This document shows, in pieces, positions 1 through 41,387 of a stretch of DNA of 41,387 nt. A program made the translations under genes and the position numbers. The notes under the pieces are model-generated. The model did not search any database, was not told where the DNA came from, and worked only from the letters and a program-made list of their open reading frames with translations. The DNA is from a virus: positions 1 through 41,387 of IMG/VR virus record IMGVR_UViG_3300025652_000160; one strand, written 5' to 3'. Every line of letters starts with the position of its first letter. Within the stretch, counting starts at the first letter, position 1.

Positions 1-131
1 ATAGCTTAGTGTTTTAAGATTCAGGCTCACATCAGGGGATTAGATTATGAATACAGTTACAGATTTCGAGGCGCTTCTTGTCTCGTCTATGCTTTCCGAC
101 GAATTACTTCTGGCGTCAGATAGTTCAGCGT
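1..131. repeat. Left copy of terminal direct repeat
   Basis: Positions 6-131 are identical, over 126 bases, to 41262-41387 at the other end of the window. Further left the two copies differ by one T (AGCTTAG here, AGCTTTAG at the right end). The window is therefore circularly permuted or terminally redundant. The length is what an assembler leaves when closing a circle at k near 127, so it need not be a biological end. The copy carries the start of the first plus-strand gene and its -10 element TAAGAT at 15-20. Confidence 0.9.
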
Positions 132-310
132 ACCAACTTAATGTTGATGCGCAAACTCTTGAGGATCTACTTAGAGGTGAGTTCCCACATGACTGCAGCG
201 ATGTAAGCGGTATTTACAAAGCCACAGGCCAAATTCACACATTCCAAGAACCAGACGAGGGCCATTACGACGTTGAACTCAAGAACATTAAATGGGAGCG
301 GATAGCGTGA
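47..310 (+). CDS. Hypothetical early protein, first gene of the plus-strand operon
   Basis: An 87-residue acidic protein of unknown function. The ATG is preceded by AGGGGAT at good spacing. It is the first gene behind the divergent promoter at the map junction and its 3' end couples to the next gene through GTGA. Its N-terminus is repeated at the right edge of the window because of the terminal repeat. The centre (DAQTLEDLLRGEFP) is predicted helical; the C-terminus (YDVELKNIKWERI) looks like beta strands. No family was recognised. Position suggests a role in early takeover or recombination, which is inference only. Confidence 0.75.
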   Translation: MNTVTDFEALLVSSMLSDELLLASDSSAYQLNVDAQTLEDLLRGEFPHDCSDVSGIYKATGQIHTFQEPDEGHYDVELKNIKWERIA

Positions 311-483
311 GTAATGAAAGATTTCGGGTCTGCTTTGATTTTGGTTACGAGTACTGCAGGCTTGGACGCTCAAGCCTAACCTCTGTGCCACTTAATACTG
401 AAGAGTTAAAAGCATTTGAAGAGGGCTACGCAAGACGATATGAAGAAGAGCAGCAACTAACACACAAAACAGGGGATGCATGA
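307..483 (+). CDS. Small hypothetical protein with RMF-like residue spacing
   Basis: A 58-residue protein. I prefer the GTG at 307, which overlaps the previous stop as GTGA and has GGGAG eight bases upstream; an in-frame ATG at 292 has no Shine-Dalgarno sequence. The layout FDFGYEYCRLGRSS, VP, then AFEEGYARRYEEE recalls the two G-Y/G-W half motifs of ribosome modulation factor-like phage proteins, but the match is too weak to name it. It overlaps the exonuclease gene by 4 bases (ATGA), so the two are translationally coupled. Confidence 0.7.
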   Translation: MSNERFRVCFDFGYEYCRLGRSSLTSVPLNTEELKAFEEGYARRYEEEQQLTHKTGDA

Positions 484-1193
484 TGAAAATTGTTATTGAT
501 ATAGAGACTATTCCAGACCAATCCGTTGGCGCTGTTGCAACAATAGCTGAAACGCTGGAAGTTAAGGCGCCTAGCCTTTTGAAGCCACAGCTAATTGATG
601 CGCTAGAGATCGGTGGTGACGGCAAGTTTAAAAATGTTGATGAGCTTAAAGCGATGTGGGTTAGCAAATTTGGCAGCGAAGCCAAGATTGTTCAAGCCGA
701 ACAGCAATGGCTTAAAACATCATTTGATGGCGCTTACGGCGAGATATGCTGTATTTGCGTTGACATCGATGGGGAAAAATTAACTTTTTCAGACGTTAAC
801 GAATATTCTTTACTGGCTGAATTTTGGGATAGCATTAACAGTAAGCTGAATGGCCGACACGGCACCTACATTGCGCATAATGCAAAGTTTGATCTGCCAT
901 TCCTTTATCATCGATCTGTAATCACTAAAACCCCACCAGAGCCAAGCTTTAAGCCTCACGCAAGGCACGGCAGCGGCGGCGTATTCTGCACGATGGAAGC
1001 ATGGGCAGGCTTTGGCGGCAAGATAGGCCTCGACCGTCTAGCTAAGGCCTTGGGGGTTGTAGGCAAGACCGGCATGAGTGGCGCCGACGTGTGGCCAGCA
1101 TACAAAAATGGCGAGCACAAAAAGATCGCGGAATATTGCGCGGATGACGTTCGGATTACGAAAGAGATTTACAACCGGCTAACATTCTCCTAG
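480..1193 (+). CDS. PolB-type 3'-5' exonuclease (DEDDy, DnaQ-like)
   Basis: A 237-residue DnaQ-fold exonuclease. ExoI is the N-terminal DIET (D7, E9), ExoII is HNAKFDLPFL (N134, D138), and ExoIII is YCADD with Y219-x3-D223, giving the DEDDy set. It matches the predicted 3'-5' exonucleases related to the DNA polymerase B proofreading domain. No polymerase domain is attached and none is encoded in the window, so it acts alone. It sits directly ahead of a Sak4-like ATPase and an SSB-like gene, so a role in processing ends for homologous recombination or repair is likely. The start overlaps the previous stop as ATGATGA. Confidence 0.88.
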   Translation: MMKIVIDIETIPDQSVGAVATIAETLEVKAPSLLKPQLIDALEIGGDGKFKNVDELKAMWVSKFGSEAKIVQAEQQWLKTSFDGAYGEICCICVDIDGEKLTFSDVNEYSLLAEFWDSINSKLNGRHGTYIAHNAKFDLPFLYHRSVITKTPPEPSFKPHARHGSGGVFCTMEAWAGFGGKIGLDRLAKALGVVGKTGMSGADVWPAYKNGEHKKIAEYCADDVRITKEIYNRLTFS

Positions 1194-1210
1194 AATAAAA
1201 CGCATACAAC

Positions 1211-1240
1211 GGCATACACTAAATACAAAGGCATACACTA
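1211..1240. repeat. Two direct 11-bp repeats in front of the Sak4-like gene
   Basis: GGCATACACTA occurs at 1211-1221 and 1230-1240, with a degenerate third copy (CGCATACAAC) at 1201-1210. The second copy reaches the A of the start codon. The spacing is 19 bp. It could be a protein-binding site or a translational operator; nothing in the sequence decides. Confidence 0.5.
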
Positions 1241-1920
1241 TGGGCATTCCATGCTTAATCCTTGGCGATTCCGGCTCAGGCAAATCTACCTCTCTTCGCA
1301 ATATCGATCCCTCAAAAGCTGCTCTCATTCAGTGCGTCAAAAAACCTTTACCGTTTCCTACCGGTAAGGATTGGCCTGTGTGGAGCAGTGACACAAAGAC
1401 CGGATCTATTATTTACACTGACAATTCCCAAACGATTTGCAAGGCTATTGCCGCGCTGCCAAAGTATGGCAAAGAGATCATCATTATTGATGATTATCAG
1501 TACACAATGGCCAATGAATTCATGCGTCGCGTACTCGATAAAGAGTCAGGCAATCAGGCGTTTGCAAAATATAACGAGATAGCCCGCTATGCGTGGGATA
1601 TTTGTATGGCAGCTCAAGGCGCGCCGGACAATGTACGAATCTACATAATGTCGCACACCCAGCAAGACGAGTACGGCAAAGTAAAAATCAAAACCATTGG
1701 CAAGCTACTTGACGAAAAGATCACCCTTGAAGGGTTGTTCACTATCGTCATGCGTTCAATGAGAAATGATGGCAAGTACCAGTTCACAACACAGAATAAC
1801 GGATTCGATACAGTGAAAACCCCAATGGGGCTATTTGAATCCGAAGCAATCGATAACGATTTAAACCAAGTTGATCAATCAATCAAAGCCTACTACGGCA
1901 TACAGGAGAATACACAATGA
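1240..1920 (+). CDS. Sak4-like RecA-fold ATPase (recombinase / annealing protein)
   Basis: A 226-residue P-loop ATPase. Walker A is GDSGSGKST (residues 9-17) and Walker B is EIIIIDDYQY (about 79-88); a sensor-like region IYIMSHTQQDEYG follows at about 134-146. Size, motifs and context match the AAA_24/Sak4 family of phage single-strand annealing and strand-exchange proteins, which lie next to SSB genes. An SSB-like gene overlaps its stop by 4 bases. AAAGG nine bases ahead of the ATG is the ribosome site. The likely role is recombination or replication repair together with the exonuclease and SSB. A generic phage ATPase is the alternative. Confidence 0.8.
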   Translation: MGIPCLILGDSGSGKSTSLRNIDPSKAALIQCVKKPLPFPTGKDWPVWSSDTKTGSIIYTDNSQTICKAIAALPKYGKEIIIIDDYQYTMANEFMRRVLDKESGNQAFAKYNEIARYAWDICMAAQGAPDNVRIYIMSHTQQDEYGKVKIKTIGKLLDEKITLEGLFTIVMRSMRNDGKYQFTTQNNGFDTVKTPMGLFESEAIDNDLNQVDQSIKAYYGIQENTQ

Positions 1921-2543
1921 GCCAACCATTTATGACTTTCGATAAGGGTCTAGCCGAAAAATCAGGGTCAGGCGGAGGTATCCAAGAGGGTGGCGCGCAC
2001 ATCTGCACAATAGAGTCTGCCGTCTATGTTACCGCCGGCACAGGCAGTCATGGCGTAGAGTTCACGGTTAAAACTGATGACGGCCTTTCCGGTCGCTATC
2101 TAACAGCATATTTCGCCAAAGCTGACAACACACCAATAGGCAGCGGGCAAAGCCTTCTGAATGCCCTGATGGGGTTTTGCGGAGCGCAAAGTCTGTCATG
2201 GGTTGAGGCAAACATAAATAACGAAATGGTAAGCCATTGCCCAGAGCTTAAAGGTAAGACGGTTGGCCTATTCCTGCAGAAGCGCCTTTATACAAAAGCA
2301 ACCATGGAGGATGCCTACGGTTTCGATATCCGATGCCCGTTTGATCCCGTAACAAAGCAAACTTTTAAAGAGAAGTCTCAAGGCAAGCCAGCTGTAGCTA
2401 TAGATTCAATGTCAGCATCATATAAGGATAAAGATGATCGGAAGAATTCTGGTGGCTCAATGGCGCAAGCATCGATAGGCGGGGGCAATCAGTCCGGATT
2501 CCAACCTGCAGGCCCAGACCCATTTGATGGTGACAACTTTTAG
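1917..2543 (+). CDS. SSB-like single-stranded DNA-binding protein
   Basis: A 208-residue protein with a beta-rich body (residues 25-150), a Gly/Ser/Gln-rich linker (about 150-195) and an acidic tail ending DPFDGDNF. That is the layout of bacterial SSB proteins, whose acidic hydrophobic C-terminus recruits partner proteins. The body resembles the DUF669-type phage SSB substitutes more than classical SSB. It is coupled to the Sak4-like gene by an ATGA overlap, which supports joint action at recombining or replicating ends. It is the last plus-strand gene before the convergent tail module. Confidence 0.75.
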   Translation: MSQPFMTFDKGLAEKSGSGGGIQEGGAHICTIESAVYVTAGTGSHGVEFTVKTDDGLSGRYLTAYFAKADNTPIGSGQSLLNALMGFCGAQSLSWVEANINNEMVSHCPELKGKTVGLFLQKRLYTKATMEDAYGFDIRCPFDPVTKQTFKEKSQGKPAVAIDSMSASYKDKDDRKNSGGSMAQASIGGGNQSGFQPAGPDPFDGDNF

Positions 2544-2554
2544 CTGAAGAATAA

Positions 2555-2572
2555 GGGCATAAGGATATGCCC
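2555..2572. terminator. Hairpin between convergent operons
   Basis: GGGCATA, loop AGGA, TATGCCC forms a perfect 7-bp stem in the 53-bp gap between the ends of the SSB-like gene (+) and the tailspike gene (-). There is no U-run on either strand, so it may slow or protect RNA ends rather than act as a strong intrinsic terminator. Confidence 0.45.
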
Positions 2573-2596
2573 CATCCCAGTAATAACTATAAGCCA

Positions 2597-4753
2597 CTAA
2601 GGCAGGTAAATGTCTCCCTGCACTATCTTATAGTCTATACGATCAATTATTAGATCACACACAGACCCAGAGCTATTTGTCATCTTTATTTTTATCTTCG
2701 GGTTTCCGCTAATACCCTGCGCAAATGTTGCGGCGCTGTCTGTTTTGAAAATGTAGTCTACCCATTTGCCATCCTTTGACTCAATTACCGGAGTAAACTG
2801 AAATTCAGCAAATAGGCCCTCAATGACAAACTGAATATCAATCGACTCTGACGTTTTCAGTCTTATAAATATCAGGAACGTTTCACCATCAATGGATGTT
2901 GGTCCCATGTCTGACATGTTCCTTTGAATAACATACTCAGTAGAGTCTGATGGCAGGCCTGTTATGCTCGCGGATGTAGTGCCTGTAAGCACATCCACAC
3001 TTGTTGTGGTTGTAGTTATCGTAAGTGCAGATGTAACTAGCTCCGTGAAGTTTGCGCCCGCCCCAAAATCCCAGTCGGCAGAAAGAGACTCATCGCACCA
3101 AGAATTGAACTCCGCACTGATTGTGGCGTTCGGGGTTGACTCTAAAAACTTAAGTTCGTCTACTCCCCCCGTAGTTGTAGACATCACGATATTAGATAAA
3201 GATACGTCGCAATTCTTAGTGACGACTAGAGATCCGTTTCTTAATGTAACAGAGTCCATAACAACGAAAGCAGATCCAGTTATAGCGTTTACAAAGTTAA
3301 AATTTGATGTGTGTGAGTTATTAAGCCTAAGATACTGATCCTTGACGACTATCAGCGTTTTTAAGTCCCTGGCTGGACCGGAGATAACTGTACCGTACGT
3401 CTCAATAAACGAAGTTGACGGCGAGGGGAAAAGCTCAAGCGTACCACCACCTATAAAATTAATAGACTGTGTTGTTGTGCATTTTATCATCACAGGGGCT
3501 TCGTTGCTTTCCCACCACACTTTTTTGAAAGTTATGTTTTTGCTTTCATTTATATCAAAAACGCCGCAATGGTCCCACTGCTCAAACGTCATATTTTCGA
3601 AGCTGACCCCATCACAATCATTGATAACGTTTGCGAAATCCGCAGCATCATAACGGCTGGGTGCATCGCTACCTCTTGAATCATTCCCCACAAACTCAAA
3701 GTTATTTACATTATCCAGATTTACGCCACTGCTTTGGAATTCAATATCCCTAGCCGAACCGTAAAACAACTCACTCATAACAAGAGCATCTTTTCCAGTA
3801 TTAAATCTAATATCATAAAGCTCAATAGGATTAGTCAGAGCTACTTTTATACACTGCCCAACACCCGAAAAATCAAAATGCTCTATCCTAGATTTCTCCC
3901 TAACAATGCCGCCGACTTGCACATCAATTGCCGGAGTTGCGGGGTCTACCGGTACAGTTGTGAGCGAGTTAGGCGAGTCAGATTGCAACCTAAATTTACT
4001 GCTTATTACTACAGGGGTAAGGAAGTTTTGAGGTGAAGATAATACCGGCGTTCTAGTTTGTGCGAGTACCATGCTCAGTATAACTGCCGCGTCATTTGAG
4101 TTGGTTAGCCCGTAGCACAGGGGTTCAGATAGGTACTCCCCTCTTAGTACAGCAACATGAGTCCCACCATCTAGCGCGTGGTTAGCTCCGTAATAATTTG
4201 GTGCCACAGTGCCGTCGATAACATCGCCATCGGTCGCGGCTTGGGCTACGGTTTTGATTATGTATGGTGCACCACCTTCTTTTGAGGTTGTGTTGTTTAC
4301 GACAACGTTAACTTCTCTGTCTTCGTAGACAGACCAGTCAACAGTCCCGACGTTTAATGATGTAGCGCCAACAAGGTTCGAAATATCAGCAAACTCTGCA
4401 GATAATTGCGGAACTCTAGCACCCTCAATTAAATAGAACTTATCCTCATCACCTCCAACCCATGTGCCGGATGTTGTAAAAGGAAGTTCGCCAACTTTCG
4501 GGGCGTATCGCGAACCGCTTTCATCAACAGTTTTTACGTTATCCAGCGCAGTGAAAACGATACCGCCGGCGTAGGCAATCGGCGGGATATAGCCTAGCTT
4601 CTTAAGCCTTCCGTTTAGCGTATCCGAAGTATCGCCAAGCCTTGTGATAGTGGTATCTGTAGCACCACCAGCCAATGTTTTTGAATTTGCTACAATGCTT
4701 GTGGTTTGCAAATCAATTTCTGCATTATCGAAATCTGTAGTTGTTAGCGCCAC
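2597..4753 (-). CDS. Tailspike / tail fibre protein with beta-helix
   Basis: A 718-residue protein with a GTG start preceded by GAGGG. Residues 1-100 (TLNGRLKKLGYIPP, then AYAGGIVFTALDNVKTV and PFTTSGTWVGGDEDKFYLIE) resemble the particle-binding N-terminal region of tailspikes. Residues about 180-540 are repetitive short strands with N, D and F ladder positions (FENMTFEQWDHCGV, ITFKKVWWESNEA), typical of a right-handed beta-helix that binds or cleaves surface polysaccharide. Residues about 560-718 look like a jelly-roll or carbohydrate-binding domain. It follows the J-like tip gene as the last late gene, the usual place for a receptor-binding protein. Enzymatic activity is not shown. Confidence 0.8.
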   Translation of the reverse strand: MALTTTDFDNAEIDLQTTSIVANSKTLAGGATDTTITRLGDTSDTLNGRLKKLGYIPPIAYAGGIVFTALDNVKTVDESGSRYAPKVGELPFTTSGTWVGGDEDKFYLIEGARVPQLSAEFADISNLVGATSLNVGTVDWSVYEDREVNVVVNNTTSKEGGAPYIIKTVAQAATDGDVIDGTVAPNYYGANHALDGGTHVAVLRGEYLSEPLCYGLTNSNDAAVILSMVLAQTRTPVLSSPQNFLTPVVISSKFRLQSDSPNSLTTVPVDPATPAIDVQVGGIVREKSRIEHFDFSGVGQCIKVALTNPIELYDIRFNTGKDALVMSELFYGSARDIEFQSSGVNLDNVNNFEFVGNDSRGSDAPSRYDAADFANVINDCDGVSFENMTFEQWDHCGVFDINESKNITFKKVWWESNEAPVMIKCTTTQSINFIGGGTLELFPSPSTSFIETYGTVISGPARDLKTLIVVKDQYLRLNNSHTSNFNFVNAITGSAFVVMDSVTLRNGSLVVTKNCDVSLSNIVMSTTTGGVDELKFLESTPNATISAEFNSWCDESLSADWDFGAGANFTELVTSALTITTTTTSVDVLTGTTSASITGLPSDSTEYVIQRNMSDMGPTSIDGETFLIFIRLKTSESIDIQFVIEGLFAEFQFTPVIESKDGKWVDYIFKTDSAATFAQGISGNPKIKIKMTNSSGSVCDLIIDRIDYKIVQGDIYLP

Positions 4754-4803
4754 GGCTTAACCCTCAATTAGTTTATTCAATTGTATCACAATGCATTTTA
4801 GCG

Positions 4804-7374
4804 CTAATCAATCCACAACTCCTCATCAATCCACGGCTCTCCGTCGATCCAGTTAACTACATCGCTATCATTACCATAATAGCGCCCATCGTAATTAATT
4901 CCCGTTACTGAAACGGCCTCTGGATTCGATCTGTCAACGTCGGTAATGATGTAATATTCAGCGCCGGCCCTGTCATCAGTGGAGAACGTGAACTTAGTAC
5001 GCTCTTCCGCGTCGCCCGTATAGACATCTTCAATTGGCAATGAGGCCAACAGAACATTTATGGTGGTATTTGACGCGTTTGGATTACTGCACGCTATGCC
5101 TTGAATTGATCCGTCACGTTTGCGAAGCGTTATAGAATGCGCTTCACCATCGGTAAAAGTTACAGGCTGGCTAAGTGTTAGAACTAGGCCGCTAATAAAA
5201 ACAATCTCGCCATTTTCCGGTGAAGCCTTAGTATCATCAGTGACGCCAACAACATCACCAGTGGATAACAATTGACCCTCTGCGGTGAATGTATCGTTTA
5301 GCGTTAAGCGCTGATACTTGAGCTTGTTGAATGCGCGCCATGCCAGCCAATATGCTTGCTCATAATTCCTTACGCCTAACGACTCAATTTTTCTTGGCGT
5401 TATGGCGCCTGTACTTGGTATCGATATAATCGCCTGCTCATTGGTTTCTGGATCTATATAGGTAAACTCTACTCCGTCGTTAATAGAGTCAGATTTAAAC
5501 GAGCGCGTAATTGTTTGCTGATTGGGTATTTTGGTTCGATGGCAAAATATAGTTGAGGGCGACTCTGGTCTTTCAAAGTCGACAGTGATTACACCGCGCC
5601 GTCGTATTGACTGACAAAAAACGGCTTTAGATATTATTTCGCAAGTATCCTGAAAGCTAACTTGGTCGCTATCAAAAGTATAATTAAACTCTGCAGCTCT
5701 AGAGTCACCAAAATAATCAACTATCTCGTTATATTTTGCTGCAATATCCGCATTGTTCAGCTCCCATTGCGCGCGCCGTCCAATCTTGTCGCTCAATGCC
5801 GCGTAAACGTAATAATCAACAAATCGACTAGTAACAGCGAGGCCGCCGGCAACGCCAGAATCGCTTATGATCGGGAGCTTTCTCTGCCAGTCTACGTTTA
5901 GTTTTCGCTCTTTTATTTGTGAGGCTCTTTGGCTCTGTAAAACCCTAGTTTGAACAGTTGTAACATTGCCGAAATCAATATCGCCGATGCTTTTTGTTGA
6001 GTATAGGGCGTCAATAGTCAAATCTTGAAGCTGCGCGCCTTCTATCCTGTCAGTGACGCGCCTAGCTCTGACAAGGATATTGCCTAAAAACGGAACCGCA
6101 ACTTCAGTTGTGGAGCCTATTTTATCCCGAGTTTGCCCAGTGATTGTTTTTAATATTCCAACCGACCAATCGCCAATAATAGAACCGGAATCATCCGCTT
6201 GAGCGTACTGAATTGCGTACTGAATTGATATTATGCCGCCGGCGTCGCTAATTAGCCCGCTGGCAGCTAAATTAATATAGAACCCATTGAGTGATCCAAC
6301 CAACAAAAATGGGCCTGCATAGGTAATGTCTGTGTCGGATGGTGACATTGAGCCATCTAGAGTATTCCTAGATAGATCGTTTATTAGCCCCCAGTTCACA
6401 TTAACTGTTTCCGCCCCTCCACCGGTTACAGATACCAGCTCGACGGTATCATCAGCTATTGCGTCAATCTTATATTGCCCGCTCAGTAAATAATCTAATT
6501 CAGTTACGCTATCTATAACGCGTAAATCGAGATCAATTTCGTCACCGACTTCAAAATAATCTGTGAATTTATAACCAAAGCCTGGAGGCCTAGTTAATAG
6601 GCCCGCCTCTGCTCCTGTTGCAGTAGATGCAGATACGTATCCATCCTGAAACAACAATGACAAGTCAGATATTGTCTCAAGTACCCTTCCGCCGTCGACT
6701 TCATTGGATCGCCTCACAATCTGAACGCGCTCTTGAAACGAATCCCCGAAGGTGTATTCAGGCGTAAGAGTGTTATTTGGTGATGTGTACGGCGCATAAA
6801 ACTGAGCGCCTGAGCCATCCATTATTTCTATTGGTGTATCGCCATCCCTTACTGACGATGGAATACCTGAGCCAACGGATACGGACATGTATGAATATTC
6901 GACTTCTACATTATCAACCCACTTTCGGTAGGGTAGTTGTATGAGAGAAGGCACCGAATTAACCTTGCCGGCTATATCCTCGATACGTTTTAATGGGCGC
7001 TCCCTATTTGTGCGCGCTGAAAGTGAGTTGTTTGATGAGGCGCCTAAATCCTCAGCCGTGGGTATATTTGAGCTTTGCGTGTATGCATAAATAGCCGACG
7101 CCACGGAAAGTATCAGCGAAATTACCACAAGAGCAGTTCCGGCTGGGGTTTCTACAACCGTAAATTCTCCGCTTTCGGCCGTCATTAATTCGCGATCTCT
7201 GCGGTCTATTTCCGCATCAATAGAGCATCTTGAAGGGTGGCAGTTGAACGCATCGAAGGGGAATTTTATAGAGCCGTCGTCATTGCAAACAGCATCGATT
7301 AGAGACCGAGGCTTTAATATGTACGCAGGTTGGCCGATTCTGATAACGTGAACGATCAATTCTTTTTTAAACAT
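4804..7374 (-). CDS. Tail tip attachment protein (J-like host-specificity protein)
   Basis: An 856-residue central tail-hub protein. The N-terminus carries the basic tip segment and one hydrophobic stretch (ALVVISLILSVASAIYAYT, about 80-98) seen in lambda J-family proteins, followed by the conserved NSLSARTNRERPLKRIEDIAGKV region. The middle contains fibronectin-like beta modules. The region QRKLPIISDSGVAGGLAVTSRFVDY onward is the receptor-proximal part shared by TipJ proteins. The start overlaps the NlpC/P60 gene by 8 bases, in the classical M-L-K-J order. It is shorter than lambda J (1132 residues). A separate lambda I-like gene was not found. Confidence 0.85.
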   Translation of the reverse strand: MFKKELIVHVIRIGQPAYILKPRSLIDAVCNDDGSIKFPFDAFNCHPSRCSIDAEIDRRDRELMTAESGEFTVVETPAGTALVVISLILSVASAIYAYTQSSNIPTAEDLGASSNNSLSARTNRERPLKRIEDIAGKVNSVPSLIQLPYRKWVDNVEVEYSYMSVSVGSGIPSSVRDGDTPIEIMDGSGAQFYAPYTSPNNTLTPEYTFGDSFQERVQIVRRSNEVDGGRVLETISDLSLLFQDGYVSASTATGAEAGLLTRPPGFGYKFTDYFEVGDEIDLDLRVIDSVTELDYLLSGQYKIDAIADDTVELVSVTGGGAETVNVNWGLINDLSRNTLDGSMSPSDTDITYAGPFLLVGSLNGFYINLAASGLISDAGGIISIQYAIQYAQADDSGSIIGDWSVGILKTITGQTRDKIGSTTEVAVPFLGNILVRARRVTDRIEGAQLQDLTIDALYSTKSIGDIDFGNVTTVQTRVLQSQRASQIKERKLNVDWQRKLPIISDSGVAGGLAVTSRFVDYYVYAALSDKIGRRAQWELNNADIAAKYNEIVDYFGDSRAAEFNYTFDSDQVSFQDTCEIISKAVFCQSIRRRGVITVDFERPESPSTIFCHRTKIPNQQTITRSFKSDSINDGVEFTYIDPETNEQAIISIPSTGAITPRKIESLGVRNYEQAYWLAWRAFNKLKYQRLTLNDTFTAEGQLLSTGDVVGVTDDTKASPENGEIVFISGLVLTLSQPVTFTDGEAHSITLRKRDGSIQGIACSNPNASNTTINVLLASLPIEDVYTGDAEERTKFTFSTDDRAGAEYYIITDVDRSNPEAVSVTGINYDGRYYGNDSDVVNWIDGEPWIDEELWID

Positions 7375-7762
7375 GTCGCCAGTACTCCATCTGCCAATCG
7401 CTTAGCGACCCAATATCCTCAAGCCACACTTGGCCGCCTTGACCCTCCCCCTTAGCGTGCAAAACTTTACCATCAACATAGACGCCGCAATGGTAAATGC
7501 TCGCTCGCTTCATGGGTTTCAGCATAACAACAAGGTCGAGATTTTCTGGCTGAACTACCTTTTTATGACTGTGCTTATTTAGCTTCAATTCAGTCTCAAA
7601 CTTATCGCTAATAGCTCGAATGCTTGAATTCATAGCAGAGAACATAACAACCTCAATACCGCGCTCTTGCTTCTGCATAAGCTTGTATAAGCCCCAGCAA
7701 TTGACGCCGAATTCATTATTTATGTCATAAGATAGACCGAGATATTTTTTAACATCAATCAT
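7367..7762 (-). CDS. NlpC/P60-family tail assembly protein (lambda K-like)
   Basis: A 131-residue cysteine peptidase-like protein. NCWGL places the nucleophile at C22 and YHCGVYVDGKVLHA gives the conserved His (H91) with the hydrophobic strand after it. Phages use these proteins in tail-tip assembly and often for local peptidoglycan hydrolysis during DNA entry. It has only the peptidase half; the Mov34/JAB half of lambda K is absent. It sits between the L-like (DUF1833) and J-like genes and overlaps both. Confidence 0.82.
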   Translation of the reverse strand: MIDVKKYLGLSYDINNEFGVNCWGLYKLMQKQERGIEVVMFSAMNSSIRAISDKFETELKLNKHSHKKVVQPENLDLVVMLKPMKRASIYHCGVYVDGKVLHAKGEGQGGQVWLEDIGSLSDWQMEYWRHV

Positions 7763-8265
7763 ATAAAGCCGCGTAGCATTGGGAACCTTTCGTAAGTATA
7801 CAATTCGCCGGTGCGGTTTACGACCAAAGAGGGGCTTTGAGCTGCTATCGTTACAGTTCCATTTGTTGATTTGGTCATTGATACGCCATTCAATATAAAT
7901 GGACCCTCAGCTGGGGCGCTAGTATCTGAGGCCATAAACCCGCGATAAGTTATTAGTACAGACTCTTCATCATCCAGAGGGATATTGTCGGCTTCATCAT
8001 TAAGCCGGCCGTCAATGTCTGCGAAGTTGAAGTTGAACTTCTCATCGAGATCATCCTTGCTTGATGACTTCTCAACAGTTAGATTTACCGGCTCTGGAGT
8101 GATAACCTCGTCAGTTTCAAGCGTCACGGATACCGGCTCTGGAGTAGGCGTAAGGTGATAAGTCTTGGTCAGCTTTGAATGGCTAATTGTAACAATCTCA
8201 ATATGACGTTCGCCGTCTGGATTGTTTAGCAAATAATTATCGTAAATCTCTTGCGGCGTTGGCAT
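7759..8265 (-). CDS. DUF1833-like minor tail protein (lambda L-like position)
   Basis: A 168-residue protein. EIVTISHSKLTKTYHLTP near the start and the C-terminal region ending TYERFPMLRGF fit DUF1833 phage proteins, which occupy the tail-tip L position. An internal segment repeats PEPVSVTLET / PEPVNLTVEK (about residues 42-65), a small beta duplication. It starts with an ATG 3 bases after the previous gene and overlaps the NlpC/P60 gene by 4. It probably helps build the tip hub; direct evidence is positional. Confidence 0.7.
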   Translation of the reverse strand: MPTPQEIYDNYLLNNPDGERHIEIVTISHSKLTKTYHLTPTPEPVSVTLETDEVITPEPVNLTVEKSSSKDDLDEKFNFNFADIDGRLNDEADNIPLDDEESVLITYRGFMASDTSAPAEGPFILNGVSMTKSTNGTVTIAAQSPSLVVNRTGELYTYERFPMLRGFI

Positions 8266-8268
8266 GCT

Positions 8269-8739
8269 CTACTCCAAAACATCTTCATTGGCATATATTG
8301 CCAACCTATCAAATAGTGGCGCAACAGGATAATAGCCGCCTTGAATCAAATCAAACATTGAGCCGTCAAGCGAGGTTGGCACTTTCTCAGCCTCCACTTG
8401 CAGACCGATAACCCATGGGAAATCACCGGTAAACCCGTAAGATCCTGGAACAGCTATACAGGTGTGATCCTCGACGCCATTTCCCGAGTCTAGCGGCATC
8501 GTGAATTTGAAAGTCCCCTGTCCCGAGATATTGAACCACCAATCGATCCACGCTTGATATAACTCACCATTATTAATTTCAAAAGTGCAAGAGAAAACAA
8601 CTTTATTTTGCTTGTATTTCAGATTAGCTCGACTTATTCCACCTTGAACGGGCTGGTAATTAATATTACTCCCCCCAAATGACCCACCATACCCACGGCT
8701 TGTCGAGGGCCTTACCCAATTGGGAAACTGTACCGCCAT
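8269..8739 (-). CDS. Minor tail protein (lambda M-like position)
   Basis: A 156-residue protein between the tape measure and the L-like gene, the place of lambda M. It contains the FxxWVRPS start and the block TFEINNGELYQAWIDWWFNISGQGTFKF, with conserved Trp and aromatic residues as in M-family and DUF2460-like tip proteins. The ATG overlaps the tape-measure stop as TAATG. It is likely part of the tail tip ring that caps the tube. The name rests on gene order and a loose motif match. Confidence 0.7.
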   Translation of the reverse strand: MAVQFPNWVRPSTSRGYGGSFGGSNINYQPVQGGISRANLKYKQNKVVFSCTFEINNGELYQAWIDWWFNISGQGTFKFTMPLDSGNGVEDHTCIAVPGSYGFTGDFPWVIGLQVEAEKVPTSLDGSMFDLIQGGYYPVAPLFDRLAIYANEDVLE

Positions 8740-10586
8740 TATACTAACCTCCGTGATGTGCTTGTGCTTGAATTAAGCTGCTTTGACGTTTTGCTGTTGG
8801 GGTTTGCGATCTCTCGCGGTACCACTTCTTTAATAATAAGCACAACATCACTTTCGCTTAACTGTTGACGCTCAACTTGATCAATGCGCCCAGTGGTTTG
8901 ATTAACGATGGTTATATTTGTTTCTCCGCCGCCGCCACCTCCGTTGCGCATCTTATTATTGTTAACAACGCTGCCGGCTGTATCTGGTATAAACAATTCA
9001 GGCCCCCGCTCACCAACCATTCGCGCAGTGCCAGAGTCAACAGCCCCTCCTTGCAGCCTACCCCCGCCAAGCTTTACACTCGATATAGATGACAGTAGTG
9101 GCGCAACAGTACCCAACACGGTCACGTAGCTTGCCAGCTTTTGAGGGAGGCTAGTATCAGCAGGCAAAGCCATGGCCTGAGTCAGCGCCAGCCCAAAATT
9201 CAATGACGCCTGAGCAACCGCAAACCCTTTAGCTGCAGCAAAGGCAACCCTATACGCTGTAGACGCCTCGCCCGCAATATTGCCTATAGCTTCAACTGCC
9301 CCTGACGACGATGAAGCCATTGCCCCCGCTAAATCCTGATAACCTTTGATGGTGTCTTCATTTCGCTTGGCTAGCTGCTCCCTAAGATCTGCATCCTGCT
9401 CCTCTAGTCGAAGTTTTTCTTTCTGGCTTTCCTTCTCTTTTATTTCGTCCATTTTCCTAAAATGTTCAGCAAGCCTTTCCTCATCCCTAAGTAAGGAGTT
9501 CGCCTCTCTTTCTCTTCGCCTCTCCGCTATTTCACCTTCCCTAAGCAAAACCCTATCCAGTTCTGCGAGCTTTTCTGACTCCACTGAGCTATTAGAAAGA
9601 ACCTCATCAAGATTAGTAAATGCGTTCTTTAGGAATTCTAGTTTTTCAGTTGCCGCAATGCTTTTTTCATCTAACTTAGATAGTCCAGTGGCAAACTCCA
9701 CTAACTTTTCGTCAGGCTTTTCGAGCGTAATAAAGAAAGCCTCAAACTCTTGCCTTAGTACACTTATACCCTTTTCATCCTTAAGGCCGTTGCCGAAACT
9801 CTTAAATACAAGCGCGAGATCTTTTGCTTGAGCCTCGCTTAGGTCGAGTGTCTTTGATAGCGAAATCCAATTCATACCGTATAGCTCTACGGCACCGATC
9901 GCTTCATCAAATCCTGATATTGTCGAAAAGAAGGAAGAAACAAGATCATCGCCAAGCTCTCCAAGCTCGGACCTAACATCGCTAAGGGAGTCCTCAAGAT
10001 CGATAACTTTTAGCTGTATCTGAGTTAGAGCAGAAACCCGACTCCTTTTTGCTAAATCTGAAAGCTCTTGGGCTAGAAGACTAACGCCATTTTCAGTATC
10101 AACAACAACGCCTTCAAGCCCCTCCAGCGAATCCTCAAGAGACTCAACGGCATCCACGCCATCAAAAAGCGAGTTAACAAGAGGCCCGCCCAAGGCAAAC
10201 GCAAGGCCAGAGACTAGACCTACAACAGCCCCTACGGCACCGAACCCTCCTAGCAGCTGGGGTAATTGCTGTGACAATGCTCTACTAGCTGAAGTCCCCA
10301 TTTCAAGCTGCGTAACAAGATCCTGCATTTGGAATGCGGCGTTTTGAACTTGAAATGAATTTACCTTAAATCCTTTCGAGGCGTCGTTTACAGCCATCGT
10401 GGACAGCTTAGACACCTTGGAAGTACTTGTTAACCTTTTATTAAGGCTTACTATCTCGCGCTGAAGACTTTCCACCTGCTTCTCTGTTTTCTTTCCAGCC
10501 GATGTTAAGCCCTCAAGCTCATTATCAGCTTTCGCAACCCCATCAGTTTTTACATTTATATTTAATGATGCGGTTGAAACTGTCAT
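8739..10586 (-). CDS. Tail tape measure protein
   Basis: A 615-residue protein with long coiled-coil stretches (about 35-60 and 150-400), a central hydrophobic segment (LLGGFGAVGAVVGLVSGLAFALGGP, about 112-136) and a second at about 430-500. The C-terminal part has the typical GGAVDSGTARMVGERGPELFIP motif followed by a Gly-rich turn. Tape-measure proteins set tail length; at about 0.15 nm per residue this would give a tail near 90 nm (inference). It follows the frameshifted chaperone pair with an ATGA overlap, as in lambda G/GT-H. Confidence 0.9.
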   Translation of the reverse strand: MTVSTASLNINVKTDGVAKADNELEGLTSAGKKTEKQVESLQREIVSLNKRLTSTSKVSKLSTMAVNDASKGFKVNSFQVQNAAFQMQDLVTQLEMGTSASRALSQQLPQLLGGFGAVGAVVGLVSGLAFALGGPLVNSLFDGVDAVESLEDSLEGLEGVVVDTENGVSLLAQELSDLAKRSRVSALTQIQLKVIDLEDSLSDVRSELGELGDDLVSSFFSTISGFDEAIGAVELYGMNWISLSKTLDLSEAQAKDLALVFKSFGNGLKDEKGISVLRQEFEAFFITLEKPDEKLVEFATGLSKLDEKSIAATEKLEFLKNAFTNLDEVLSNSSVESEKLAELDRVLLREGEIAERRREREANSLLRDEERLAEHFRKMDEIKEKESQKEKLRLEEQDADLREQLAKRNEDTIKGYQDLAGAMASSSSGAVEAIGNIAGEASTAYRVAFAAAKGFAVAQASLNFGLALTQAMALPADTSLPQKLASYVTVLGTVAPLLSSISSVKLGGGRLQGGAVDSGTARMVGERGPELFIPDTAGSVVNNNKMRNGGGGGGETNITIVNQTTGRIDQVERQQLSESDVVLIIKEVVPREIANPNSKTSKQLNSSTSTSRRLV

Positions 10587-10888
10587 TGCATAACCCTCTT
10601 GTGTACTTTCTCAAAATCAACAATCATCCCGACTTCGTAAGGCGTAAGATGTGAACTTGTAAGCCTTGAATATGAATCTATTGATTGATAGTTAACCTCT
10701 CCAACGCCTTTCATGCTTACATAGTGGCTCCATATATATTCAATGGAGCACGGCATATCAACAACCTTTAATCCATCAGGAGTGACGCCAGACATTTTCT
10801 CTATTGCCTCCAAGTGCTGACGCTCCGTGCTGCCGTCTTTTCTTCTCCTAGCTAGCTTGAACTGGCCTTCTGAGGCTTCGCTTGCTGC
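10583..10888 (-). CDS. Tail assembly chaperone, T domain reached by -1 frameshift
   Basis: This frame is open from the slippery site at 10888 to the stop at 10583, adding 101 residues to the upstream chaperone to make a fusion of about 233 residues. It has no good start of its own: the only candidate is a TTG at 10813 without a ribosome site. It begins AASEASEGQFKLARRRK after the slip. It ends where the tape-measure gene starts (ATGA). In lambda the matching GT fusion binds both the tape measure and the tube protein. The frame relation is exactly -1, so translation by frameshift is the most economical reading. Confidence 0.8.
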   Translation of the reverse strand, partial: AASEASEGQFKLARRRKDGSTERQHLEAIEKMSGVTPDGLKVVDMPCSIEYIWSHYVSMKGVGEVNYQSIDSYSRLTSSHLTPYEVGMIVDFEKVHKRVMQ

Positions 10889-11283
10889 TTTTTTGCCTCG
10901 GCATCCTCATACGCCATCAGGGTTATCTTGTCGTCAATAGCATCCATTAGCGAAGGGCTTCTAATTAGAAGGTCAGCAGCGCTTTCAACAGTCAGCTCTT
11001 CAATGAATCCCCATGATGAAACTATTTGCGCGACTTGTATGGCTGCAAGTTTTTTGTAGGTGTCGCTTTTTATGGTTACAACTTCACCCATCACCTCAGT
11101 TTTAGTGATTAACGTTTCACCGGCGGCCACCTTCTGGCCGCAAGCTCTCTTAAACCAAGAAACAGCATCAGAATACTTTGAAGACCTAACGCCGAAGACT
11201 TCAATAAAGCAATCTTCGTCATCAACGCTCAGCATAACCTTAACCGTCTGCTCTGAATTCTTGCAAAAGTCTTGGATATTCAT
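10852..11283 (-). CDS. Tail assembly chaperone (lambda G-like)
   Basis: A 143-residue mostly alpha-helical protein between the tail tube and tape-measure genes, the position of lambda gpG. The C-terminus is charged and low in complexity (AEAKKQQAKPQKASSS) and contains the slippery sequence used to make the longer fusion. Such chaperones coat the tape measure before tube polymerisation and are not in the final particle. It starts 3 bases after the tube gene's stop. The call rests on position, size and the frameshift signal. Confidence 0.82.
   Translation of the reverse strand: MNIQDFCKNSEQTVKVMLSVDDEDCFIEVFGVRSSKYSDAVSWFKRACGQKVAAGETLITKTEVMGEVVTIKSDTYKKLAAIQVAQIVSSWGFIEELTVESAADLLIRSPSLMDAIDDKITLMAYEDAEAKKQQAKPQKASSS
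10888..10894 (-). promoter_or_regulatory. Programmed -1 ribosomal frameshift site A AAA AAG
   Basis: In the reading frame of the G-like gene the codons are GCA AAA AAG, giving the heptamer A-AAA-AAG, the most efficient class of -1 slippery sequence in bacteria (as in dnaX). GAGG elements lie immediately and about 10 bases upstream and could act as stimulatory Shine-Dalgarno pairing. The -1 frame is open across the junction through to the tape-measure start, and the zero frame stops 11 codons later. Confidence 0.85.
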
Positions 11284-11285
11284 TG

Positions 11286-12446
11286 TTATTCTACTCGCTG
11301 AAAGATGATTGAGCTTACGCCAGTTTCGCGCACAGCTTGGCCGGTTAGGTTTTCACTAATATCACCAGGACCGGCAACATCGGGGCCGCCTTCGGTGTAG
11401 TAAAACTCGGGGTATGAAACGCCTAATGTTTTCCCATCCAGTCGCAACGTGAATGAAAGCGATGATTTGGTGCCGTCGGCAAATTTATTGAACTTATCGT
11501 AATCAAAGAAAAACGACTCCAAGCTGAAGGTGTTATTCATCTTGCCGAAAGAAATGTGTGAGGCGAAATCACTACCGATGGAATAAACAGCTTCAGCAGA
11601 GTTATCACTGCTTGGGCTAATCGATGTGACAAACCCAAGCGGCAAACCTTCTTGCATGATATGGCCGTCAAAGCTTGAATATGGGCGGGTCGTATCGATA
11701 GGGTCGAAAGTAGAGCCGGCAGGTAGTGAAGCATCTGCAGAGTAAGACTTTCCGATAAGGCTAAATGATCCGCTAACAATCGCATTTACAGCGATGTTAA
11801 ATGATTTCGCTGAAACCTCATTACCGCGAATAATATCGTAACCACCGGCACCGCTGTTTAAGTCAGTGTAATGCACGAGAAGAGAAAACGACTCTACGGT
11901 ATTGCCAACAATTAGCTTATCGCCTTGAGTGATGTCTGTAGTGACTGCGGCCTCAGCAACCAAGTCTTTGGCGCCACTGCAGGTCATCACTGTCGCAGTA
12001 AGCGCAGTAATATAAAACCCGCCTTGATTTTCCTCAGCTAGCGATGGGAATTTAACCAAGTCACCTACAGCAAATACCACTGTGTAATCGCCAGCGCTGC
12101 GAGTAAATGTCTTGGCCACTTCATCAACTGTAATCTCAACAGCCGCATCAGTAGCGCCAGAAGTCCAAGATGACTGCATGGAACCTGCAATCAAATCATC
12201 GTGCGAGCCGTAGCTTAATTCAACGTTAACATCACCTGAAACGCCCTTCTGGCCAAGACGAAAGCCATTATTCTCTCGGGTGCCATCTAATTCAGCGCTC
12301 ACGAAGCTTTCACGCGTTAGCTTGGGGATGCTTCCAGTAAAGCGCAACGGCGTCCATACTGGATTATCGGGCGTCACGCCGCAATCAACTTCTTTCACGT
12401 AATAGAGGACTGTATTAGTCCCTGTTGCTGGTTTTAAACATGCCAT
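11286..12446 (-). CDS. Major tail (tube) protein
   Basis: A 386-residue beta-rich protein. The N-terminal region (TNTVLYYVKEVDCGVTPDNPVWTPLRFTGSIPKLTRESFVSAELDGTRE) is typical of the Phage_tube_2-type tail tube proteins, which begin with a conserved strand and a TRxS-type segment. The length exceeds the 150-250 residues of minimal tube proteins; the middle (about 110-200) may be an inserted beta domain exposed on the tube surface. It lies between the tail terminator gene and the chaperones. AGGG provides the ribosome site. Confidence 0.85.
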   Translation of the reverse strand: MACLKPATGTNTVLYYVKEVDCGVTPDNPVWTPLRFTGSIPKLTRESFVSAELDGTRENNGFRLGQKGVSGDVNVELSYGSHDDLIAGSMQSSWTSGATDAAVEITVDEVAKTFTRSAGDYTVVFAVGDLVKFPSLAEENQGGFYITALTATVMTCSGAKDLVAEAAVTTDITQGDKLIVGNTVESFSLLVHYTDLNSGAGGYDIIRGNEVSAKSFNIAVNAIVSGSFSLIGKSYSADASLPAGSTFDPIDTTRPYSSFDGHIMQEGLPLGFVTSISPSSDNSAEAVYSIGSDFASHISFGKMNNTFSLESFFFDYDKFNKFADGTKSSLSFTLRLDGKTLGVSYPEFYYTEGGPDVAGPGDISENLTGQAVRETGVSSIIFQRVE

Positions 12447-12458
12447 TTTTATAGCCCT

Positions 12459-12881
12459 CTAATTAGCGTAACAGCGGAACTCCCGCCAAACTATTGTAAT
12501 ATAAGTGTGATACCAGGGGTTATTATCAGCCCCTTGTGAAATACCAGATGACTCTATTCTAACCTGTGCGTCTCCGTACAACAAACTTGCGTTCCGGCGG
12601 TACACGCTCAATATTTCATCAGCCTTTAATAATGCGGCCCCCCTGCCCTTGCTCGCGGGGTAAAACAGATCTATTTGCGTTATTCCGCTGATAATATCGG
12701 TAAGCACTGCACCGATTTCAGTTGGCACAGGCTGCGATGGCAGCGTTGTTAATCTGCCCCATGGCTCCGATATAGAAGATGGGTCGAAGTCATCATTTTC
12801 AAAAGCCCACGTGATGCCAAAGTTCGCATTGTCTTGAATGGGCTTCTGTAGTGCTGCAAAAATATCAAAGTAATAGCTCAA
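12459..12881 (-). CDS. Tail terminator protein (U-like)
   Basis: A 140-residue protein with a TTG start that overlaps the previous stop as TTGA and has AGGA upstream. MSYYFDIFAALQKPIQDNANFGITWAFEND, then QVPTE-like and QIDLFYPASKGRGAALLKADEILSVYR, match the small alpha/beta tail terminators of siphoviruses (DUF4128/U-like), which cap the tube and join it to the head. Its place between the gp10-like completion protein and the tube gene is the standard one. Confidence 0.75.
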   Translation of the reverse strand: MSYYFDIFAALQKPIQDNANFGITWAFENDDFDPSSISEPWGRLTTLPSQPVPTEIGAVLTDIISGITQIDLFYPASKGRGAALLKADEILSVYRRNASLLYGDAQVRIESSGISQGADNNPWYHTYITIVWREFRCYAN

Positions 12882-13345
12882 TTTTTCCTAGCCTCTTCTG
12901 CGAGTATGCCCTGAAATCTAATAACGTTTGTTCGCACTACGCCGCTAGGGGCTTGATCTGAGTAGCCACCAATCGTGTTAATCTCATATCGCTGCTTACT
13001 CTTATTCCAGCTCCCAAGCTTTGGCGGGTTAGGGTATTCACCGAACTCAAGAACATGGGAATACGGCAAGTTATTAGCTAGCCACAAGTTCTGCCAATCA
13101 CTAGCCGATAACACTTCTGCTTTAGCCTTTGAAACCGTTGCAGCGCCGACCTTATCAATGGATGCTGTAACTGTGGTCTCTGGAGCCGTCTGACTTGCAA
13201 ACCAGTTGCCTCTAAACCTTCCAGAGTCTACGGGGCTATCAAGTATCACAGCCTTCCACAAAGCAATGGCCGTACCCCTAACGGTTTTCTCGGTCGCACC
13301 GATAGCATCAACCTGAAACTTGCCAAGATCCTTGCCAAAATTCAC
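12878..13345 (-). CDS. HK97 gp10-like tail completion protein
   Basis: A 155-residue protein with a GTG start inside GTGA. The motif SPVDSGRFRGNWFASQ is the hallmark of gp10-family neck and tail-completion proteins (typically P-V-x-T/S-G-x-L/F-R), followed later by SHVLEFGEYPNPP, the conserved Y-x-x-x-x-E-x-G segment. These proteins act at the head-tail junction. Overlaps on both sides show tight coupling with the preceding head-closure gene and the terminator gene. Confidence 0.82.
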   Translation of the reverse strand: MNFGKDLGKFQVDAIGATEKTVRGTAIALWKAVILDSPVDSGRFRGNWFASQTAPETTVTASIDKVGAATVSKAKAEVLSASDWQNLWLANNLPYSHVLEFGEYPNPPKLGSWNKSKQRYEINTIGGYSDQAPSGVVRTNVIRFQGILAEEARKN

Positions 13346-13704
13346 TTTCTGGCCGCAATTCTAATGGATTGAGTGATGCCAGCATGACCACCAGCGCCGT
13401 TGATTAAAATAATTTGATGCTCTACTCCGCCGATCACTAAGCGGTCTTTACTGGTTGGTATTGTCAGATTGTCGACTATAACCAGCTTGTCACTTATCTG
13501 AATTCGGTCACTGACCATTGACTGAGGCATATCTGTAACCGCTGCATTTAATGGCAAGTATTCAATTACGCCATCAACATATAAGCCACTAACTGGATGC
13601 GGGAACCCAGCCGTTTCACGCTTAAGCTGAACATAGCCAGATTCTTTTTTGCTGGCTAGCTCTCGCAAAAGTTTTGTTGCTACCTTGCTTAGATCTAGGG
13701 ACAT
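13342..13704 (-). CDS. Putative head closure / minor capsid protein
   Basis: A 120-residue protein between the connector genes and the gp10-like gene. LLRELASKKESGYVQLKRE, then DRIQISDKLVIVDNLTIPTSKDRLVIGGVEHQIILINGAGGHAGI, is a predicted beta-barrel-like body like that of head-closure (stopper) proteins of siphoviruses. The assignment comes mostly from gene order: connector, stopper, completion, terminator, tube. Confidence 0.6.
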   Translation of the reverse strand: MSLDLSKVATKLLRELASKKESGYVQLKRETAGFPHPVSGLYVDGVIEYLPLNAAVTDMPQSMVSDRIQISDKLVIVDNLTIPTSKDRLVIGGVEHQIILINGAGGHAGITQSIRIAARK

Positions 13705-13705
13705 A

Positions 13706-14122
13706 TTAGAAGCCCCATGAAGCGATGGTTTCGCCGTCGCCGCTTTTTATTAGTAGTGACTCTGGGTAAATGTAACGCTCTTCGTATGCGTCACCCGCCG
13801 CGTTTAATTCGGGGTATTCGCTTTCCCCGTAATATCTAGAAGGGTAAATTGTTAAGCGCTTAAGAATAAGATTTGCAGAGACTACTCCAGAGGCAGGGGA
13901 CAAACGACCATCAATAAAGCACTTAACATCACCCGCTACATGGCCGGCCCCTGCAATATACTGGCTATCAATCTCGCATTCATCGCAATCTGCAAGATCC
14001 ATTAATGATTCAACAAGCTCTTCAGGCAAACTTTCCTTGTGCTTATTCAGCAAACTAAGAAGGGTTTCAACCTTATCAATACCAGCGACATTAACATCGA
14101 TACTTAAATTTGACCCACTCAT
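13706..14122 (-). CDS. Hypothetical structural-module protein
   Basis: A 138-residue protein of unknown function between the connector and head-closure genes. The preferred ATG at 14122 is preceded by AGGGGGTGAT and lies one base after the previous stop; an in-frame ATG at 14164 lacks a ribosome site. Residues 15-45 are a charged helix (VETLLSLLNKHKESLPEELVESLMDLADCDECEID) with a CDEC pair. A YPSRYYGESEYPE segment follows. It is likely a neck or connector accessory, by position only. Confidence 0.6.
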   Translation of the reverse strand: MSGSNLSIDVNVAGIDKVETLLSLLNKHKESLPEELVESLMDLADCDECEIDSQYIAGAGHVAGDVKCFIDGRLSPASGVVSANLILKRLTIYPSRYYGESEYPELNAAGDAYEERYIYPESLLIKSGDGETIASWGF

Positions 14123-14123
14123 A

Positions 14124-14639
14124 TCACCCCCTATCAACTCTGAAATTATAGAAGTTGCCGCCACTGCTGATCATTAGCGGCTTAAGGCAATCAAGGGCGC
14201 GGGTTATCTGAACGGTAGCGCTAGACTTTCCGTTATTGAAGAATGATTGCTTAACTGCACCGGTAACTTCCTGGCTCTGTATGTTTTTGCCATCGCTCGA
14301 CGCCCTAACATCTGTACCAGCACCATATTCAGCTGCCGCAGCTACTTGCCCGCACTGCGCTTGCGTAGGCACCGAATCATCAGGGATGTCATAGCTGTAT
14401 GAATTTGTCGCATCAACTCGTGGCCACGAAAGGGTTTGCGCAATCGATACACGCGAGCCGCTATATCTAGCCTCTTGCATGTCGACATACTGAGCCCCAT
14501 TTCTAAGTGCAACTTCAGCAGTCGTATCATCAACCGGCAATTCCCAGCCGTACTTAGCTGCAAGCGCTCTCGCATCGACAAGACTGATAAAACTATCAGC
14601 ATCAGCAACTACGCTTCCATCCTCAACAACTAACGACAT
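14124..14639 (-). CDS. Head-tail connector (DnaT-like ssDNA-binding family fold)
   Basis: A 171-residue protein. VVEDGSVVADADSFISLVDARALAAKYGWELP, then RNGAQYVDMQEARYSGSRVSIAQTLSWPR, is the pattern of the phage family labelled DnaT-like, which are adaptor proteins below the portal. The DNA-binding label is historical; the gene order points to a head-tail adaptor. It starts with ATG right after the terminator that follows the capsid genes. Confidence 0.78.
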   Translation of the reverse strand: MSLVVEDGSVVADADSFISLVDARALAAKYGWELPVDDTTAEVALRNGAQYVDMQEARYSGSRVSIAQTLSWPRVDATNSYSYDIPDDSVPTQAQCGQVAAAAEYGAGTDVRASSDGKNIQSQEVTGAVKQSFFNNGKSSATVQITRALDCLKPLMISSGGNFYNFRVDRG

Positions 14640-14650
14640 AATTCACCTGT

Positions 14651-14673
14651 AAAAAAGGGGCTTGTTAGCCCCC
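14651..14673 (-). terminator. Intrinsic terminator after the capsid genes
   Basis: On the minus strand GGGGCT, loop AACA, AGCCCC is a perfect 6-bp stem followed directly by six Ts. It separates the head genes from the neck and tail genes within one long co-directional run, so it probably lowers tail expression relative to capsid unless an antiterminator is present. Confidence 0.8.
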
Positions 14674-14693
14674 AGTATATCAAAGTTTAAATG

Positions 14694-14939
14694 TTATTGG
14701 TCGGTAAGCACCAAAGGTGCTGAACTTGACGCACCCTTAACACTTACATTTCCACGCCCTTTAAACTTAGCCATTCTAGCCGCTCTCATTCCAGCATTAG
14801 CTTCCCGTAGGGTTGCCAGCGGTGGAGCTTGATATGGCTTGAGCGACTTCTTAAGCTCTCTAATCTCATCTTCTTTCTTAGTGATGAGGTCAAGCTTTTG
14901 ATCGTTACTCATTTCAGCTTCGGGTTTCTTACCAGCCAT
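14694..14939 (-). CDS. Small head-module protein, unknown
   Basis: An 81-residue basic protein directly downstream of the major capsid gene. It has one of the strongest ribosome sites in the window (AGGAGGTGATT). An N-terminal charged coiled coil (DQKLDLITKKEDEIRELKKSLKPY) is followed by an Ala/Arg-rich segment and a tail ending VLTDQ. High predicted expression and position next to the capsid gene would suit a head-stabilising or connector-associated protein; no family was recognised. Confidence 0.65.
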   Translation of the reverse strand: MAGKKPEAEMSNDQKLDLITKKEDEIRELKKSLKPYQAPPLATLREANAGMRAARMAKFKGRGNVSVKGASSSAPLVLTDQ

Positions 14940-14949
14940 TAATCACCTC

Positions 14950-15975
14950 CTAACCGTTCGAGCGAAGCACCGCGATAGGTACGTTTTTACGGAATGTATA
15001 AACGCGATTCCAGTTTGCAGCCGCAGATAACTCAGCCCAAGTCGCAGATTGACCAGCCAAGCTAGAGCCTGTGAATTCAAAGCCGTAAGGGTGGATAATG
15101 TCCGATCGTCGTGAGTAAAGCAAAGTTTGTCCGCCGCCGTTACCGCTAGAGGGATCACGCTCTAACTCAGAAGGCGTCTCAACTCGACCCATTGCCGTAG
15201 CCATCGCACCTTTGGCAAAAAACACTGTATCGAAATAGGTGTTAACCGGCGTTGTGCCGTAGGTGGTACCTGCCAATGAATCATCCTCAACAACTTGCAT
15301 ACCCGCATAACGCGTGATCATCAAGCCAGTGTCAGATTCCTTTTCGCGAGTAAAGTTTAGTGCATCGATTTTCTTAAGCTGCGAAAGAACCTTGGAGTGA
15401 ACCCCCATAACCTGAACATTCCGGCCGTGGTCTCCCATAGTCTGAATTGCATCAATGATTGCATCTCGATCAACAAGATTGGCGTCAGTTGAGGCGGTAT
15501 CCACAGTCGCGGAAATGTCAAAAATCATGTCACCAGAGTCGTTGGCGATATTGTCAGCGATCAACCCACGAATTGATTCGATTGCTCGACGCTCGTTAAT
15601 AGTTGCCCAGTACTGACCGATTCGACTAGTAATGGCTTGCGACGGGCTATCAAGAGAAAGCTCTTCTGCTAAATCCATTACTGCCCAGCTGTTGTTTTGC
15701 GAAGCTAAGCGGTACTTCATTTTTGCGCTAGAAATATTTTCAGGCGTTGAAGCTGCCGCGGGGTTATCTGAAGAATAGTTTGGTTCTGAGTTCGTCAGGG
15801 GTACAAAGAAAGGTAGCTCGCCAGTCTCGCCACCGGTCGATGCCATCGCTTGAATCTTTGAGTCAGTGCGAGCAACGCCAGACCGAATAAACGCATTCAA
15901 CTCAACTTGAGCCTCTTGTGCCGCTTGCGCGAAAACTAACGGGTTGTAAATGTCTGCAATTTGTACTGTAGCCAT
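14950..15975 (-). CDS. Major capsid protein
   Basis: A 341-residue protein following a scaffold gene. The N-terminus (MATVQIADIYNPLVFAQAAQEAQVELNAFIRSG), the TGGETGELPFFVPL segment and the C-terminal HPYGFEFTGSSLAGQSATWAELSAAANWNRVYTFRKNVPIAVLRSNG are typical of the gp13-like/gp53-like HK97-fold coat proteins that use a separate scaffold. The last block (LAxxxNWxxVY...KxIxxV) is the most diagnostic. There is no N-terminal protease-cleaved domain. Confidence 0.9.
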   Translation of the reverse strand: MATVQIADIYNPLVFAQAAQEAQVELNAFIRSGVARTDSKIQAMASTGGETGELPFFVPLTNSEPNYSSDNPAAASTPENISSAKMKYRLASQNNSWAVMDLAEELSLDSPSQAITSRIGQYWATINERRAIESIRGLIADNIANDSGDMIFDISATVDTASTDANLVDRDAIIDAIQTMGDHGRNVQVMGVHSKVLSQLKKIDALNFTREKESDTGLMITRYAGMQVVEDDSLAGTTYGTTPVNTYFDTVFFAKGAMATAMGRVETPSELERDPSSGNGGGQTLLYSRRSDIIHPYGFEFTGSSLAGQSATWAELSAAANWNRVYTFRKNVPIAVLRSNG

Positions 15976-15978
15976 GAT

Positions 15979-16650
15979 TTATAATCCTAATTGTTTGAAC
16001 TTTTCGGGGTGTTCATTAGCGAACTTGACCCGCTCGTCGACTGTCATTTGTTGATAACTTTTCGCGGCCCCGCCACTACCCGACCCACCAGCAGCCCCGC
16101 CGCCCGATGAATCCACCCCTTTAATTAGGGATTTAAACGCATCTTGACCCTTGAGCCAATCTGCAAAAACTGCCTTATCTGTTGTGATGACGCTGCCGTC
16201 CATGCCCTTAAAGGTTGTCGCGGTACCATCATCGGTAATCGATACATCAACCATTTGCTTAAGTATCATTTTGCCAGCATCAGGTGAAGCAAATATATTG
16301 GCAAGATCACCCACCAACCCATCGCGCTCACTACCAACAATACGCTCGTTAAGAAGCTGGTGCTTGCGCTCTGCAGCCGTTAGCTTTTCGCTGTACTGAC
16401 CTGTTATGGTCTCCTCCAAAGCCTTTAAATCATTAGCGCTTCTTGCCGTTGCGATGGCCAGCTTGTCAGATTCTTCTTTAGCTAAACGTCTAGCCTCATC
16501 TGCAGCCTCTTTGGCTTGCCGCTTCTCTTCTAAAAGCTCATCACGATTAGCCTTCAGCCCTGACACTTGGCCATCAACATCAGCCGTGTGCAAAGCCAAA
16601 ATGGCCTCTCGCTGCGCTTCTGTAATGCCTTCAATGCTACTTAAGTCCAT
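15979..16650 (-). CDS. Capsid scaffolding protein
   Basis: A 223-residue hydrophilic protein just upstream of the capsid gene. Residues about 25-120 form a long charged coiled coil (SGLKANRDELLEEKRQAKEAADEARRLAKEESDKLAIAT). A Gly/Ser/Ala linker (about 178-195) leads to a short C-terminal tail YQQMTVDERVKFANEHPEKFKQLGL, which would be the coat-binding end. Scaffolds of this type leave or are degraded during head maturation. There is no protease motif. Confidence 0.85.
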   Translation of the reverse strand: MDLSSIEGITEAQREAILALHTADVDGQVSGLKANRDELLEEKRQAKEAADEARRLAKEESDKLAIATARSANDLKALEETITGQYSEKLTAAERKHQLLNERIVGSERDGLVGDLANIFASPDAGKMILKQMVDVSITDDGTATTFKGMDGSVITTDKAVFADWLKGQDAFKSLIKGVDSSGGGAAGGSGSGGAAKSYQQMTVDERVKFANEHPEKFKQLGL

Positions 16651-16737
16651 ACAAAACCCTGTCTTGTATTAGTTAATGCGTCGCAACCAATTGCTAAGCT
16701 ATTACCATTGTACTACTGATAGATTTAAATGTGAAAT

Positions 16738-17793
16738 CTATTGCAGGTAATCCTTGATTCGCTCGTCACGCTGTGCCATGCCCTTGATGGTTAGTGGCCG
16801 GCCAAGCTGATCAACCGATGCTTTCTTGAACTCCTCTGGGGTTAAGCCAGCATTGCGAAAAATCATGGCACGCTCTCTTCCAAGAGCGTCATTCTGTATT
16901 GAAGCTGACTGTCTTGCTAAACCATCATAATACTGCTCTGTACTGCTAACCTTACCGCCTCCGTCAAAGTTTGATGCCCTGGTTGCACCCTTATCGAATT
17001 TGGCAAACTCTGCGCTTAGCTCTGGGGCCGTGGTTGTTCGGCATCCGTAATGAAACGGCGGCATCGGCTTATAGTCCGCATCATTCAGAATGACAGTTTG
17101 ATCCCACGCCTTGCATTGATTAGTGGTTCTAGTGTCTAGCGTAGCAATCAGCCTATAGCCGATAACAATATCGTCGTTTTCAGCATATGTTTTAGCCTTG
17201 GCCACAGTGCTTAGATGATTTGTAGCGGTGATAACAATGGCGTCAGAATCGCGACGGCTAAGCGTCAATACTTCGTTGCGTATCTGCCTGCTGATTTGCT
17301 GCGTTGTCTGCCCTGTGCTAAACCCTGTTTGGATAGCGCCGTTGGCCATGCTTATCTGTTGAGGCTTCCACTGATCTAGCATTTTCTCAGTGAATAGAGC
17401 GCTACCCCCGCGACCAATAAGCAAAGGTTCCCTTAATGCCGCCGCTAATACCTGCTGATCATCCGGCAATCTAAAATCAACGTCTAGCGTGAACTTATCC
17501 AGCAATCTAACCTGAAAGTCGGACTCGTACGGGATGATTTCAAGTAGATCATCCTGCCTAGCCTTTTCCCACTTTGAATATATAGCGCCAAGTCTTGACC
17601 TAATATCCTTCTGCACAGCTAGCAACCTAGACTGATTGCGTATCGTCTCGCCTTCACGCGCAAGTCGGCTAGCAATGTAAGCATCTGCCTCCTTTAAATA
17701 TTCAATTACCTTATTGGCATTGCCTCGACCCACGCGATTGATAAAACCCGCGTGAGCCGCTTCGGCCGCTATCAGATCGCTATGCGTCGCCAT
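16738..17793 (-). CDS. Minor head protein (SPP1 gp7 / Mu F-like head morphogenesis)
   Basis: A 351-residue protein. The ATG at 17793 (MATHSDLIAAEAA) has AGAGGA upstream and overlaps the portal gene by 14 bases; an ATG at 17832 is less likely. The C-terminal half has the family signature: RLIATLDTRTTNQCKAWDQTVI, then PPFHYGCRTTTAPEL (the conserved T-R-x-x-x-C...P-P-x-H-x-x-C-R-x-x pattern). These proteins sit inside the head near the portal and help assembly or DNA exit. It lies downstream of the portal gene, the usual order. Confidence 0.87.
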   Translation of the reverse strand: MATHSDLIAAEAAHAGFINRVGRGNANKVIEYLKEADAYIASRLAREGETIRNQSRLLAVQKDIRSRLGAIYSKWEKARQDDLLEIIPYESDFQVRLLDKFTLDVDFRLPDDQQVLAAALREPLLIGRGGSALFTEKMLDQWKPQQISMANGAIQTGFSTGQTTQQISRQIRNEVLTLSRRDSDAIVITATNHLSTVAKAKTYAENDDIVIGYRLIATLDTRTTNQCKAWDQTVILNDADYKPMPPFHYGCRTTTAPELSAEFAKFDKGATRASNFDGGGKVSSTEQYYDGLARQSASIQNDALGRERAMIFRNAGLTPEEFKKASVDQLGRPLTIKGMAQRDERIKDYLQ

Positions 17794-19258
17794 CTGCTTC
17801 CTCTTCTTCGATGGCGTCATTAGTTGGCTCAACAGTCATACCCATTGGCCCTTGTTCTTTAATCATCGCGACCACTTGCTCATTGACCAGATCATCAGGG
17901 ATTTCACCAGTTTGTCGCAAGCGATCATAAAAAAGATCAGCCGGCGTAATGCCCATCATGATCTCACTAACCCATTGAGCGCGCTCTTGAGCCGTTAGCG
18001 ATTGATAGAAGAAATCGTTGCTTAGCGAAAATTTAACTTCCTGAGTTACGCCTAAGAACTCGCCGCACTTTTCGATAGCTTTGCGGTAAGCCGCAGTAAC
18101 ATTCTGAGCAACGCTAGATAGGATTGAACTGTTAGCGCCTTGCTGTATTCGAGCGGCCTCTGCAGTTACTTGCTGTGTTGGTGTAATCAATTGTGCGCCG
18201 AGCTGTACCGCCTGACCTTCTTTGATTTCCATCAACTTCATAGCCTTGTCGGATTCATCAGCCTGAATGTATGTTGCGCTGCCGCCAGGACCAACGTTTA
18301 ACCCTTGACGTGATCCACCAAAAACACCATTGGGGTTGTCTTCCTTCCACTCCTGTCTATCAATGTGCTCACTAAGTGACAAAATTAGCATTGCCTGCGA
18401 AGCAATAAAGCTGTTTTCTTCGGTGTCAGCACTGTTGCGAAAGTGACCAATATTTAAATTTGCTATTGGCAGTAGTGGCTGGGTTCCAACTTTATAGCTA
18501 TTGTTGTCAGCACCGATAAAATAGAACGGTATTTCGCGTGAAAGCTGGCCATTTATTCTCGGGTATACGTCCGCGCTACCGCCGGCAGACATAACCTGCA
18601 TTTCTTTGTTTTCTTGCTGGTACCAAATCTGCTGATAGTAATAACCATCTCCATCAAGCCCAAGCACGCGGTATTGATATTGTGGCGTATAGTCACCCAA
18701 CCCACCATTAGCTGTGTCGTACTCTTCCCGAAGCGTTATAGATACAAGTTTTTGCATTGATCCGTAACGTATTGTTTTCCAGTCTAGAATATCTTGGGCG
18801 CGATAAAGCTGGATGCGCGGCACAATCTCGCCTGATTCAATTTGTGCAAGTGTTGGCACCTCCTCAGTGCTCGGCATATCCACAAGCAACCCAAGCCTAC
18901 CCTTGCGTAAGTCCTGATCTACTGATTCTTGCGCCTGCTGAATAAGATCTAGGCCATTACCATCACAATCATCAAGCAAATACTCCAGCTGCTTGGGTAG
19001 CTCAATTGTTGGCGCCCGCAAGAATATAGCCCCCTGCATGCCGTCACGAGTCTTTAGTGTGAAGTTATGCAAGACTGCACCGTCTGCGTACTCATCTTGA
19101 CGCGTGGCCGCATAGGTGGCATCAGGCTCATTCCTGCCAACGTTGCGCAAATACTGGGTCACTTTACCCGCAATTACATTATCGACCTTATCCCAGTCGT
19201 TAATATTCGCGTCGTAGTCTCTGTGAGTCTGCAGCGCCCCGCCTATTTCTAGTGTCAT
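17780..19258 (-). CDS. Portal protein (DUF4055 type)
   Basis: A 492-residue protein between the terminase and minor head genes. The segments DATYAATRQDEYADGAVLHNFTLKTRDGMQGAIF, VDQDLRKGRLGLLVDMPS and LPIANLNIGHFRNSADTEENSFIASQAMLILS match DUF4055 portals. The C-terminal EEEEADGDA is acidic. Twelve copies would form the ring through which DNA is packaged and ejected. An ATG start lies 27 bases after the terminase stop. Confidence 0.88.
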   Translation of the reverse strand: MTLEIGGALQTHRDYDANINDWDKVDNVIAGKVTQYLRNVGRNEPDATYAATRQDEYADGAVLHNFTLKTRDGMQGAIFLRAPTIELPKQLEYLLDDCDGNGLDLIQQAQESVDQDLRKGRLGLLVDMPSTEEVPTLAQIESGEIVPRIQLYRAQDILDWKTIRYGSMQKLVSITLREEYDTANGGLGDYTPQYQYRVLGLDGDGYYYQQIWYQQENKEMQVMSAGGSADVYPRINGQLSREIPFYFIGADNNSYKVGTQPLLPIANLNIGHFRNSADTEENSFIASQAMLILSLSEHIDRQEWKEDNPNGVFGGSRQGLNVGPGGSATYIQADESDKAMKLMEIKEGQAVQLGAQLITPTQQVTAEAARIQQGANSSILSSVAQNVTAAYRKAIEKCGEFLGVTQEVKFSLSNDFFYQSLTAQERAQWVSEIMMGITPADLFYDRLRQTGEIPDDLVNEQVVAMIKEQGPMGMTVEPTNDAIEEEEADGDA

Positions 19259-19285
19259 GTTATTGGCCTATTGACTTTTAAACGA

Positions 19286-20524
19286 TTATACCGCGAATCG
19301 CACGGGTATGTTTATAGTGGGCTTTCTTATCGGCATTTCGTAAGCAATCGGATAAGTGCCAGCGTCCGGCAAGTGATCGATGTTTTGCGTCTTGTCCGGC
19401 TCTCCGTTCTTATCGTAAGCCAGTTGTTCCATGCACCTAGAGTATTCAGGACACGAGTCATCATTAATCATTAGTGCGCCATTAGCGAATGCCGCATTTG
19501 CTGACATTATGCGATCCTTAACTTTTGGGTTTGACGCTTTAGCCTTAATATTAAATCCGGCAGAGCTTAGCAAAGAAATATCACTGATTGACGCATCAAC
19601 GCTTTTACGACTCTTTCCGCTCGCGTCAGGGTAAACGCTAATATTGTGCTCGCCATACTTGCTTTTGATTGTGTCGATCATACTGGGAGTGTCGTATATC
19701 CCAGCCAGCTCAGCAACGGCATGCCATACCTTCTCACGCCTAACGTAAACGACTGCGCTCATGTTGGTAACGTTGAAATCCATACCCACGAATAGCCGCT
19801 CTTTCGGTTTTATGGTTTCCCTTGATCTATTCTTAACCCTGTCGTAGCAGTTATAAACAGATCCAGACGTAAGGTTAACAAACTGCCCTTCAAGATACGC
19901 ATTAAGCAGAGCCTCGGGGTAGATCGCTTTTAGTGATTCAATATAGCCATCGGGTAGGTGCGGGTTTGACGCGGTCGGCGCCTGAATAATCCGGTAGCCT
20001 TCCCTTGGTGACTTGGCCCAAGTTTCATAGACAAACCTGAACCCCTCCGGCGTTGTCGTTACCCCGATAGTGTTTGGCGATCCGTCGGCCTTTTTCTGTC
20101 TATTCCTTGACAGTATCCTTCGCCATACATCTGCAGCGTCGGCAGCCTTTAAGGTATCCAGCTCATCAACATCAGCATCACCATGCTCATAGCCAATAAT
20201 CCTTGCCGGCGTATCCATCGACCTGAAGAATATTCGGCCATAGCCTGATATTTCGATATAGTTTAGCGGTGACTTGTACAGTCGGTAAGGGATGCCAAGC
20301 TCTGTAAGCTTCTCCTCAAACCGAGGGAATGCAATCATCCTGATTAAGTCATAGGTCGGCTCATAGAAACCCCTATTCACTTCTGGGTGCGCAAGCTTGC
20401 CTATGATCGCCCTATTTACCGCCGCTTCTGTTTTACCTGCCCCAAAGCCGGCAACCATGGCCGGATAAGAATCTTTAGCGGTAATGTAATCGAACTGAGG
20501 AACCGACGGGCTAATCTGAGCCAT
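19286..20524 (-). CDS. terL: Terminase large subunit
   Basis: A 412-residue packaging motor. The P-loop is GFGAGKT (26-32), Walker B with its catalytic glutamate is DADVDELD (116-123, E121), and the coupling motif GVTTTPEG is at 154-161. The RNase H-fold nuclease shows D249 (VGMDFNV), D300 (YPDAS) and the C-terminal HLPDAGTYPIAYE, which holds the last metal ligand. It overlaps the small subunit by 14 bases. The subtype, and hence cos or headful packaging, cannot be told from sequence alone. Confidence 0.93.
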   Translation of the reverse strand: MAQISPSVPQFDYITAKDSYPAMVAGFGAGKTEAAVNRAIIGKLAHPEVNRGFYEPTYDLIRMIAFPRFEEKLTELGIPYRLYKSPLNYIEISGYGRIFFRSMDTPARIIGYEHGDADVDELDTLKAADAADVWRRILSRNRQKKADGSPNTIGVTTTPEGFRFVYETWAKSPREGYRIIQAPTASNPHLPDGYIESLKAIYPEALLNAYLEGQFVNLTSGSVYNCYDRVKNRSRETIKPKERLFVGMDFNVTNMSAVVYVRREKVWHAVAELAGIYDTPSMIDTIKSKYGEHNISVYPDASGKSRKSVDASISDISLLSSAGFNIKAKASNPKVKDRIMSANAAFANGALMINDDSCPEYSRCMEQLAYDKNGEPDKTQNIDHLPDAGTYPIAYEMPIRKPTINIPVRFAV

Positions 20525-20954
20525 GAGGACTTACAATTTCAATATTGATTGCTTGAGCGGGAGCCTGAATATCTTCTGGATTTGCGCGCCAGTTATCGGG
20601 ATCTCTATTCTTAAGCCAGAATATACATGCGGTAACATCAGGTGGGTGATGCTTAGTCGAAGGAACAATCATCGGCTCCCCGCTATTATTGAAAACCTTG
20701 TCCTCTGGGTGACTGTATCCAGTAGCTCTTTCGAACAAAGAGCGCTTAACCAAATCATCAGAAATGGCCTTAGAAGCCTTTAAGGACTCTAAAAACTCTG
20801 GGTGATTATTCTTCCAGTTGTTGATTGTTGCTTCAGAAACATCAAACAACTCAGCCAGATCTATATCTGTTGCACCCAGCTTACAAGCCTTTGCTGCCAT
20901 GCGAACATAATCAGCCTTATACTTTGTAGGCCTACCCTCTTTACTGCTACCCAT
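20511..20954 (-). CDS. terS: Terminase small subunit
   Basis: A 147-residue protein just ahead of terL. Residues 15-55 form an HTH (ATDIDLAELFDVSEATINNWKNNHPEFLESL) that would bind the packaging site. The central KRSLFERATGYSHPE and the segment TKHHPPDVTACIFWLKNRDPDNWRANPE are signature blocks of this small-terminase family. The ATG is preceded by a region with an inverted repeat that could be the packaging recognition site. Confidence 0.88.
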   Translation of the reverse strand: MGSSKEGRPTKYKADYVRMAAKACKLGATDIDLAELFDVSEATINNWKNNHPEFLESLKASKAISDDLVKRSLFERATGYSHPEDKVFNNSGEPMIVPSTKHHPPDVTACIFWLKNRDPDNWRANPEDIQAPAQAINIEIVSPHGSD

Positions 20955-20969
20955 ATAGACCCCTGATCC

Positions 20970-21019
20970 AATGGAAAGGCGGCCAACTCAGTTAGCACGC
21001 CTTAATGTTAATTTCCATT
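20970..21019. other. Inverted repeats upstream of terS, possible packaging site
   Basis: AATGGAAA (20970-20977) and TTTCCATT (21012-21019) form a perfect 8-bp inverted repeat, and inside it AAGGCG (20976-20981) pairs with CGCCTT (20998-21003). It lies in the 100-bp gene-free gap just before terS, where cos or pac sites often are. It could equally be a leader structure of the terS transcript. Confidence 0.35.
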
Positions 21020-21055
21020 AGTTTATCACTATCTAACGCTATGGGCTAATAGGCT

Positions 21056-21208
21056 TTAATCCTCACCCTCAGCCCTAATCACCTTCTTTAAATCAAGATA
21101 AGCCCGCTTGGCCTGTCTAGACCTTATCTTATTCCCAAACCCGCTAAGCTGCTTAAGTGACTTGTAGCGAGCCTCGAATTTAACTAATAGCTTTTCGTAT
21201 TTACTCAT
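21056..21208 (-). CDS. Small basic hypothetical protein
   Basis: A 50-residue ORF (MSKYEKLLVKFEARYKSLKQ...) running to ...RAEGED. It is strongly basic, predicted helical, and has the balanced composition of a real protein. It starts 9 bases downstream of the preceding gene's stop; the nearest Shine-Dalgarno is GAAGGG, rather far upstream. It fills an otherwise empty gap in a tight operon. Function unknown. Confidence 0.6.
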   Translation of the reverse strand: MSKYEKLLVKFEARYKSLKQLSGFGNKIRSRQAKRAYLDLKKVIRAEGED

Positions 21209-21217
21209 GCCGTCTTA

Positions 21218-21451
21218 CTACCCTTCGAATTCAAACATTGACTGATCTACCTTTGCCCAGTAGCCACCCAGTTCTTCAGTGCTCAATATTCCACTTTCAC
21301 CTAGATCACAGCCTAATATTTTTACCGATTTGCTGCAATTTTCAACCATTAAGATATCGATTTCTCCACCACTATAAGACCAGTAGTATCGGCCAATCCC
21401 AGAAGGCAGCGCCTTGGTCATCTTGATTTTGGGATTTACCTCACTCATCAC
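21218..21451 (-). CDS. Hypothetical protein
   Basis: A 77-residue protein with an ATG inside the stop of the upstream gene (4-base overlap). It is beta-rich (RYYWSYSGGEIDILMVENCSKSVKILGCDLG) with a C-terminal ELGGYWAKVDQSMFEFEG resembling the C-terminal part of small phage proteins of unknown role. It belongs to the accessory run between the terminase genes and the promoter at 22277-22304. Confidence 0.65.
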   Translation of the reverse strand: MMSEVNPKIKMTKALPSGIGRYYWSYSGGEIDILMVENCSKSVKILGCDLGESGILSTEELGGYWAKVDQSMFEFEG

Positions 21452-21843
21452 AAACCCCCCAGCATCACTTTAGCGTGAGCGATTGCGGCCTCTTTTGTCT
21501 CGTGAATTATTCCTCGATTAACTTGACGCTTGAATACCTCACCTGTCAGTGGGCCATCAAGACGCTCGAAAAAATTACAATCAAGAGGGTCTGCAATATA
21601 ATATCGATTGACACTAACAACATCTTCAGCAGCAACAGGCTTAGGATAACTGCCGCCCTTGTGCTCTACCATTTCTTGCGGCCAATAGAATCGGACATAA
21701 TCGCTTGAAAAGTCTGGACGGCCGAAATTGTATACGCCTGACTCCCCCAAACCTTCAAACATTATCTTAGGCTCCTCACCCGCTAGCACCTTCTGCCAGT
21801 ACTCAATCGCCACTTTTGCATTTGCTTTCTGTATCTCGTTCAT
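21448..21843 (-). CDS. Hypothetical protein
   Basis: A 131-residue protein. The start at 21843 (MNEIQKANAKVAIEYW) has AGGGG upstream and begins directly after the previous stop; an ATG at 21882 would overlap the preceding gene without a ribosome site. It has an N-terminal helix, a central YVRFYWPQEMVEHKGGSYPKP segment, and the end HETKEAAIAHAKVMLGG, which resembles the C-terminal helix of small phage proteins that modulate host enzymes. No specific family recognised. Confidence 0.65.
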   Translation of the reverse strand: MNEIQKANAKVAIEYWQKVLAGEEPKIMFEGLGESGVYNFGRPDFSSDYVRFYWPQEMVEHKGGSYPKPVAAEDVVSVNRYYIADPLDCNFFERLDGPLTGEVFKRQVNRGIIHETKEAAIAHAKVMLGGL

Positions 21844-21845
21844 AA

Positions 21846-22043
21846 CTACCCCTGCTGTATGCTTATTGTGTAAATTAACCAAATCGGAACAGATATCGCC
21901 GTAAAAATGTAATGAATAAAAACAAGGGGCTTAAGTCTAAACTCCCACCCATAGAACGCATCTTCAATAATCAATTTATCAAAAATATACAAGCACGAGC
22001 AAAGAACAACATTAATCAAAAATAACTTATTTATAATATCCAC
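21846..22043 (-). CDS. Small membrane protein with two TM segments
   Basis: A 65-residue protein with hydrophobic helices at about 4-20 (INKLFLINVVLCSCLYIF) and 40-61 (PLVFIHYIFTAISVPIWLIYTI), separated by a charged loop (DKLIIEDAFYGWEFRLK). The ribosome site is AGGGGAAATAAGTGG before the ATG. It begins immediately after the HTH gene upstream. It could be a superinfection-exclusion or accessory lysis protein; nothing in the sequence decides. Confidence 0.65.
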   Translation of the reverse strand: MDIINKLFLINVVLCSCLYIFDKLIIEDAFYGWEFRLKPLVFIHYIFTAISVPIWLIYTISIQQG

Positions 22044-22250
22044 TTATTTCCCCTGCAGTAATGTTTTAGCCGCGCGCATTTGCTCCGGCGTTAGATTTAA
22101 TTCGCCACACAAAGCGCCCTTGCATAAAGCCCTAAACCTTTCTGGCTTATTCTTATGCATTCTGCGCAACGTGTCTTGATTGTATCCAGTGAACGACTCA
22201 AGCTTAACCATTGTCGTCCCCAGCCCCTTAGCTTCTTCTGAAGGTCTCAT
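22044..22250 (-). CDS. Small putative HTH protein
   Basis: A 68-residue basic protein, first gene behind the promoter at 22277-22304. The block LESFTGYNQDTLRRMHKNKPERFRALCKGAL resembles the HTH of small phage regulators in which a helix-turn-helix is followed by a short W/Y-containing helix (as in the 'K-T-L-x-x-W...P-x-x-F' phage proteins). It could regulate the late operon it heads. An alternative start is the internal ATG (MVKLESF). Confidence 0.6.
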   Translation of the reverse strand: MRPSEEAKGLGTTMVKLESFTGYNQDTLRRMHKNKPERFRALCKGALCGELNLTPEQMRAAKTLLQGK

Positions 22251-22276
22251 ACTATTCCGCCGTGTGATTGACTATC

Positions 22277-22304
22277 AATATACAGTAAAACTACGCATAT
22301 GCAA
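22277..22304 (-). promoter_or_regulatory. Promoter for accessory and head genes
   Basis: On the minus strand TTGCAT (22299-22304), a 16-bp spacer and TATATT (22277-22282). It lies between an intrinsic terminator and the HTH gene that starts the run into terS, terL and the head genes. Confidence 0.65.
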
Positions 22305-22316
22305 GTATTTCAGGCA

Positions 22317-22342
22317 ATAAAAAACCCGCACTTGGCGGGCTT
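22317..22342 (-). terminator. Intrinsic terminator after the receptor-binding cluster
   Basis: Minus-strand AGCCCGC, loop CAAGT, GCGGGTT (7 bp with one G-U) followed by six Ts. It ends the transcript of genes 22358-27135 just before the next promoter. Confidence 0.85.
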
Positions 22343-22357
22343 CAATGGGTCGATAAT

Positions 22358-23713
22358 CTACCTTTCGTCGAGATACATGCCGGAACCTATCTCTGCAGTA
22401 AGACTTGAACCGCTAGTATTGTTTGCTATCTGCAGCTTCAAGTAATCATCTTTATCCAGAGTCACTGGGAATAGCGCATCAAAGAACGCAACATCCCGCC
22501 CTCCAACAAGTGCATTTATCTGCCTTGTTTGAGTACCTACATCTTCAAATACAGCCAGAGAGCTATTCCACTTAACCGCCCTCACTGCAACCTCTTCACC
22601 TTGAGCGCCATCAACAACCAAGAAAGTGAAAACATTGTAGTCTCTCGGATCGCTGCCGTTATGCAGAATTTGACTTCCTGACGGGTTTGAAAAGTGAACA
22701 AGACCTGAAGCGGTAAACGTCCCTAGAATATCCTCAAATGCAGACTGCGCAGCTATTGGATTAGTGACCTCTGTAGTTATTACAACCCTGCCGCCTGTAT
22801 GAGTATCAGCAATGCCGGTGTTTCGCTTCCATAGAGAGTACACGCTATTTTGATCAATATTAGGGCTTATCGTTTGATCTGACGCATCAGCAACCCCATT
22901 GCGCTCTATTGATGCACTTACAACCTCTAGACTTGAAGTTTTAATGAAGTTTGAAGCGGAAAAATCAAACAGGGCCGCGCTATTCGATAGATCTGCGTTA
23001 ACATCAGTTAAGAACCTACTACCAAAAGTTAATCCCGCCCCAGCCTTAAATATAGGCCCAGCCATTGCTACATCTAAGAATCGAACAAGAGATGTTGACT
23101 GCCTGTAACCTCCAGACCACGTGCCCCTAAACTCAAGCGTGGGCTGCCCATAGAATCTTACTGTGTTTAACTCCAAGCCCTGCCTAAATCCATCAACATA
23201 ACCCATTGATGAGCAGTTATTCCAAAGCACCCTATTGTGCTCGAAAGCCTCACTACCTGTTGCGCCTGTAACCGCATATACGCTCGATCCGACTCCGCTA
23301 GCCTCAATAGCGCAGTTTCCTCCCTCGATATTCCCGCACCCACCTACCGGACTTACGAACATCTGGTAACCATCATCGGTGCACTTCAGCATTGAAACCG
23401 AAGCCCCAAGCCCCTCATAAGTAAAGCCCCCGACTGGCACAGTTATATTAAAGCCAGTTCCAGAAAAGTCGATAATACCATCTATAATATAAAGCTTTGA
23501 GCTATCAATAGACCCCGATAGGTCAGCAGGCGCTTTTACCACGACACGATTATCAATATTAGCCGCCAGCAGAGGATCTACAGAAGCGACTAAATCAGCA
23601 ATTCCCAGCTCATTAGTATTGCCCGCCGCGGCAATCTCGTTAATCTTAAGCCTAGCCGTATTATTGGTGTAAGCCCCTGGTGCCGGCGACGGTTCGAGCG
23701 GATCAACTGCCAT
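22358..23713 (-). CDS. Putative tail fibre / receptor-binding protein
   Basis: A 451-residue beta-rich protein. The N-terminal 60 residues (ARLKINEIAAAGNTNELGIADLVAS) look like an attachment region. Residues about 75-300 carry short repeated strands (LYIIDGIIDFSGTGFNITVPVGGFTYEG, CGNIEGGNCAIEASG, NTVRFYGQPTLEFRGTW), suggesting a beta-helix. Residues about 300-451 resemble a jelly-roll head (FTASGLVHFSNPSG through DKDDYLKLQIANNTSGSSLTAEIGSGMYLDER), as in trimeric fibre tips. It lies in a cluster separate from the tail module, downstream of the holin-like gene. Receptor-binding role inferred. Confidence 0.65.
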   Translation of the reverse strand: MAVDPLEPSPAPGAYTNNTARLKINEIAAAGNTNELGIADLVASVDPLLAANIDNRVVVKAPADLSGSIDSSKLYIIDGIIDFSGTGFNITVPVGGFTYEGLGASVSMLKCTDDGYQMFVSPVGGCGNIEGGNCAIEASGVGSSVYAVTGATGSEAFEHNRVLWNNCSSMGYVDGFRQGLELNTVRFYGQPTLEFRGTWSGGYRQSTSLVRFLDVAMAGPIFKAGAGLTFGSRFLTDVNADLSNSAALFDFSASNFIKTSSLEVVSASIERNGVADASDQTISPNIDQNSVYSLWKRNTGIADTHTGGRVVITTEVTNPIAAQSAFEDILGTFTASGLVHFSNPSGSQILHNGSDPRDYNVFTFLVVDGAQGEEVAVRAVKWNSSLAVFEDVGTQTRQINALVGGRDVAFFDALFPVTLDKDDYLKLQIANNTSGSSLTAEIGSGMYLDER

Positions 23714-23714
23714 A

Positions 23715-23960
23715 TTAACTTCCTCGCGTTTCGTCTACATATCCGTGAAGGGTCGCGCTAGTAGTGTTTACAACGCAAGTTACAACAACAGTCTGCTTGG
23801 GGAGTATGTCTTCGCTATAAGTGTCTGTACCGCTTGTTAAACTTACCGTTACATTAGTGTCAACGCTCGGGTTGTACAGCGCTCGCCATCGCACGCCATC
23901 ACTTATTCTTCCCGCTGTGACTTCGATTTTATTGCCTGGATTTGATGTTGAAGTGCCCAT
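23715..23960 (-). CDS. Small structural-type protein, unknown
   Basis: An 81-residue beta-rich protein (GNKIEVTAGRISDGVRWRALYNPSVDTNVTVSLTSGTDTYSEDILPKQTVVVTCVV) between two large putative receptor-binding proteins, one base from each. It may be a single Ig-like or decoration-type domain that joins the fibre components. No cysteine pattern or signal peptide. Confidence 0.6.
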   Translation of the reverse strand: MGTSTSNPGNKIEVTAGRISDGVRWRALYNPSVDTNVTVSLTSGTDTYSEDILPKQTVVVTCVVNTTSATLHGYVDETRGS

Positions 23961-23961
23961 T

Positions 23962-25971
23962 TTATAATCCTATTGATAAACCTATTGATAATTTTTGACT
24001 AAATGAAACGCCGGAATCTGAGAATTCGCTAACAGTCAAATCGCTAAACAGCGGCTCAACCGGCATGGATACCGAGCTGTCAGCTAAAGGATAATTCGGA
24101 TATGCAGAGACCGAGGCGCCCGCAGTGTTTGAATTATAACCCGCAAATCGCAAAAGTAGCGTGCCAACAATGGCGCGACTGAGCGTTATTGTTATTAGAT
24201 TTTTTGATGTAACAATAACAGATGATAGTGTGTGAACTCCTGTGTCATCCTCTAACTGAAACCCTGCAACTCCAGTCGTCGGCGTGATTGTTGTATAGTC
24301 AGTGCCGCTAGCAGATAGATTTACATTTACAGTAGTGTCCAAATACGTTGAAGATGTAATTCTAGGCCCGAGATAGTAACCACTGCCCGTTGTTGCGTAA
24401 GCTGCAATCTGGCCAGCCCTATGGCCTCCTATTGTTGCCTCATCCGGCAGTAAATGAATGTTATCGCCAGATAGCTCTAAATCAATACGATTGAATCGAT
24501 ATAGCCAGTTTCTTGAGTTAATAACTGCATCAAAATGTTGCCAAAGGGTTGTGAATGCTGGCCTACTGCCAGCGAATCGTCTTTGTGTTGTTCCTGTGAT
24601 TACGATACAGTTGAATGCAGCTCTGTACGAATCGTACATGTCAGCAATAACTTGCTCGCTTAGTGAATCGCTACTAGCCGCGTCATTATATCCAGATTGA
24701 TCATCAACTATCGTACAGCCGTAAGGCTGCAAAGTATCCAGCACGCCCTGATGCAAGCTTTGACCAGCCGCCCATCCTGTACTAATAAACGTACCACCTA
24801 CGCCGAAATCCCAAAGTGCAACGGGATTTCCGCGAGCCTCATATAAAGCGTTTGCTCGTGCAACAACCGCTGACCCCTGCGCATTGCCAGAATCTATGTA
24901 TGTTACAGTTCCAGCTCTGCTAACCCTGTACAACTCAAGACCTGCTGATATTGCAAGTGAGCCTTGAGAAAACGATAGCTCTGCCGATGAGCTACCGGTG
25001 AACGCTATAATGTCTGCAACAGTGAAATTGTCACTTAAATCCGAAACATCAGTAGTCGCGCCATCTGTTACGGTTAGCTCGATCTGATAAAGTCGGCCGC
25101 CACTCAGGTCAACAGTTAGGGAGTACTCTCCAGCACTAAATGAATCAACAGCTGTAGGGCCTACGAACTCAACAGAATCTTTAAGTACCCTATACGTAAT
25201 GGAAGTTGCGGCGTAACCAGCATCATATGCGCCTGTTAGATTTACGCTTGATTGATTGCTGTTGGCAACCTCAATAGCAAAAATGCCAAACCCAACTGTC
25301 GGAGGGCTAATTACCGAAGGTACAGGCGGCGTGAATAGCTCCCAATTATCCTCCGAAGGTGAAGCTGGACTTTGCAACGTGCCATTAACCGCGCCAATCG
25401 TATCAACAACAGTAACGCCAGTCGCTGGCATTACATAGTTGCGAACATCAGTGCCACCGGCAGTCAAAACCCTTGTTATTTCTAAATCTGAAAAACGATC
25501 CGAGCTTGCTACTAAATAAGAGCCGGAGTCATTTGGCGCTGGAGTAGTTCCAGCCCTACCCCCTATCCTTAACTTAACCAAGTCAATTCTGGTAGTGCCT
25601 ACAGTCACCGCCGCAGCGTTAACTATTACCACACCATCCAATGTTATAGTTGCTGTTGCAGCTACCAAGTCTACTTCTAGCTCTAAAAATCCGAATATTC
25701 TAGTTGAGCCAAAAATAGTCGCAACATTGCCCAGCGAAGTTGATACGCCGCCAACATATGCGAGAATGTTGCCACTTAAAAGATACAATCCAGCTTCACG
25801 ACTTGATGACGATGAACCTGCCTGCGACCACCAGTAGCCAGTCTCAGAATTCCAATCGACATAGCCTTTGAAAGTGTACGAGTCAACAGCGCCAACACCG
25901 GAATTTGTCATATTCCCTAGCGTGTCAACTGTGATGTAACTCGTACCCGTGGGCACCCAATAATTAGCCAT
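23962..25971 (-). CDS. Tail protein with SGNH-hydrolase (GDSL/SASA-type esterase) domain
   Basis: A 669-residue protein. Residues 1-200 look like a concanavalin/LamG-type sandwich, and 215-320 like a fibronectin-type module. Residues about 320-525 carry all SGNH blocks: block I IIAFTGSSSAE (nucleophile near S327), block II FGVGGT (G392/G393), block III GYND (N429) and block V DNIHLL (D503, H506). Such domains deacetylate carbohydrates; in a phage particle this would trim O-acetyl groups from the host capsule or O-antigen during adsorption. The C-terminal 140 residues are beta-rich. The start overlaps the holin stop as TAATG. The catalytic assignment is by motif only. Confidence 0.7.
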   Translation of the reverse strand: MANYWVPTGTSYITVDTLGNMTNSGVGAVDSYTFKGYVDWNSETGYWWSQAGSSSSSREAGLYLLSGNILAYVGGVSTSLGNVATIFGSTRIFGFLELEVDLVAATATITLDGVVIVNAAAVTVGTTRIDLVKLRIGGRAGTTPAPNDSGSYLVASSDRFSDLEITRVLTAGGTDVRNYVMPATGVTVVDTIGAVNGTLQSPASPSEDNWELFTPPVPSVISPPTVGFGIFAIEVANSNQSSVNLTGAYDAGYAATSITYRVLKDSVEFVGPTAVDSFSAGEYSLTVDLSGGRLYQIELTVTDGATTDVSDLSDNFTVADIIAFTGSSSAELSFSQGSLAISAGLELYRVSRAGTVTYIDSGNAQGSAVVARANALYEARGNPVALWDFGVGGTFISTGWAAGQSLHQGVLDTLQPYGCTIVDDQSGYNDAASSDSLSEQVIADMYDSYRAAFNCIVITGTTQRRFAGSRPAFTTLWQHFDAVINSRNWLYRFNRIDLELSGDNIHLLPDEATIGGHRAGQIAAYATTGSGYYLGPRITSSTYLDTTVNVNLSASGTDYTTITPTTGVAGFQLEDDTGVHTLSSVIVTSKNLITITLSRAIVGTLLLRFAGYNSNTAGASVSAYPNYPLADSSVSMPVEPLFSDLTVSEFSDSGVSFSQKLSIGLSIGL

Positions 25972-26510
25972 TATTTAAGCCTTTTGTTAACTATGTTGAT
26001 TATGCCCTTGCCTATTTCTCTCAGCCCAAAATATGAATATGGCAGTACCATAAGCATAAGCATCACTTCAACGTAAAATTCCCATGCTTCGATAGCTGAG
26101 CATAGGAACGCATACAATATTGCGGAAACAAGCGCCAACCATGATTGTAGCGGCCTCGTGCGTCTGACCACGGGATCTTCGGCGTTATCCCCGCTGCGTA
26201 TCGTATCTTGAGTGGTTTTGTGTTCGTGCTGTGCATCTTCAAGATTAAGCCGGTGCATTGATTCTATGTGTTCGCGGATGCTTTTTTCGCTCTCGATAGT
26301 GAGCTGCTTTAACTTAAGAAGGGTCTCTGGATTGCTCTGCAACTGCTCCAGAGCTTTCACCGGATCGTCTGATCCAGTAGCAGACGATACTAGCGCAACG
26401 CCTGACGCAACAGCTCCAGCGACGTTACCCGTGAGCATCGATCCGACCAAGGCAGCACCGGTGCCCGCGTTATCCTTTATCCACTCGCCAACCTTCGCCC
26501 ATTTACTCAT
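25971..26510 (-). CDS. Holin-like protein (GTA-type 3-TM holin)
   Basis: A 179-residue protein; the start at 26510 (MSKWAKVGEWIKDNAG) lies one base after the upstream stop with GGGG before it, better than a start at 26582. There is a hydrophobic N-terminal segment (AALVGSMLTGNVAGAVASGVALVS), a charged coiled coil (about 45-110), then RRTRPLQSWLALVSAILYAFLCSAIEAW and FYVEVMLMLMVLPYSYFGLREIGKGI. The RPxxxW motif before two TM helices is typical of the 3-TM holin family linked to gene-transfer-agent release. It would permeabilise the inner membrane at lysis. A particle-associated membrane protein is the alternative. Confidence 0.72.
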   Translation of the reverse strand: MSKWAKVGEWIKDNAGTGAALVGSMLTGNVAGAVASGVALVSSATGSDDPVKALEQLQSNPETLLKLKQLTIESEKSIREHIESMHRLNLEDAQHEHKTTQDTIRSGDNAEDPVVRRTRPLQSWLALVSAILYAFLCSAIEAWEFYVEVMLMLMVLPYSYFGLREIGKGIINIVNKRLK

Positions 26511-26511
26511 A

Positions 26512-27135
26512 TTAAGCCCCGAAAATCTTAATTGTGCCGAGCCACCCGATAAATGCACCCATATGTCCAGTGGCGGCGGCAATTACAGCAATAGATACAA
26601 CGCCAAAAACGGGCCACGCGATTGCTGGAATTTTTGAAAATTGAACGCCAGAAGATGAAGACTTTGATATTGACATTGCTATTACGTGATTAACAGTATC
26701 ATGCAGAGAGTTTACACTATCGTTAACACTAGCGACTGATTTTTGAGTCTGCATCGCGGTATCCTCAACAGCCAATTTTGTCGCGTGGACAGTGAATTCT
26801 ACCTGCCCTAGCCGCTGCATAATCTGCTCAACAGCATGCTCTAGTGATTCCACCCGAGACTTAAGCTGTTTGATTTCGCCGTCATGGCCCTCAAGCCTTC
26901 CGTCGCCGTTACGAACAGCATCAAAAATTCTAGACTTTAGATCTTCTATTGAGTCCCTAAGCTCTCTAATTGCTGAGTGCTCGCCTATTCGCTCCTCAAC
27001 GGCTTTGCTTATTCGCTGTTGACATTGAACAAAGGCATTTTCAACGTCTGTTATTTTGCCGACAATGTTGGCTATATCATCGCGCGTTACAGTCTCTCGC
27101 CTGCGTTCAATATCCATAGATTCAGCTGGACTCAT
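26512..27135 (-). CDS. Coiled-coil protein with C-terminal membrane segments
   Basis: A 207-residue protein. Residues about 18-150 form a long coiled coil (ITDVENAFVQCQQRISKAVEER through SVASVNDSVNSLHDTVNHVIAM). Two hydrophobic helices follow at about 167-187 and 190-205. It is the first gene of the holin/receptor-binding transcription unit. It could be a holin partner, a spanin-like bridging protein or a membrane-docked particle protein. An alternative start is the ATG at 27117. No family recognised. Confidence 0.65.
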   Translation of the reverse strand: MSPAESMDIERRRETVTRDDIANIVGKITDVENAFVQCQQRISKAVEERIGEHSAIRELRDSIEDLKSRIFDAVRNGDGRLEGHDGEIKQLKSRVESLEHAVEQIMQRLGQVEFTVHATKLAVEDTAMQTQKSVASVNDSVNSLHDTVNHVIAMSISKSSSSGVQFSKIPAIAWPVFGVVSIAVIAAATGHMGAFIGWLGTIKIFGA

Positions 27136-27165
27136 ATCTATTTTCTACATTTTTGTTTTGATCAT

Positions 27166-27193
27166 TTTATACGCACATAGCGCAAAACGCAAA
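27166..27193 (-). promoter_or_regulatory. Probable promoter for the holin/receptor-binding unit
   Basis: Minus-strand TTTGCG (27188-27193), 16-bp spacer and TATAAA (27166-27171), placed directly after the terminator at 27191-27212 and 31 bases ahead of the coiled-coil gene. The -35 match is modest. Confidence 0.45.
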
Positions 27194-27212
27194 AACCCGC
27201 ACTAAGCGGGTG
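27191..27212 (-). terminator. Intrinsic terminator after the small-membrane-protein cassette
   Basis: Minus-strand ACCCGC, loop TTAGT, GCGGGT followed by five Ts. It ends the transcript of genes 27236-28241. Confidence 0.82.
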
Positions 27213-27235
27213 ATGTATTCGTTGTTTTTTTAAAT

Positions 27236-27655
27236 CTAGCTGCCGACATAGTTTAACCAAAAACTAAAGCCATCCCATAAGCTAAACCCGTAATAGAGTA
27301 AAAATATAACGTAAGCGCAAAATATTGCCAGCGCCGATGCCGATGTGGCCATCCTAAAATCGTGCGTTAGGCGCCTGTGCTTGTTGTGCAATTGCTCGTT
27401 TGTCTCAAGCCCTGAATCACTAAGGCTTTCAGAATAAGGCATCCTAACTGCCTCAATTATAACTCTAACGCAAACAACGCAAAGCGACATTGCCACGAAT
27501 ATCTCAAAAAATGACTCACCGTTATGGCCGCCAATTATCATTATAGCCATGGCGGGAACTAATGCCCATTTTGCATTGAGGAGAGTCTCACCTGTAACGC
27601 TCTTCAAATCACCGCCGCCGCACACTAACGCCTTAATCTTCAGTGCTATATTCAT
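27236..27655 (-). CDS. Membrane protein, unknown
   Basis: A 139-residue protein. I prefer ATG 27655 (MNIALKIKALVCGGG), with GCGGGA upstream; a longer form from 27751 would overlap the preceding gene by 118 bases. Hydrophobic helices lie at about 29-45 (ALVPAMAIMIIGGHNG), 50-68 (FFEIFVAMSLCVVCVRVII) and 105-125 (SALAIFCAYVIFLLYYGF). The linker is charged and histidine-rich. It is the last gene of a cassette of four small membrane-linked genes ended by a terminator. An accessory lysis or exclusion role is possible, unproven. Confidence 0.65.
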   Translation of the reverse strand: MNIALKIKALVCGGGDLKSVTGETLLNAKWALVPAMAIMIIGGHNGESFFEIFVAMSLCVVCVRVIIEAVRMPYSESLSDSGLETNEQLHNKHRRLTHDFRMATSASALAIFCAYVIFLLYYGFSLWDGFSFWLNYVGS

Positions 27656-27854
27656 TATTCCCGCTCTCGTTAGATAAAACATTTGCGCAATAAACAGTAA
27701 TAGCAGACGCAATAATAACCAAAGCACAGTGAAGCAAAACAGCATCCGCATACGTCACCCCACCCATTAAATTAAGCTTCTTGGTCATCACCACACCGAT
27801 AGTCACTGCGACCATCATTAGCAGGGTTTGAATAAATATAATTGCAATCATCAT
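27633..27854 (-). CDS. Small two-TM membrane protein
   Basis: A 73-residue protein with TM helices at about 2-23 (MIAIIFIQTLLMMVAVTIGVVM) and 38-58 (AVLLHCALVIIASAITVYCANV), and a polar acidic tail (NESGNNEYSTED). Size and topology suit a class II holin or antiholin, but a second holin-like gene lies nearby, so the role is open. The start overlaps the previous stop as ATGA; 23 bases overlap the next gene. Confidence 0.62.
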   Translation of the reverse strand: MMIAIIFIQTLLMMVAVTIGVVMTKKLNLMGGVTYADAVLLHCALVIIASAITVYCANVLSNESGNNEYSTED

Positions 27855-28027
27855 TCCGCGACCCTCATGTAGTTGTTAACTTGAGCCACAAGATCGGGCT
27901 CCAAATCATCAACTGTTACGCCGTAGCTTCTAGTCTCGTCAGCATAATCCATAGTCCCAGCTATCAAATAGCCAGCAATCAAAATAGCCGCAAAAATTAC
28001 CCTTTGAAAAATGCTAAGCTTAGTCAT
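27851..28027 (-). CDS. Small signal-anchored protein
   Basis: A 58-residue protein starting at the ATG of 28027 (MTKLSIFQRVIFAAILIAGYLIAG), which overlaps the preceding stop; an upstream ATG at 28069 is less likely. One N-terminal membrane helix (about 9-24) is followed by an acidic domain (DYADETRSYGVTVDDLEPDLVAQVNNYMRVAE), so it probably has a periplasmic or external tail. Possible spanin-like or accessory lysis role, inferred from the cassette only. Confidence 0.58.
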   Translation of the reverse strand: MTKLSIFQRVIFAAILIAGYLIAGTMDYADETRSYGVTVDDLEPDLVAQVNNYMRVAE

Positions 28028-28241
28028 TACTTGCACCAGTCTCGCAACGCATAAACGCTTTAACATCACATTCGCAAGATTTCATTGAGTCCGTGCGGCG
28101 AACTGGCCCGCCATTCTTCAACTCTTCAATTCTAGCCCGCCGGCTCTTACTGTCCGCTAAATCCTGCTCGTGACCTTCGTAAGTTGCTCGATTCAGCATG
28201 TAGCTGTAAATTGTGTCGTAAATTAATTTCAATAAGTTCAT
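28020..28241 (-). CDS. Hypothetical protein heading the membrane-protein cassette
   Basis: A 73-residue protein with an amphipathic N-terminus (MNLLKLIYDTIYSYML), a highly charged middle (HEQDLADSKSRRARIEELKNGG) and a cysteine-bearing tail (SCECDVKAFMRC). AGGGGAGATATTCAC precedes the ATG. It is the first gene behind the TTGCAT-N16-TAAGAT promoter. The heptad-like middle would suit a membrane-anchored coiled coil. No family recognised. Confidence 0.6.
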   Translation of the reverse strand: MNLLKLIYDTIYSYMLNRATYEGHEQDLADSKSRRARIEELKNGGPVRRTDSMKSCECDVKAFMRCETGASND

Positions 28242-28267
28242 GTGAATATCTCCCCTGTGTTTATTTA

Positions 28268-28295
28268 ATCTTAGTCAAGCTGTTCGGTAATGCAA
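28268..28295 (-). promoter_or_regulatory. Promoter of the membrane-protein cassette
   Basis: Minus-strand TTGCAT (28290-28295), 16-bp spacer and TAAGAT (28268-28273), in the only gap between ninG and the cassette. Confidence 0.65.
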
Positions 28296-28299
28296 ATAT

Positions 28300-28884
28300 T
28301 TAGATCATCTTTTCGTAAAGTCTTGTCATTGCGCGGCACCATGAAGCCATAGCCCTAACTTCATCCTTTGTTGGCTTTGGTAATTCGCCGCAATCTTCTA
28401 GCCGCTTCATCTTTTCGACCTGAAATAGCCAGTGTTTGCCGTGGCGCTTAATTAATCCACGTCGGTAGTTGTATTCCTCTCCACCCTTAAAACAGTTGTC
28501 GTGTGTACTCTGGCCGTGAAGGTTGGCGTGAAAGAAGGTTAGCCAGCTAGTTCCGTACTTGCTGCCTCGATGTACTAAGTGGCCCGCCTCTTGAACTGGC
28601 CCGCCTCCAGATATGCATTTCCCGTAAAATAACCGGTCATACGTGCATATCAGCTTATTGAAATCAATTTGGGCCTTACCGCAAGCCTGCCTTAATGTCT
28701 CGATAGCAAGCTTGTCCTGCTTATGCTTTTCCTTGATTGTCCTGCAGGCCTTAGCCTTATTTTTTTCCCTAGCCATGGCAGCCAGACACCCAATAGAGCA
28801 AAAGCCTTTCTTTTCGACTATATCCGTGCATTTAGCTGCGGGTTTTAGCTCGACTGTTTTGCATTGCTTGCATCGTCTAGACAC
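28300..28884 (-). CDS. ninG: NinG-family recombination protein (Rap-like)
   Basis: A 194-residue protein with a GTG start overlapping the preceding stop (TAGTG). The N-terminal zinc site is C5-x2-C8 with C29-x3-C33. The core has the NinG pattern: LRQACGKAQIDFNKLICTYDRLFYGKCISGGG, then QEAGHLVHRGSKYGTSWLTFFHANLHGQSTHDNCFKGG and YRRGLIKRHGKHWLFQVE. In lambda this protein (Rap) is a junction-targeting endonuclease in recombination. The usual CxxC before GHxxxxG reads CISGGG here, so one cysteine is missing. Position after the ninB and methyltransferase genes matches a nin region. Confidence 0.87.
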   Translation of the reverse strand: MSRRCKQCKTVELKPAAKCTDIVEKKGFCSIGCLAAMAREKNKAKACRTIKEKHKQDKLAIETLRQACGKAQIDFNKLICTYDRLFYGKCISGGGPVQEAGHLVHRGSKYGTSWLTFFHANLHGQSTHDNCFKGGEEYNYRRGLIKRHGKHWLFQVEKMKRLEDCGELPKPTKDEVRAMASWCRAMTRLYEKMI

Positions 28885-29093
28885 TATTGTCGCTCCCAGA
28901 CTCCGCCGCGACTTTTACCTTTAGAGTCCGTCCATTCAATTTCAATAGATGAGGGGCAATCACGGCCAGCATCAAACCATGCATTGACGACCTGTATATT
29001 TTTAGCATGACTCGCTTCGCAAAGACTTGCCTTTTCATCGCTCTCGTAAATCGCATGACACACCTCACACTCAAAAGCTTTAATCTCTTTCAT
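28884..29093 (-). CDS. Small zinc-ribbon protein
   Basis: A 69-residue protein with CEVCHAIYESDEKASLCEASH (C9, C12, C25 and H29 positions), a treble-clef-like zinc site, then an acidic and aromatic C-terminus (IEIEWTDSKGKSRGGVWERQ). AAGGGGATTT gives a strong ribosome site. It begins 20 bases after the encoded CCA end of tRNA-Gly and may be made from the same transcript. Function unknown. Confidence 0.68.
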   Translation of the reverse strand: MKEIKAFECEVCHAIYESDEKASLCEASHAKNIQVVNAWFDAGRDCPSSIEIEWTDSKGKSRGGVWERQ

Positions 29094-29113
29094 AAATCCC
29101 CTTGCTGTAAATT

Positions 29114-29190
29114 TGGTGCGTATGACAGGACTCGAACCTGCGACAGTCTGATTGGAAATCAGGTGATCATACCAACTGATCTACATACGC
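29114..29190 (-). tRNA. tRNA-Gly (anticodon TCC)
   Basis: A complete cloverleaf on the minus strand with encoded CCA: acceptor GCGTATG/CATACGC (7 bp), D stem GATC/GATC with an AGTTGGTAT loop, anticodon stem CCTGA/TCAGA (4 pairs plus a C-A mismatch at 27-43), loop TTTCCAA with anticodon TCC, a 5-nt variable loop, T stem GCAGG/CCTGT (one G-U) and T-loop TTCGAGT. The anticodon reads GGA. The discriminator base is A, unlike the U usual in bacterial tRNA-Gly. It lies 3' of a long structured non-coding stretch. Confidence 0.93.
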
Positions 29191-29191
29191 T

Positions 29192-29838
29192 TGATAGCTA
29201 GGCCACCAACCCGAGCGATTATGGTGATAGTGCTAAGGCTGGAGCTGTAATCCCAGCATGCGCAGCAGTCCTGAAATCAGGGATACGCTTTTGATCTGCT
29301 CTTGTCATTAGCCGGTCAGCTTAATCCAGCATTCTTAACACTGAGAAACGCCATAATCATGACGCTTGACAGTGGCCACTCGAAAATACTCGCCGCGAAT
29401 GGCTTCGGCGTCTTACGCGCCAGTGCATTCAATACCGCACCGCCAGGAAGGTATTAAATACACTGAAGATTGCTGCAGCTACGGAATCGAACCGCCTATA
29501 CATGTGCGCTGCAAGTTGGGGTACGCGCGCTCAAGGGTTAATTTATCTAGAATTTCACCCCCTCACTATCCCCTACCATCCCTTTTTGGTTTTACCGCAA
29601 CAATCTTCAGTGCCCCCTCATATACCGGAAGGGGTCGGTTATCTCAGTTGTATTCGCAATGCTATCGCCTTCAAAACCTCAAGAATTGCGCGCATAAAAC
29701 ATTGGCATATGATTCATTCTCTAATCTTATAGATTTCGGCTCTATAAGGCATTGCGACTGTTTTACCGACTGAAGCCATAATATAAAGGCTAGCCATAAA
29801 ATAATAATATCCAATAAGTCCCCCTCCAATCCCTCTGT
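29192..29838 (-). ncRNA. Large structured non-coding RNA candidate next to tRNA-Gly
   Basis: About 650 bases between ninB and tRNA-Gly hold no plausible minus-strand gene but many helices: a 16-bp long-range stem (29597-29612 with 29461-29476); CGCAATGC/GCATTGCG (29749-29756 with 29655-29662) stacked on the hairpin 29726-29748; hairpin 29428-29458 (9 bp); CACTG/CAGTG (29339-29343 with 29370-29374) enclosing hairpin 29349-29364; hairpin 29238-29257; and a tRNA-like T-loop hairpin (29482-29494). A promoter-like block lies at its 5' end. Size, complexity and tRNA linkage recall GOLLD and ROOL RNAs of phages; I cannot confirm membership. Plus-strand open frames here lack coding character. Confidence 0.5.
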
Positions 29839-29842
29839 GTAG

Positions 29843-29875
29843 TGTCATAATACACACTTTAATATACATTTACAC
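29843..29875 (-). promoter_or_regulatory. Promoter-like block, copy 1 (structured RNA and tRNA)
   Basis: A 33-bp block ending GTGTGTATTATGACA on the minus strand, shared with 33128-33160 (15 bp identical at this end, most other positions alike). TATTAT or TATATT could be the -10. It overlaps the last codons of ninB and points into the structured RNA. Confidence 0.5.
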
Positions 29876-30382
29876 CACTTTATTTGTCATTTCTGGATAT
29901 TCTTCATAAGTTTTTGTTTTGTCGTCACTCCATGGAATTTTATTCTCTGCGCCGATCACATTGACGAACTCGATAGCCCAGCCCATTTCTTTTGCTGTGA
30001 ATAGCGAGCTAGACGCCCTCAGCATTAACGGCATCATAGACACCGGCTCAATGGCCCACGTGCTAGGCCTGGTTAACACTTTACCTTGCGCTCTTAATTC
30101 AGACTCGAACCACACAATAATAAAAGCTTTCGCTACATCAAAGGCGCTGCCAGGCTGCTCTGCAAAGTTAACCTTACGGCCTTCGTATTCAATAACCCCG
30201 AATCGCGCAATTTCGGTAATTTTCGCATTAAAAGCCTTTTCTTGATCCCGCTTTTTTGACGGCCTCTGTATGCAAATCTCAATGCCACGGCCATCGCAAT
30301 ATTTTGTAATTGCACGAGACATTGCGGCACCCTGGGCGTCAACTTCTGCGCGGGTATTTGCCGTGAAGCTAGGCATTGTCAT
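29870..30382 (-). CDS. ninB: NinB-family recombination protein (lambda Orf-like)
   Basis: About 170 residues. The pattern IQRPSKKRDQEKAFNAKITEIARF, then a middle with IIVWFESELRAQGKV, and the C-terminal SSSLFTAKEMGWAIEFVNVIGAENKIPWSDD match NinB (Y/L-x-x-x-E-M-x-x-x-I-E-F...AE...WS). In lambda it is a recombination mediator that helps load annealing or strand-exchange proteins on SSB-coated DNA. The start is uncertain: ATGs lie at 30391, 30382 and 30376, all overlapping the methyltransferase-like gene, and none has a perfect ribosome site. Confidence 0.78.
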   Translation of the reverse strand: MTMPSFTANTRAEVDAQGAAMSRAITKYCDGRGIEICIQRPSKKRDQEKAFNAKITEIARFGVIEYEGRKVNFAEQPGSAFDVAKAFIIVWFESELRAQGKVLTRPSTWAIEPVSMMPLMLRASSSLFTAKEMGWAIEFVNVIGAENKIPWSDDKTKTYEEYPEMTNKVV

Positions 30383-31025
30383 CCATTCCATATTTCTCAA
30401 ATACAGCTTGCGCGAAACCTCTTGGGGTTGCTGACCTTATATTTTTTGTCTTCAATGATTTTCCACCGAGCTTATTGTGTGTATCTGAATAGCCAGGTTT
30501 GCAAAATACAGGCTTTAGCGCTGGAAGCTCAAAGCCACCACCTGACCATAGGCATGTTTTCTTGGGGTATGCGTCTCTAGGGGCTATATATTCAGGCCAT
30601 TCAGGATGCAAGTCATCCTCTGGCAAATACCCCCCAAAATCAGACGGATCGAATGTAAAGTTAGGCTTACCGAATATTGAGCTAAAAACTGAAACGGGAT
30701 TCTCAAAGAACCACGGCGCACCCGACAGCTCTCCTACCATCCTGCATTGTTCAGCAATCAAAGCCGCTTTTGCTTGAAAATTCTTATCCTTAAGCCTTTT
30801 GTTCTCGAAATGCGCAGCGCCGCTAACTGCAACATCGGTGCACGGAGGGAACCCAGCAACAAAGAAAACGCCACCCTTTATTGCTCGCCGAATATCAGGG
30901 ATCATATCCAATATTGTACCGTTATCACTCCTCTGAGGATCTACGTGAAGCGCCTTGTATCCTGCATCGCGCCAAGGTTTTGTAAAAATCCCAGTGTAAT
31001 CACATAGGCTAATTATTGTTTTCAT
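30369..31025 (-). CDS. C5-cytosine DNA methyltransferase-like protein
   Basis: A 218-residue protein. The Pro-Cys catalytic motif IV is GFPPCTDVA (C62), and the ENV-like motif VI appears as WFFENPVS (E108, N109). An SAM-site-like start MKTIISLCDYTGIFTKPWRDAGY with HVDP (D29) and the ending TPRGFAQAVFEKYG (motif X-like) complete the order. It is short for a full m5C methyltransferase (over 300 residues), with a reduced target-recognition region. Likely role: protection of phage DNA from restriction, or modification during replication. It ends overlapping ninB. Confidence 0.75.
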   Translation of the reverse strand: MKTIISLCDYTGIFTKPWRDAGYKALHVDPQRSDNGTILDMIPDIRRAIKGGVFFVAGFPPCTDVAVSGAAHFENKRLKDKNFQAKAALIAEQCRMVGELSGAPWFFENPVSVFSSIFGKPNFTFDPSDFGGYLPEDDLHPEWPEYIAPRDAYPKKTCLWSGGGFELPALKPVFCKPGYSDTHNKLGGKSLKTKNIRSATPRGFAQAVFEKYGMDDNA

Positions 31026-31203
31026 ACCGCCACCCCGAACAATTCAAGCACAATTTATGGCCAATTGGCCCCGAGTTGTTTTTAATCACATTAGGATCGG
31101 CGCACCGGCACGGCCTGAACGCATCAACAACTTTTGACTTATCAATATTAGATCTAAGCTTTTGAGCTTCTTTTCTATAATGATTACACTCACTGCAACT
31201 CAC
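31009..31203 (-). CDS. Small cysteine-rich protein
   Basis: A 64-residue protein with C3-x2-C6 (SCSECNHY), CRC near residue 33 and CLNC near 54, forming one or two zinc-binding knuckles. The start is GTG within the overlap GTGA with the preceding gene. Its C-terminus overlaps the methyltransferase-like gene by 17 bases. Function unknown; possibly a nucleic-acid-binding adaptor. Confidence 0.6.
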   Translation of the reverse strand: MSCSECNHYRKEAQKLRSNIDKSKVVDAFRPCRCADPNVIKNNSGPIGHKLCLNCSGWRYENNN

Positions 31204-31430
31204 AATCTATTCTCACAAATCACTAGGAATTTCATCAAAGGAGTTCCAAATGCCGCGGATACCTGCAACATAGTGTTTAATGTCGGCGAATTCCTATGAG
31301 CTATTCCCGTAAGCCACAAGTTTGATTTGCCTGCATTTCTGGAAACCTCGGTCATGCTTGTATTTTTAATCCTGCATGCTCGCAATATGCAGCGCTGAAA
31401 GTCGATATTGTCCTGCCTAAATCTTTTCAC
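31200..31430 (-). CDS. Small HTH (XRE-like) protein
   Basis: A 76-residue protein with GTG start (GGGGGTGATCT upstream). ILRACRIKNTSMTEVSRNAGKSNLWLTGIAHRNSPTLNTMLQVSAAFGTPLMKFL fits the five-helix XRE/lambda-repressor fold, with helix 2-3 TEVSRNAGKSNLWLTGI as the recognition unit. Likely a phage regulator of the middle operon. No dimerisation domain is attached. Confidence 0.7.
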   Translation of the reverse strand: MKRFRQDNIDFQRCILRACRIKNTSMTEVSRNAGKSNLWLTGIAHRNSPTLNTMLQVSAAFGTPLMKFLVICENRL

Positions 31431-31675
31431 AGATCACCCCCGCTCAATATATTCGCATCAATAATTAGACCATTATCTGCAATCATCTTATTCTCATCGT
31501 TAAGGTATTTTTGGTCTAAACCCTCAATCGTATAATCGCAGTCTACGCAGCGCCGCAGTTCTACACCGTACCCGCCTCGCGCACCATTTAGCTCAGCATA
31601 TCTAACGCGCTGAACTTCTATGAATTTCCCTATGACATCGCAGTTCTTGCAATGGAAGTTACGCTCAATAGTCAT
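31427..31675 (-). CDS. Zinc-ribbon protein, unknown
   Basis: An 82-residue protein with HCKNC (C9, C12) and RCVDC (about C43, C46), the spacing of a zinc ribbon, then an acidic C-terminus (GLDQKYLNDENKMIADNGLIIDANILSGGDL). Start ATG overlaps the preceding gene. Found among other small cysteine-rich genes in this operon; role unknown. Confidence 0.65.
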   Translation of the reverse strand: MTIERNFHCKNCDVIGKFIEVQRVRYAELNGARGGYGVELRRCVDCDYTIEGLDQKYLNDENKMIADNGLIIDANILSGGDL

Positions 31676-31880
31676 GGCCGCAATCCCTCAATTTTCGCCT
31701 CGCCCTATGTGATGCCTGAGCTAACTTGGCTTTTTCATACGCAAGCGCCCTAACTTTCATTATTGCCTGATCGTATTGCTCGTCACCGACATCAGCGCCC
31801 ATCATTGCCAGCCTTGATGCGGACTCTTTAGCTGACGATAGGTTAATTTTCGCTTCGTTGTACTGCTCAAATACGCACAT
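31665..31880 (-). CDS. Small helical hypothetical protein
   Basis: A 71-residue protein starting at the ATG of 31880 (MCVFEQYNEAKINLSS), which has GGAAGGG upstream and lies two bases after the previous stop; an in-frame start at 31898 is less likely. It is almost entirely helical (KINLSSAKESASRLAMMGADVGDEQYDQAIMKVRALAYEKAKLAQASHRARRKL). No recognised family. Confidence 0.62.
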   Translation of the reverse strand: MCVFEQYNEAKINLSSAKESASRLAMMGADVGDEQYDQAIMKVRALAYEKAKLAQASHRARRKLRDCGHDY

Positions 31881-31882
31881 AA

Positions 31883-32302
31883 TCAATAGCCCTTCCACAA
31901 ATCTTTATCGACAAACGGACAGTAAGATCGAATATCCAAAATAAAACTTTCATTGCCCATTTCAGCTAATAAGCTGGAGCATGCAAGCGATGAATCGATA
32001 AGATTGTATTCATTATCGAATGCGCGACCGACAAGCAAGCATCCATCGGAATGCGTTGGATATGTGCCGTTATGCATTTCTATATCGCTTCGACCTGTTA
32101 CACCCTCTACCCCGTAAAACCGGTACCGGCCGGTAGTGTTGCGGGTTACAAGATATCGCCCTGGAGGAATGCAAGATTCATTGCGCATATTGTTAAGCCA
32201 CGGACGCTCTAAAACCGAGTAATCTCTACTTAATGATTTTCCTGTCAATATCGACACTGTGCGATCTGGCAAATAACTTCTAATCATCGTCAAGTGTTTC
32301 AT
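31883..32302 (-). CDS. DUF5675-family protein, candidate peptidoglycan-active enzyme
   Basis: A 139-residue protein. The order ERPWLNN, SCIPPGRY, then GRSDIEMHNGTYPTHSDGCLLVG matches DUF5675, whose core resembles L,D-transpeptidase folds with a His...Ser-x-x-Cys type active site (H77, H84 and C88 here). No other lysozyme, amidase or endopeptidase apart from the tail NlpC/P60 was found, so this is the best endolysin candidate. It has no signal peptide, so it would need the holin for access. It lies in the middle region, away from the holin, which is unusual. Confidence 0.65.
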   Translation of the reverse strand: MKHLTMIRSYLPDRTVSILTGKSLSRDYSVLERPWLNNMRNESCIPPGRYLVTRNTTGRYRFYGVEGVTGRSDIEMHNGTYPTHSDGCLLVGRAFDNEYNLIDSSLACSSLLAEMGNESFILDIRSYCPFVDKDLWKGY

Positions 32303-32925
32303 ACCTTCACCTTACCAATAGAGTTCAAATCAACCTCCCCCGATTTTATTGCACGCGCAAACTCAAGCAATGCCTCGGGATAAATATAGCCTTCGCCTTT
32401 CTTAATTAGATTTATATTAACCTCTGAAAACTCATCACTCCACTTGCGAGTATAATTCTTAACTACATCCTCTAAAGCCTTAGCCGCTGAATCCTTAGCT
32501 GAAATATACGATGGATTCACCTCTGCATACTTGCCAATTTTGAACATTGCCAATCGGTTCTCTTCGGCGTCTGACTCTGATTTGAAGCAGTTATTTGATG
32601 CAAGATGATCACAGTCTGCGCTATCCCCGCGCCATTCGCATGAATCTAAATATGGGTTCCTGATGTAGTGATATATATCACCTAAAGCAGGCTCCGCACG
32701 ATAAGGCGCTGGCACCTCGTGACCGTTAACGGTGTGGGTTTCTGGCTTGCGGCGATAATGAATATGAGGTGAAAAACTTGGGGCGTTAACGCCACCAAAT
32801 CCATACCAGCAAGAATAATTCGTATGACACTCAAAATGCTTATTAGCCTCTTCATAGCTGCCAAGCTCTTTAGCAAGCGTAAAATACTCTATTGCGATGT
32901 CGCAGTGCCTTGGAGTATTGCTCAT
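32299..32925 (-). CDS. Hypothetical phage protein
   Basis: A 208-residue protein. The N-terminal region (CDIAIEYFTLAKELGSYEEANKHFECHTNYSCW) is helical; the middle holds GHEVPAPYRAEPALGDIYHYIRNPYLDSCEWRGDSADCDHLASNNCFKSESDAEENRLAMF, a block common in small phage proteins that pairs a printed-like beta motif with AEENRLAM. The tail is a helix. It overlaps genes on both sides by 4 bases. I do not recognise a function. Confidence 0.62.
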   Translation of the reverse strand: MSNTPRHCDIAIEYFTLAKELGSYEEANKHFECHTNYSCWYGFGGVNAPSFSPHIHYRRKPETHTVNGHEVPAPYRAEPALGDIYHYIRNPYLDSCEWRGDSADCDHLASNNCFKSESDAEENRLAMFKIGKYAEVNPSYISAKDSAAKALEDVVKNYTRKWSDEFSEVNINLIKKGEGYIYPEALLEFARAIKSGEVDLNSIGKVKV

Positions 32926-33110
32926 GATATCCCCTCAATCGTTAAAAAATCCGCGTTCATATTCACCGGAATGTTTTTGTCTTTGTAAATGTTGCACACA
33001 TTGCCGAAATCGATAACCCGCACAAATTTATTGGCAGCCAGAAATGAGCCTAGTTTTTCGACTAATGCCGTGTATTGCTTGATGAACTCTAATCGTTGCT
33101 CGAATGTCAT
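32922..33110 (-). CDS. Small hypothetical protein
   Basis: A 62-residue protein. The start at 33110 (MTFEQRLEFIKQYTALVEKLGSF) has AGGGGAGCAAAAT upstream; a start at 33140 would place the first codons inside the conserved promoter-like block. It has a helical N-terminus and a C-terminal beta part (VRVIDFGNVCNIYKDKNIPVNMNADFLTIEGI). First gene behind the block at 33128-33160. Confidence 0.62.
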   Translation of the reverse strand: MTFEQRLEFIKQYTALVEKLGSFLAANKFVRVIDFGNVCNIYKDKNIPVNMNADFLTIEGIS

Positions 33111-33127
33111 ATTTTGCTCCCCTTTGA

Positions 33128-33160
33128 TGTCATAATACACACAATTATATGCATTTGCGA
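33128..33160 (-). promoter_or_regulatory. Promoter-like block, copy 2
   Basis: Minus-strand block ending GTGTGTATTATGACA, near-identical to 29843-29875, and containing TATAAT at its centre (GCATATAATTG). It sits 18 bases upstream of the gene start at 33110 and just after the stop of the small acidic ORF. Confidence 0.55.
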
Positions 33161-33164
33161 TACA

Positions 33165-33278
33165 TTATTTGCTGTTTTCTGTAAATTCCAGATCATCAGC
33201 CCAACCCCTATCATCATCATCAACGAAGTAAGGCACGAGAATGCAGGCCGGCTCTTCGATTTCATTTTCATCACTCAT
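33165..33278 (-). CDS. Small acidic hypothetical protein
   Basis: A 37-residue ORF, very acidic (MSDENEIEEPACILV, then a VDDDD run), starting in the stop of the P-like gene (ATGAGTGA overlap) with GGAG about 12 bases upstream. It ends just before the promoter-like block at 33128. Such small acidic phage proteins can mimic DNA or inhibit host enzymes, but nothing specific supports that here. Confidence 0.5.
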   Translation of the reverse strand: MSDENEIEEPACILVPYFVDDDDRGWADDLEFTENSK

Positions 33279-33639
33279 CGTTTAGAAACTCCATAAGGCC
33301 TTTACACTTTGACATACCCAACTCCTGCCGCGCCTTTCTATGCTCTTTTGGCTCCGGCAATCCCACAGGAAAATCCCTGTAAGCTGCAGGTTTTGGCGCC
33401 TCCTTAGGAGGCTTACAGTGCCCTATAAATTCAGCGTACGTTGGCGGCCAAGCCAATTTATTATCCCTCGCCGCATCTTCAACAAGGCTTTCGCACTTGG
33501 TCATTCCTACAGCGAAGTCATCTTTCGATAAATGTGCCGTCTTCCTGAGCCACAAGCTCAAATTCGTCGACGGGCTGCCATCCTCTTTGGCTGATAGCCC
33601 CTCGGCTGCCGTCCAGCGGTTGCGGTAAAGCTGGCTCAT
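33271..33639 (-). CDS. Replication protein P-like (helicase loader)
   Basis: About 122 residues from the ATG at 33639 (MSQLYRNRWTAAEG), which has GGGAGAGG immediately upstream; the frame is open back to 33777. The diagnostic block is VEDAARDNKLAWPPTYAEFIGHCKPP, the W-P-P-x-x-x-E-F-x-x-x-C motif of lambda P-family helicase loaders. LWLRKTAHLSKDDFAVGMTKC precedes it. It would bring host DnaB to the phage origin. The reading overlaps the O-like gene by 122 bases in another frame. Confidence 0.75.
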   Translation of the reverse strand: MSQLYRNRWTAAEGLSAKEDGSPSTNLSLWLRKTAHLSKDDFAVGMTKCESLVEDAARDNKLAWPPTYAEFIGHCKPPKEAPKPAAYRDFPVGLPEPKEHRKARQELGMSKCKGLMEFLNDE

Positions 33640-34267
33640 CCTCTCCCACAGGGCCACCACCAATCTCAAGTGCATCGGCGAATGCGAGAAGGCTTCTTGT
33701 GTCGTCTGCTGAGCGTTGCGCGTGAGAATTTTTTGCATATCTGTTTTGTTGAGCACTGGCCATCCCCTTTGGTTCAAACAAGCCTTGGTAGTCGTTTTGT
33801 ATGCTGCTGTTCACAATATCCTGTTGGACTTCATGAGGATATTTCGCCAAAAGTTTTAGCTGCTTTGGCGCTGCGTCCTTCGATATAGGCTTGCGCTTTT
33901 CCTTTCTGAATTCAACCCATTCGCGCCAAGCCGTCACATTAATAGCTTCCGGTACCACCTCAAGAGGGTCGAACTTTTTAGGCTTTGGCTTTTTCTCAAT
34001 CACTAAAGTGACTTCTTTTGAGATGTCACTTTTAAAGCAGATCTGATTCCATTTATCGAAACGCTCAGCCGCAGCATTGAGCTTTTTTATCGCTCGATTT
34101 AAATTGCCGGCATCAATAAGATTCATGGATGCGGCAACATCAATCGAGGCGCCGCGTATCAAGTAATCATTTACAGCCGCAATTATGTCTTCGCTTCGAA
34201 TATTTACGACCTCGAGCAGTAGCTCAAGCTTTTGCGGGTTATATCCGCCGTTTAGTAAGTAGTTCAC
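33518..34267 (-). CDS. Replication initiation protein, lambda O-like in position
   Basis: About 249 residues from GTG 34267 (overlap GTGA, GGAGAG upstream). Residues about 15-75 (VVNIRSEDIIAAVNDYLIRGASIDVAASMNLIDAGNLNRAIKKLNAAAERF) resemble PapB/KorB-type HTH domains. Residues about 110-170 (VTAWREWVEFRKEKRKPISKDAAPKQLKLLAKYPHEVQQDIVNSSIQNDYQGLFEPK) are the block typical of phage replication and DnaT/DnaD-linked C-termini. It stands ahead of the P-like gene, so it is the probable initiator. The last 40 codons overlap that gene out of frame. Confidence 0.72.
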   Translation of the reverse strand: MNYLLNGGYNPQKLELLLEVVNIRSEDIIAAVNDYLIRGASIDVAASMNLIDAGNLNRAIKKLNAAAERFDKWNQICFKSDISKEVTLVIEKKPKPKKFDPLEVVPEAINVTAWREWVEFRKEKRKPISKDAAPKQLKLLAKYPHEVQQDIVNSSIQNDYQGLFEPKGMASAQQNRYAKNSHAQRSADDTRSLLAFADALEIGGGPVGEDEPALPQPLDGSRGAISQRGWQPVDEFELVAQEDGTFIER

Positions 34268-34626
34268 GTTTCTCTCCAAAAAATTGACTCTGCGTACTCA
34301 AGAGGCACATCAAACAATTTAGCCACTTCAGCCGCTGCCCTAATTCCAAACCATCCGGAATGAGTAAATTCCATAAAAAACTCCCTTACCCCGCCAGTGT
34401 TGAGACTTGGCCCATCACAATAATCAAGCGATTGATCCATTAGCTTGAAATTATCAATAACATTTGCGCAGCTTAAGCAATGCTTAAAACTGTCTGGCTC
34501 ATCCCATACACCACTGGTGTATCGATAACTATCCCCAACCTTAATTTCGGAGAAGCAACCTTCGCACCCATGTATTTTCCTAGCCCTCCTAGTAACGCTA
34601 GTAGAGCATTTTGGCATTTCGTTCAC
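34264..34626 (-). CDS. Zinc-finger phage protein
   Basis: A 120-residue protein with GTG start inside GTGA and GGGG upstream. The motif RRARKIHGCEGCFSEIKVGDSYRYTSGVWDEPDSFKHCLSCANV (two CxxC pairs, about residues 21-53) is a zinc ribbon often found in small phage proteins beside replication genes. The C-terminal half is helical. It may contact DNA or replication partners; no experimental analogue recalled. Confidence 0.68.
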   Translation of the reverse strand: MNEMPKCSTSVTRRARKIHGCEGCFSEIKVGDSYRYTSGVWDEPDSFKHCLSCANVIDNFKLMDQSLDYCDGPSLNTGGVREFFMEFTHSGWFGIRAAAEVAKLFDVPLEYAESIFWRET

Positions 34627-35276
34627 GTATCACCCCACAACTTTGCTATTTCAATTTGACCCTCTGGCGTTACTAAGCATTGGGTAAACTCGTGGCCATT
34701 TTTAGAATCAGCCACAACATTAAACCATGTTTCATACCCCGCCTTTGGCGCGTCTATACGAATCATCTTGCAGCCCTGCTCCCGCAAGAATCGATTAAGC
34801 TTTATTGCAGTAGTGCCGATCTCTTTAGCTACAATGGTAGTGCTCACATCAGATCTCCGATTAGCAAGCATTTCATAAACTTGCACCTTTGGCTTTACCT
34901 CCTCCAATTGAGATAGCGCCTTTTGCTCTGCCTCTTTCGCGTCAGCCCAAGCTCTAGCAGCCTCTACTGGATTTGAGAAATCAGGGAGCATAAGATTGGC
35001 CCCGCCTTCTAGCTCTTGCCAGCGGTCAACTAGACGGCCTGTAAATTCAGGTGATAACTGCGCAACAATCACATAGCTGTCACGCTTCCCTATCAAGTAA
35101 TGGAATGGCTTTTTCCCGTTAGCGGACTTTTCCCCAAACACCGATGGTGGCTGGGATATAGCTAATGATGCATAAAGTCGCTCGATAGTTCTTTTAACAC
35201 TGTCATGCCTAGAGCCGACAAGGTCTGCTATTTCAACGCTAGTCATTTTTTGATCATTATTTAATTCTGGCAACAT
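34623..35276 (-). CDS. rha: Rha-family regulatory protein with KilAC domain (antirepressor-like)
   Basis: A 217-residue protein. Residues about 8-85 match the Rha domain (MTSVEIADLVGSRHDSVKRTIERL, then HYLIGKRDSYVIVAQLSPEFTGRLVDRWQELE). Residues about 105-215 match the KilAC/ANT antirepressor domain (KVQVYEMLANRRSDVSTTIVAKEIGTTAIKLNRFLREQGC). Such fusions are antirepressors or growth regulators in temperate phages. The leader carries a strong pseudoknotted structure ending at the ribosome site AGAGGA, so translation is probably controlled. Confidence 0.85.
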   Translation of the reverse strand: MLPELNNDQKMTSVEIADLVGSRHDSVKRTIERLYASLAISQPPSVFGEKSANGKKPFHYLIGKRDSYVIVAQLSPEFTGRLVDRWQELEGGANLMLPDFSNPVEAARAWADAKEAEQKALSQLEEVKPKVQVYEMLANRRSDVSTTIVAKEIGTTAIKLNRFLREQGCKMIRIDAPKAGYETWFNVVADSKNGHEFTQCLVTPEGQIEIAKLWGDT

Positions 35277-35287
35277 AAAAGAATCCT

Positions 35288-35383
35288 CTAAGTCCGCCCC
35301 TTGGTCAGAATGCCGCGAAAGGCAAAACCAAGGTGGTTAGAATTACGGCAACAAAGGGCGGATTTAGAAAATTCTTTGTTACC
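35288..35383 (-). promoter_or_regulatory. Pseudoknotted RNA leader of the rha gene
   Basis: Read on the minus strand: GGTAACAAAG (35374-35383) pairs with CTTTGTTGCC (35347-35356), 10 bp; CTAAATCCGCCC (35356-35367), from the loop of that stem, pairs with GGGCGGACTTAG (35288-35299), 12 bp; and between them is the hairpin CTTGGT/ACCAAG (35327-35332 with 35300-35305) closed by GCC/GGC. This is an H-type pseudoknot with an embedded hairpin. The 3' strand touches the Shine-Dalgarno AGAGGA of rha, 12 bases before its ATG. It could be a translational operator or riboswitch-like element. Confidence 0.65.
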
Positions 35384-35426
35384 TTTCATTTTTTACAGTT
35401 CTGACGCTGCTTGTGCATGGCACCCA

Positions 35427-35603
35427 TCAACTATAGTCAAGCTCTCCACTAATGCCAAGTTTTTTTTCAAACTTCATGTCATCAATTTTATTGCGAGTCT
35501 CGCGAAGCTGCTTTATGGCCTTTTCCTCAGCTGGCGTTCTAGTCGTTACCGGCTTCGGCCCTGGCCCGATAACATAGCCCTTAAATCTATCGCGCTTACT
35601 CAT
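35427..35603 (-). CDS. Small basic protein, unknown
   Basis: A 58-residue protein; the start at 35603 (MSKRDRFKGYVIGPGPKPVTTR) overlaps the upstream stop (ATGA) and has GGGGG upstream, so a longer reading to 35678 is not needed. A basic N-terminus is followed by a charged coiled coil (EEKAIKQLRETRNKIDDMKFEKKL). It is the last gene before the rha leader. Confidence 0.62.
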   Translation of the reverse strand: MSKRDRFKGYVIGPGPKPVTTRTPAEEKAIKQLRETRNKIDDMKFEKKLGISGELDYS

Positions 35604-35779
35604 AAAGCCCCCTGATTGATCATTTCTGGATAACGAATAAGAATATAATTTAGCTCGGCCTGGTATCCGCCCTCGCATATCACAACGCCTGACGCGTTCA
35701 TCACTCTACGATCAGAGCCAAATCGACTTACTACGCGACAATTTAAACGCTTCCATAATTTAGCCAGTCTTTTATGCAT
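35600..35779 (-). CDS. Small basic protein, unknown
   Basis: A 59-residue ORF (MHKRLAKLWKRLNCRVVSRF...) that overlaps its neighbours at both ends by a few bases. It is strongly basic at the N-terminus with a Cys pair (C14, C35) and a helical tail (ELNYILIRYPEMINQ). The spacing and composition fit a real gene of the tight middle operon. Function unknown. Confidence 0.6.
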   Translation of the reverse strand: MHKRLAKLWKRLNCRVVSRFGSDRRVMNASGVVICEGGYQAELNYILIRYPEMINQGAL

Positions 35780-35939
35780 CTTTCCCGCCCTTCATAAAGC
35801 TATTGCACGTCCACCATGTAGGTATAACCGGCTTCGCGTAGCAATAGTAGATTGATTTATCGCTGCGTCGGTGCCAATTCAGGCATTTATCGCAGCCGTG
35901 TTTTTTGCGGTAGCTCGCTTCCCGCTCTTTTGTAAGCAT
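35772..35939 (-). CDS. Small cysteine- and tryptophan-rich protein
   Basis: A 55-residue ORF with GGGGGAG before the ATG. HGCDKCLNWHRR supplies CxxC and YCYAKP...WWTCNSF supplies two more cysteines, a likely zinc site. It ends in a basic tail and overlaps the next gene by 8 bases. Similar short zinc-binding proteins are frequent in phage middle operons. Function unknown. Confidence 0.65.
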   Translation of the reverse strand: MLTKEREASYRKKHGCDKCLNWHRRSDKSIYYCYAKPVIPTWWTCNSFMKGGKDA

Positions 35940-35966
35940 CACTCCCCCATTGCTTTTAGCTATCGA

Positions 35967-36236
35967 TTACTTTGATTTAATAGCTTCAGAAAGCAGCTGT
36001 AGATCTTCAGAGCTAAGCTTCTTAATCATATCCAAACATCGCTCCAGTGGCGTTTTAACCACCGCTGCAGATTCAAACTGAAGGCTTTGCGTGTCGCGTA
36101 TCTCTGTGCCAATCACTCGCTTCTGCCAGCCTTTACGGGGCGGCCAGTCGATACCCAGCACCTTCAATTGCTGCTTACTGTAAGCGCCGGCACTCGTCTT
36201 GTTTTGCTCTAGCCATTGGGCTGTTATTGTGAACAT
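35967..36236 (-). CDS. Hypothetical protein
   Basis: An 89-residue protein with a strong ribosome site (AGGGGTGAT) and an ATG overlapping YopX by 13 bases. TITAQWLEQNKTSAGAYSKQQLKVLGIDWPPRKGWQKRVIGTEI is a recurring phage pattern in which a Q-L-x-x-L-x-I-x-W-P-P-x-x-G-W core suggests a small winged fold; the C-terminal helix follows (ERCLDMIKKLSSEDLQLLSEAIKSK). Possibly DNA-binding; not proven. Confidence 0.65.
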   Translation of the reverse strand: MFTITAQWLEQNKTSAGAYSKQQLKVLGIDWPPRKGWQKRVIGTEIRDTQSLQFESAAVVKTPLERCLDMIKKLSSEDLQLLSEAIKSK

Positions 36237-36613
36237 TTATCACCCCTTAACAGATCTGGCGATTCGTGAATATTTCCTAGTACAAGCATTTTTGACGCGG
36301 GAAAAGGTGATATTAACTGATTAGCATGATTGTCGTTATCGTTAAGTCTGAATGCCCCATCTTCAAATACCACTTCCCGAGCCACCGCCTCACCGTCACC
36401 CAATATATCCCCCTCGTAAATATCAAGGCCGTTTTTGTCTTTTAGCCCAGTGAATTGCATTACAGTTAAATGACTGGCAGGCTCTATTTCAGTGTTCGGC
36501 GTATCATAAGTGATTAATGGATAATCTAAAGCCTCCCCCTCCGAACTGATATAGAATTCAAAATCCATCCATTTTTCTTTAGAATCCCATGCCCTAAACT
36601 TAAGCTCTCGCAT
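36224..36613 (-). CDS. yopX: YopX-family protein
   Basis: A 129-residue protein. The preferred ATG at 36613 (MRELKFRAWD) has AAGGTG upstream; a GTG lies 9 bases before. The YopX hallmark is complete: KFRAWDSKEKWM at the start, MQFTGLKDKNGLDIYEGDIL in the middle and the C-terminal MLVLGNIHESPDLL. YopX proteins are widespread in phages and prophages, without a settled function. Confidence 0.85.
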   Translation of the reverse strand: MRELKFRAWDSKEKWMDFEFYISSEGEALDYPLITYDTPNTEIEPASHLTVMQFTGLKDKNGLDIYEGDILGDGEAVAREVVFEDGAFRLNDNDNHANQLISPFPASKMLVLGNIHESPDLLRGDKCSQ

Positions 36614-36646
36614 CTTTATCACCTTAGTAATCAGTTAGTTAAGTGT

Positions 36647-36772
36647 TTAGTTAATATAACGTAATGGTTCAGACCTGTTCCTAATGGACATAATTAAGCC
36701 TAATAGGGTGAGAACTAAAAAGCTCAACAACCAATCAGGCTTCAAAATAACGCATAGGACGAGCCAGCACAT
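36647..36772 (-). CDS. Small membrane protein, possibly the C-terminal part of a frameshifted gene
   Basis: A 41-residue ORF (MCWLVLCVILKPDWLLSFLVLTLLGLIM...) with one or two hydrophobic helices and a basic tail (SIRNRSEPLRYIN). The ATG has only a weak GAG upstream. The same frame is open further upstream to 36832 and reads QAQETRKEQVADSRARLEQI, a coiled-coil-like run leading into the membrane part, which suggests the true protein begins in another frame (see the next entry). Confidence 0.45.
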   Translation of the reverse strand: MCWLVLCVILKPDWLLSFLVLTLLGLIMSIRNRSEPLRYIN

Positions 36773-36780
36773 TATTTGCT

Positions 36781-36948
36781 CTAGTCTTGCTCTAGAGTCA
36801 GCAACTTGTTCCTTTCGGGTCTCCTGAGCTTGCTACCAGTCGCTTTAAGGGCATCCAAGGCATTCGCCAATATAGACTCTTTAAACTTCTGATCGCCACA
36901 CAGCGGGCTTGTGAGACACTTATCAATAACCCGTTTTAAGATGCGCAC
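36781..36948 (-). pseudogene. Open frame without a good start, probably the N-terminal part of a broken gene
   Basis: A protein-like open frame (VRILKRVIDKCLTSPLCGD, then QKFKESILANALDALKATG) from a GTG at 36948; the frame stays open back to about 37015 but has no ATG and no Shine-Dalgarno. A -1 shift near 36832 would join it to the membrane-protein frame at 36647, giving a helical N-terminus plus coiled coil plus TM tail. No slippery heptamer is present, so decay or a sequence error is more likely than programmed shifting. Confidence 0.4.
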
Positions 36949-37008
36949 TGAGTCGGCTTTACATACGCAAATGCTATATAAACTAGGTTTTGAGGTAATC
37001 GCAGGCCC

Positions 37009-37023
37009 ATAGCTTTAAGCTAT
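37009..37023. promoter_or_regulatory. 15-bp palindrome upstream of the plus-strand promoter
   Basis: ATAGCTT-T-AAGCTAT is a perfect dyad 14 bp ahead of the -35 element at 37038. ATAGCTTTA recurs at 41256 beside the early promoter. A regulator-binding site is likely. Confidence 0.45.
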
Positions 37024-37037
37024 CGCCGAAAGGGTAT

Positions 37038-37065
37038 TTGCAGAAAAATTAGATTAATGTAAAAT
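37038..37065 (+). promoter_or_regulatory. Plus-strand promoter for the small RNA and gp49-like gene
   Basis: TTGCAG (37038-37043), 16-bp spacer, TAAAAT (37060-37065), the same geometry as the other phage promoters. It faces a structured RNA, a terminator and then the gp49-family gene. Confidence 0.6.
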
Positions 37066-37071
37066 GATGCT

Positions 37072-37182
37072 ATGCCGGTTGCGGCGGTCATTCATGTTCA
37101 TATCTTCTGGTTTGACTGCCGATACCCCTACCGGCTTGTTTTAATTCTAGGCCTTGAAGCTCATAACTTCAAGGCCTTTTTT
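37072..37182 (+). ncRNA. Structured small RNA or leader candidate
   Basis: About 110 bases from the promoter to a terminator. GCCGGT (37074-37079) pairs with ACCGGC (37130-37135); inside, GGCGGTCA (37083-37090) pairs with TGACTGCC (37113-37120); the terminator hairpin follows. No ORF. It may be a stand-alone small RNA or an attenuated leader of the downstream gene. Confidence 0.5.
37150..37182 (+). terminator. Intrinsic terminator, first copy of a duplicated hairpin
   Basis: GGCCTTGAAG, loop CTCATAA, CTTCAAGGCC (10-bp perfect stem) then six Ts. The same hairpin recurs at 37563-37600, on the far side of the gp49-like gene. Confidence 0.85.
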
Positions 37183-37191
37183 ATGTTAAAA

Positions 37192-37231
37192 TCAATCTCG
37201 GCAATACTGCCATGACTTAAAACGAGATTGA
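37192..37231 (+). promoter_or_regulatory. Leader hairpin covering the ribosome site of the gp49-like gene
   Basis: TCAATCTCG (37192-37200) pairs perfectly with CGAGATTGA (37223-37231), 9 bp, around a 22-base loop. The 3' strand contains GAGA, the only Shine-Dalgarno-like sequence of the ATG at 37236. Confidence 0.55.
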
Positions 37232-37235
37232 TAAA

Positions 37236-37535
37236 ATGACTGACTCTTCAATTGAAAAAGAGATCCAAAAAAAAGGCTTAACTGCTCCACGAGTAACGCC
37301 TGAACACCTTGAATCTGTTATTGCATCCGAGCAATACCACGTATTCCCTGACACCACATTCACTGCATGCCTCCTTACGCTAGCAAATGGCTACACCGTG
37401 ATTGGTGAGTCCGCATGCGCAAGCCCTGAAAACTTCGATTCCGCACTTGGCCGTAAGATTGCACGTGAAAACGCAAAAAACAAGATTTGGCAGCTTGAAG
37501 GCTACCTATTAAAGCAGCGGCTAAGCGAAAAATAG
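37236..37535 (+). CDS. N4 gp49 / Sf6 gene 66-family protein
   Basis: A 99-residue protein. VTPEHLESVIASEQYHVFPDTTFTACLLTLANGYTVIGESACASPENFDSALGRKIARENAKNKIWQLEGYLL is the full signature of the Gp49/66 phage family (Y/F-x-F-x-G/D-T...G-x-x-x-G-x-S-A-x-V/A...A-x-x-A-R-x-x-x-x-x-x-W). The function is unknown. It is the only plus-strand gene outside the early operon, has its own promoter and leader hairpin, and is flanked by two copies of the same terminator, like a moron cassette. Confidence 0.88.
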   Translation: MTDSSIEKEIQKKGLTAPRVTPEHLESVIASEQYHVFPDTTFTACLLTLANGYTVIGESACASPENFDSALGRKIARENAKNKIWQLEGYLLKQRLSEK

Positions 37536-37562
37536 AAATACAGCAAAAACCTTATCTGTTTC

Positions 37563-37600
37563 AAAAAGGCTTTGAAGCTCATAACTTCAAGGCCTTTTTT
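37563..37600. terminator. Bidirectional terminator, second hairpin copy
   Basis: AAAAAGGCTTTGAAG, loop CTCATAA, CTTCAAGGCCTTTTTT: a stem of about 15 bp (one G-U) with Ts on the plus strand and, through the A-tract, on the minus strand. It separates the convergent gp49-like and ExoX-C-like genes. Confidence 0.85.
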
Positions 37601-37601
37601 A

Positions 37602-37778
37602 TTAGATGATCTTTCGCTTTTGCATCTCCTCAATAACTTCACAATCAAAAATATCATCGTCCTGCTCGTATATCCAAGCAAGCCAGTCTGGATCGTCATC
37701 TAGCAGATCTTCAACCTCACACCCTCTGTGCTTGCCAAAATTTAAAACATCATCTAGTCGCAATTGTGACTGCTTCAT
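37602..37778 (-). CDS. Small protein with ExoX C-terminal-like domain
   Basis: A 58-residue protein from ATG 37778 (MKQSQLRLDDVLNFGKHRG), with GGGGGAG upstream. LNFGKHRGCEVEDLLDDDPDWLAWIYEQDD matches the short domain found at the C-terminus of exodeoxyribonuclease X-like proteins (F-G-K-x-K/R-G...D-x-x-Y/W-L-x-W). It is a stand-alone domain with no nuclease part and may recruit a partner. The end is acidic and basic (DCEVIEEMQKRKII). Confidence 0.72.
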   Translation of the reverse strand: MKQSQLRLDDVLNFGKHRGCEVEDLLDDDPDWLAWIYEQDDDIFDCEVIEEMQKRKII

Positions 37779-37812
37779 AACTCCCCCTTTCCGCATTGAT
37801 GCGGGTTATTGA

Positions 37813-37998
37813 TTAAGTCTTAACCCTTAATTCTGATTCGATTGTTGTTCTGCCTGATGCGTCCGTGTAGACGTGTACGGGCTTTGATGCCGCAAGCTGG
37901 CGCCTTATGCTGGATTCTGCTATATCCCAGTCCTGTGCCATTCTGTACGCGCTGCCGTCGTATTTGTCGTCAAGGTACTGCTTTAGTGTTTTTTTCAT
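37813..37998 (-). CDS. Small putative HTH regulator
   Basis: A 61-residue protein overlapping the preceding gene by 4 bases. LKQYLDDKYDGSAYRMAQDWDIAESSIRRQLAASKPVHVYTDASGRTTI reads as a helix-turn-helix (MAQDWDIAESSIRRQL) with a short beta hairpin after it, similar to small Cro-like or antiterminator-like phage proteins. Position in the control region supports a regulatory role. The family is not certain. Confidence 0.65.
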   Translation of the reverse strand: MKKTLKQYLDDKYDGSAYRMAQDWDIAESSIRRQLAASKPVHVYTDASGRTTIESELRVKT

Positions 37999-38273
37999 GC
38001 CAAGCCATCCAAAAACTCACGCGCAGCGTCACGCATTTCCTTAATATTTTCAGCTCCACTATTAATGACCCTCTCGGCAACTCTTTTCGCTGTTACTTCT
38101 GCCGTATTGCCGATAATTAAGGTTGAAGCATAAACCACTGAGAAAGTTTCAGAGTTTAAATCCTGTACTGCTTCGACTGTTAAGCCATTACCTTTGTAGC
38201 TGTAAAACTTTGGAGACCATCCAGAGTTTGGGCCTGACTTGTAAGGTGGTCTTTTTCCTGTTTTAACTTGCAT
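37995..38273 (-). CDS. Hypothetical protein, first gene of its transcription unit
   Basis: A 92-residue protein behind the promoter at 38307-38334. It starts basic (MQVKTGKRPPYKSGPNSGWSPKFYSYKG), continues as beta strands (LTVEAVQDLNSETFSVVYASTLIIG) and ends in helices (TAKRVAERVINSGAENIKEMRDAAREFLDGL). No family recognised. AATAGGATG gives a close ribosome site. Confidence 0.62.
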   Translation of the reverse strand: MQVKTGKRPPYKSGPNSGWSPKFYSYKGNGLTVEAVQDLNSETFSVVYASTLIIGNTAEVTAKRVAERVINSGAENIKEMRDAAREFLDGLA

Positions 38274-38306
38274 CCTATTCGCTCCGTTTTCGTTGTTGAT
38301 GTGCTC

Positions 38307-38347
38307 AGTATACAGCTTTGCGCGAGTAATGCAACAGCTTTGCGCGA
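38307..38347 (-). promoter_or_regulatory. Promoter with two direct operator-like repeats
   Basis: Minus-strand TTGCAT (38329-38334), 16-bp spacer, TATACT (38307-38312). The 14-mer TCGCGCAAAGCTGT occurs twice, at 38312-38325 in the spacer and 38334-38347 just upstream of the -35, 22 bp apart (two helical turns). A regulator binding both could block or activate this promoter. Confidence 0.68.
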
Positions 38348-38356
38348 ATTAAGTTT

Positions 38357-38377
38357 AAATAAATGCCCCGAAGGGCA
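38357..38377 (-). terminator. Terminator with UUCG tetraloop
   Basis: Minus-strand TGCCC-TTCG-GGGCA followed by TTTATTT. It ends the transcript that includes 38389-39415 and lies just upstream of the next promoter. Confidence 0.7.
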
Positions 38378-38388
38378 AGTGTTTAAAT

Positions 38389-38571
38389 TTAGAAATTGCC
38401 GTAAAGATAGGCCAAGCAGGCAAAAGTCACCGCTTTTTTATAGCATAAAGATTTAGGCATGCGCCTTCTGTTTTTGTAAAGCCATGCGTCAAGTCTTTCC
38501 TGTTCTGATTTAAAGAATTCTGCCTCATTTATCCTGTGCCGCAGGCTTCCTCGTCGCCTTGCTTCTCCCAT
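38389..38571 (-). CDS. Small basic hypothetical protein
   Basis: A 60-residue strongly basic protein (MGEARRRGSLRHRINEAEFFKSEQERLDAWLYKNRRRMPKSLCYKK) with a hydrophobic end (AVTFACLAYLYGNF). The MGEARRR start is common to several small phage proteins. AGAGAGAATTAGATA precedes the ATG. Function unknown; the charge suggests nucleic-acid contact. Confidence 0.6.
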   Translation of the reverse strand: MGEARRRGSLRHRINEAEFFKSEQERLDAWLYKNRRRMPKSLCYKKAVTFACLAYLYGNF

Positions 38572-38617
38572 TATCTAATTCTCTCTATTTTGTAGATGTA
38601 AGCAACCGGCTTCTGGG

Positions 38618-38737
38618 TTATTGAGATGCCGGCACAACTCGACGCCCAACTTTAGTATCGCGAAATCCCGCATCGTTTTGTTTTGCGCTCGATATATTGA
38701 GCGCGATTAGTGTCAGTAAAAGCATTGTTATGCGCAT
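38618..38737 (-). CDS. Small secreted peptide candidate
   Basis: A 39-residue ORF with a clear signal peptide (MRITMLLLTLIALNISSA) and a short mature part (KQNDAGFRDTKVGRRVVPASQ). The ATG overlaps the preceding stop as TAATG, so translation is coupled. Cleavage after SSA would leave about 21 residues in the periplasm. Small exported phage peptides can act in exclusion or lysis control; no evidence here beyond the signal. Confidence 0.55.
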   Translation of the reverse strand: MRITMLLLTLIALNISSAKQNDAGFRDTKVGRRVVPASQ

Positions 38738-39051
38738 TAGGCTTGCGGGTTGCTGCGCAGCGTTCGGTAGCTGCATGGCTGGTGAGTCGCTGTAATCAGC
38801 GTAGGCGCCACTACCGGCATGTTAAAGTGCTGCCAAGCCTTAACTCGATCTACATTCACCTGCGTTAACCTGTCGCTTTCTGCGGCCTCGAACGCCAATG
38901 GCCACAAATGCCGGTTAGCTTTAAGCAAAACCCATTGACGCACGGTCTTGCCGGTATCTTCGTTGCGACATTCAACCCAGCCCAAAAAGACTTGTCCAAC
39001 CATGACCTCGCACAACTCTAAATCTGGATAGCCCTGCGTTTCATTGATCAT
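38737..39051 (-). CDS. Hypothetical protein
   Basis: A 104-residue protein overlapping the upstream gene by ATGA and the secreted peptide by one base. LCEVMVGQVFLGWVECRNEDTGKTVRQWVLLKANRHLWPLAFEAAESDRLTQVNVDRVKAWQHF is beta/alpha with several Trp. No known family. It belongs to the unit driven from the promoter at 39546-39574. Confidence 0.62.
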   Translation of the reverse strand: MINETQGYPDLELCEVMVGQVFLGWVECRNEDTGKTVRQWVLLKANRHLWPLAFEAAESDRLTQVNVDRVKAWQHFNMPVVAPTLITATHQPCSYRTLRSNPQA

Positions 39052-39260
39052 TTTGCATTCACTCCGTAAGCCGTGTTGTAAAGTGTCGGCTTGTTATTCG
39101 CTAGAATGCCAGGGCGCTTAATCTTTCCGCCTTTAGCTCTGAAAGCCTCAATCTGAGCCGCTATTTCTGCTCGTGCCTTTTCGCGTTCACCAACTGAGTG
39201 ATTGGTTACCGGCTTCTCATCGCGATTCGCCACTTGCTGCTTGAAATCTTCAATATTCAT
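39048..39260 (-). CDS. Hypothetical protein
   Basis: A 70-residue protein: a charged helical N-terminus (MNIEDFKQQVANRDEKPVTNHSVGEREKARAEIAAQIEAF) followed by RAKGGKIKRPGILANNKPTLYNTAYGV, a pattern seen in small phage control proteins with a basic K/R-P tail. The ATG overlaps the upstream stop. AGGGGAGGCAAA is a strong ribosome site. Confidence 0.62.
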   Translation of the reverse strand: MNIEDFKQQVANRDEKPVTNHSVGEREKARAEIAAQIEAFRAKGGKIKRPGILANNKPTLYNTAYGVNAK

Positions 39261-39415
39261 TTTGCCTCCCCTGTTGCGTTAACCTTTACTGTCTTAGCCT
39301 TGCAGAGCTTCTTTATTGAAGCCTTAGCTTTGGCATCATCTTTGTGAATCCACGCTTGCACCGGCATTAAGCCTGCCTTGCGTAGCCTTGATATTCTTAA
39401 CTGCTGCCTTGTCAT
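39257..39415 (-). CDS. Small basic protein, possible RHH-like regulator
   Basis: A 52-residue ORF (MTRQQLRISRLRKAGLMPVQAWIHKDDAK...) that ends in an ATGA overlap with the next gene. PVQAWIHKDD resembles the strand and helix entry of ribbon-helix-helix DNA-binding proteins (V-x-V-x-I/W-x-x-x-D). The frame is open further upstream as an Asn/Ser-rich run without a start. First recognisable gene of its unit. Confidence 0.55.
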   Translation of the reverse strand: MTRQQLRISRLRKAGLMPVQAWIHKDDAKAKASIKKLCKAKTVKVNATGEAK

Positions 39416-39545
39416 AATTAAAATATAAATCCGCTTGTTACTATTACTGCTATCAGAGCTATTATCATTTCTATTCCGCCTAGTGACGTTGTTAAAGTTG
39501 TCGCTTAAGTGATTTGCCTAAGCGCGTTTCGCTGTGTGTGACTGA

Positions 39546-39574
39546 AGTATGGACTGGTAACATGTTACCGTCAA
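39546..39574 (-). promoter_or_regulatory. Leftward promoter with palindromic operator in its spacer
   Basis: Minus-strand TTGACG (39569-39574), 17-bp spacer, CATACT (39546-39551). The spacer holds GGTAACATGTTACC (39556-39569), a perfect 14-bp palindrome placed where a repressor would block polymerase. It faces genes 39415 to 38389. Confidence 0.6.
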
Positions 39575-39608
39575 GCAGATAAACGCAATTAATTAAAAAT
39601 ATTTGCAT

Positions 39609-39635
39609 TTGACATAAAACGACGACGGTTATAAG
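39609..39635 (+). promoter_or_regulatory. Rightward promoter of the small RNA
   Basis: TTGACA (39609-39614), 15-bp spacer, TATAAG (39630-39635) on the plus strand. The -35 is a perfect consensus; the spacer is short. It is divergent from the leftward promoter 35 bp away. Confidence 0.55.
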
Positions 39636-39641
39636 CTTAGC

Positions 39642-39721
39642 CCATACCAGCTCCCCTGCTGTGTTCCCGAAAGGGGTAAATAAACCCAGTGAGTTTTATT
39701 CCTGTCTCTCTGGGTTTTTTT
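39642..39721 (+). ncRNA. OOP-like small RNA candidate
   Basis: About 80 bases from a consensus-like promoter to a strong terminator, with no ORF. A CCC-GAAA-GGG tetraloop hairpin lies at 39666-39675. The 3' end is AAACCCAG (39682-39689) paired with CTGGGTTT (39710-39717), extended by GAG/CTC, then seven Ts. The size and place beside the control genes recall lambda OOP RNA; it is not antisense to any gene in the window, so it would act in trans if at all. Confidence 0.5.
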
Positions 39722-39731
39722 ACGCCCAAAG

Positions 39732-39750
39732 AAAAAGCCCCGTAGGGCTC
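39732..39750 (-). terminator. Intrinsic terminator after the repressor-MazG unit
   Basis: Minus-strand AGCCC-TACG-GGGCT followed by five Ts, 50 bases past the MazG-like stop. It faces the small-RNA terminator. Confidence 0.75.
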
Positions 39751-39799
39751 AATATTGAAATGTAATGTTTCGCTGCGGCCTATGCCGAACGTATAAAGT

Positions 39800-40273
39800 T
39801 CAGCTATCTAGCGCTGACTGTTCCGCGGCTCTGATCTCGCTCCACTCGTAGTCCGTGCAGCACGAACGGCAGAAAGCAACATCAACATCAGGCTCAAGCA
39901 ATTGCCCCGTCTTAGCGGCTTCTACGCGTTGCGGATGCGTAAGGTTTGCCCACTTTACGTATAGCCCATCGACCATCAAGCCGGCCCGCTTCTTGATCTC
40001 ATCCCATGCCATTTGCATACAATCCTCCATAGATACACCGGTTGCGCAGCAAGCGTCCTCAAGCTTTTCGATCTCCTTATAATACTCTCGATCACACCCA
40101 CCAATAAGCCTTGCGTTTATCAAGCAAACGGCCTGATCGCCAATGGCATCCATCATTTCTAGCCGCTCTTCATCGAATTTAAGCATCTGTTTTTCATATG
40201 TCGACTGGTCGAGTATCCCGCGCTTACGACTCCAGCCTTCCACGTTTTTTGCTAACTGCTGTAATGTGATCAT
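39800..40273 (-). CDS. MazG-like nucleotide pyrophosphohydrolase
   Basis: A 157-residue protein. FDEERLEMMDAIGDQAVCLINAR has the E-E-x-x-E metal-binding start (E35, E36, E39) and the following acidic helix of the all-alpha NTP-PPase superfamily. SMEDCMQMAWDEIKKRAGLMVDGLYVKWANL is the conserved end seen in phage MazG-like proteins. A C-terminal CRSCC tail is extra. Such enzymes trim nucleotide pools or lower alarmone levels during infection. It is the last gene of the repressor-led unit. Confidence 0.78.
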   Translation of the reverse strand: MITLQQLAKNVEGWSRKRGILDQSTYEKQMLKFDEERLEMMDAIGDQAVCLINARLIGGCDREYYKEIEKLEDACCATGVSMEDCMQMAWDEIKKRAGLMVDGLYVKWANLTHPQRVEAAKTGQLLEPDVDVAFCRSCCTDYEWSEIRAAEQSALDS

Positions 40274-40548
40274 TCTATTTCTCCACTTTCATTTGATAAG
40301 TTAAGTCGTTCTAAGCCTTTTTCTGTTATTTCATAATCTCCGCGGCAGCCGCAACAGCATCCGCTAACTGTTCCCCTTTTAATCATCTGCGACATTTTAG
40401 CCGCGGCAAGCTTTTCCACAACACCGACTGGCATAGCATCTAAAACGCAAGGCATGGAGCCTTTCCCATTAGCATAAAAGTGCGTAGATGTTCCGTTGAC
40501 GCGAATAAATTCTAGAATTCGTGTCTCGTCAATATCTTTGCATTGCAT
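40270..40548 (-). CDS. Small cysteine-rich winged-helix-like protein
   Basis: A 92-residue protein overlapping MazG by 4 bases. ETRILEFIRVNG...VLDAMPVGVVEKLAAAKMSQMIKRGTVSGCCCGCRGDYEITEKGLERL has the helix-turn-wing order, with a CCCGCR loop in the wing and the ITEKGLERL ending typical of small transcription regulators. A zinc site in the wing is possible. Likely regulatory by location. Confidence 0.65.
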   Translation of the reverse strand: MQCKDIDETRILEFIRVNGTSTHFYANGKGSMPCVLDAMPVGVVEKLAAAKMSQMIKRGTVSGCCCGCRGDYEITEKGLERLNLSNESGEIE

Positions 40549-40549
40549 T

Positions 40550-40771
40550 CTATTGCTCCGATTTAATGTTTAAGTATTCACCTAGCATTTTATAAAGCCG
40601 CTCAACCTCATAAACTTCAAGAAATCCACCAAAATAGTCATCATCACTTTCAATCGTGAAATCGATTCCGTCGAGGAGATAGGGATCACCCATATTGCTA
40701 GGGCGAATAGTAAGCTCCTCGCCATCCTCGCCGGTGAATTTAACTGGCTTTGCGCTTGTATTTATTTTCAT
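40550..40771 (-). CDS. Hypothetical protein
   Basis: A 73-residue protein from ATG 40771 (MKINTSAKPVKFTGEDGEELTIRPSN), with GGAG upstream; a start at 40813 would overlap the repressor gene. It is acidic and beta-rich, with DGIDFTIESDDDYFGGFLEVYEVERLYKMLGEYL at the end. No known family. It begins directly after the repressor stop. Confidence 0.62.
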   Translation of the reverse strand: MKINTSAKPVKFTGEDGEELTIRPSNMGDPYLLDGIDFTIESDDDYFGGFLEVYEVERLYKMLGEYLNIKSEQ

Positions 40772-40772
40772 T

Positions 40773-41198
40773 CTATTTCTCCAGCTTAATGTCGTCATGA
40801 CGTACAGACCCATTTAGTATTTTTTTAGTGAAAACCCCTTTACCTTTTAAGTAAACACAATAACTTGCATTGTTATGCGGGTTTACATTTTTAGCTCCAA
40901 ATGAAAAGCCATGTTTGCGCATAACAGCAGCCAGCGCGTTAAGCGGGTCATAGCTAGGTAACTTTTCGGCAGCCTCTATCAACTCTTTCGAGTCACCCAG
41001 TGCTAAAAATTCATCTATTGTCAGGTTAAAATAATTAGCAATTTTTATGACAGTTGATAATTTCGGCTCTCGACCATTGGCAATAGCGAATAGCGTGTGA
41101 CGGTGAACATCAGCACCCTTTGCTAGCTCCCTCTGGTAAATATCGCTCTTGGAGCAAGCAACTTTTACCGCTCTTGCTACCTGTGTAGTTTTACTCAT
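40773..41198 (-). CDS. XRE-family repressor-like regulator
   Basis: A 141-residue protein. Residues 8-68 form an XRE HTH (ACSKSDIYQRELAKGADVHRHTLFAIANGREPKLSTVIKIANYFNLTIDEFLALGD), with recognition helix around VHRHTLFAIANG. The C-terminal half is not a LexA-type peptidase domain; no Ser/Lys pair is seen, so RecA-driven self-cleavage is unlikely. It heads the minus-strand early unit and is divergent from the plus-strand recombination genes, so it is the main candidate for the lysis/lysogeny or early repressor. Confidence 0.8.
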   Translation of the reverse strand: MSKTTQVARAVKVACSKSDIYQRELAKGADVHRHTLFAIANGREPKLSTVIKIANYFNLTIDEFLALGDSKELIEAAEKLPSYDPLNALAAVMRKHGFSFGAKNVNPHNNASYCVYLKGKGVFTKKILNGSVRHDDIKLEK

Positions 41199-41227
41199 AA
41201 TGAAAATCTCATGTATTCTGTATGCAC

Positions 41228-41256
41228 AATTTAATGCAGAAAATGCCTTGCGTCAA
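41228..41256 (-). promoter_or_regulatory. Promoter of the repressor unit
   Basis: Minus-strand TTGACG (41251-41256), 17-bp spacer, TAAATT (41228-41233). Its -35 overlaps the -35 of the opposing promoter, so the two compete. The repeats ATGCACAA and ATGCAGAA, one helical turn apart (41222-41241), may be operators. Confidence 0.6.
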
Positions 41257-41276
41257 TAGCTTTAGTGTTTTAAGAT
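41248..41276 (+). promoter_or_regulatory. Promoter of the early recombination operon
   Basis: TTGCGT (41248-41253), spacer, TAAGAT (41271-41276) on the plus strand, reading into the gene at 47 across the map junction. The spacer is 17 here; the left-end copy has one T fewer and would make it 16. Confidence 0.6.
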
Positions 41277-41387
41277 TCAGGCTCACATCAGGGGATTAGA
41301 TTATGAATACAGTTACAGATTTCGAGGCGCTTCTTGTCTCGTCTATGCTTTCCGACGAATTACTTCTGGCGTCAGATAGTTCAGCGT
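41256..41387. repeat. Right copy of terminal direct repeat
   Basis: Bases 41262-41387 are identical to 6-131. It contains the start of the gene at 47 (ATG at 41303), cut by the window end. It joins the repressor promoter region to the early operon and so restores the divergent control region. Confidence 0.9.

Follow-up and report, generated by a model that had tools for sequence, protein, structure and literature searches.

A conserved family of phage RNAs that resemble tRNA and bear an inserted extra arm

The viral locus analysed here is shown by comparative sequence analysis to encode a member of a conserved family of tRNA-like RNAs of about 130–150 nt, which carry an extra arm between the D-arm and an anticodon-like arm and look like a tRNA mimic carried by phages as an accessory. 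That this is a real structured RNA is almost certain. The window, by which we mean the whole stretch of DNA under study (41,387 nt, IMG/VR record IMGVR_UViG_3300025652_000160), has the gene plan of a siphophage, with genes for an antirepressor, an O-like replication protein, a weak NinB-like protein, NinG, terminase, portal, capsid, tape measure and tail. A total of 679 non-coding bases separate the NinB-like gene from a tRNA-Gly gene, both on the minus strand, and the RNA is found between them, 279 nt from the tRNA-Gly (Table 1). The initial annotation described positions 29192–29838 as devoid of any plausible gene and ending at a tRNA. Both statements hold, the former for 29192–29869, where a protein-coding reading was rejected because neither of the two plus-strand open reading frames (29366–29773 and 29502–29732) matches a PHROG family, and the latter because the tRNA-Gly gene directly adjoins the region. 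The promoter-like block that was said to open the region amounts to a single 10/12 match (29861–29890, minus strand), where shuffled sequences yield 2.0 such matches by chance.

Table 1. Features of the locus, all on the minus strand and listed in its 5' to 3' direction
Feature	Position	Strand	Basis or remark
NinB-like gene, upstream of the RNA	29870–30400	-	Weak match to PHROG 72, E 0.0055
Upstream flank with the proposed stacked junction (29655–29756)	29613–29762	-	z -2.2; 5 of 200 shuffles fold equally well
tRNA-like RNA, conserved core	29461–29612 (reads 29612 to 29461)	-	Covariance-model match 29469–29601; fold z -3.8; BLAST homologues
P1 acceptor-like stem, 5' strand, CACTGAAGATTGTTGC	29597–29612	-	16-nt inverted repeat; two-sided P1 changes in homologues
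D-arm-like hairpin ACC-AAAAAGGGAT-GGT, G18G19-like GG in loop	29575–29590	-	D-loop GG in alignments A1 and A2
Extra arm P3	29518–29573	-	Outer pairs vary GC/CG/UA/AU across homologues; GNGCGUA nearly invariant
P3 outer 4 bp	29570–29573 with 29518–29521	-	
P3 internal loop, ATAG opposite GCGCGCGTA	29566–29569 opposite 29522–29530	-	Followed by inner helix and apical loop
Anticodon-arm-like hairpin ACTTG-CAGCGCA-CATGT	29500–29516; 7-nt loop 29505–29511	-	
T-arm, loop TTCGATT (GGTTCGATTCC)	29481–29496	-	T-stem 98–100% paired, with two-sided changes
P1 acceptor-like stem, 3' strand, GCAGCAATCTTCAGTG	29461–29476	-	Inverted repeat
Hairpin immediately downstream of the RNA	29421–29465	-	Inverted repeat I2, 88%
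tRNA-Gly (TCC), next downstream on the RNA's strand	29114–29190	-	ARAGORN and Rfam RF00005, 64.6 bits
NinG-like gene, downstream of tRNA-Gly	28300–28884	-	Pfam NinG 5.9e-10; PHROG 171

On the minus strand, the RNA reads in the order P1, D-arm, P3, the hairpin with the 7-nt loop CAGCGCA, T-arm and P1'. The two P1 strands form 16 bp and are 94% complementary, exactly as the long-range stem had been placed from the sequence. The tRNA-like T-loop reported at the same time is real as well but not isolated, being part of the T-arm of a complete domain closed by this stem. The inner P3 helix of the window is imperfect, with one G.G mismatch seen by eye. The resemblance to a tRNA extends to an acceptor-like stem, the GG of the D-arm, a 5-bp anticodon-like stem with a 7-nt loop and a 5-bp T-stem with GUUCGANUC. 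The RNA nevertheless differs from a tRNA by an extra arm of ~45–75 nt, an anticodon-like loop (C/U)ANCGCA devoid of U33, an acceptor-like stem of 9–19 bp and, as a rule, the absence of CCA. Indeed, U33 is present in none of the 55 members and CCA at the tRNA position (after a 7-nt acceptor and the discriminator) in only 4 of them; since the acceptor stem is over-long in addition, the RNA should not decode.

P1 exceeds the length of a tRNA acceptor in most lineages, with 16 bp in the window, ~19 in Pusillimonas and 15 in Methylophaga (the lengths outside the window being counted by eye), and a bulged A occurs in P1 of Pseudoalteromonas phage C7 and of the enteric N-leader forms. Members of the HK75/Skate class have a P1 of just ~9–10 bp, which makes it a poor RNase III substrate, and another hairpin precedes it. 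A hairpin GGTAAGAGCA...TGCTCTTATC lies within ~90 nt upstream of the RNA in five loci of the HK75/Skate/Klebsiella type; it reads GGAGAGAGTA...TACTCTCTTC in one of them (L055), a compensatory change, and the ACAAC in front of it is another potential pairing partner for the 5' strand of P1.

Folding energies place the structure in the core. The whole region folds at -215.8 kcal/mol on the minus strand (z = -2.95, from 20 shuffles only) and has a z of -2.4 on the plus strand. The core, at ~29461–29612, reaches z = -3.8 with none of 200 shuffles as stable, while the 5' flank (29613–29869) and the 3' flank (29191–29460) are both near chance when folded alone (z = -1.1 and -1.2, respectively). Furthermore, BLAST with the region aligns relatives to 29483–29589 only, in the core, and leaves the flanks unmatched. 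Single-sequence folds of the members from phage C7, the Pusillimonas plasmid and the E. coli locus L057 give z values of -3.2 to -5.2 and place P1, D-arm and T-arm alike. The picture of helices spread through an RNA of ~650 bases is thus replaced by one in which the excess stability is confined to the core. As for the stacked junction proposed upstream, the z of its segment is suggestive only and no homologue of it was found, so that it may lie outside the RNA. The flanks could be parts of a longer precursor. On the downstream side, the first arm of the hairpin that follows the RNA takes in the final 5 nt of P1, and the two are possible competing pairings that would define an alternative fold.

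The secondary structure was drawn by hand from few members and evaluated on two alignments, one made with MAFFT from 19 diverse members (A1) and one of 55 members fitted to the covariance model (A2). Two-sided changes were found at 29 of the 36 pairs in A1, with a covariation of 0.567 compared with 0.197 for shuffled and at most 0.126 for slid controls, and at 33 of 36 in A2 (0.675 compared with 0.207 and at most 0.151); compensatory changes, whose absence from homologues was to refute the initial annotation, are present in the core. Because the structure was hand-drawn and A2 model-fitted, the pairing percentages lean towards the structure, but the margin over the slid controls far exceeds what a bias of this sort should give. 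The anticodon-like helix is paired at 99.6% with two-sided changes at 5/5 pairs, and GC, CG, UA and AU all occur at one position of the outer P3 helix.

While the stems vary, the letters of the elbow are kept: the GG of the D-loop and a T-loop UUCRANY recur throughout A1 and A2. Nearly invariant across members are the D-loop GG, the NNAG of P3 facing GNGCGUA (a few members deviate in NNAG), the loop (C/U)ANCGCA and the T-arm GUUCGANUC. The letters of GCGUA, ANCGCA and the T-loop sat in most of the search patterns, so that their invariance is partly by construction; this does not apply to the D-loop GG, and the motifs are kept in members recovered without selection for them, namely the BLAST-derived ones and, among 11 large-phage matches to a D-arm pattern, 10. 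The GCG of P3 could pair with the CGC of the anticodon-like loop in 52–53 of the 53 distinct sequences, one member (L301) breaking a single pair; as both triplets are nearly invariant, covariation neither supports nor refutes this contact. An alternative kissing register, UGCG with CGCA, fits fewer members and was rejected. In the members inspected, the outer P3 helix (4 bp), the anticodon-like stem (5 bp) and the distance from GCGUA to the loop (10 nt) have constant lengths, which would suit two helices lying side by side with touching loops.

The 678-base region used as a BLAST query retrieved phage C7 and a Pusillimonas plasmid. The branch of the window is thinly sampled, given that its own sequence matches only 2 of 50,697 annotated phage records by BLAST, both of phage C7. 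A search pattern built from the window, C7 and Pusillimonas led to 50 IMG/VR contigs that share this architecture and are all enteric-like. An enteric member used in turn as query brought up 92 phage records, with E. coli phage HK75 and the Skatevirus group among them. The RNA is present in 170 of 5,426 complete E. coli genomes (~3%), in lambdoid prophages and HK75, a frequency that implies that lambdoid phages can do without it. Further scans extended the family to Klebsiella and Enterobacter plasmid records, Rosenbergiella, Methylophaga and large metagenomic phages (contigs up to 354 kb), and virulent Salmonella phages also carry homologues; carriers thus include temperate, virulent and very large phages. 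By BLAST against annotated phages, the members from large phages and of the L085 type have no convincing full-length annotated relative, save the Salmonella phages reached via L085. A survey of 274 genomes of the class gave one match, its first-look filter being crowded by tRNAs and hence uninformative on absence.

Among the relatives of the window identified through their methyltransferase, none of 80 loci has the RNA. In the sister phage of this set (L220, methyltransferase 77% identical), the tRNA-Gly is retained and is preceded at positions 4700–5215 by a long non-coding stretch unlike that of the window, with a T-arm-like hairpin in front of the same tRNA-Gly; the covariance model does not match this stretch. 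Some records deserve a separate mention. A Cellvibrionaceae MAG contig matches the E. coli prophage form letter for letter in the part inspected, probably because the MAG is contaminated. Pattern matches in two Gemmatimonadota MAGs resemble the 3' end of tmRNA more than they resemble members, and two contigs from Bathyarchaeota MAGs have in common a conserved GCGCGTA...GTTCGAATC stretch, which the model rejects. The RNA is misannotated as 'polyubiquitin-A' in the E. coli phages vB_EcoP-611R6 and 683R2 (H4/H5), and partly annotated as a tRNA-Ser in one Skatevirus.

The covariance model, R1, was built from 19 seeds. It matches the window's own record with 98.4 bits (E 4.6e-24), a score obtained partly by construction as the window is one of the seeds; the C7 and Pusillimonas relatives were first found by BLAST, independently of R1. 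Besides this match, the window carries P1, the D-arm, P3 with GNGCGUA, the (C/U)ANCGCA hairpin and the T-arm. The best-scoring non-members are true tRNAs, with a maximum of 36 bits for a tRNA-Arg(ACG), whereas the lowest accepted member scores 49 bits. tRNA-Arg, including those with NCG anticodons, is prominent among these non-members; an exclusive resemblance to tRNA-Arg was rejected, as tRNA-Thr and tRNA-Pro score similarly. No Rfam 15 family was matched at threshold except tRNA for one member, L085, which passes RF00005 with 34.6 bits over 129 nt (cut-off 29); the element of the window and ten other member loci fall below the gathering cut-off of RF00005. The Rfam covariance-model search proposed from the outset found neither GOLLD nor ROOL in the window by cmscan, at the gathering threshold or at E <= 10, and the alternative then envisaged, that of a new class, survives. 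We know of no described RNA with an inserted arm of this kind. In the open-access literature searched, the RNA was not found described; an earlier description elsewhere is possible.

Several known RNAs share part of this design. T4 RNA C (species 1 RNA) is likewise a stable phage RNA encoded beside tRNA genes with a clear T-arm next to its 3' end, but it scores 17.8 bits under R1, below the 20.3 bits of an ordinary T4 tRNA, lacks the GCGUA and CGCA loops and has another inserted arm. Homology with T4 RNAs C and D is not demonstrable, the score of C being no better than that of true tRNAs. The T4 rnaC locus (L155, positions 1409–1547) has, besides a long inserted hairpin, a perfect T-arm that leads into an acceptor-like 3' end, an arrangement that is analogous and apparently unrelated. 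A tRNA-like head joined to extra RNA also recalls tmRNA, which gives a sub-threshold 12 bits in L057 (RF00023 cut-off 47); ARAGORN finds no tmRNA in the window, and the new RNA, of ~130 nt, has neither a tag reading frame nor an SsrA-like body.

The genomic settings of the RNA are diverse. In one enteric subgroup it caps a stem CTTTGG../..CCAAAG, preceded in several members by a boxA-like sequence, and an N-like reading frame starts 20–30 nt downstream; all eight frames tested in this N-leader group match PHROG 271, 'anti-termination protein N-like'. The leader of L057 is nearly identical to that of lambda from nutL to the stem CTTTGGGG, members of this type having both nutL and the stem base CTTTGGGGTGTG in common with that phage, but the lambda stem, which serves as an RNase III site, is capped by another sequence without tRNA-like features. 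R1 finds no convincing match in the N-leader stem of lambda or in the P22 genome. The HK75 copy belongs to the late leader and is placed between pR'-tR' and the holin gene. In Skatevirus, as in a plasmid prophage of Klebsiella, the RNA runs antisense to the flanking late genes. Elsewhere it neighbours tRNA genes, at 27 nt in C7 (directly after the tRNA, with an intrinsic-terminator-like hairpin downstream of the RNA as judged by eye) and 102 nt in Salmonella phage gmqsjt-1; all large-phage members surveyed are within ~400 nt of tRNA genes, inside tRNA arrays. Around the RNA in five large phages, long inverted repeats, e.g. CCATATTGAAGTACA...TGTATTTCAATATGG, enclose one non-coding unit after another among the tRNAs, as if these units formed an array of stem-enclosed RNAs. 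Such unrelated settings argue for a self-contained unit, and this mobility is easier to reconcile with an independent accessory RNA than with a component of the control of a single operon.

The explanation that we prefer overall, and which we put forward tentatively, is that of a processed, trans-acting tRNA mimic. The RNA would be made within longer phage transcripts and excised via its long double-stranded P1, probably by RNase III where P1 has at least 15 bp and perhaps with the help of tRNA-processing enzymes. Pairing of CGC with the GCG of the P3 internal loop probably hides the anticodon-like loop, and the tRNA elbow (D-loop GG and T-loop GUUCGANUC), together with a fixed non-tRNA surface, would be presented to a tRNA-recognising host factor, which may be held as decoy or tether. 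Leading candidates for this factor would be a tRNA-cleaving, a tRNA-modifying or an RNA-decay enzyme. Action in trans, rather than purely in cis, is probable. The role of decoy or tether of a tRNA-binding factor is a reasonable conjecture that may well prove wrong, and it is unlikely that the factor is specifically a tRNA-targeting defence nuclease. The main rival, a leader element acting in cis within its own transcript, through folding, cleavage by RNase III or control of N translation, and similarly in late leaders, with no free trans RNA, draws on the N-leader subgroup, whose position before the N gene would suit such a role, with an Arg-rich frame 22–28 nt downstream in 11 members and the lambda-like leader of L057. 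We consider it rather unlikely, as the RNA is also found antisense, beside tRNAs and in large-phage tRNA arrays, where a common downstream gene is not apparent, and as the leader of lambda and P22 do without the element.

The remaining explanations are less probable still. The plan of YrlA, in which a long basal stem carries a domain with D- and T-arm features (PMC8394870), resembles that of the present non-decoding RNA and raises the idea of a phage Y-RNA-like tether, whose basal stem would bind one protein and whose tRNA-like head would bind PNPase or another ring nuclease. This is quite improbable in view of the lack of any RF02553 match in the window, and at E <= 10 in L057 and L218, of the absence of a TROVE/Ro60 gene from 15 carrier genomes or records, and of an extra arm and a CGCA loop that are not among the YrlA features in PMC8394870. 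The initial annotation had favoured a single ~650-nt ornate RNA such as GOLLD and ROOL, which are phage-encoded structured RNAs near tRNAs with no assigned function (PMC12286853). Its general idea of a genuine, conserved structured phage RNA is borne out for the core, which often lies near tRNA genes, and the non-coding flanks on both sides, like the long T-arm-bearing stretch before the same tRNA-Gly in the sister phage, would accommodate a larger molecule with the tRNA-like part as one domain. GOLLD and ROOL, however, are much larger, have other structures and give no match, while the conserved unit here is a tRNA mimic that stands alone elsewhere, with flanks devoid of detectable homologues or significant folding energy; we accordingly give this option little credence, slightly less than the Y-RNA-like tether. 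A degenerate or intron-containing tRNA, or an integration relic, might be suggested by the ordinary tRNAs, tRNA-Arg among them, that top the R1 non-members and by the tRNA-Ser annotation mentioned above. It is very improbable, since two-sided changes in all helices, the inserted and anticodon-like arms included, and near-invariant GCGUA and CGCA loops would not have survived in a relic, and since U33 is lost in every member. Finally, strong conservation in intergenic phage DNA would also be expected of a DNA element (cos, pac or a protein-binding site) with merely RNA-like inverted repeats, but the tolerated G-U pairs, the tRNA-specific letters, the RNA-type covariation, the unrelated locations in different genomes and the absence from the lambda leader and P22 make this the least credible reading of all.

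A more daring extension of the trans-acting mimic, which we regard as rather doubtful, would define a new class of counter-defence or host-takeover RNAs, in which a tRNA mimic, its anticodon-like loop held shut by kissing with an inserted arm, is released by RNase III from early or late leaders and ties up a host tRNA-binding enzyme. The role of non-decoding tRNA-like RNAs of phages is a question dating from the stable RNAs C and D of T4. The RNA described here was previously unannotated even in HK75 and in ~3% of the complete E. coli genomes, and its location in N leaders connects it with the RNase III stem of the lambda N leader, a regulatory element of the textbooks. HK75, which is culturable, offers a tractable handle on why phages carry such RNAs.

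Follow-up and report, generated by a model that had tools for sequence, protein, structure and literature searches.

An RNA leader with covarying helices in front of a phage antirepressor gene: a probable C4-like translational switch

On the minus strand of a 41,387-base viral contig (the window), a leader lies between a small open reading frame (35427-35678) and the antirepressor gene rha. Does the transcript of this stretch fold into a conserved structure that could control rha translation, and, if so, what kind of control would it be? The initial annotation had placed two long interlocking helices and an embedded hairpin at 35288-35383, considered three perfect helices unlikely by chance, and compared the arrangement with riboswitches and autoregulatory operators. 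Leader positions are given below on the minus (rha-sense) strand.

The element is present but is larger than the annotated interval. It spans about 35274-35410 (a leader of 137 nt) and is accompanied by a sigma-70-like promoter; the interval first proposed includes neither the 5′ hairpin HP5 (35410-35395) nor, at 35287-35278, the outer 3′ arm that holds the ribosome site. Two 26-nt arms, 85% complementary and separated by 48 nt, form an inverted repeat at its centre. The best arm reached 28 nt, against a maximum of 22 among 200 dinucleotide shuffles, and arms of at least 26 nt occurred in none of the shuffles. The fold of the rha-sense RNA had a z-score of -7.2, and none of 200 shuffles was equally stable. 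The structure is therefore far beyond chance, as had been supposed, even if its helices are imperfect.

Read from 5′ to 3′, the leader consists of a promoter-like site, HP5 with PK2a in its loop, the segment GAAAGGUAACAA with I3a and H1a, the arm P1a, H1b/H4a, a loop, I3b, H4b, PK2b, and finally P1b with the Shine-Dalgarno sequence, followed by the ATG (Table 1). A promoter-like -10 was found in 11/11 aligned homologs, 6-75 nt upstream of the element. In the window, the promoter call is a consensus match only, and the shuffled region likewise yields about one such site. In a scan run without phage-specific late promoters, the sole conspicuous promoter lay upstream of the whole element.

Table 1. 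Features of the rha leader in the window; counts marked "hand register" come from an alignment register that is biased towards the structure
Feature	Position	Strand	Description	Evidence
Sigma-70-like promoter	35430..35458	(-)	TTGGCA-17-TATAGT, just upstream of element	10/12 consensus matches
HP5	35395..35410	(-)	5′ hairpin GCAG/CUGU, 8-nt loop with a1-like strand	4/4 pairs in 11/11 homologs; two-sided change at all 4 (hand register)
PK2a (a1-like)	35399..35405	(-)	GUCAGAA, pairs with 35304-35310	76/77 cells paired (hand register); two-sided change
I3a (b1-like)	35380..35387	(-)	GAAAGGUA, overlaps H1a, pairs with 35317-35324	84/87 cells paired; two-sided change 5/8 (hand register)
H1a	35374..35383	(-)	5′ strand of 10-bp helix, GGUAACAAAG	8-bp core complementary in 12/12 homologs (hand register); weak on automatic alignments
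P1a	35352..35377	(-)	5′ arm of long stem	Inverted repeat; two-sided change
H1b	35347..35356	(-)	3′ strand of 10-bp helix, CUUUGUUGCC	Inverted complementarity, hand register
H4a	35345..35349	(-)	GCCGU, 5′ strand of inner hairpin, pairs with 35312-35316	98% cells paired; one pair with two-sided change
I3b (b′-like)	35317..35324	(-)	UGCCUUUC, directly 5′ of H4b	Hand register
H4b	35312..35316	(-)	GCGGC, 3′ strand of inner hairpin	Covariation
PK2b (a′-like)	35304..35310	(-)	UUCUGAC, adjoins 3′ arm of stem P1	Covariation; zero gap to P1b in 8/8 homologs measured
P1b	35278..35303	(-)	3′ arm of long stem, contains ribosome site	Inverted repeat; two-sided change
Shine-Dalgarno of rha	35284..35289	(-)	AGAGGA, inside P1b, 7 nt before ATG	Sequence; paired in predicted fold
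rha	34623..35276	(-)	Antirepressor, 217 aa, Phage_pRha N-terminus and KilAC C-terminus	Pfam PF09669, PF03374 above cut-off; PHROG anti-repressor Ant

Both long helices of the initial annotation are present and do interlock. The first, H1, has 10 bp including one G-U. The second (35368-35357 / 35299-35288, CUAAAUCCGCCC/GGGCGGACUUAG) extends over 12 positions, one of which is an A-C mismatch when read on the rha-sense strand; the helices therefore cannot be called three perfect ones. This second helix is only the inner part of a longer stem, P1, the outer part of which pairs the Shine-Dalgarno sequence. The embedded hairpin, CCUUGGU/ACCAAGG (35333-35327 / 35305-35299), did not survive the comparison with relatives: it overlaps the 3′ arm of stem P1, and its full 7 bp are found only in the five mutually closest elements (the window, L151, L173, L177 and L189). 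A 7-bp pseudoknot, PK2, had been missed, and the leader strands can form either H1 or, alternatively, I3 and H4.

Twelve homologs were collected: eleven that share one alignment, counting the window's own, and a simpler variant. L151 came from a pattern scan of viral contigs, L008, L156 and L169 from a Rha protein search, L173, L188 and L189 and later L326, L335 and L336 from DNA patterns, and L177 from a search of the genome of L169. A covariance model built from 5 sequences recovered L008 (E=4e-8 in 557 kb), L189 (E=9e-21) and L188 (E=9e-14); a second model, from 8 sequences, recovered L169 (E=3e-7) as well as L326, L335 and L336. L169 and L177 are two different versions of the element in a single bacterial MAG (G006); the first precedes rha, the second an HNH+AP2 gene. 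This was the only MAG with a clear copy among the 369, 390 and 398 prokaryote genomes searched. Short matches were seen in the prokaryote genomes G826 and G719, and we found no near relatives in named phages or plasmids.

All 12 homologs stand directly before the ATG of an antirepressor, in which KilAC is joined to a Rha or AntA N-terminus, or of an HNH endonuclease. The antirepressor is found in eight (the window, L151, L156, L008, L188, L335, L336 and L169) and the endonuclease in four (L173, L177, L189 and L326). The gene behind L169 was assigned by its tblastn similarity to the window Rha (51%), its translation from 843 being without a Pfam match. The HNH gene of L173 lies between ninB-like and ninG genes, while those of L177 and L189 follow a KilAC or rha gene. 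Between the window and L151 the element is 96% identical (98% in the scan that found it), against 25-62% in the flanking stretches measured, and the identity stops at the start codon; the KilAC gene of L151 has an N-terminal domain unrelated to that of the window. Across the window gene, L151 and L156 (AntA N-terminus), the N-terminal domains (Rha, undefined, AntA) are swapped behind the same leader, and the KilAC C-terminus is conserved. L335, L336 and L326 also have GC-rich inverted repeats of the GCGCC...GGCGC type after the promoter, at 10-60 nt before the element; two of them, L335 and L336, carry UAGUUGCC or UAGUUACC in the repeat loop, and these sequences resemble H1b.

Compensatory substitutions among relatives, which the initial annotation had proposed as a check, are present in stem P1 and in PK2. 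We aligned 11 elements with the second model, which had been fitted to stem P1 and H4 and not to PK2. Over stem P1, PK2 and H4 together, 96.5% of the cells were paired and 22 of the 36 pairs showed two-sided change (17/24 in stem P1, 4/7 in PK2), although these cells count sequences and not events, L008, L335 and L336 having one stem P1 sequence in common. The covariation score was 0.633; shuffling lowered it to 0.274, and sliding the partners to 0.124 or less. A MAFFT alignment of eight elements, fitted to no structure, gave the same picture. In the hand register, biased as it is, all cells of HP5 (44/44) and H1 (94/94) were paired along with nearly all those of PK2 and I3, and no whole-strand permutation did as well. 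On the automatic alignments, the covariation of H1 was no higher than in shuffles, because H1 hardly varies or is misaligned there, so H1 is less well supported than stem P1 and PK2. Conserved letters comprise GGU/GGC immediately 5′ of stem P1 and, in the loop, CCGUAA and UCGCGGYAU; the elements found by pattern necessarily share the pattern letters CCGTA, CGGYAT and CCAAGG.

Judged by these comparisons, the interlocking structure is real and exists at the RNA level, on the minus (rha-sense) strand. The aligned homologs demonstrate a conserved RNA made of HP5, stem P1 with the Shine-Dalgarno sequence, PK2, and strands for either H1 or I3/H4. Stem P1 measures 22-26 bp across the homologs, and in all of them it pairs the Shine-Dalgarno region directly before the ATG. 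The core of the initial annotation, a conserved interlocking RNA structure before rha with the capacity to control its translation, is thus borne out by compensatory changes in relatives.

Several other identities were considered and set aside. The element is not a MITE or repeat, being single-copy in the window record, and it has no Rfam match that would make it a known RNA family or metabolite riboswitch. A 33-aa open reading frame runs through it (MKGNKEFSKSALCCRNSNHLGFAFRGILTKGRT), in frame in L151 and L173, frame-shifted in L177 and without its ATG in L156 and L188; coding therefore does not explain the conservation. On inspection, the defining features of integron attC sites and retrons are lacking. 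An Acinetobacter HNH match (H40) was short and at the wrong end of the gene, and L171 was a chance pattern match. Elsewhere in the window, a 16-nt inverted repeat (29461-29612, 94%, 120 nt between arms) lies close to a tRNA gene (29117-29190).

How might such a leader work? Calculated stabilities are about -28 to -36 kcal/mol for stem P1 by itself and about -6 to -9 kcal/mol for H1, so at equilibrium stem P1 is expected to prevail. We followed the growing transcript by partition-function folding without pseudoknots. In the window, H1 came near a probability of 1.0 once H1b was made, PK2 rose to 0.95 when PK2b emerged, and stem P1 and H4 took over once the 3′ arm of stem P1 had emerged by about 18 nt. 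L151 and L177 behaved as the window did; in L173 and L189, H1 led and I3 competed briefly; H1 was mixed in L188; and in L156 and L008, I3 replaced H1 before stem P1 formed. During transcription, then, H1 might form first and PK2 next, so that the ribosome site would be free on emergence. H1 encloses P1a in its loop, where simple geometry would permit only the inner part of stem P1 and leave the ribosome site open. The far more stable stem P1 would form afterwards, displace H1 and hide the ribosome site, and translation of the antirepressor would be limited to a time window set by this refolding. On these calculations, stem P1 would represent the off state and the H1/PK2 intermediates the on state.

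Control of antirepressors by C4 RNA is classical, and the leader invites comparison with it. In phage P1 the annotated order is the promoter P1c4, a1 (TTGACAG), b1, C4, a2, b2 over the icd ribosome site, icd and ant; ant1 carries a KilAC domain, as the window rha does. The folded C4 RNA has a long outer stem, within it a hairpin capped by UUCG and another with b′ in its loop, and a′ (CUGUCAA) directly against the 3′ arm. C4 is cut by RNase P to give an RNA that represses the antirepressor in trans; in the leader, the conserved GGU 5′ of stem P1 would be a candidate site for such a cut. The likeness to C4/a1b1 (RF01695, RF03163) begins with the layout, since here, too, a promoter, a1, b1 and a long-stem RNA all lie upstream of a KilAC antirepressor. 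It extends to the a′-like PK2b abutting the 3′ arm of the long outer stem (no gap in 8/8 homologs, as in phage P1), to an inner hairpin with b′ (here H4, whose 3′ strand is immediately preceded by I3b), and to upstream a1/b1 segments complementary to a′/b′ (here PK2 and I3, segments of 7 and 8 nt). L008 even has GUGACAG/CUGUCAC at the places equivalent to a1/a′ of phage P1, and in both systems a′/a1 is the variable part. The correspondence is close: PK2a to a1, I3a to b1, H4 with I3b to the b′ hairpin, PK2b to a′, and stem P1 to the outer stem.

There are also clear differences. The UUCG-loop hairpin inside the C4 stem is absent from the leader alignments, the a2/b2 targets and the intervening icd are missing, and P1b and the ATG close the leader; a full a1-b1 site was found nowhere else in the window. 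The b1-like strand abuts the stem here and lies about 67 nt away in phage P1. The ribosome site of the regulated gene is inside the stem, an extra helix (H1) is present, and the element also precedes HNH endonuclease genes. The Rfam models C4 (RF01695) and c4-a1b1 (RF03163) gave no match in the elements of the window, L177, L169, L156, L008 and L188 at E up to 5-10, nor anywhere in nine records searched at E up to 10, although the C4 model does detect C4 in phage P1. Conversely, our first leader model gave no match to phage P1 C4. As the two sets of models miss each other's RNAs, we limit the claim to working like C4; a common origin is possible.

The a′ loop of C4 is variable and sets specificity, and a 4-nt difference separates P1 from P7 (PMC5320573). 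Between the window and L173, each PK2 strand differs at 3/7 positions, against 3 of about 42 in the loop between H1b and PK2b, which suggests selection on specificity and hence an RNA acting between molecules. By analogy with C4, the element is probably also an RNA-based immunity determinant in trans: a C4-like RNA of a resident prophage, carrying b′ and a′, would bind the a1/b1-like strands (the HP5 loop and the segment after it) in the leader of an incoming phage, prevent H1 and PK2, and thereby keep the antirepressor silent. Immunity specificity would then lie in the covarying PK2 strands, as it lies in the a′ loop between P1 and P7. We infer both the on state and the action in trans from the layout and from pseudoknot-blind folding calculations. 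Group 1 C4-like sRNAs of Acinetobacter baumannii likewise have a C4-type stem whose a′ loop varies, preceded by a stem-loop; unlike the present element, they are processed sRNAs, match the Rfam C4 motif and are not described as antirepressor leaders (PMC5320573).

Taken together, we consider it probable, with room for doubt, that the rha leader is related to the a1b1-C4 module of phage P1 as a divergent family member or else resembles it in function, and works as a C4-like translational switch, probably with a C4-like RNA acting in trans. Besides the differences from C4 and the weaker support for H1, two points speak against this reading. Action in trans gives no obvious reason for copies before HNH endonucleases, and in the modelled nascent folds of L156 and L008, I3 is favoured over H1. 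The reading has to be weighed against one in which stem P1 simply silences read-through mRNA in cis, the pseudoknot tunes folding and no antisense acts in trans. Leaders that sequester the ribosome site are well known in phages, among them leaders of homing endonuclease genes (PMC3014915). Those of T4 e, soc, 49 and I-TevI and of Aeh1 mobE are of this kind: a long-range hairpin pairs the Shine-Dalgarno sequence ahead of a phage gene, which in some cases is an HNH or homing endonuclease gene. In the predicted fold, the Shine-Dalgarno sequence of rha lies within a stable helix, as in these leaders, and the pairing just before the ATG holds in all homologs. HNH/homing endonuclease genes of T4-like phages are controlled in this way (PMC3014915), and four of our homologs precede HNH genes. 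In L023 (1410-1514), a 23-bp stem of unrelated sequence similarly pairs the ribosome site of a different rha up to the ATG (19 bits with the first model, a weak hit). However, the T4-type leaders are described as hairpins, bypassed by late promoters in T4, whereas the window leader adds a 5′ kissing-type hairpin, a covarying pseudoknot and alternative helices. In a simple sequestering hairpin, covariation of the 5′ hairpin loop and of the PK2, I3 and H1 strands would be unnecessary, as would the a1/b1-C4-like order. We regard purely cis-acting sequestration as somewhat unlikely.

A leader that senses a ligand or a protein, as a riboswitch or through Rha autoregulation, is improbable. A pseudoknotted RNA that covers a ribosome site and has a conserved loop (CCGUAA, UCGCGGYAU) would suit it, but this loop is mostly complementary to other parts of the leader, and neither a riboswitch nor any other Rfam family matched. 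Rha, AntA-type and HNH genes all follow the same element, so there is no common gene product or pathway to sense. Of the two mechanisms that the initial annotation had in mind, a metabolite riboswitch also fits poorly with variable parts that are complementary RNA strands changing together, and autoregulation by Rha with an element that precedes unrelated HNH endonuclease genes. We give still less credit, and very little, to a DNA-level element, such as an inverted-repeat target for recombination or homing or an operator, that allows genes to be exchanged behind it. Different genes do stand behind the same element, and the identity of the window and L151 ends at the start codon. Nevertheless, stem P1 on the rha-sense strand has 27 G-U against 10 A-C cells (several of the latter at one position), a bias expected if this strand is the functional RNA; moreover, the ribosome site is always in the 3′ arm, and pseudoknot strands outside the inverted repeat covary.

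Other rha genes may be under different RNA control. In L153, L154, L004, L003 and L155, 40-160 nt upstream of rha, an upstream hairpin and a terminator-like one before the gene have complementary loops (GAAUCAG/CUGAUUC, GAUCAAG/CUUGAUC, and in L155 GGAUACAAGC/GCUUGUAUCC), which looks like another RNA-controlled design. At L041 (2768-2888), a rha gene is preceded, at a distance of about 100 nt, by the Rfam Betaproteobacteria-1 RNA (RF02932, 57 bits); antirepressor control may be the function of this RNA too.

To our knowledge, RNA-based phage immunity is known in detail for few systems only, for example C4 of P1/P7. In the open-access literature we found no description of this RNA family, of a C4-like stem fused with a ribosome site, or of such an element shared by antirepressor and HNH genes. 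Tentatively, and with more doubt than confidence, we propose that these leaders are RNA immunity switches of a new family: the C4-like RNA would be fused with the ribosome site it controls, pseudoknots in cis would open it, a prophage copy would close it in trans, PK2 would define immunity groups, and the module would be common to antirepressors and HNH endonucleases. If true, a covarying, self-contained leader with a variable complementary loop would be a second, compact design of RNA immunity. It would account for the common control of antirepressors with different DNA-binding domains and of mobile endonucleases, and its specificity should track seven nucleotides.
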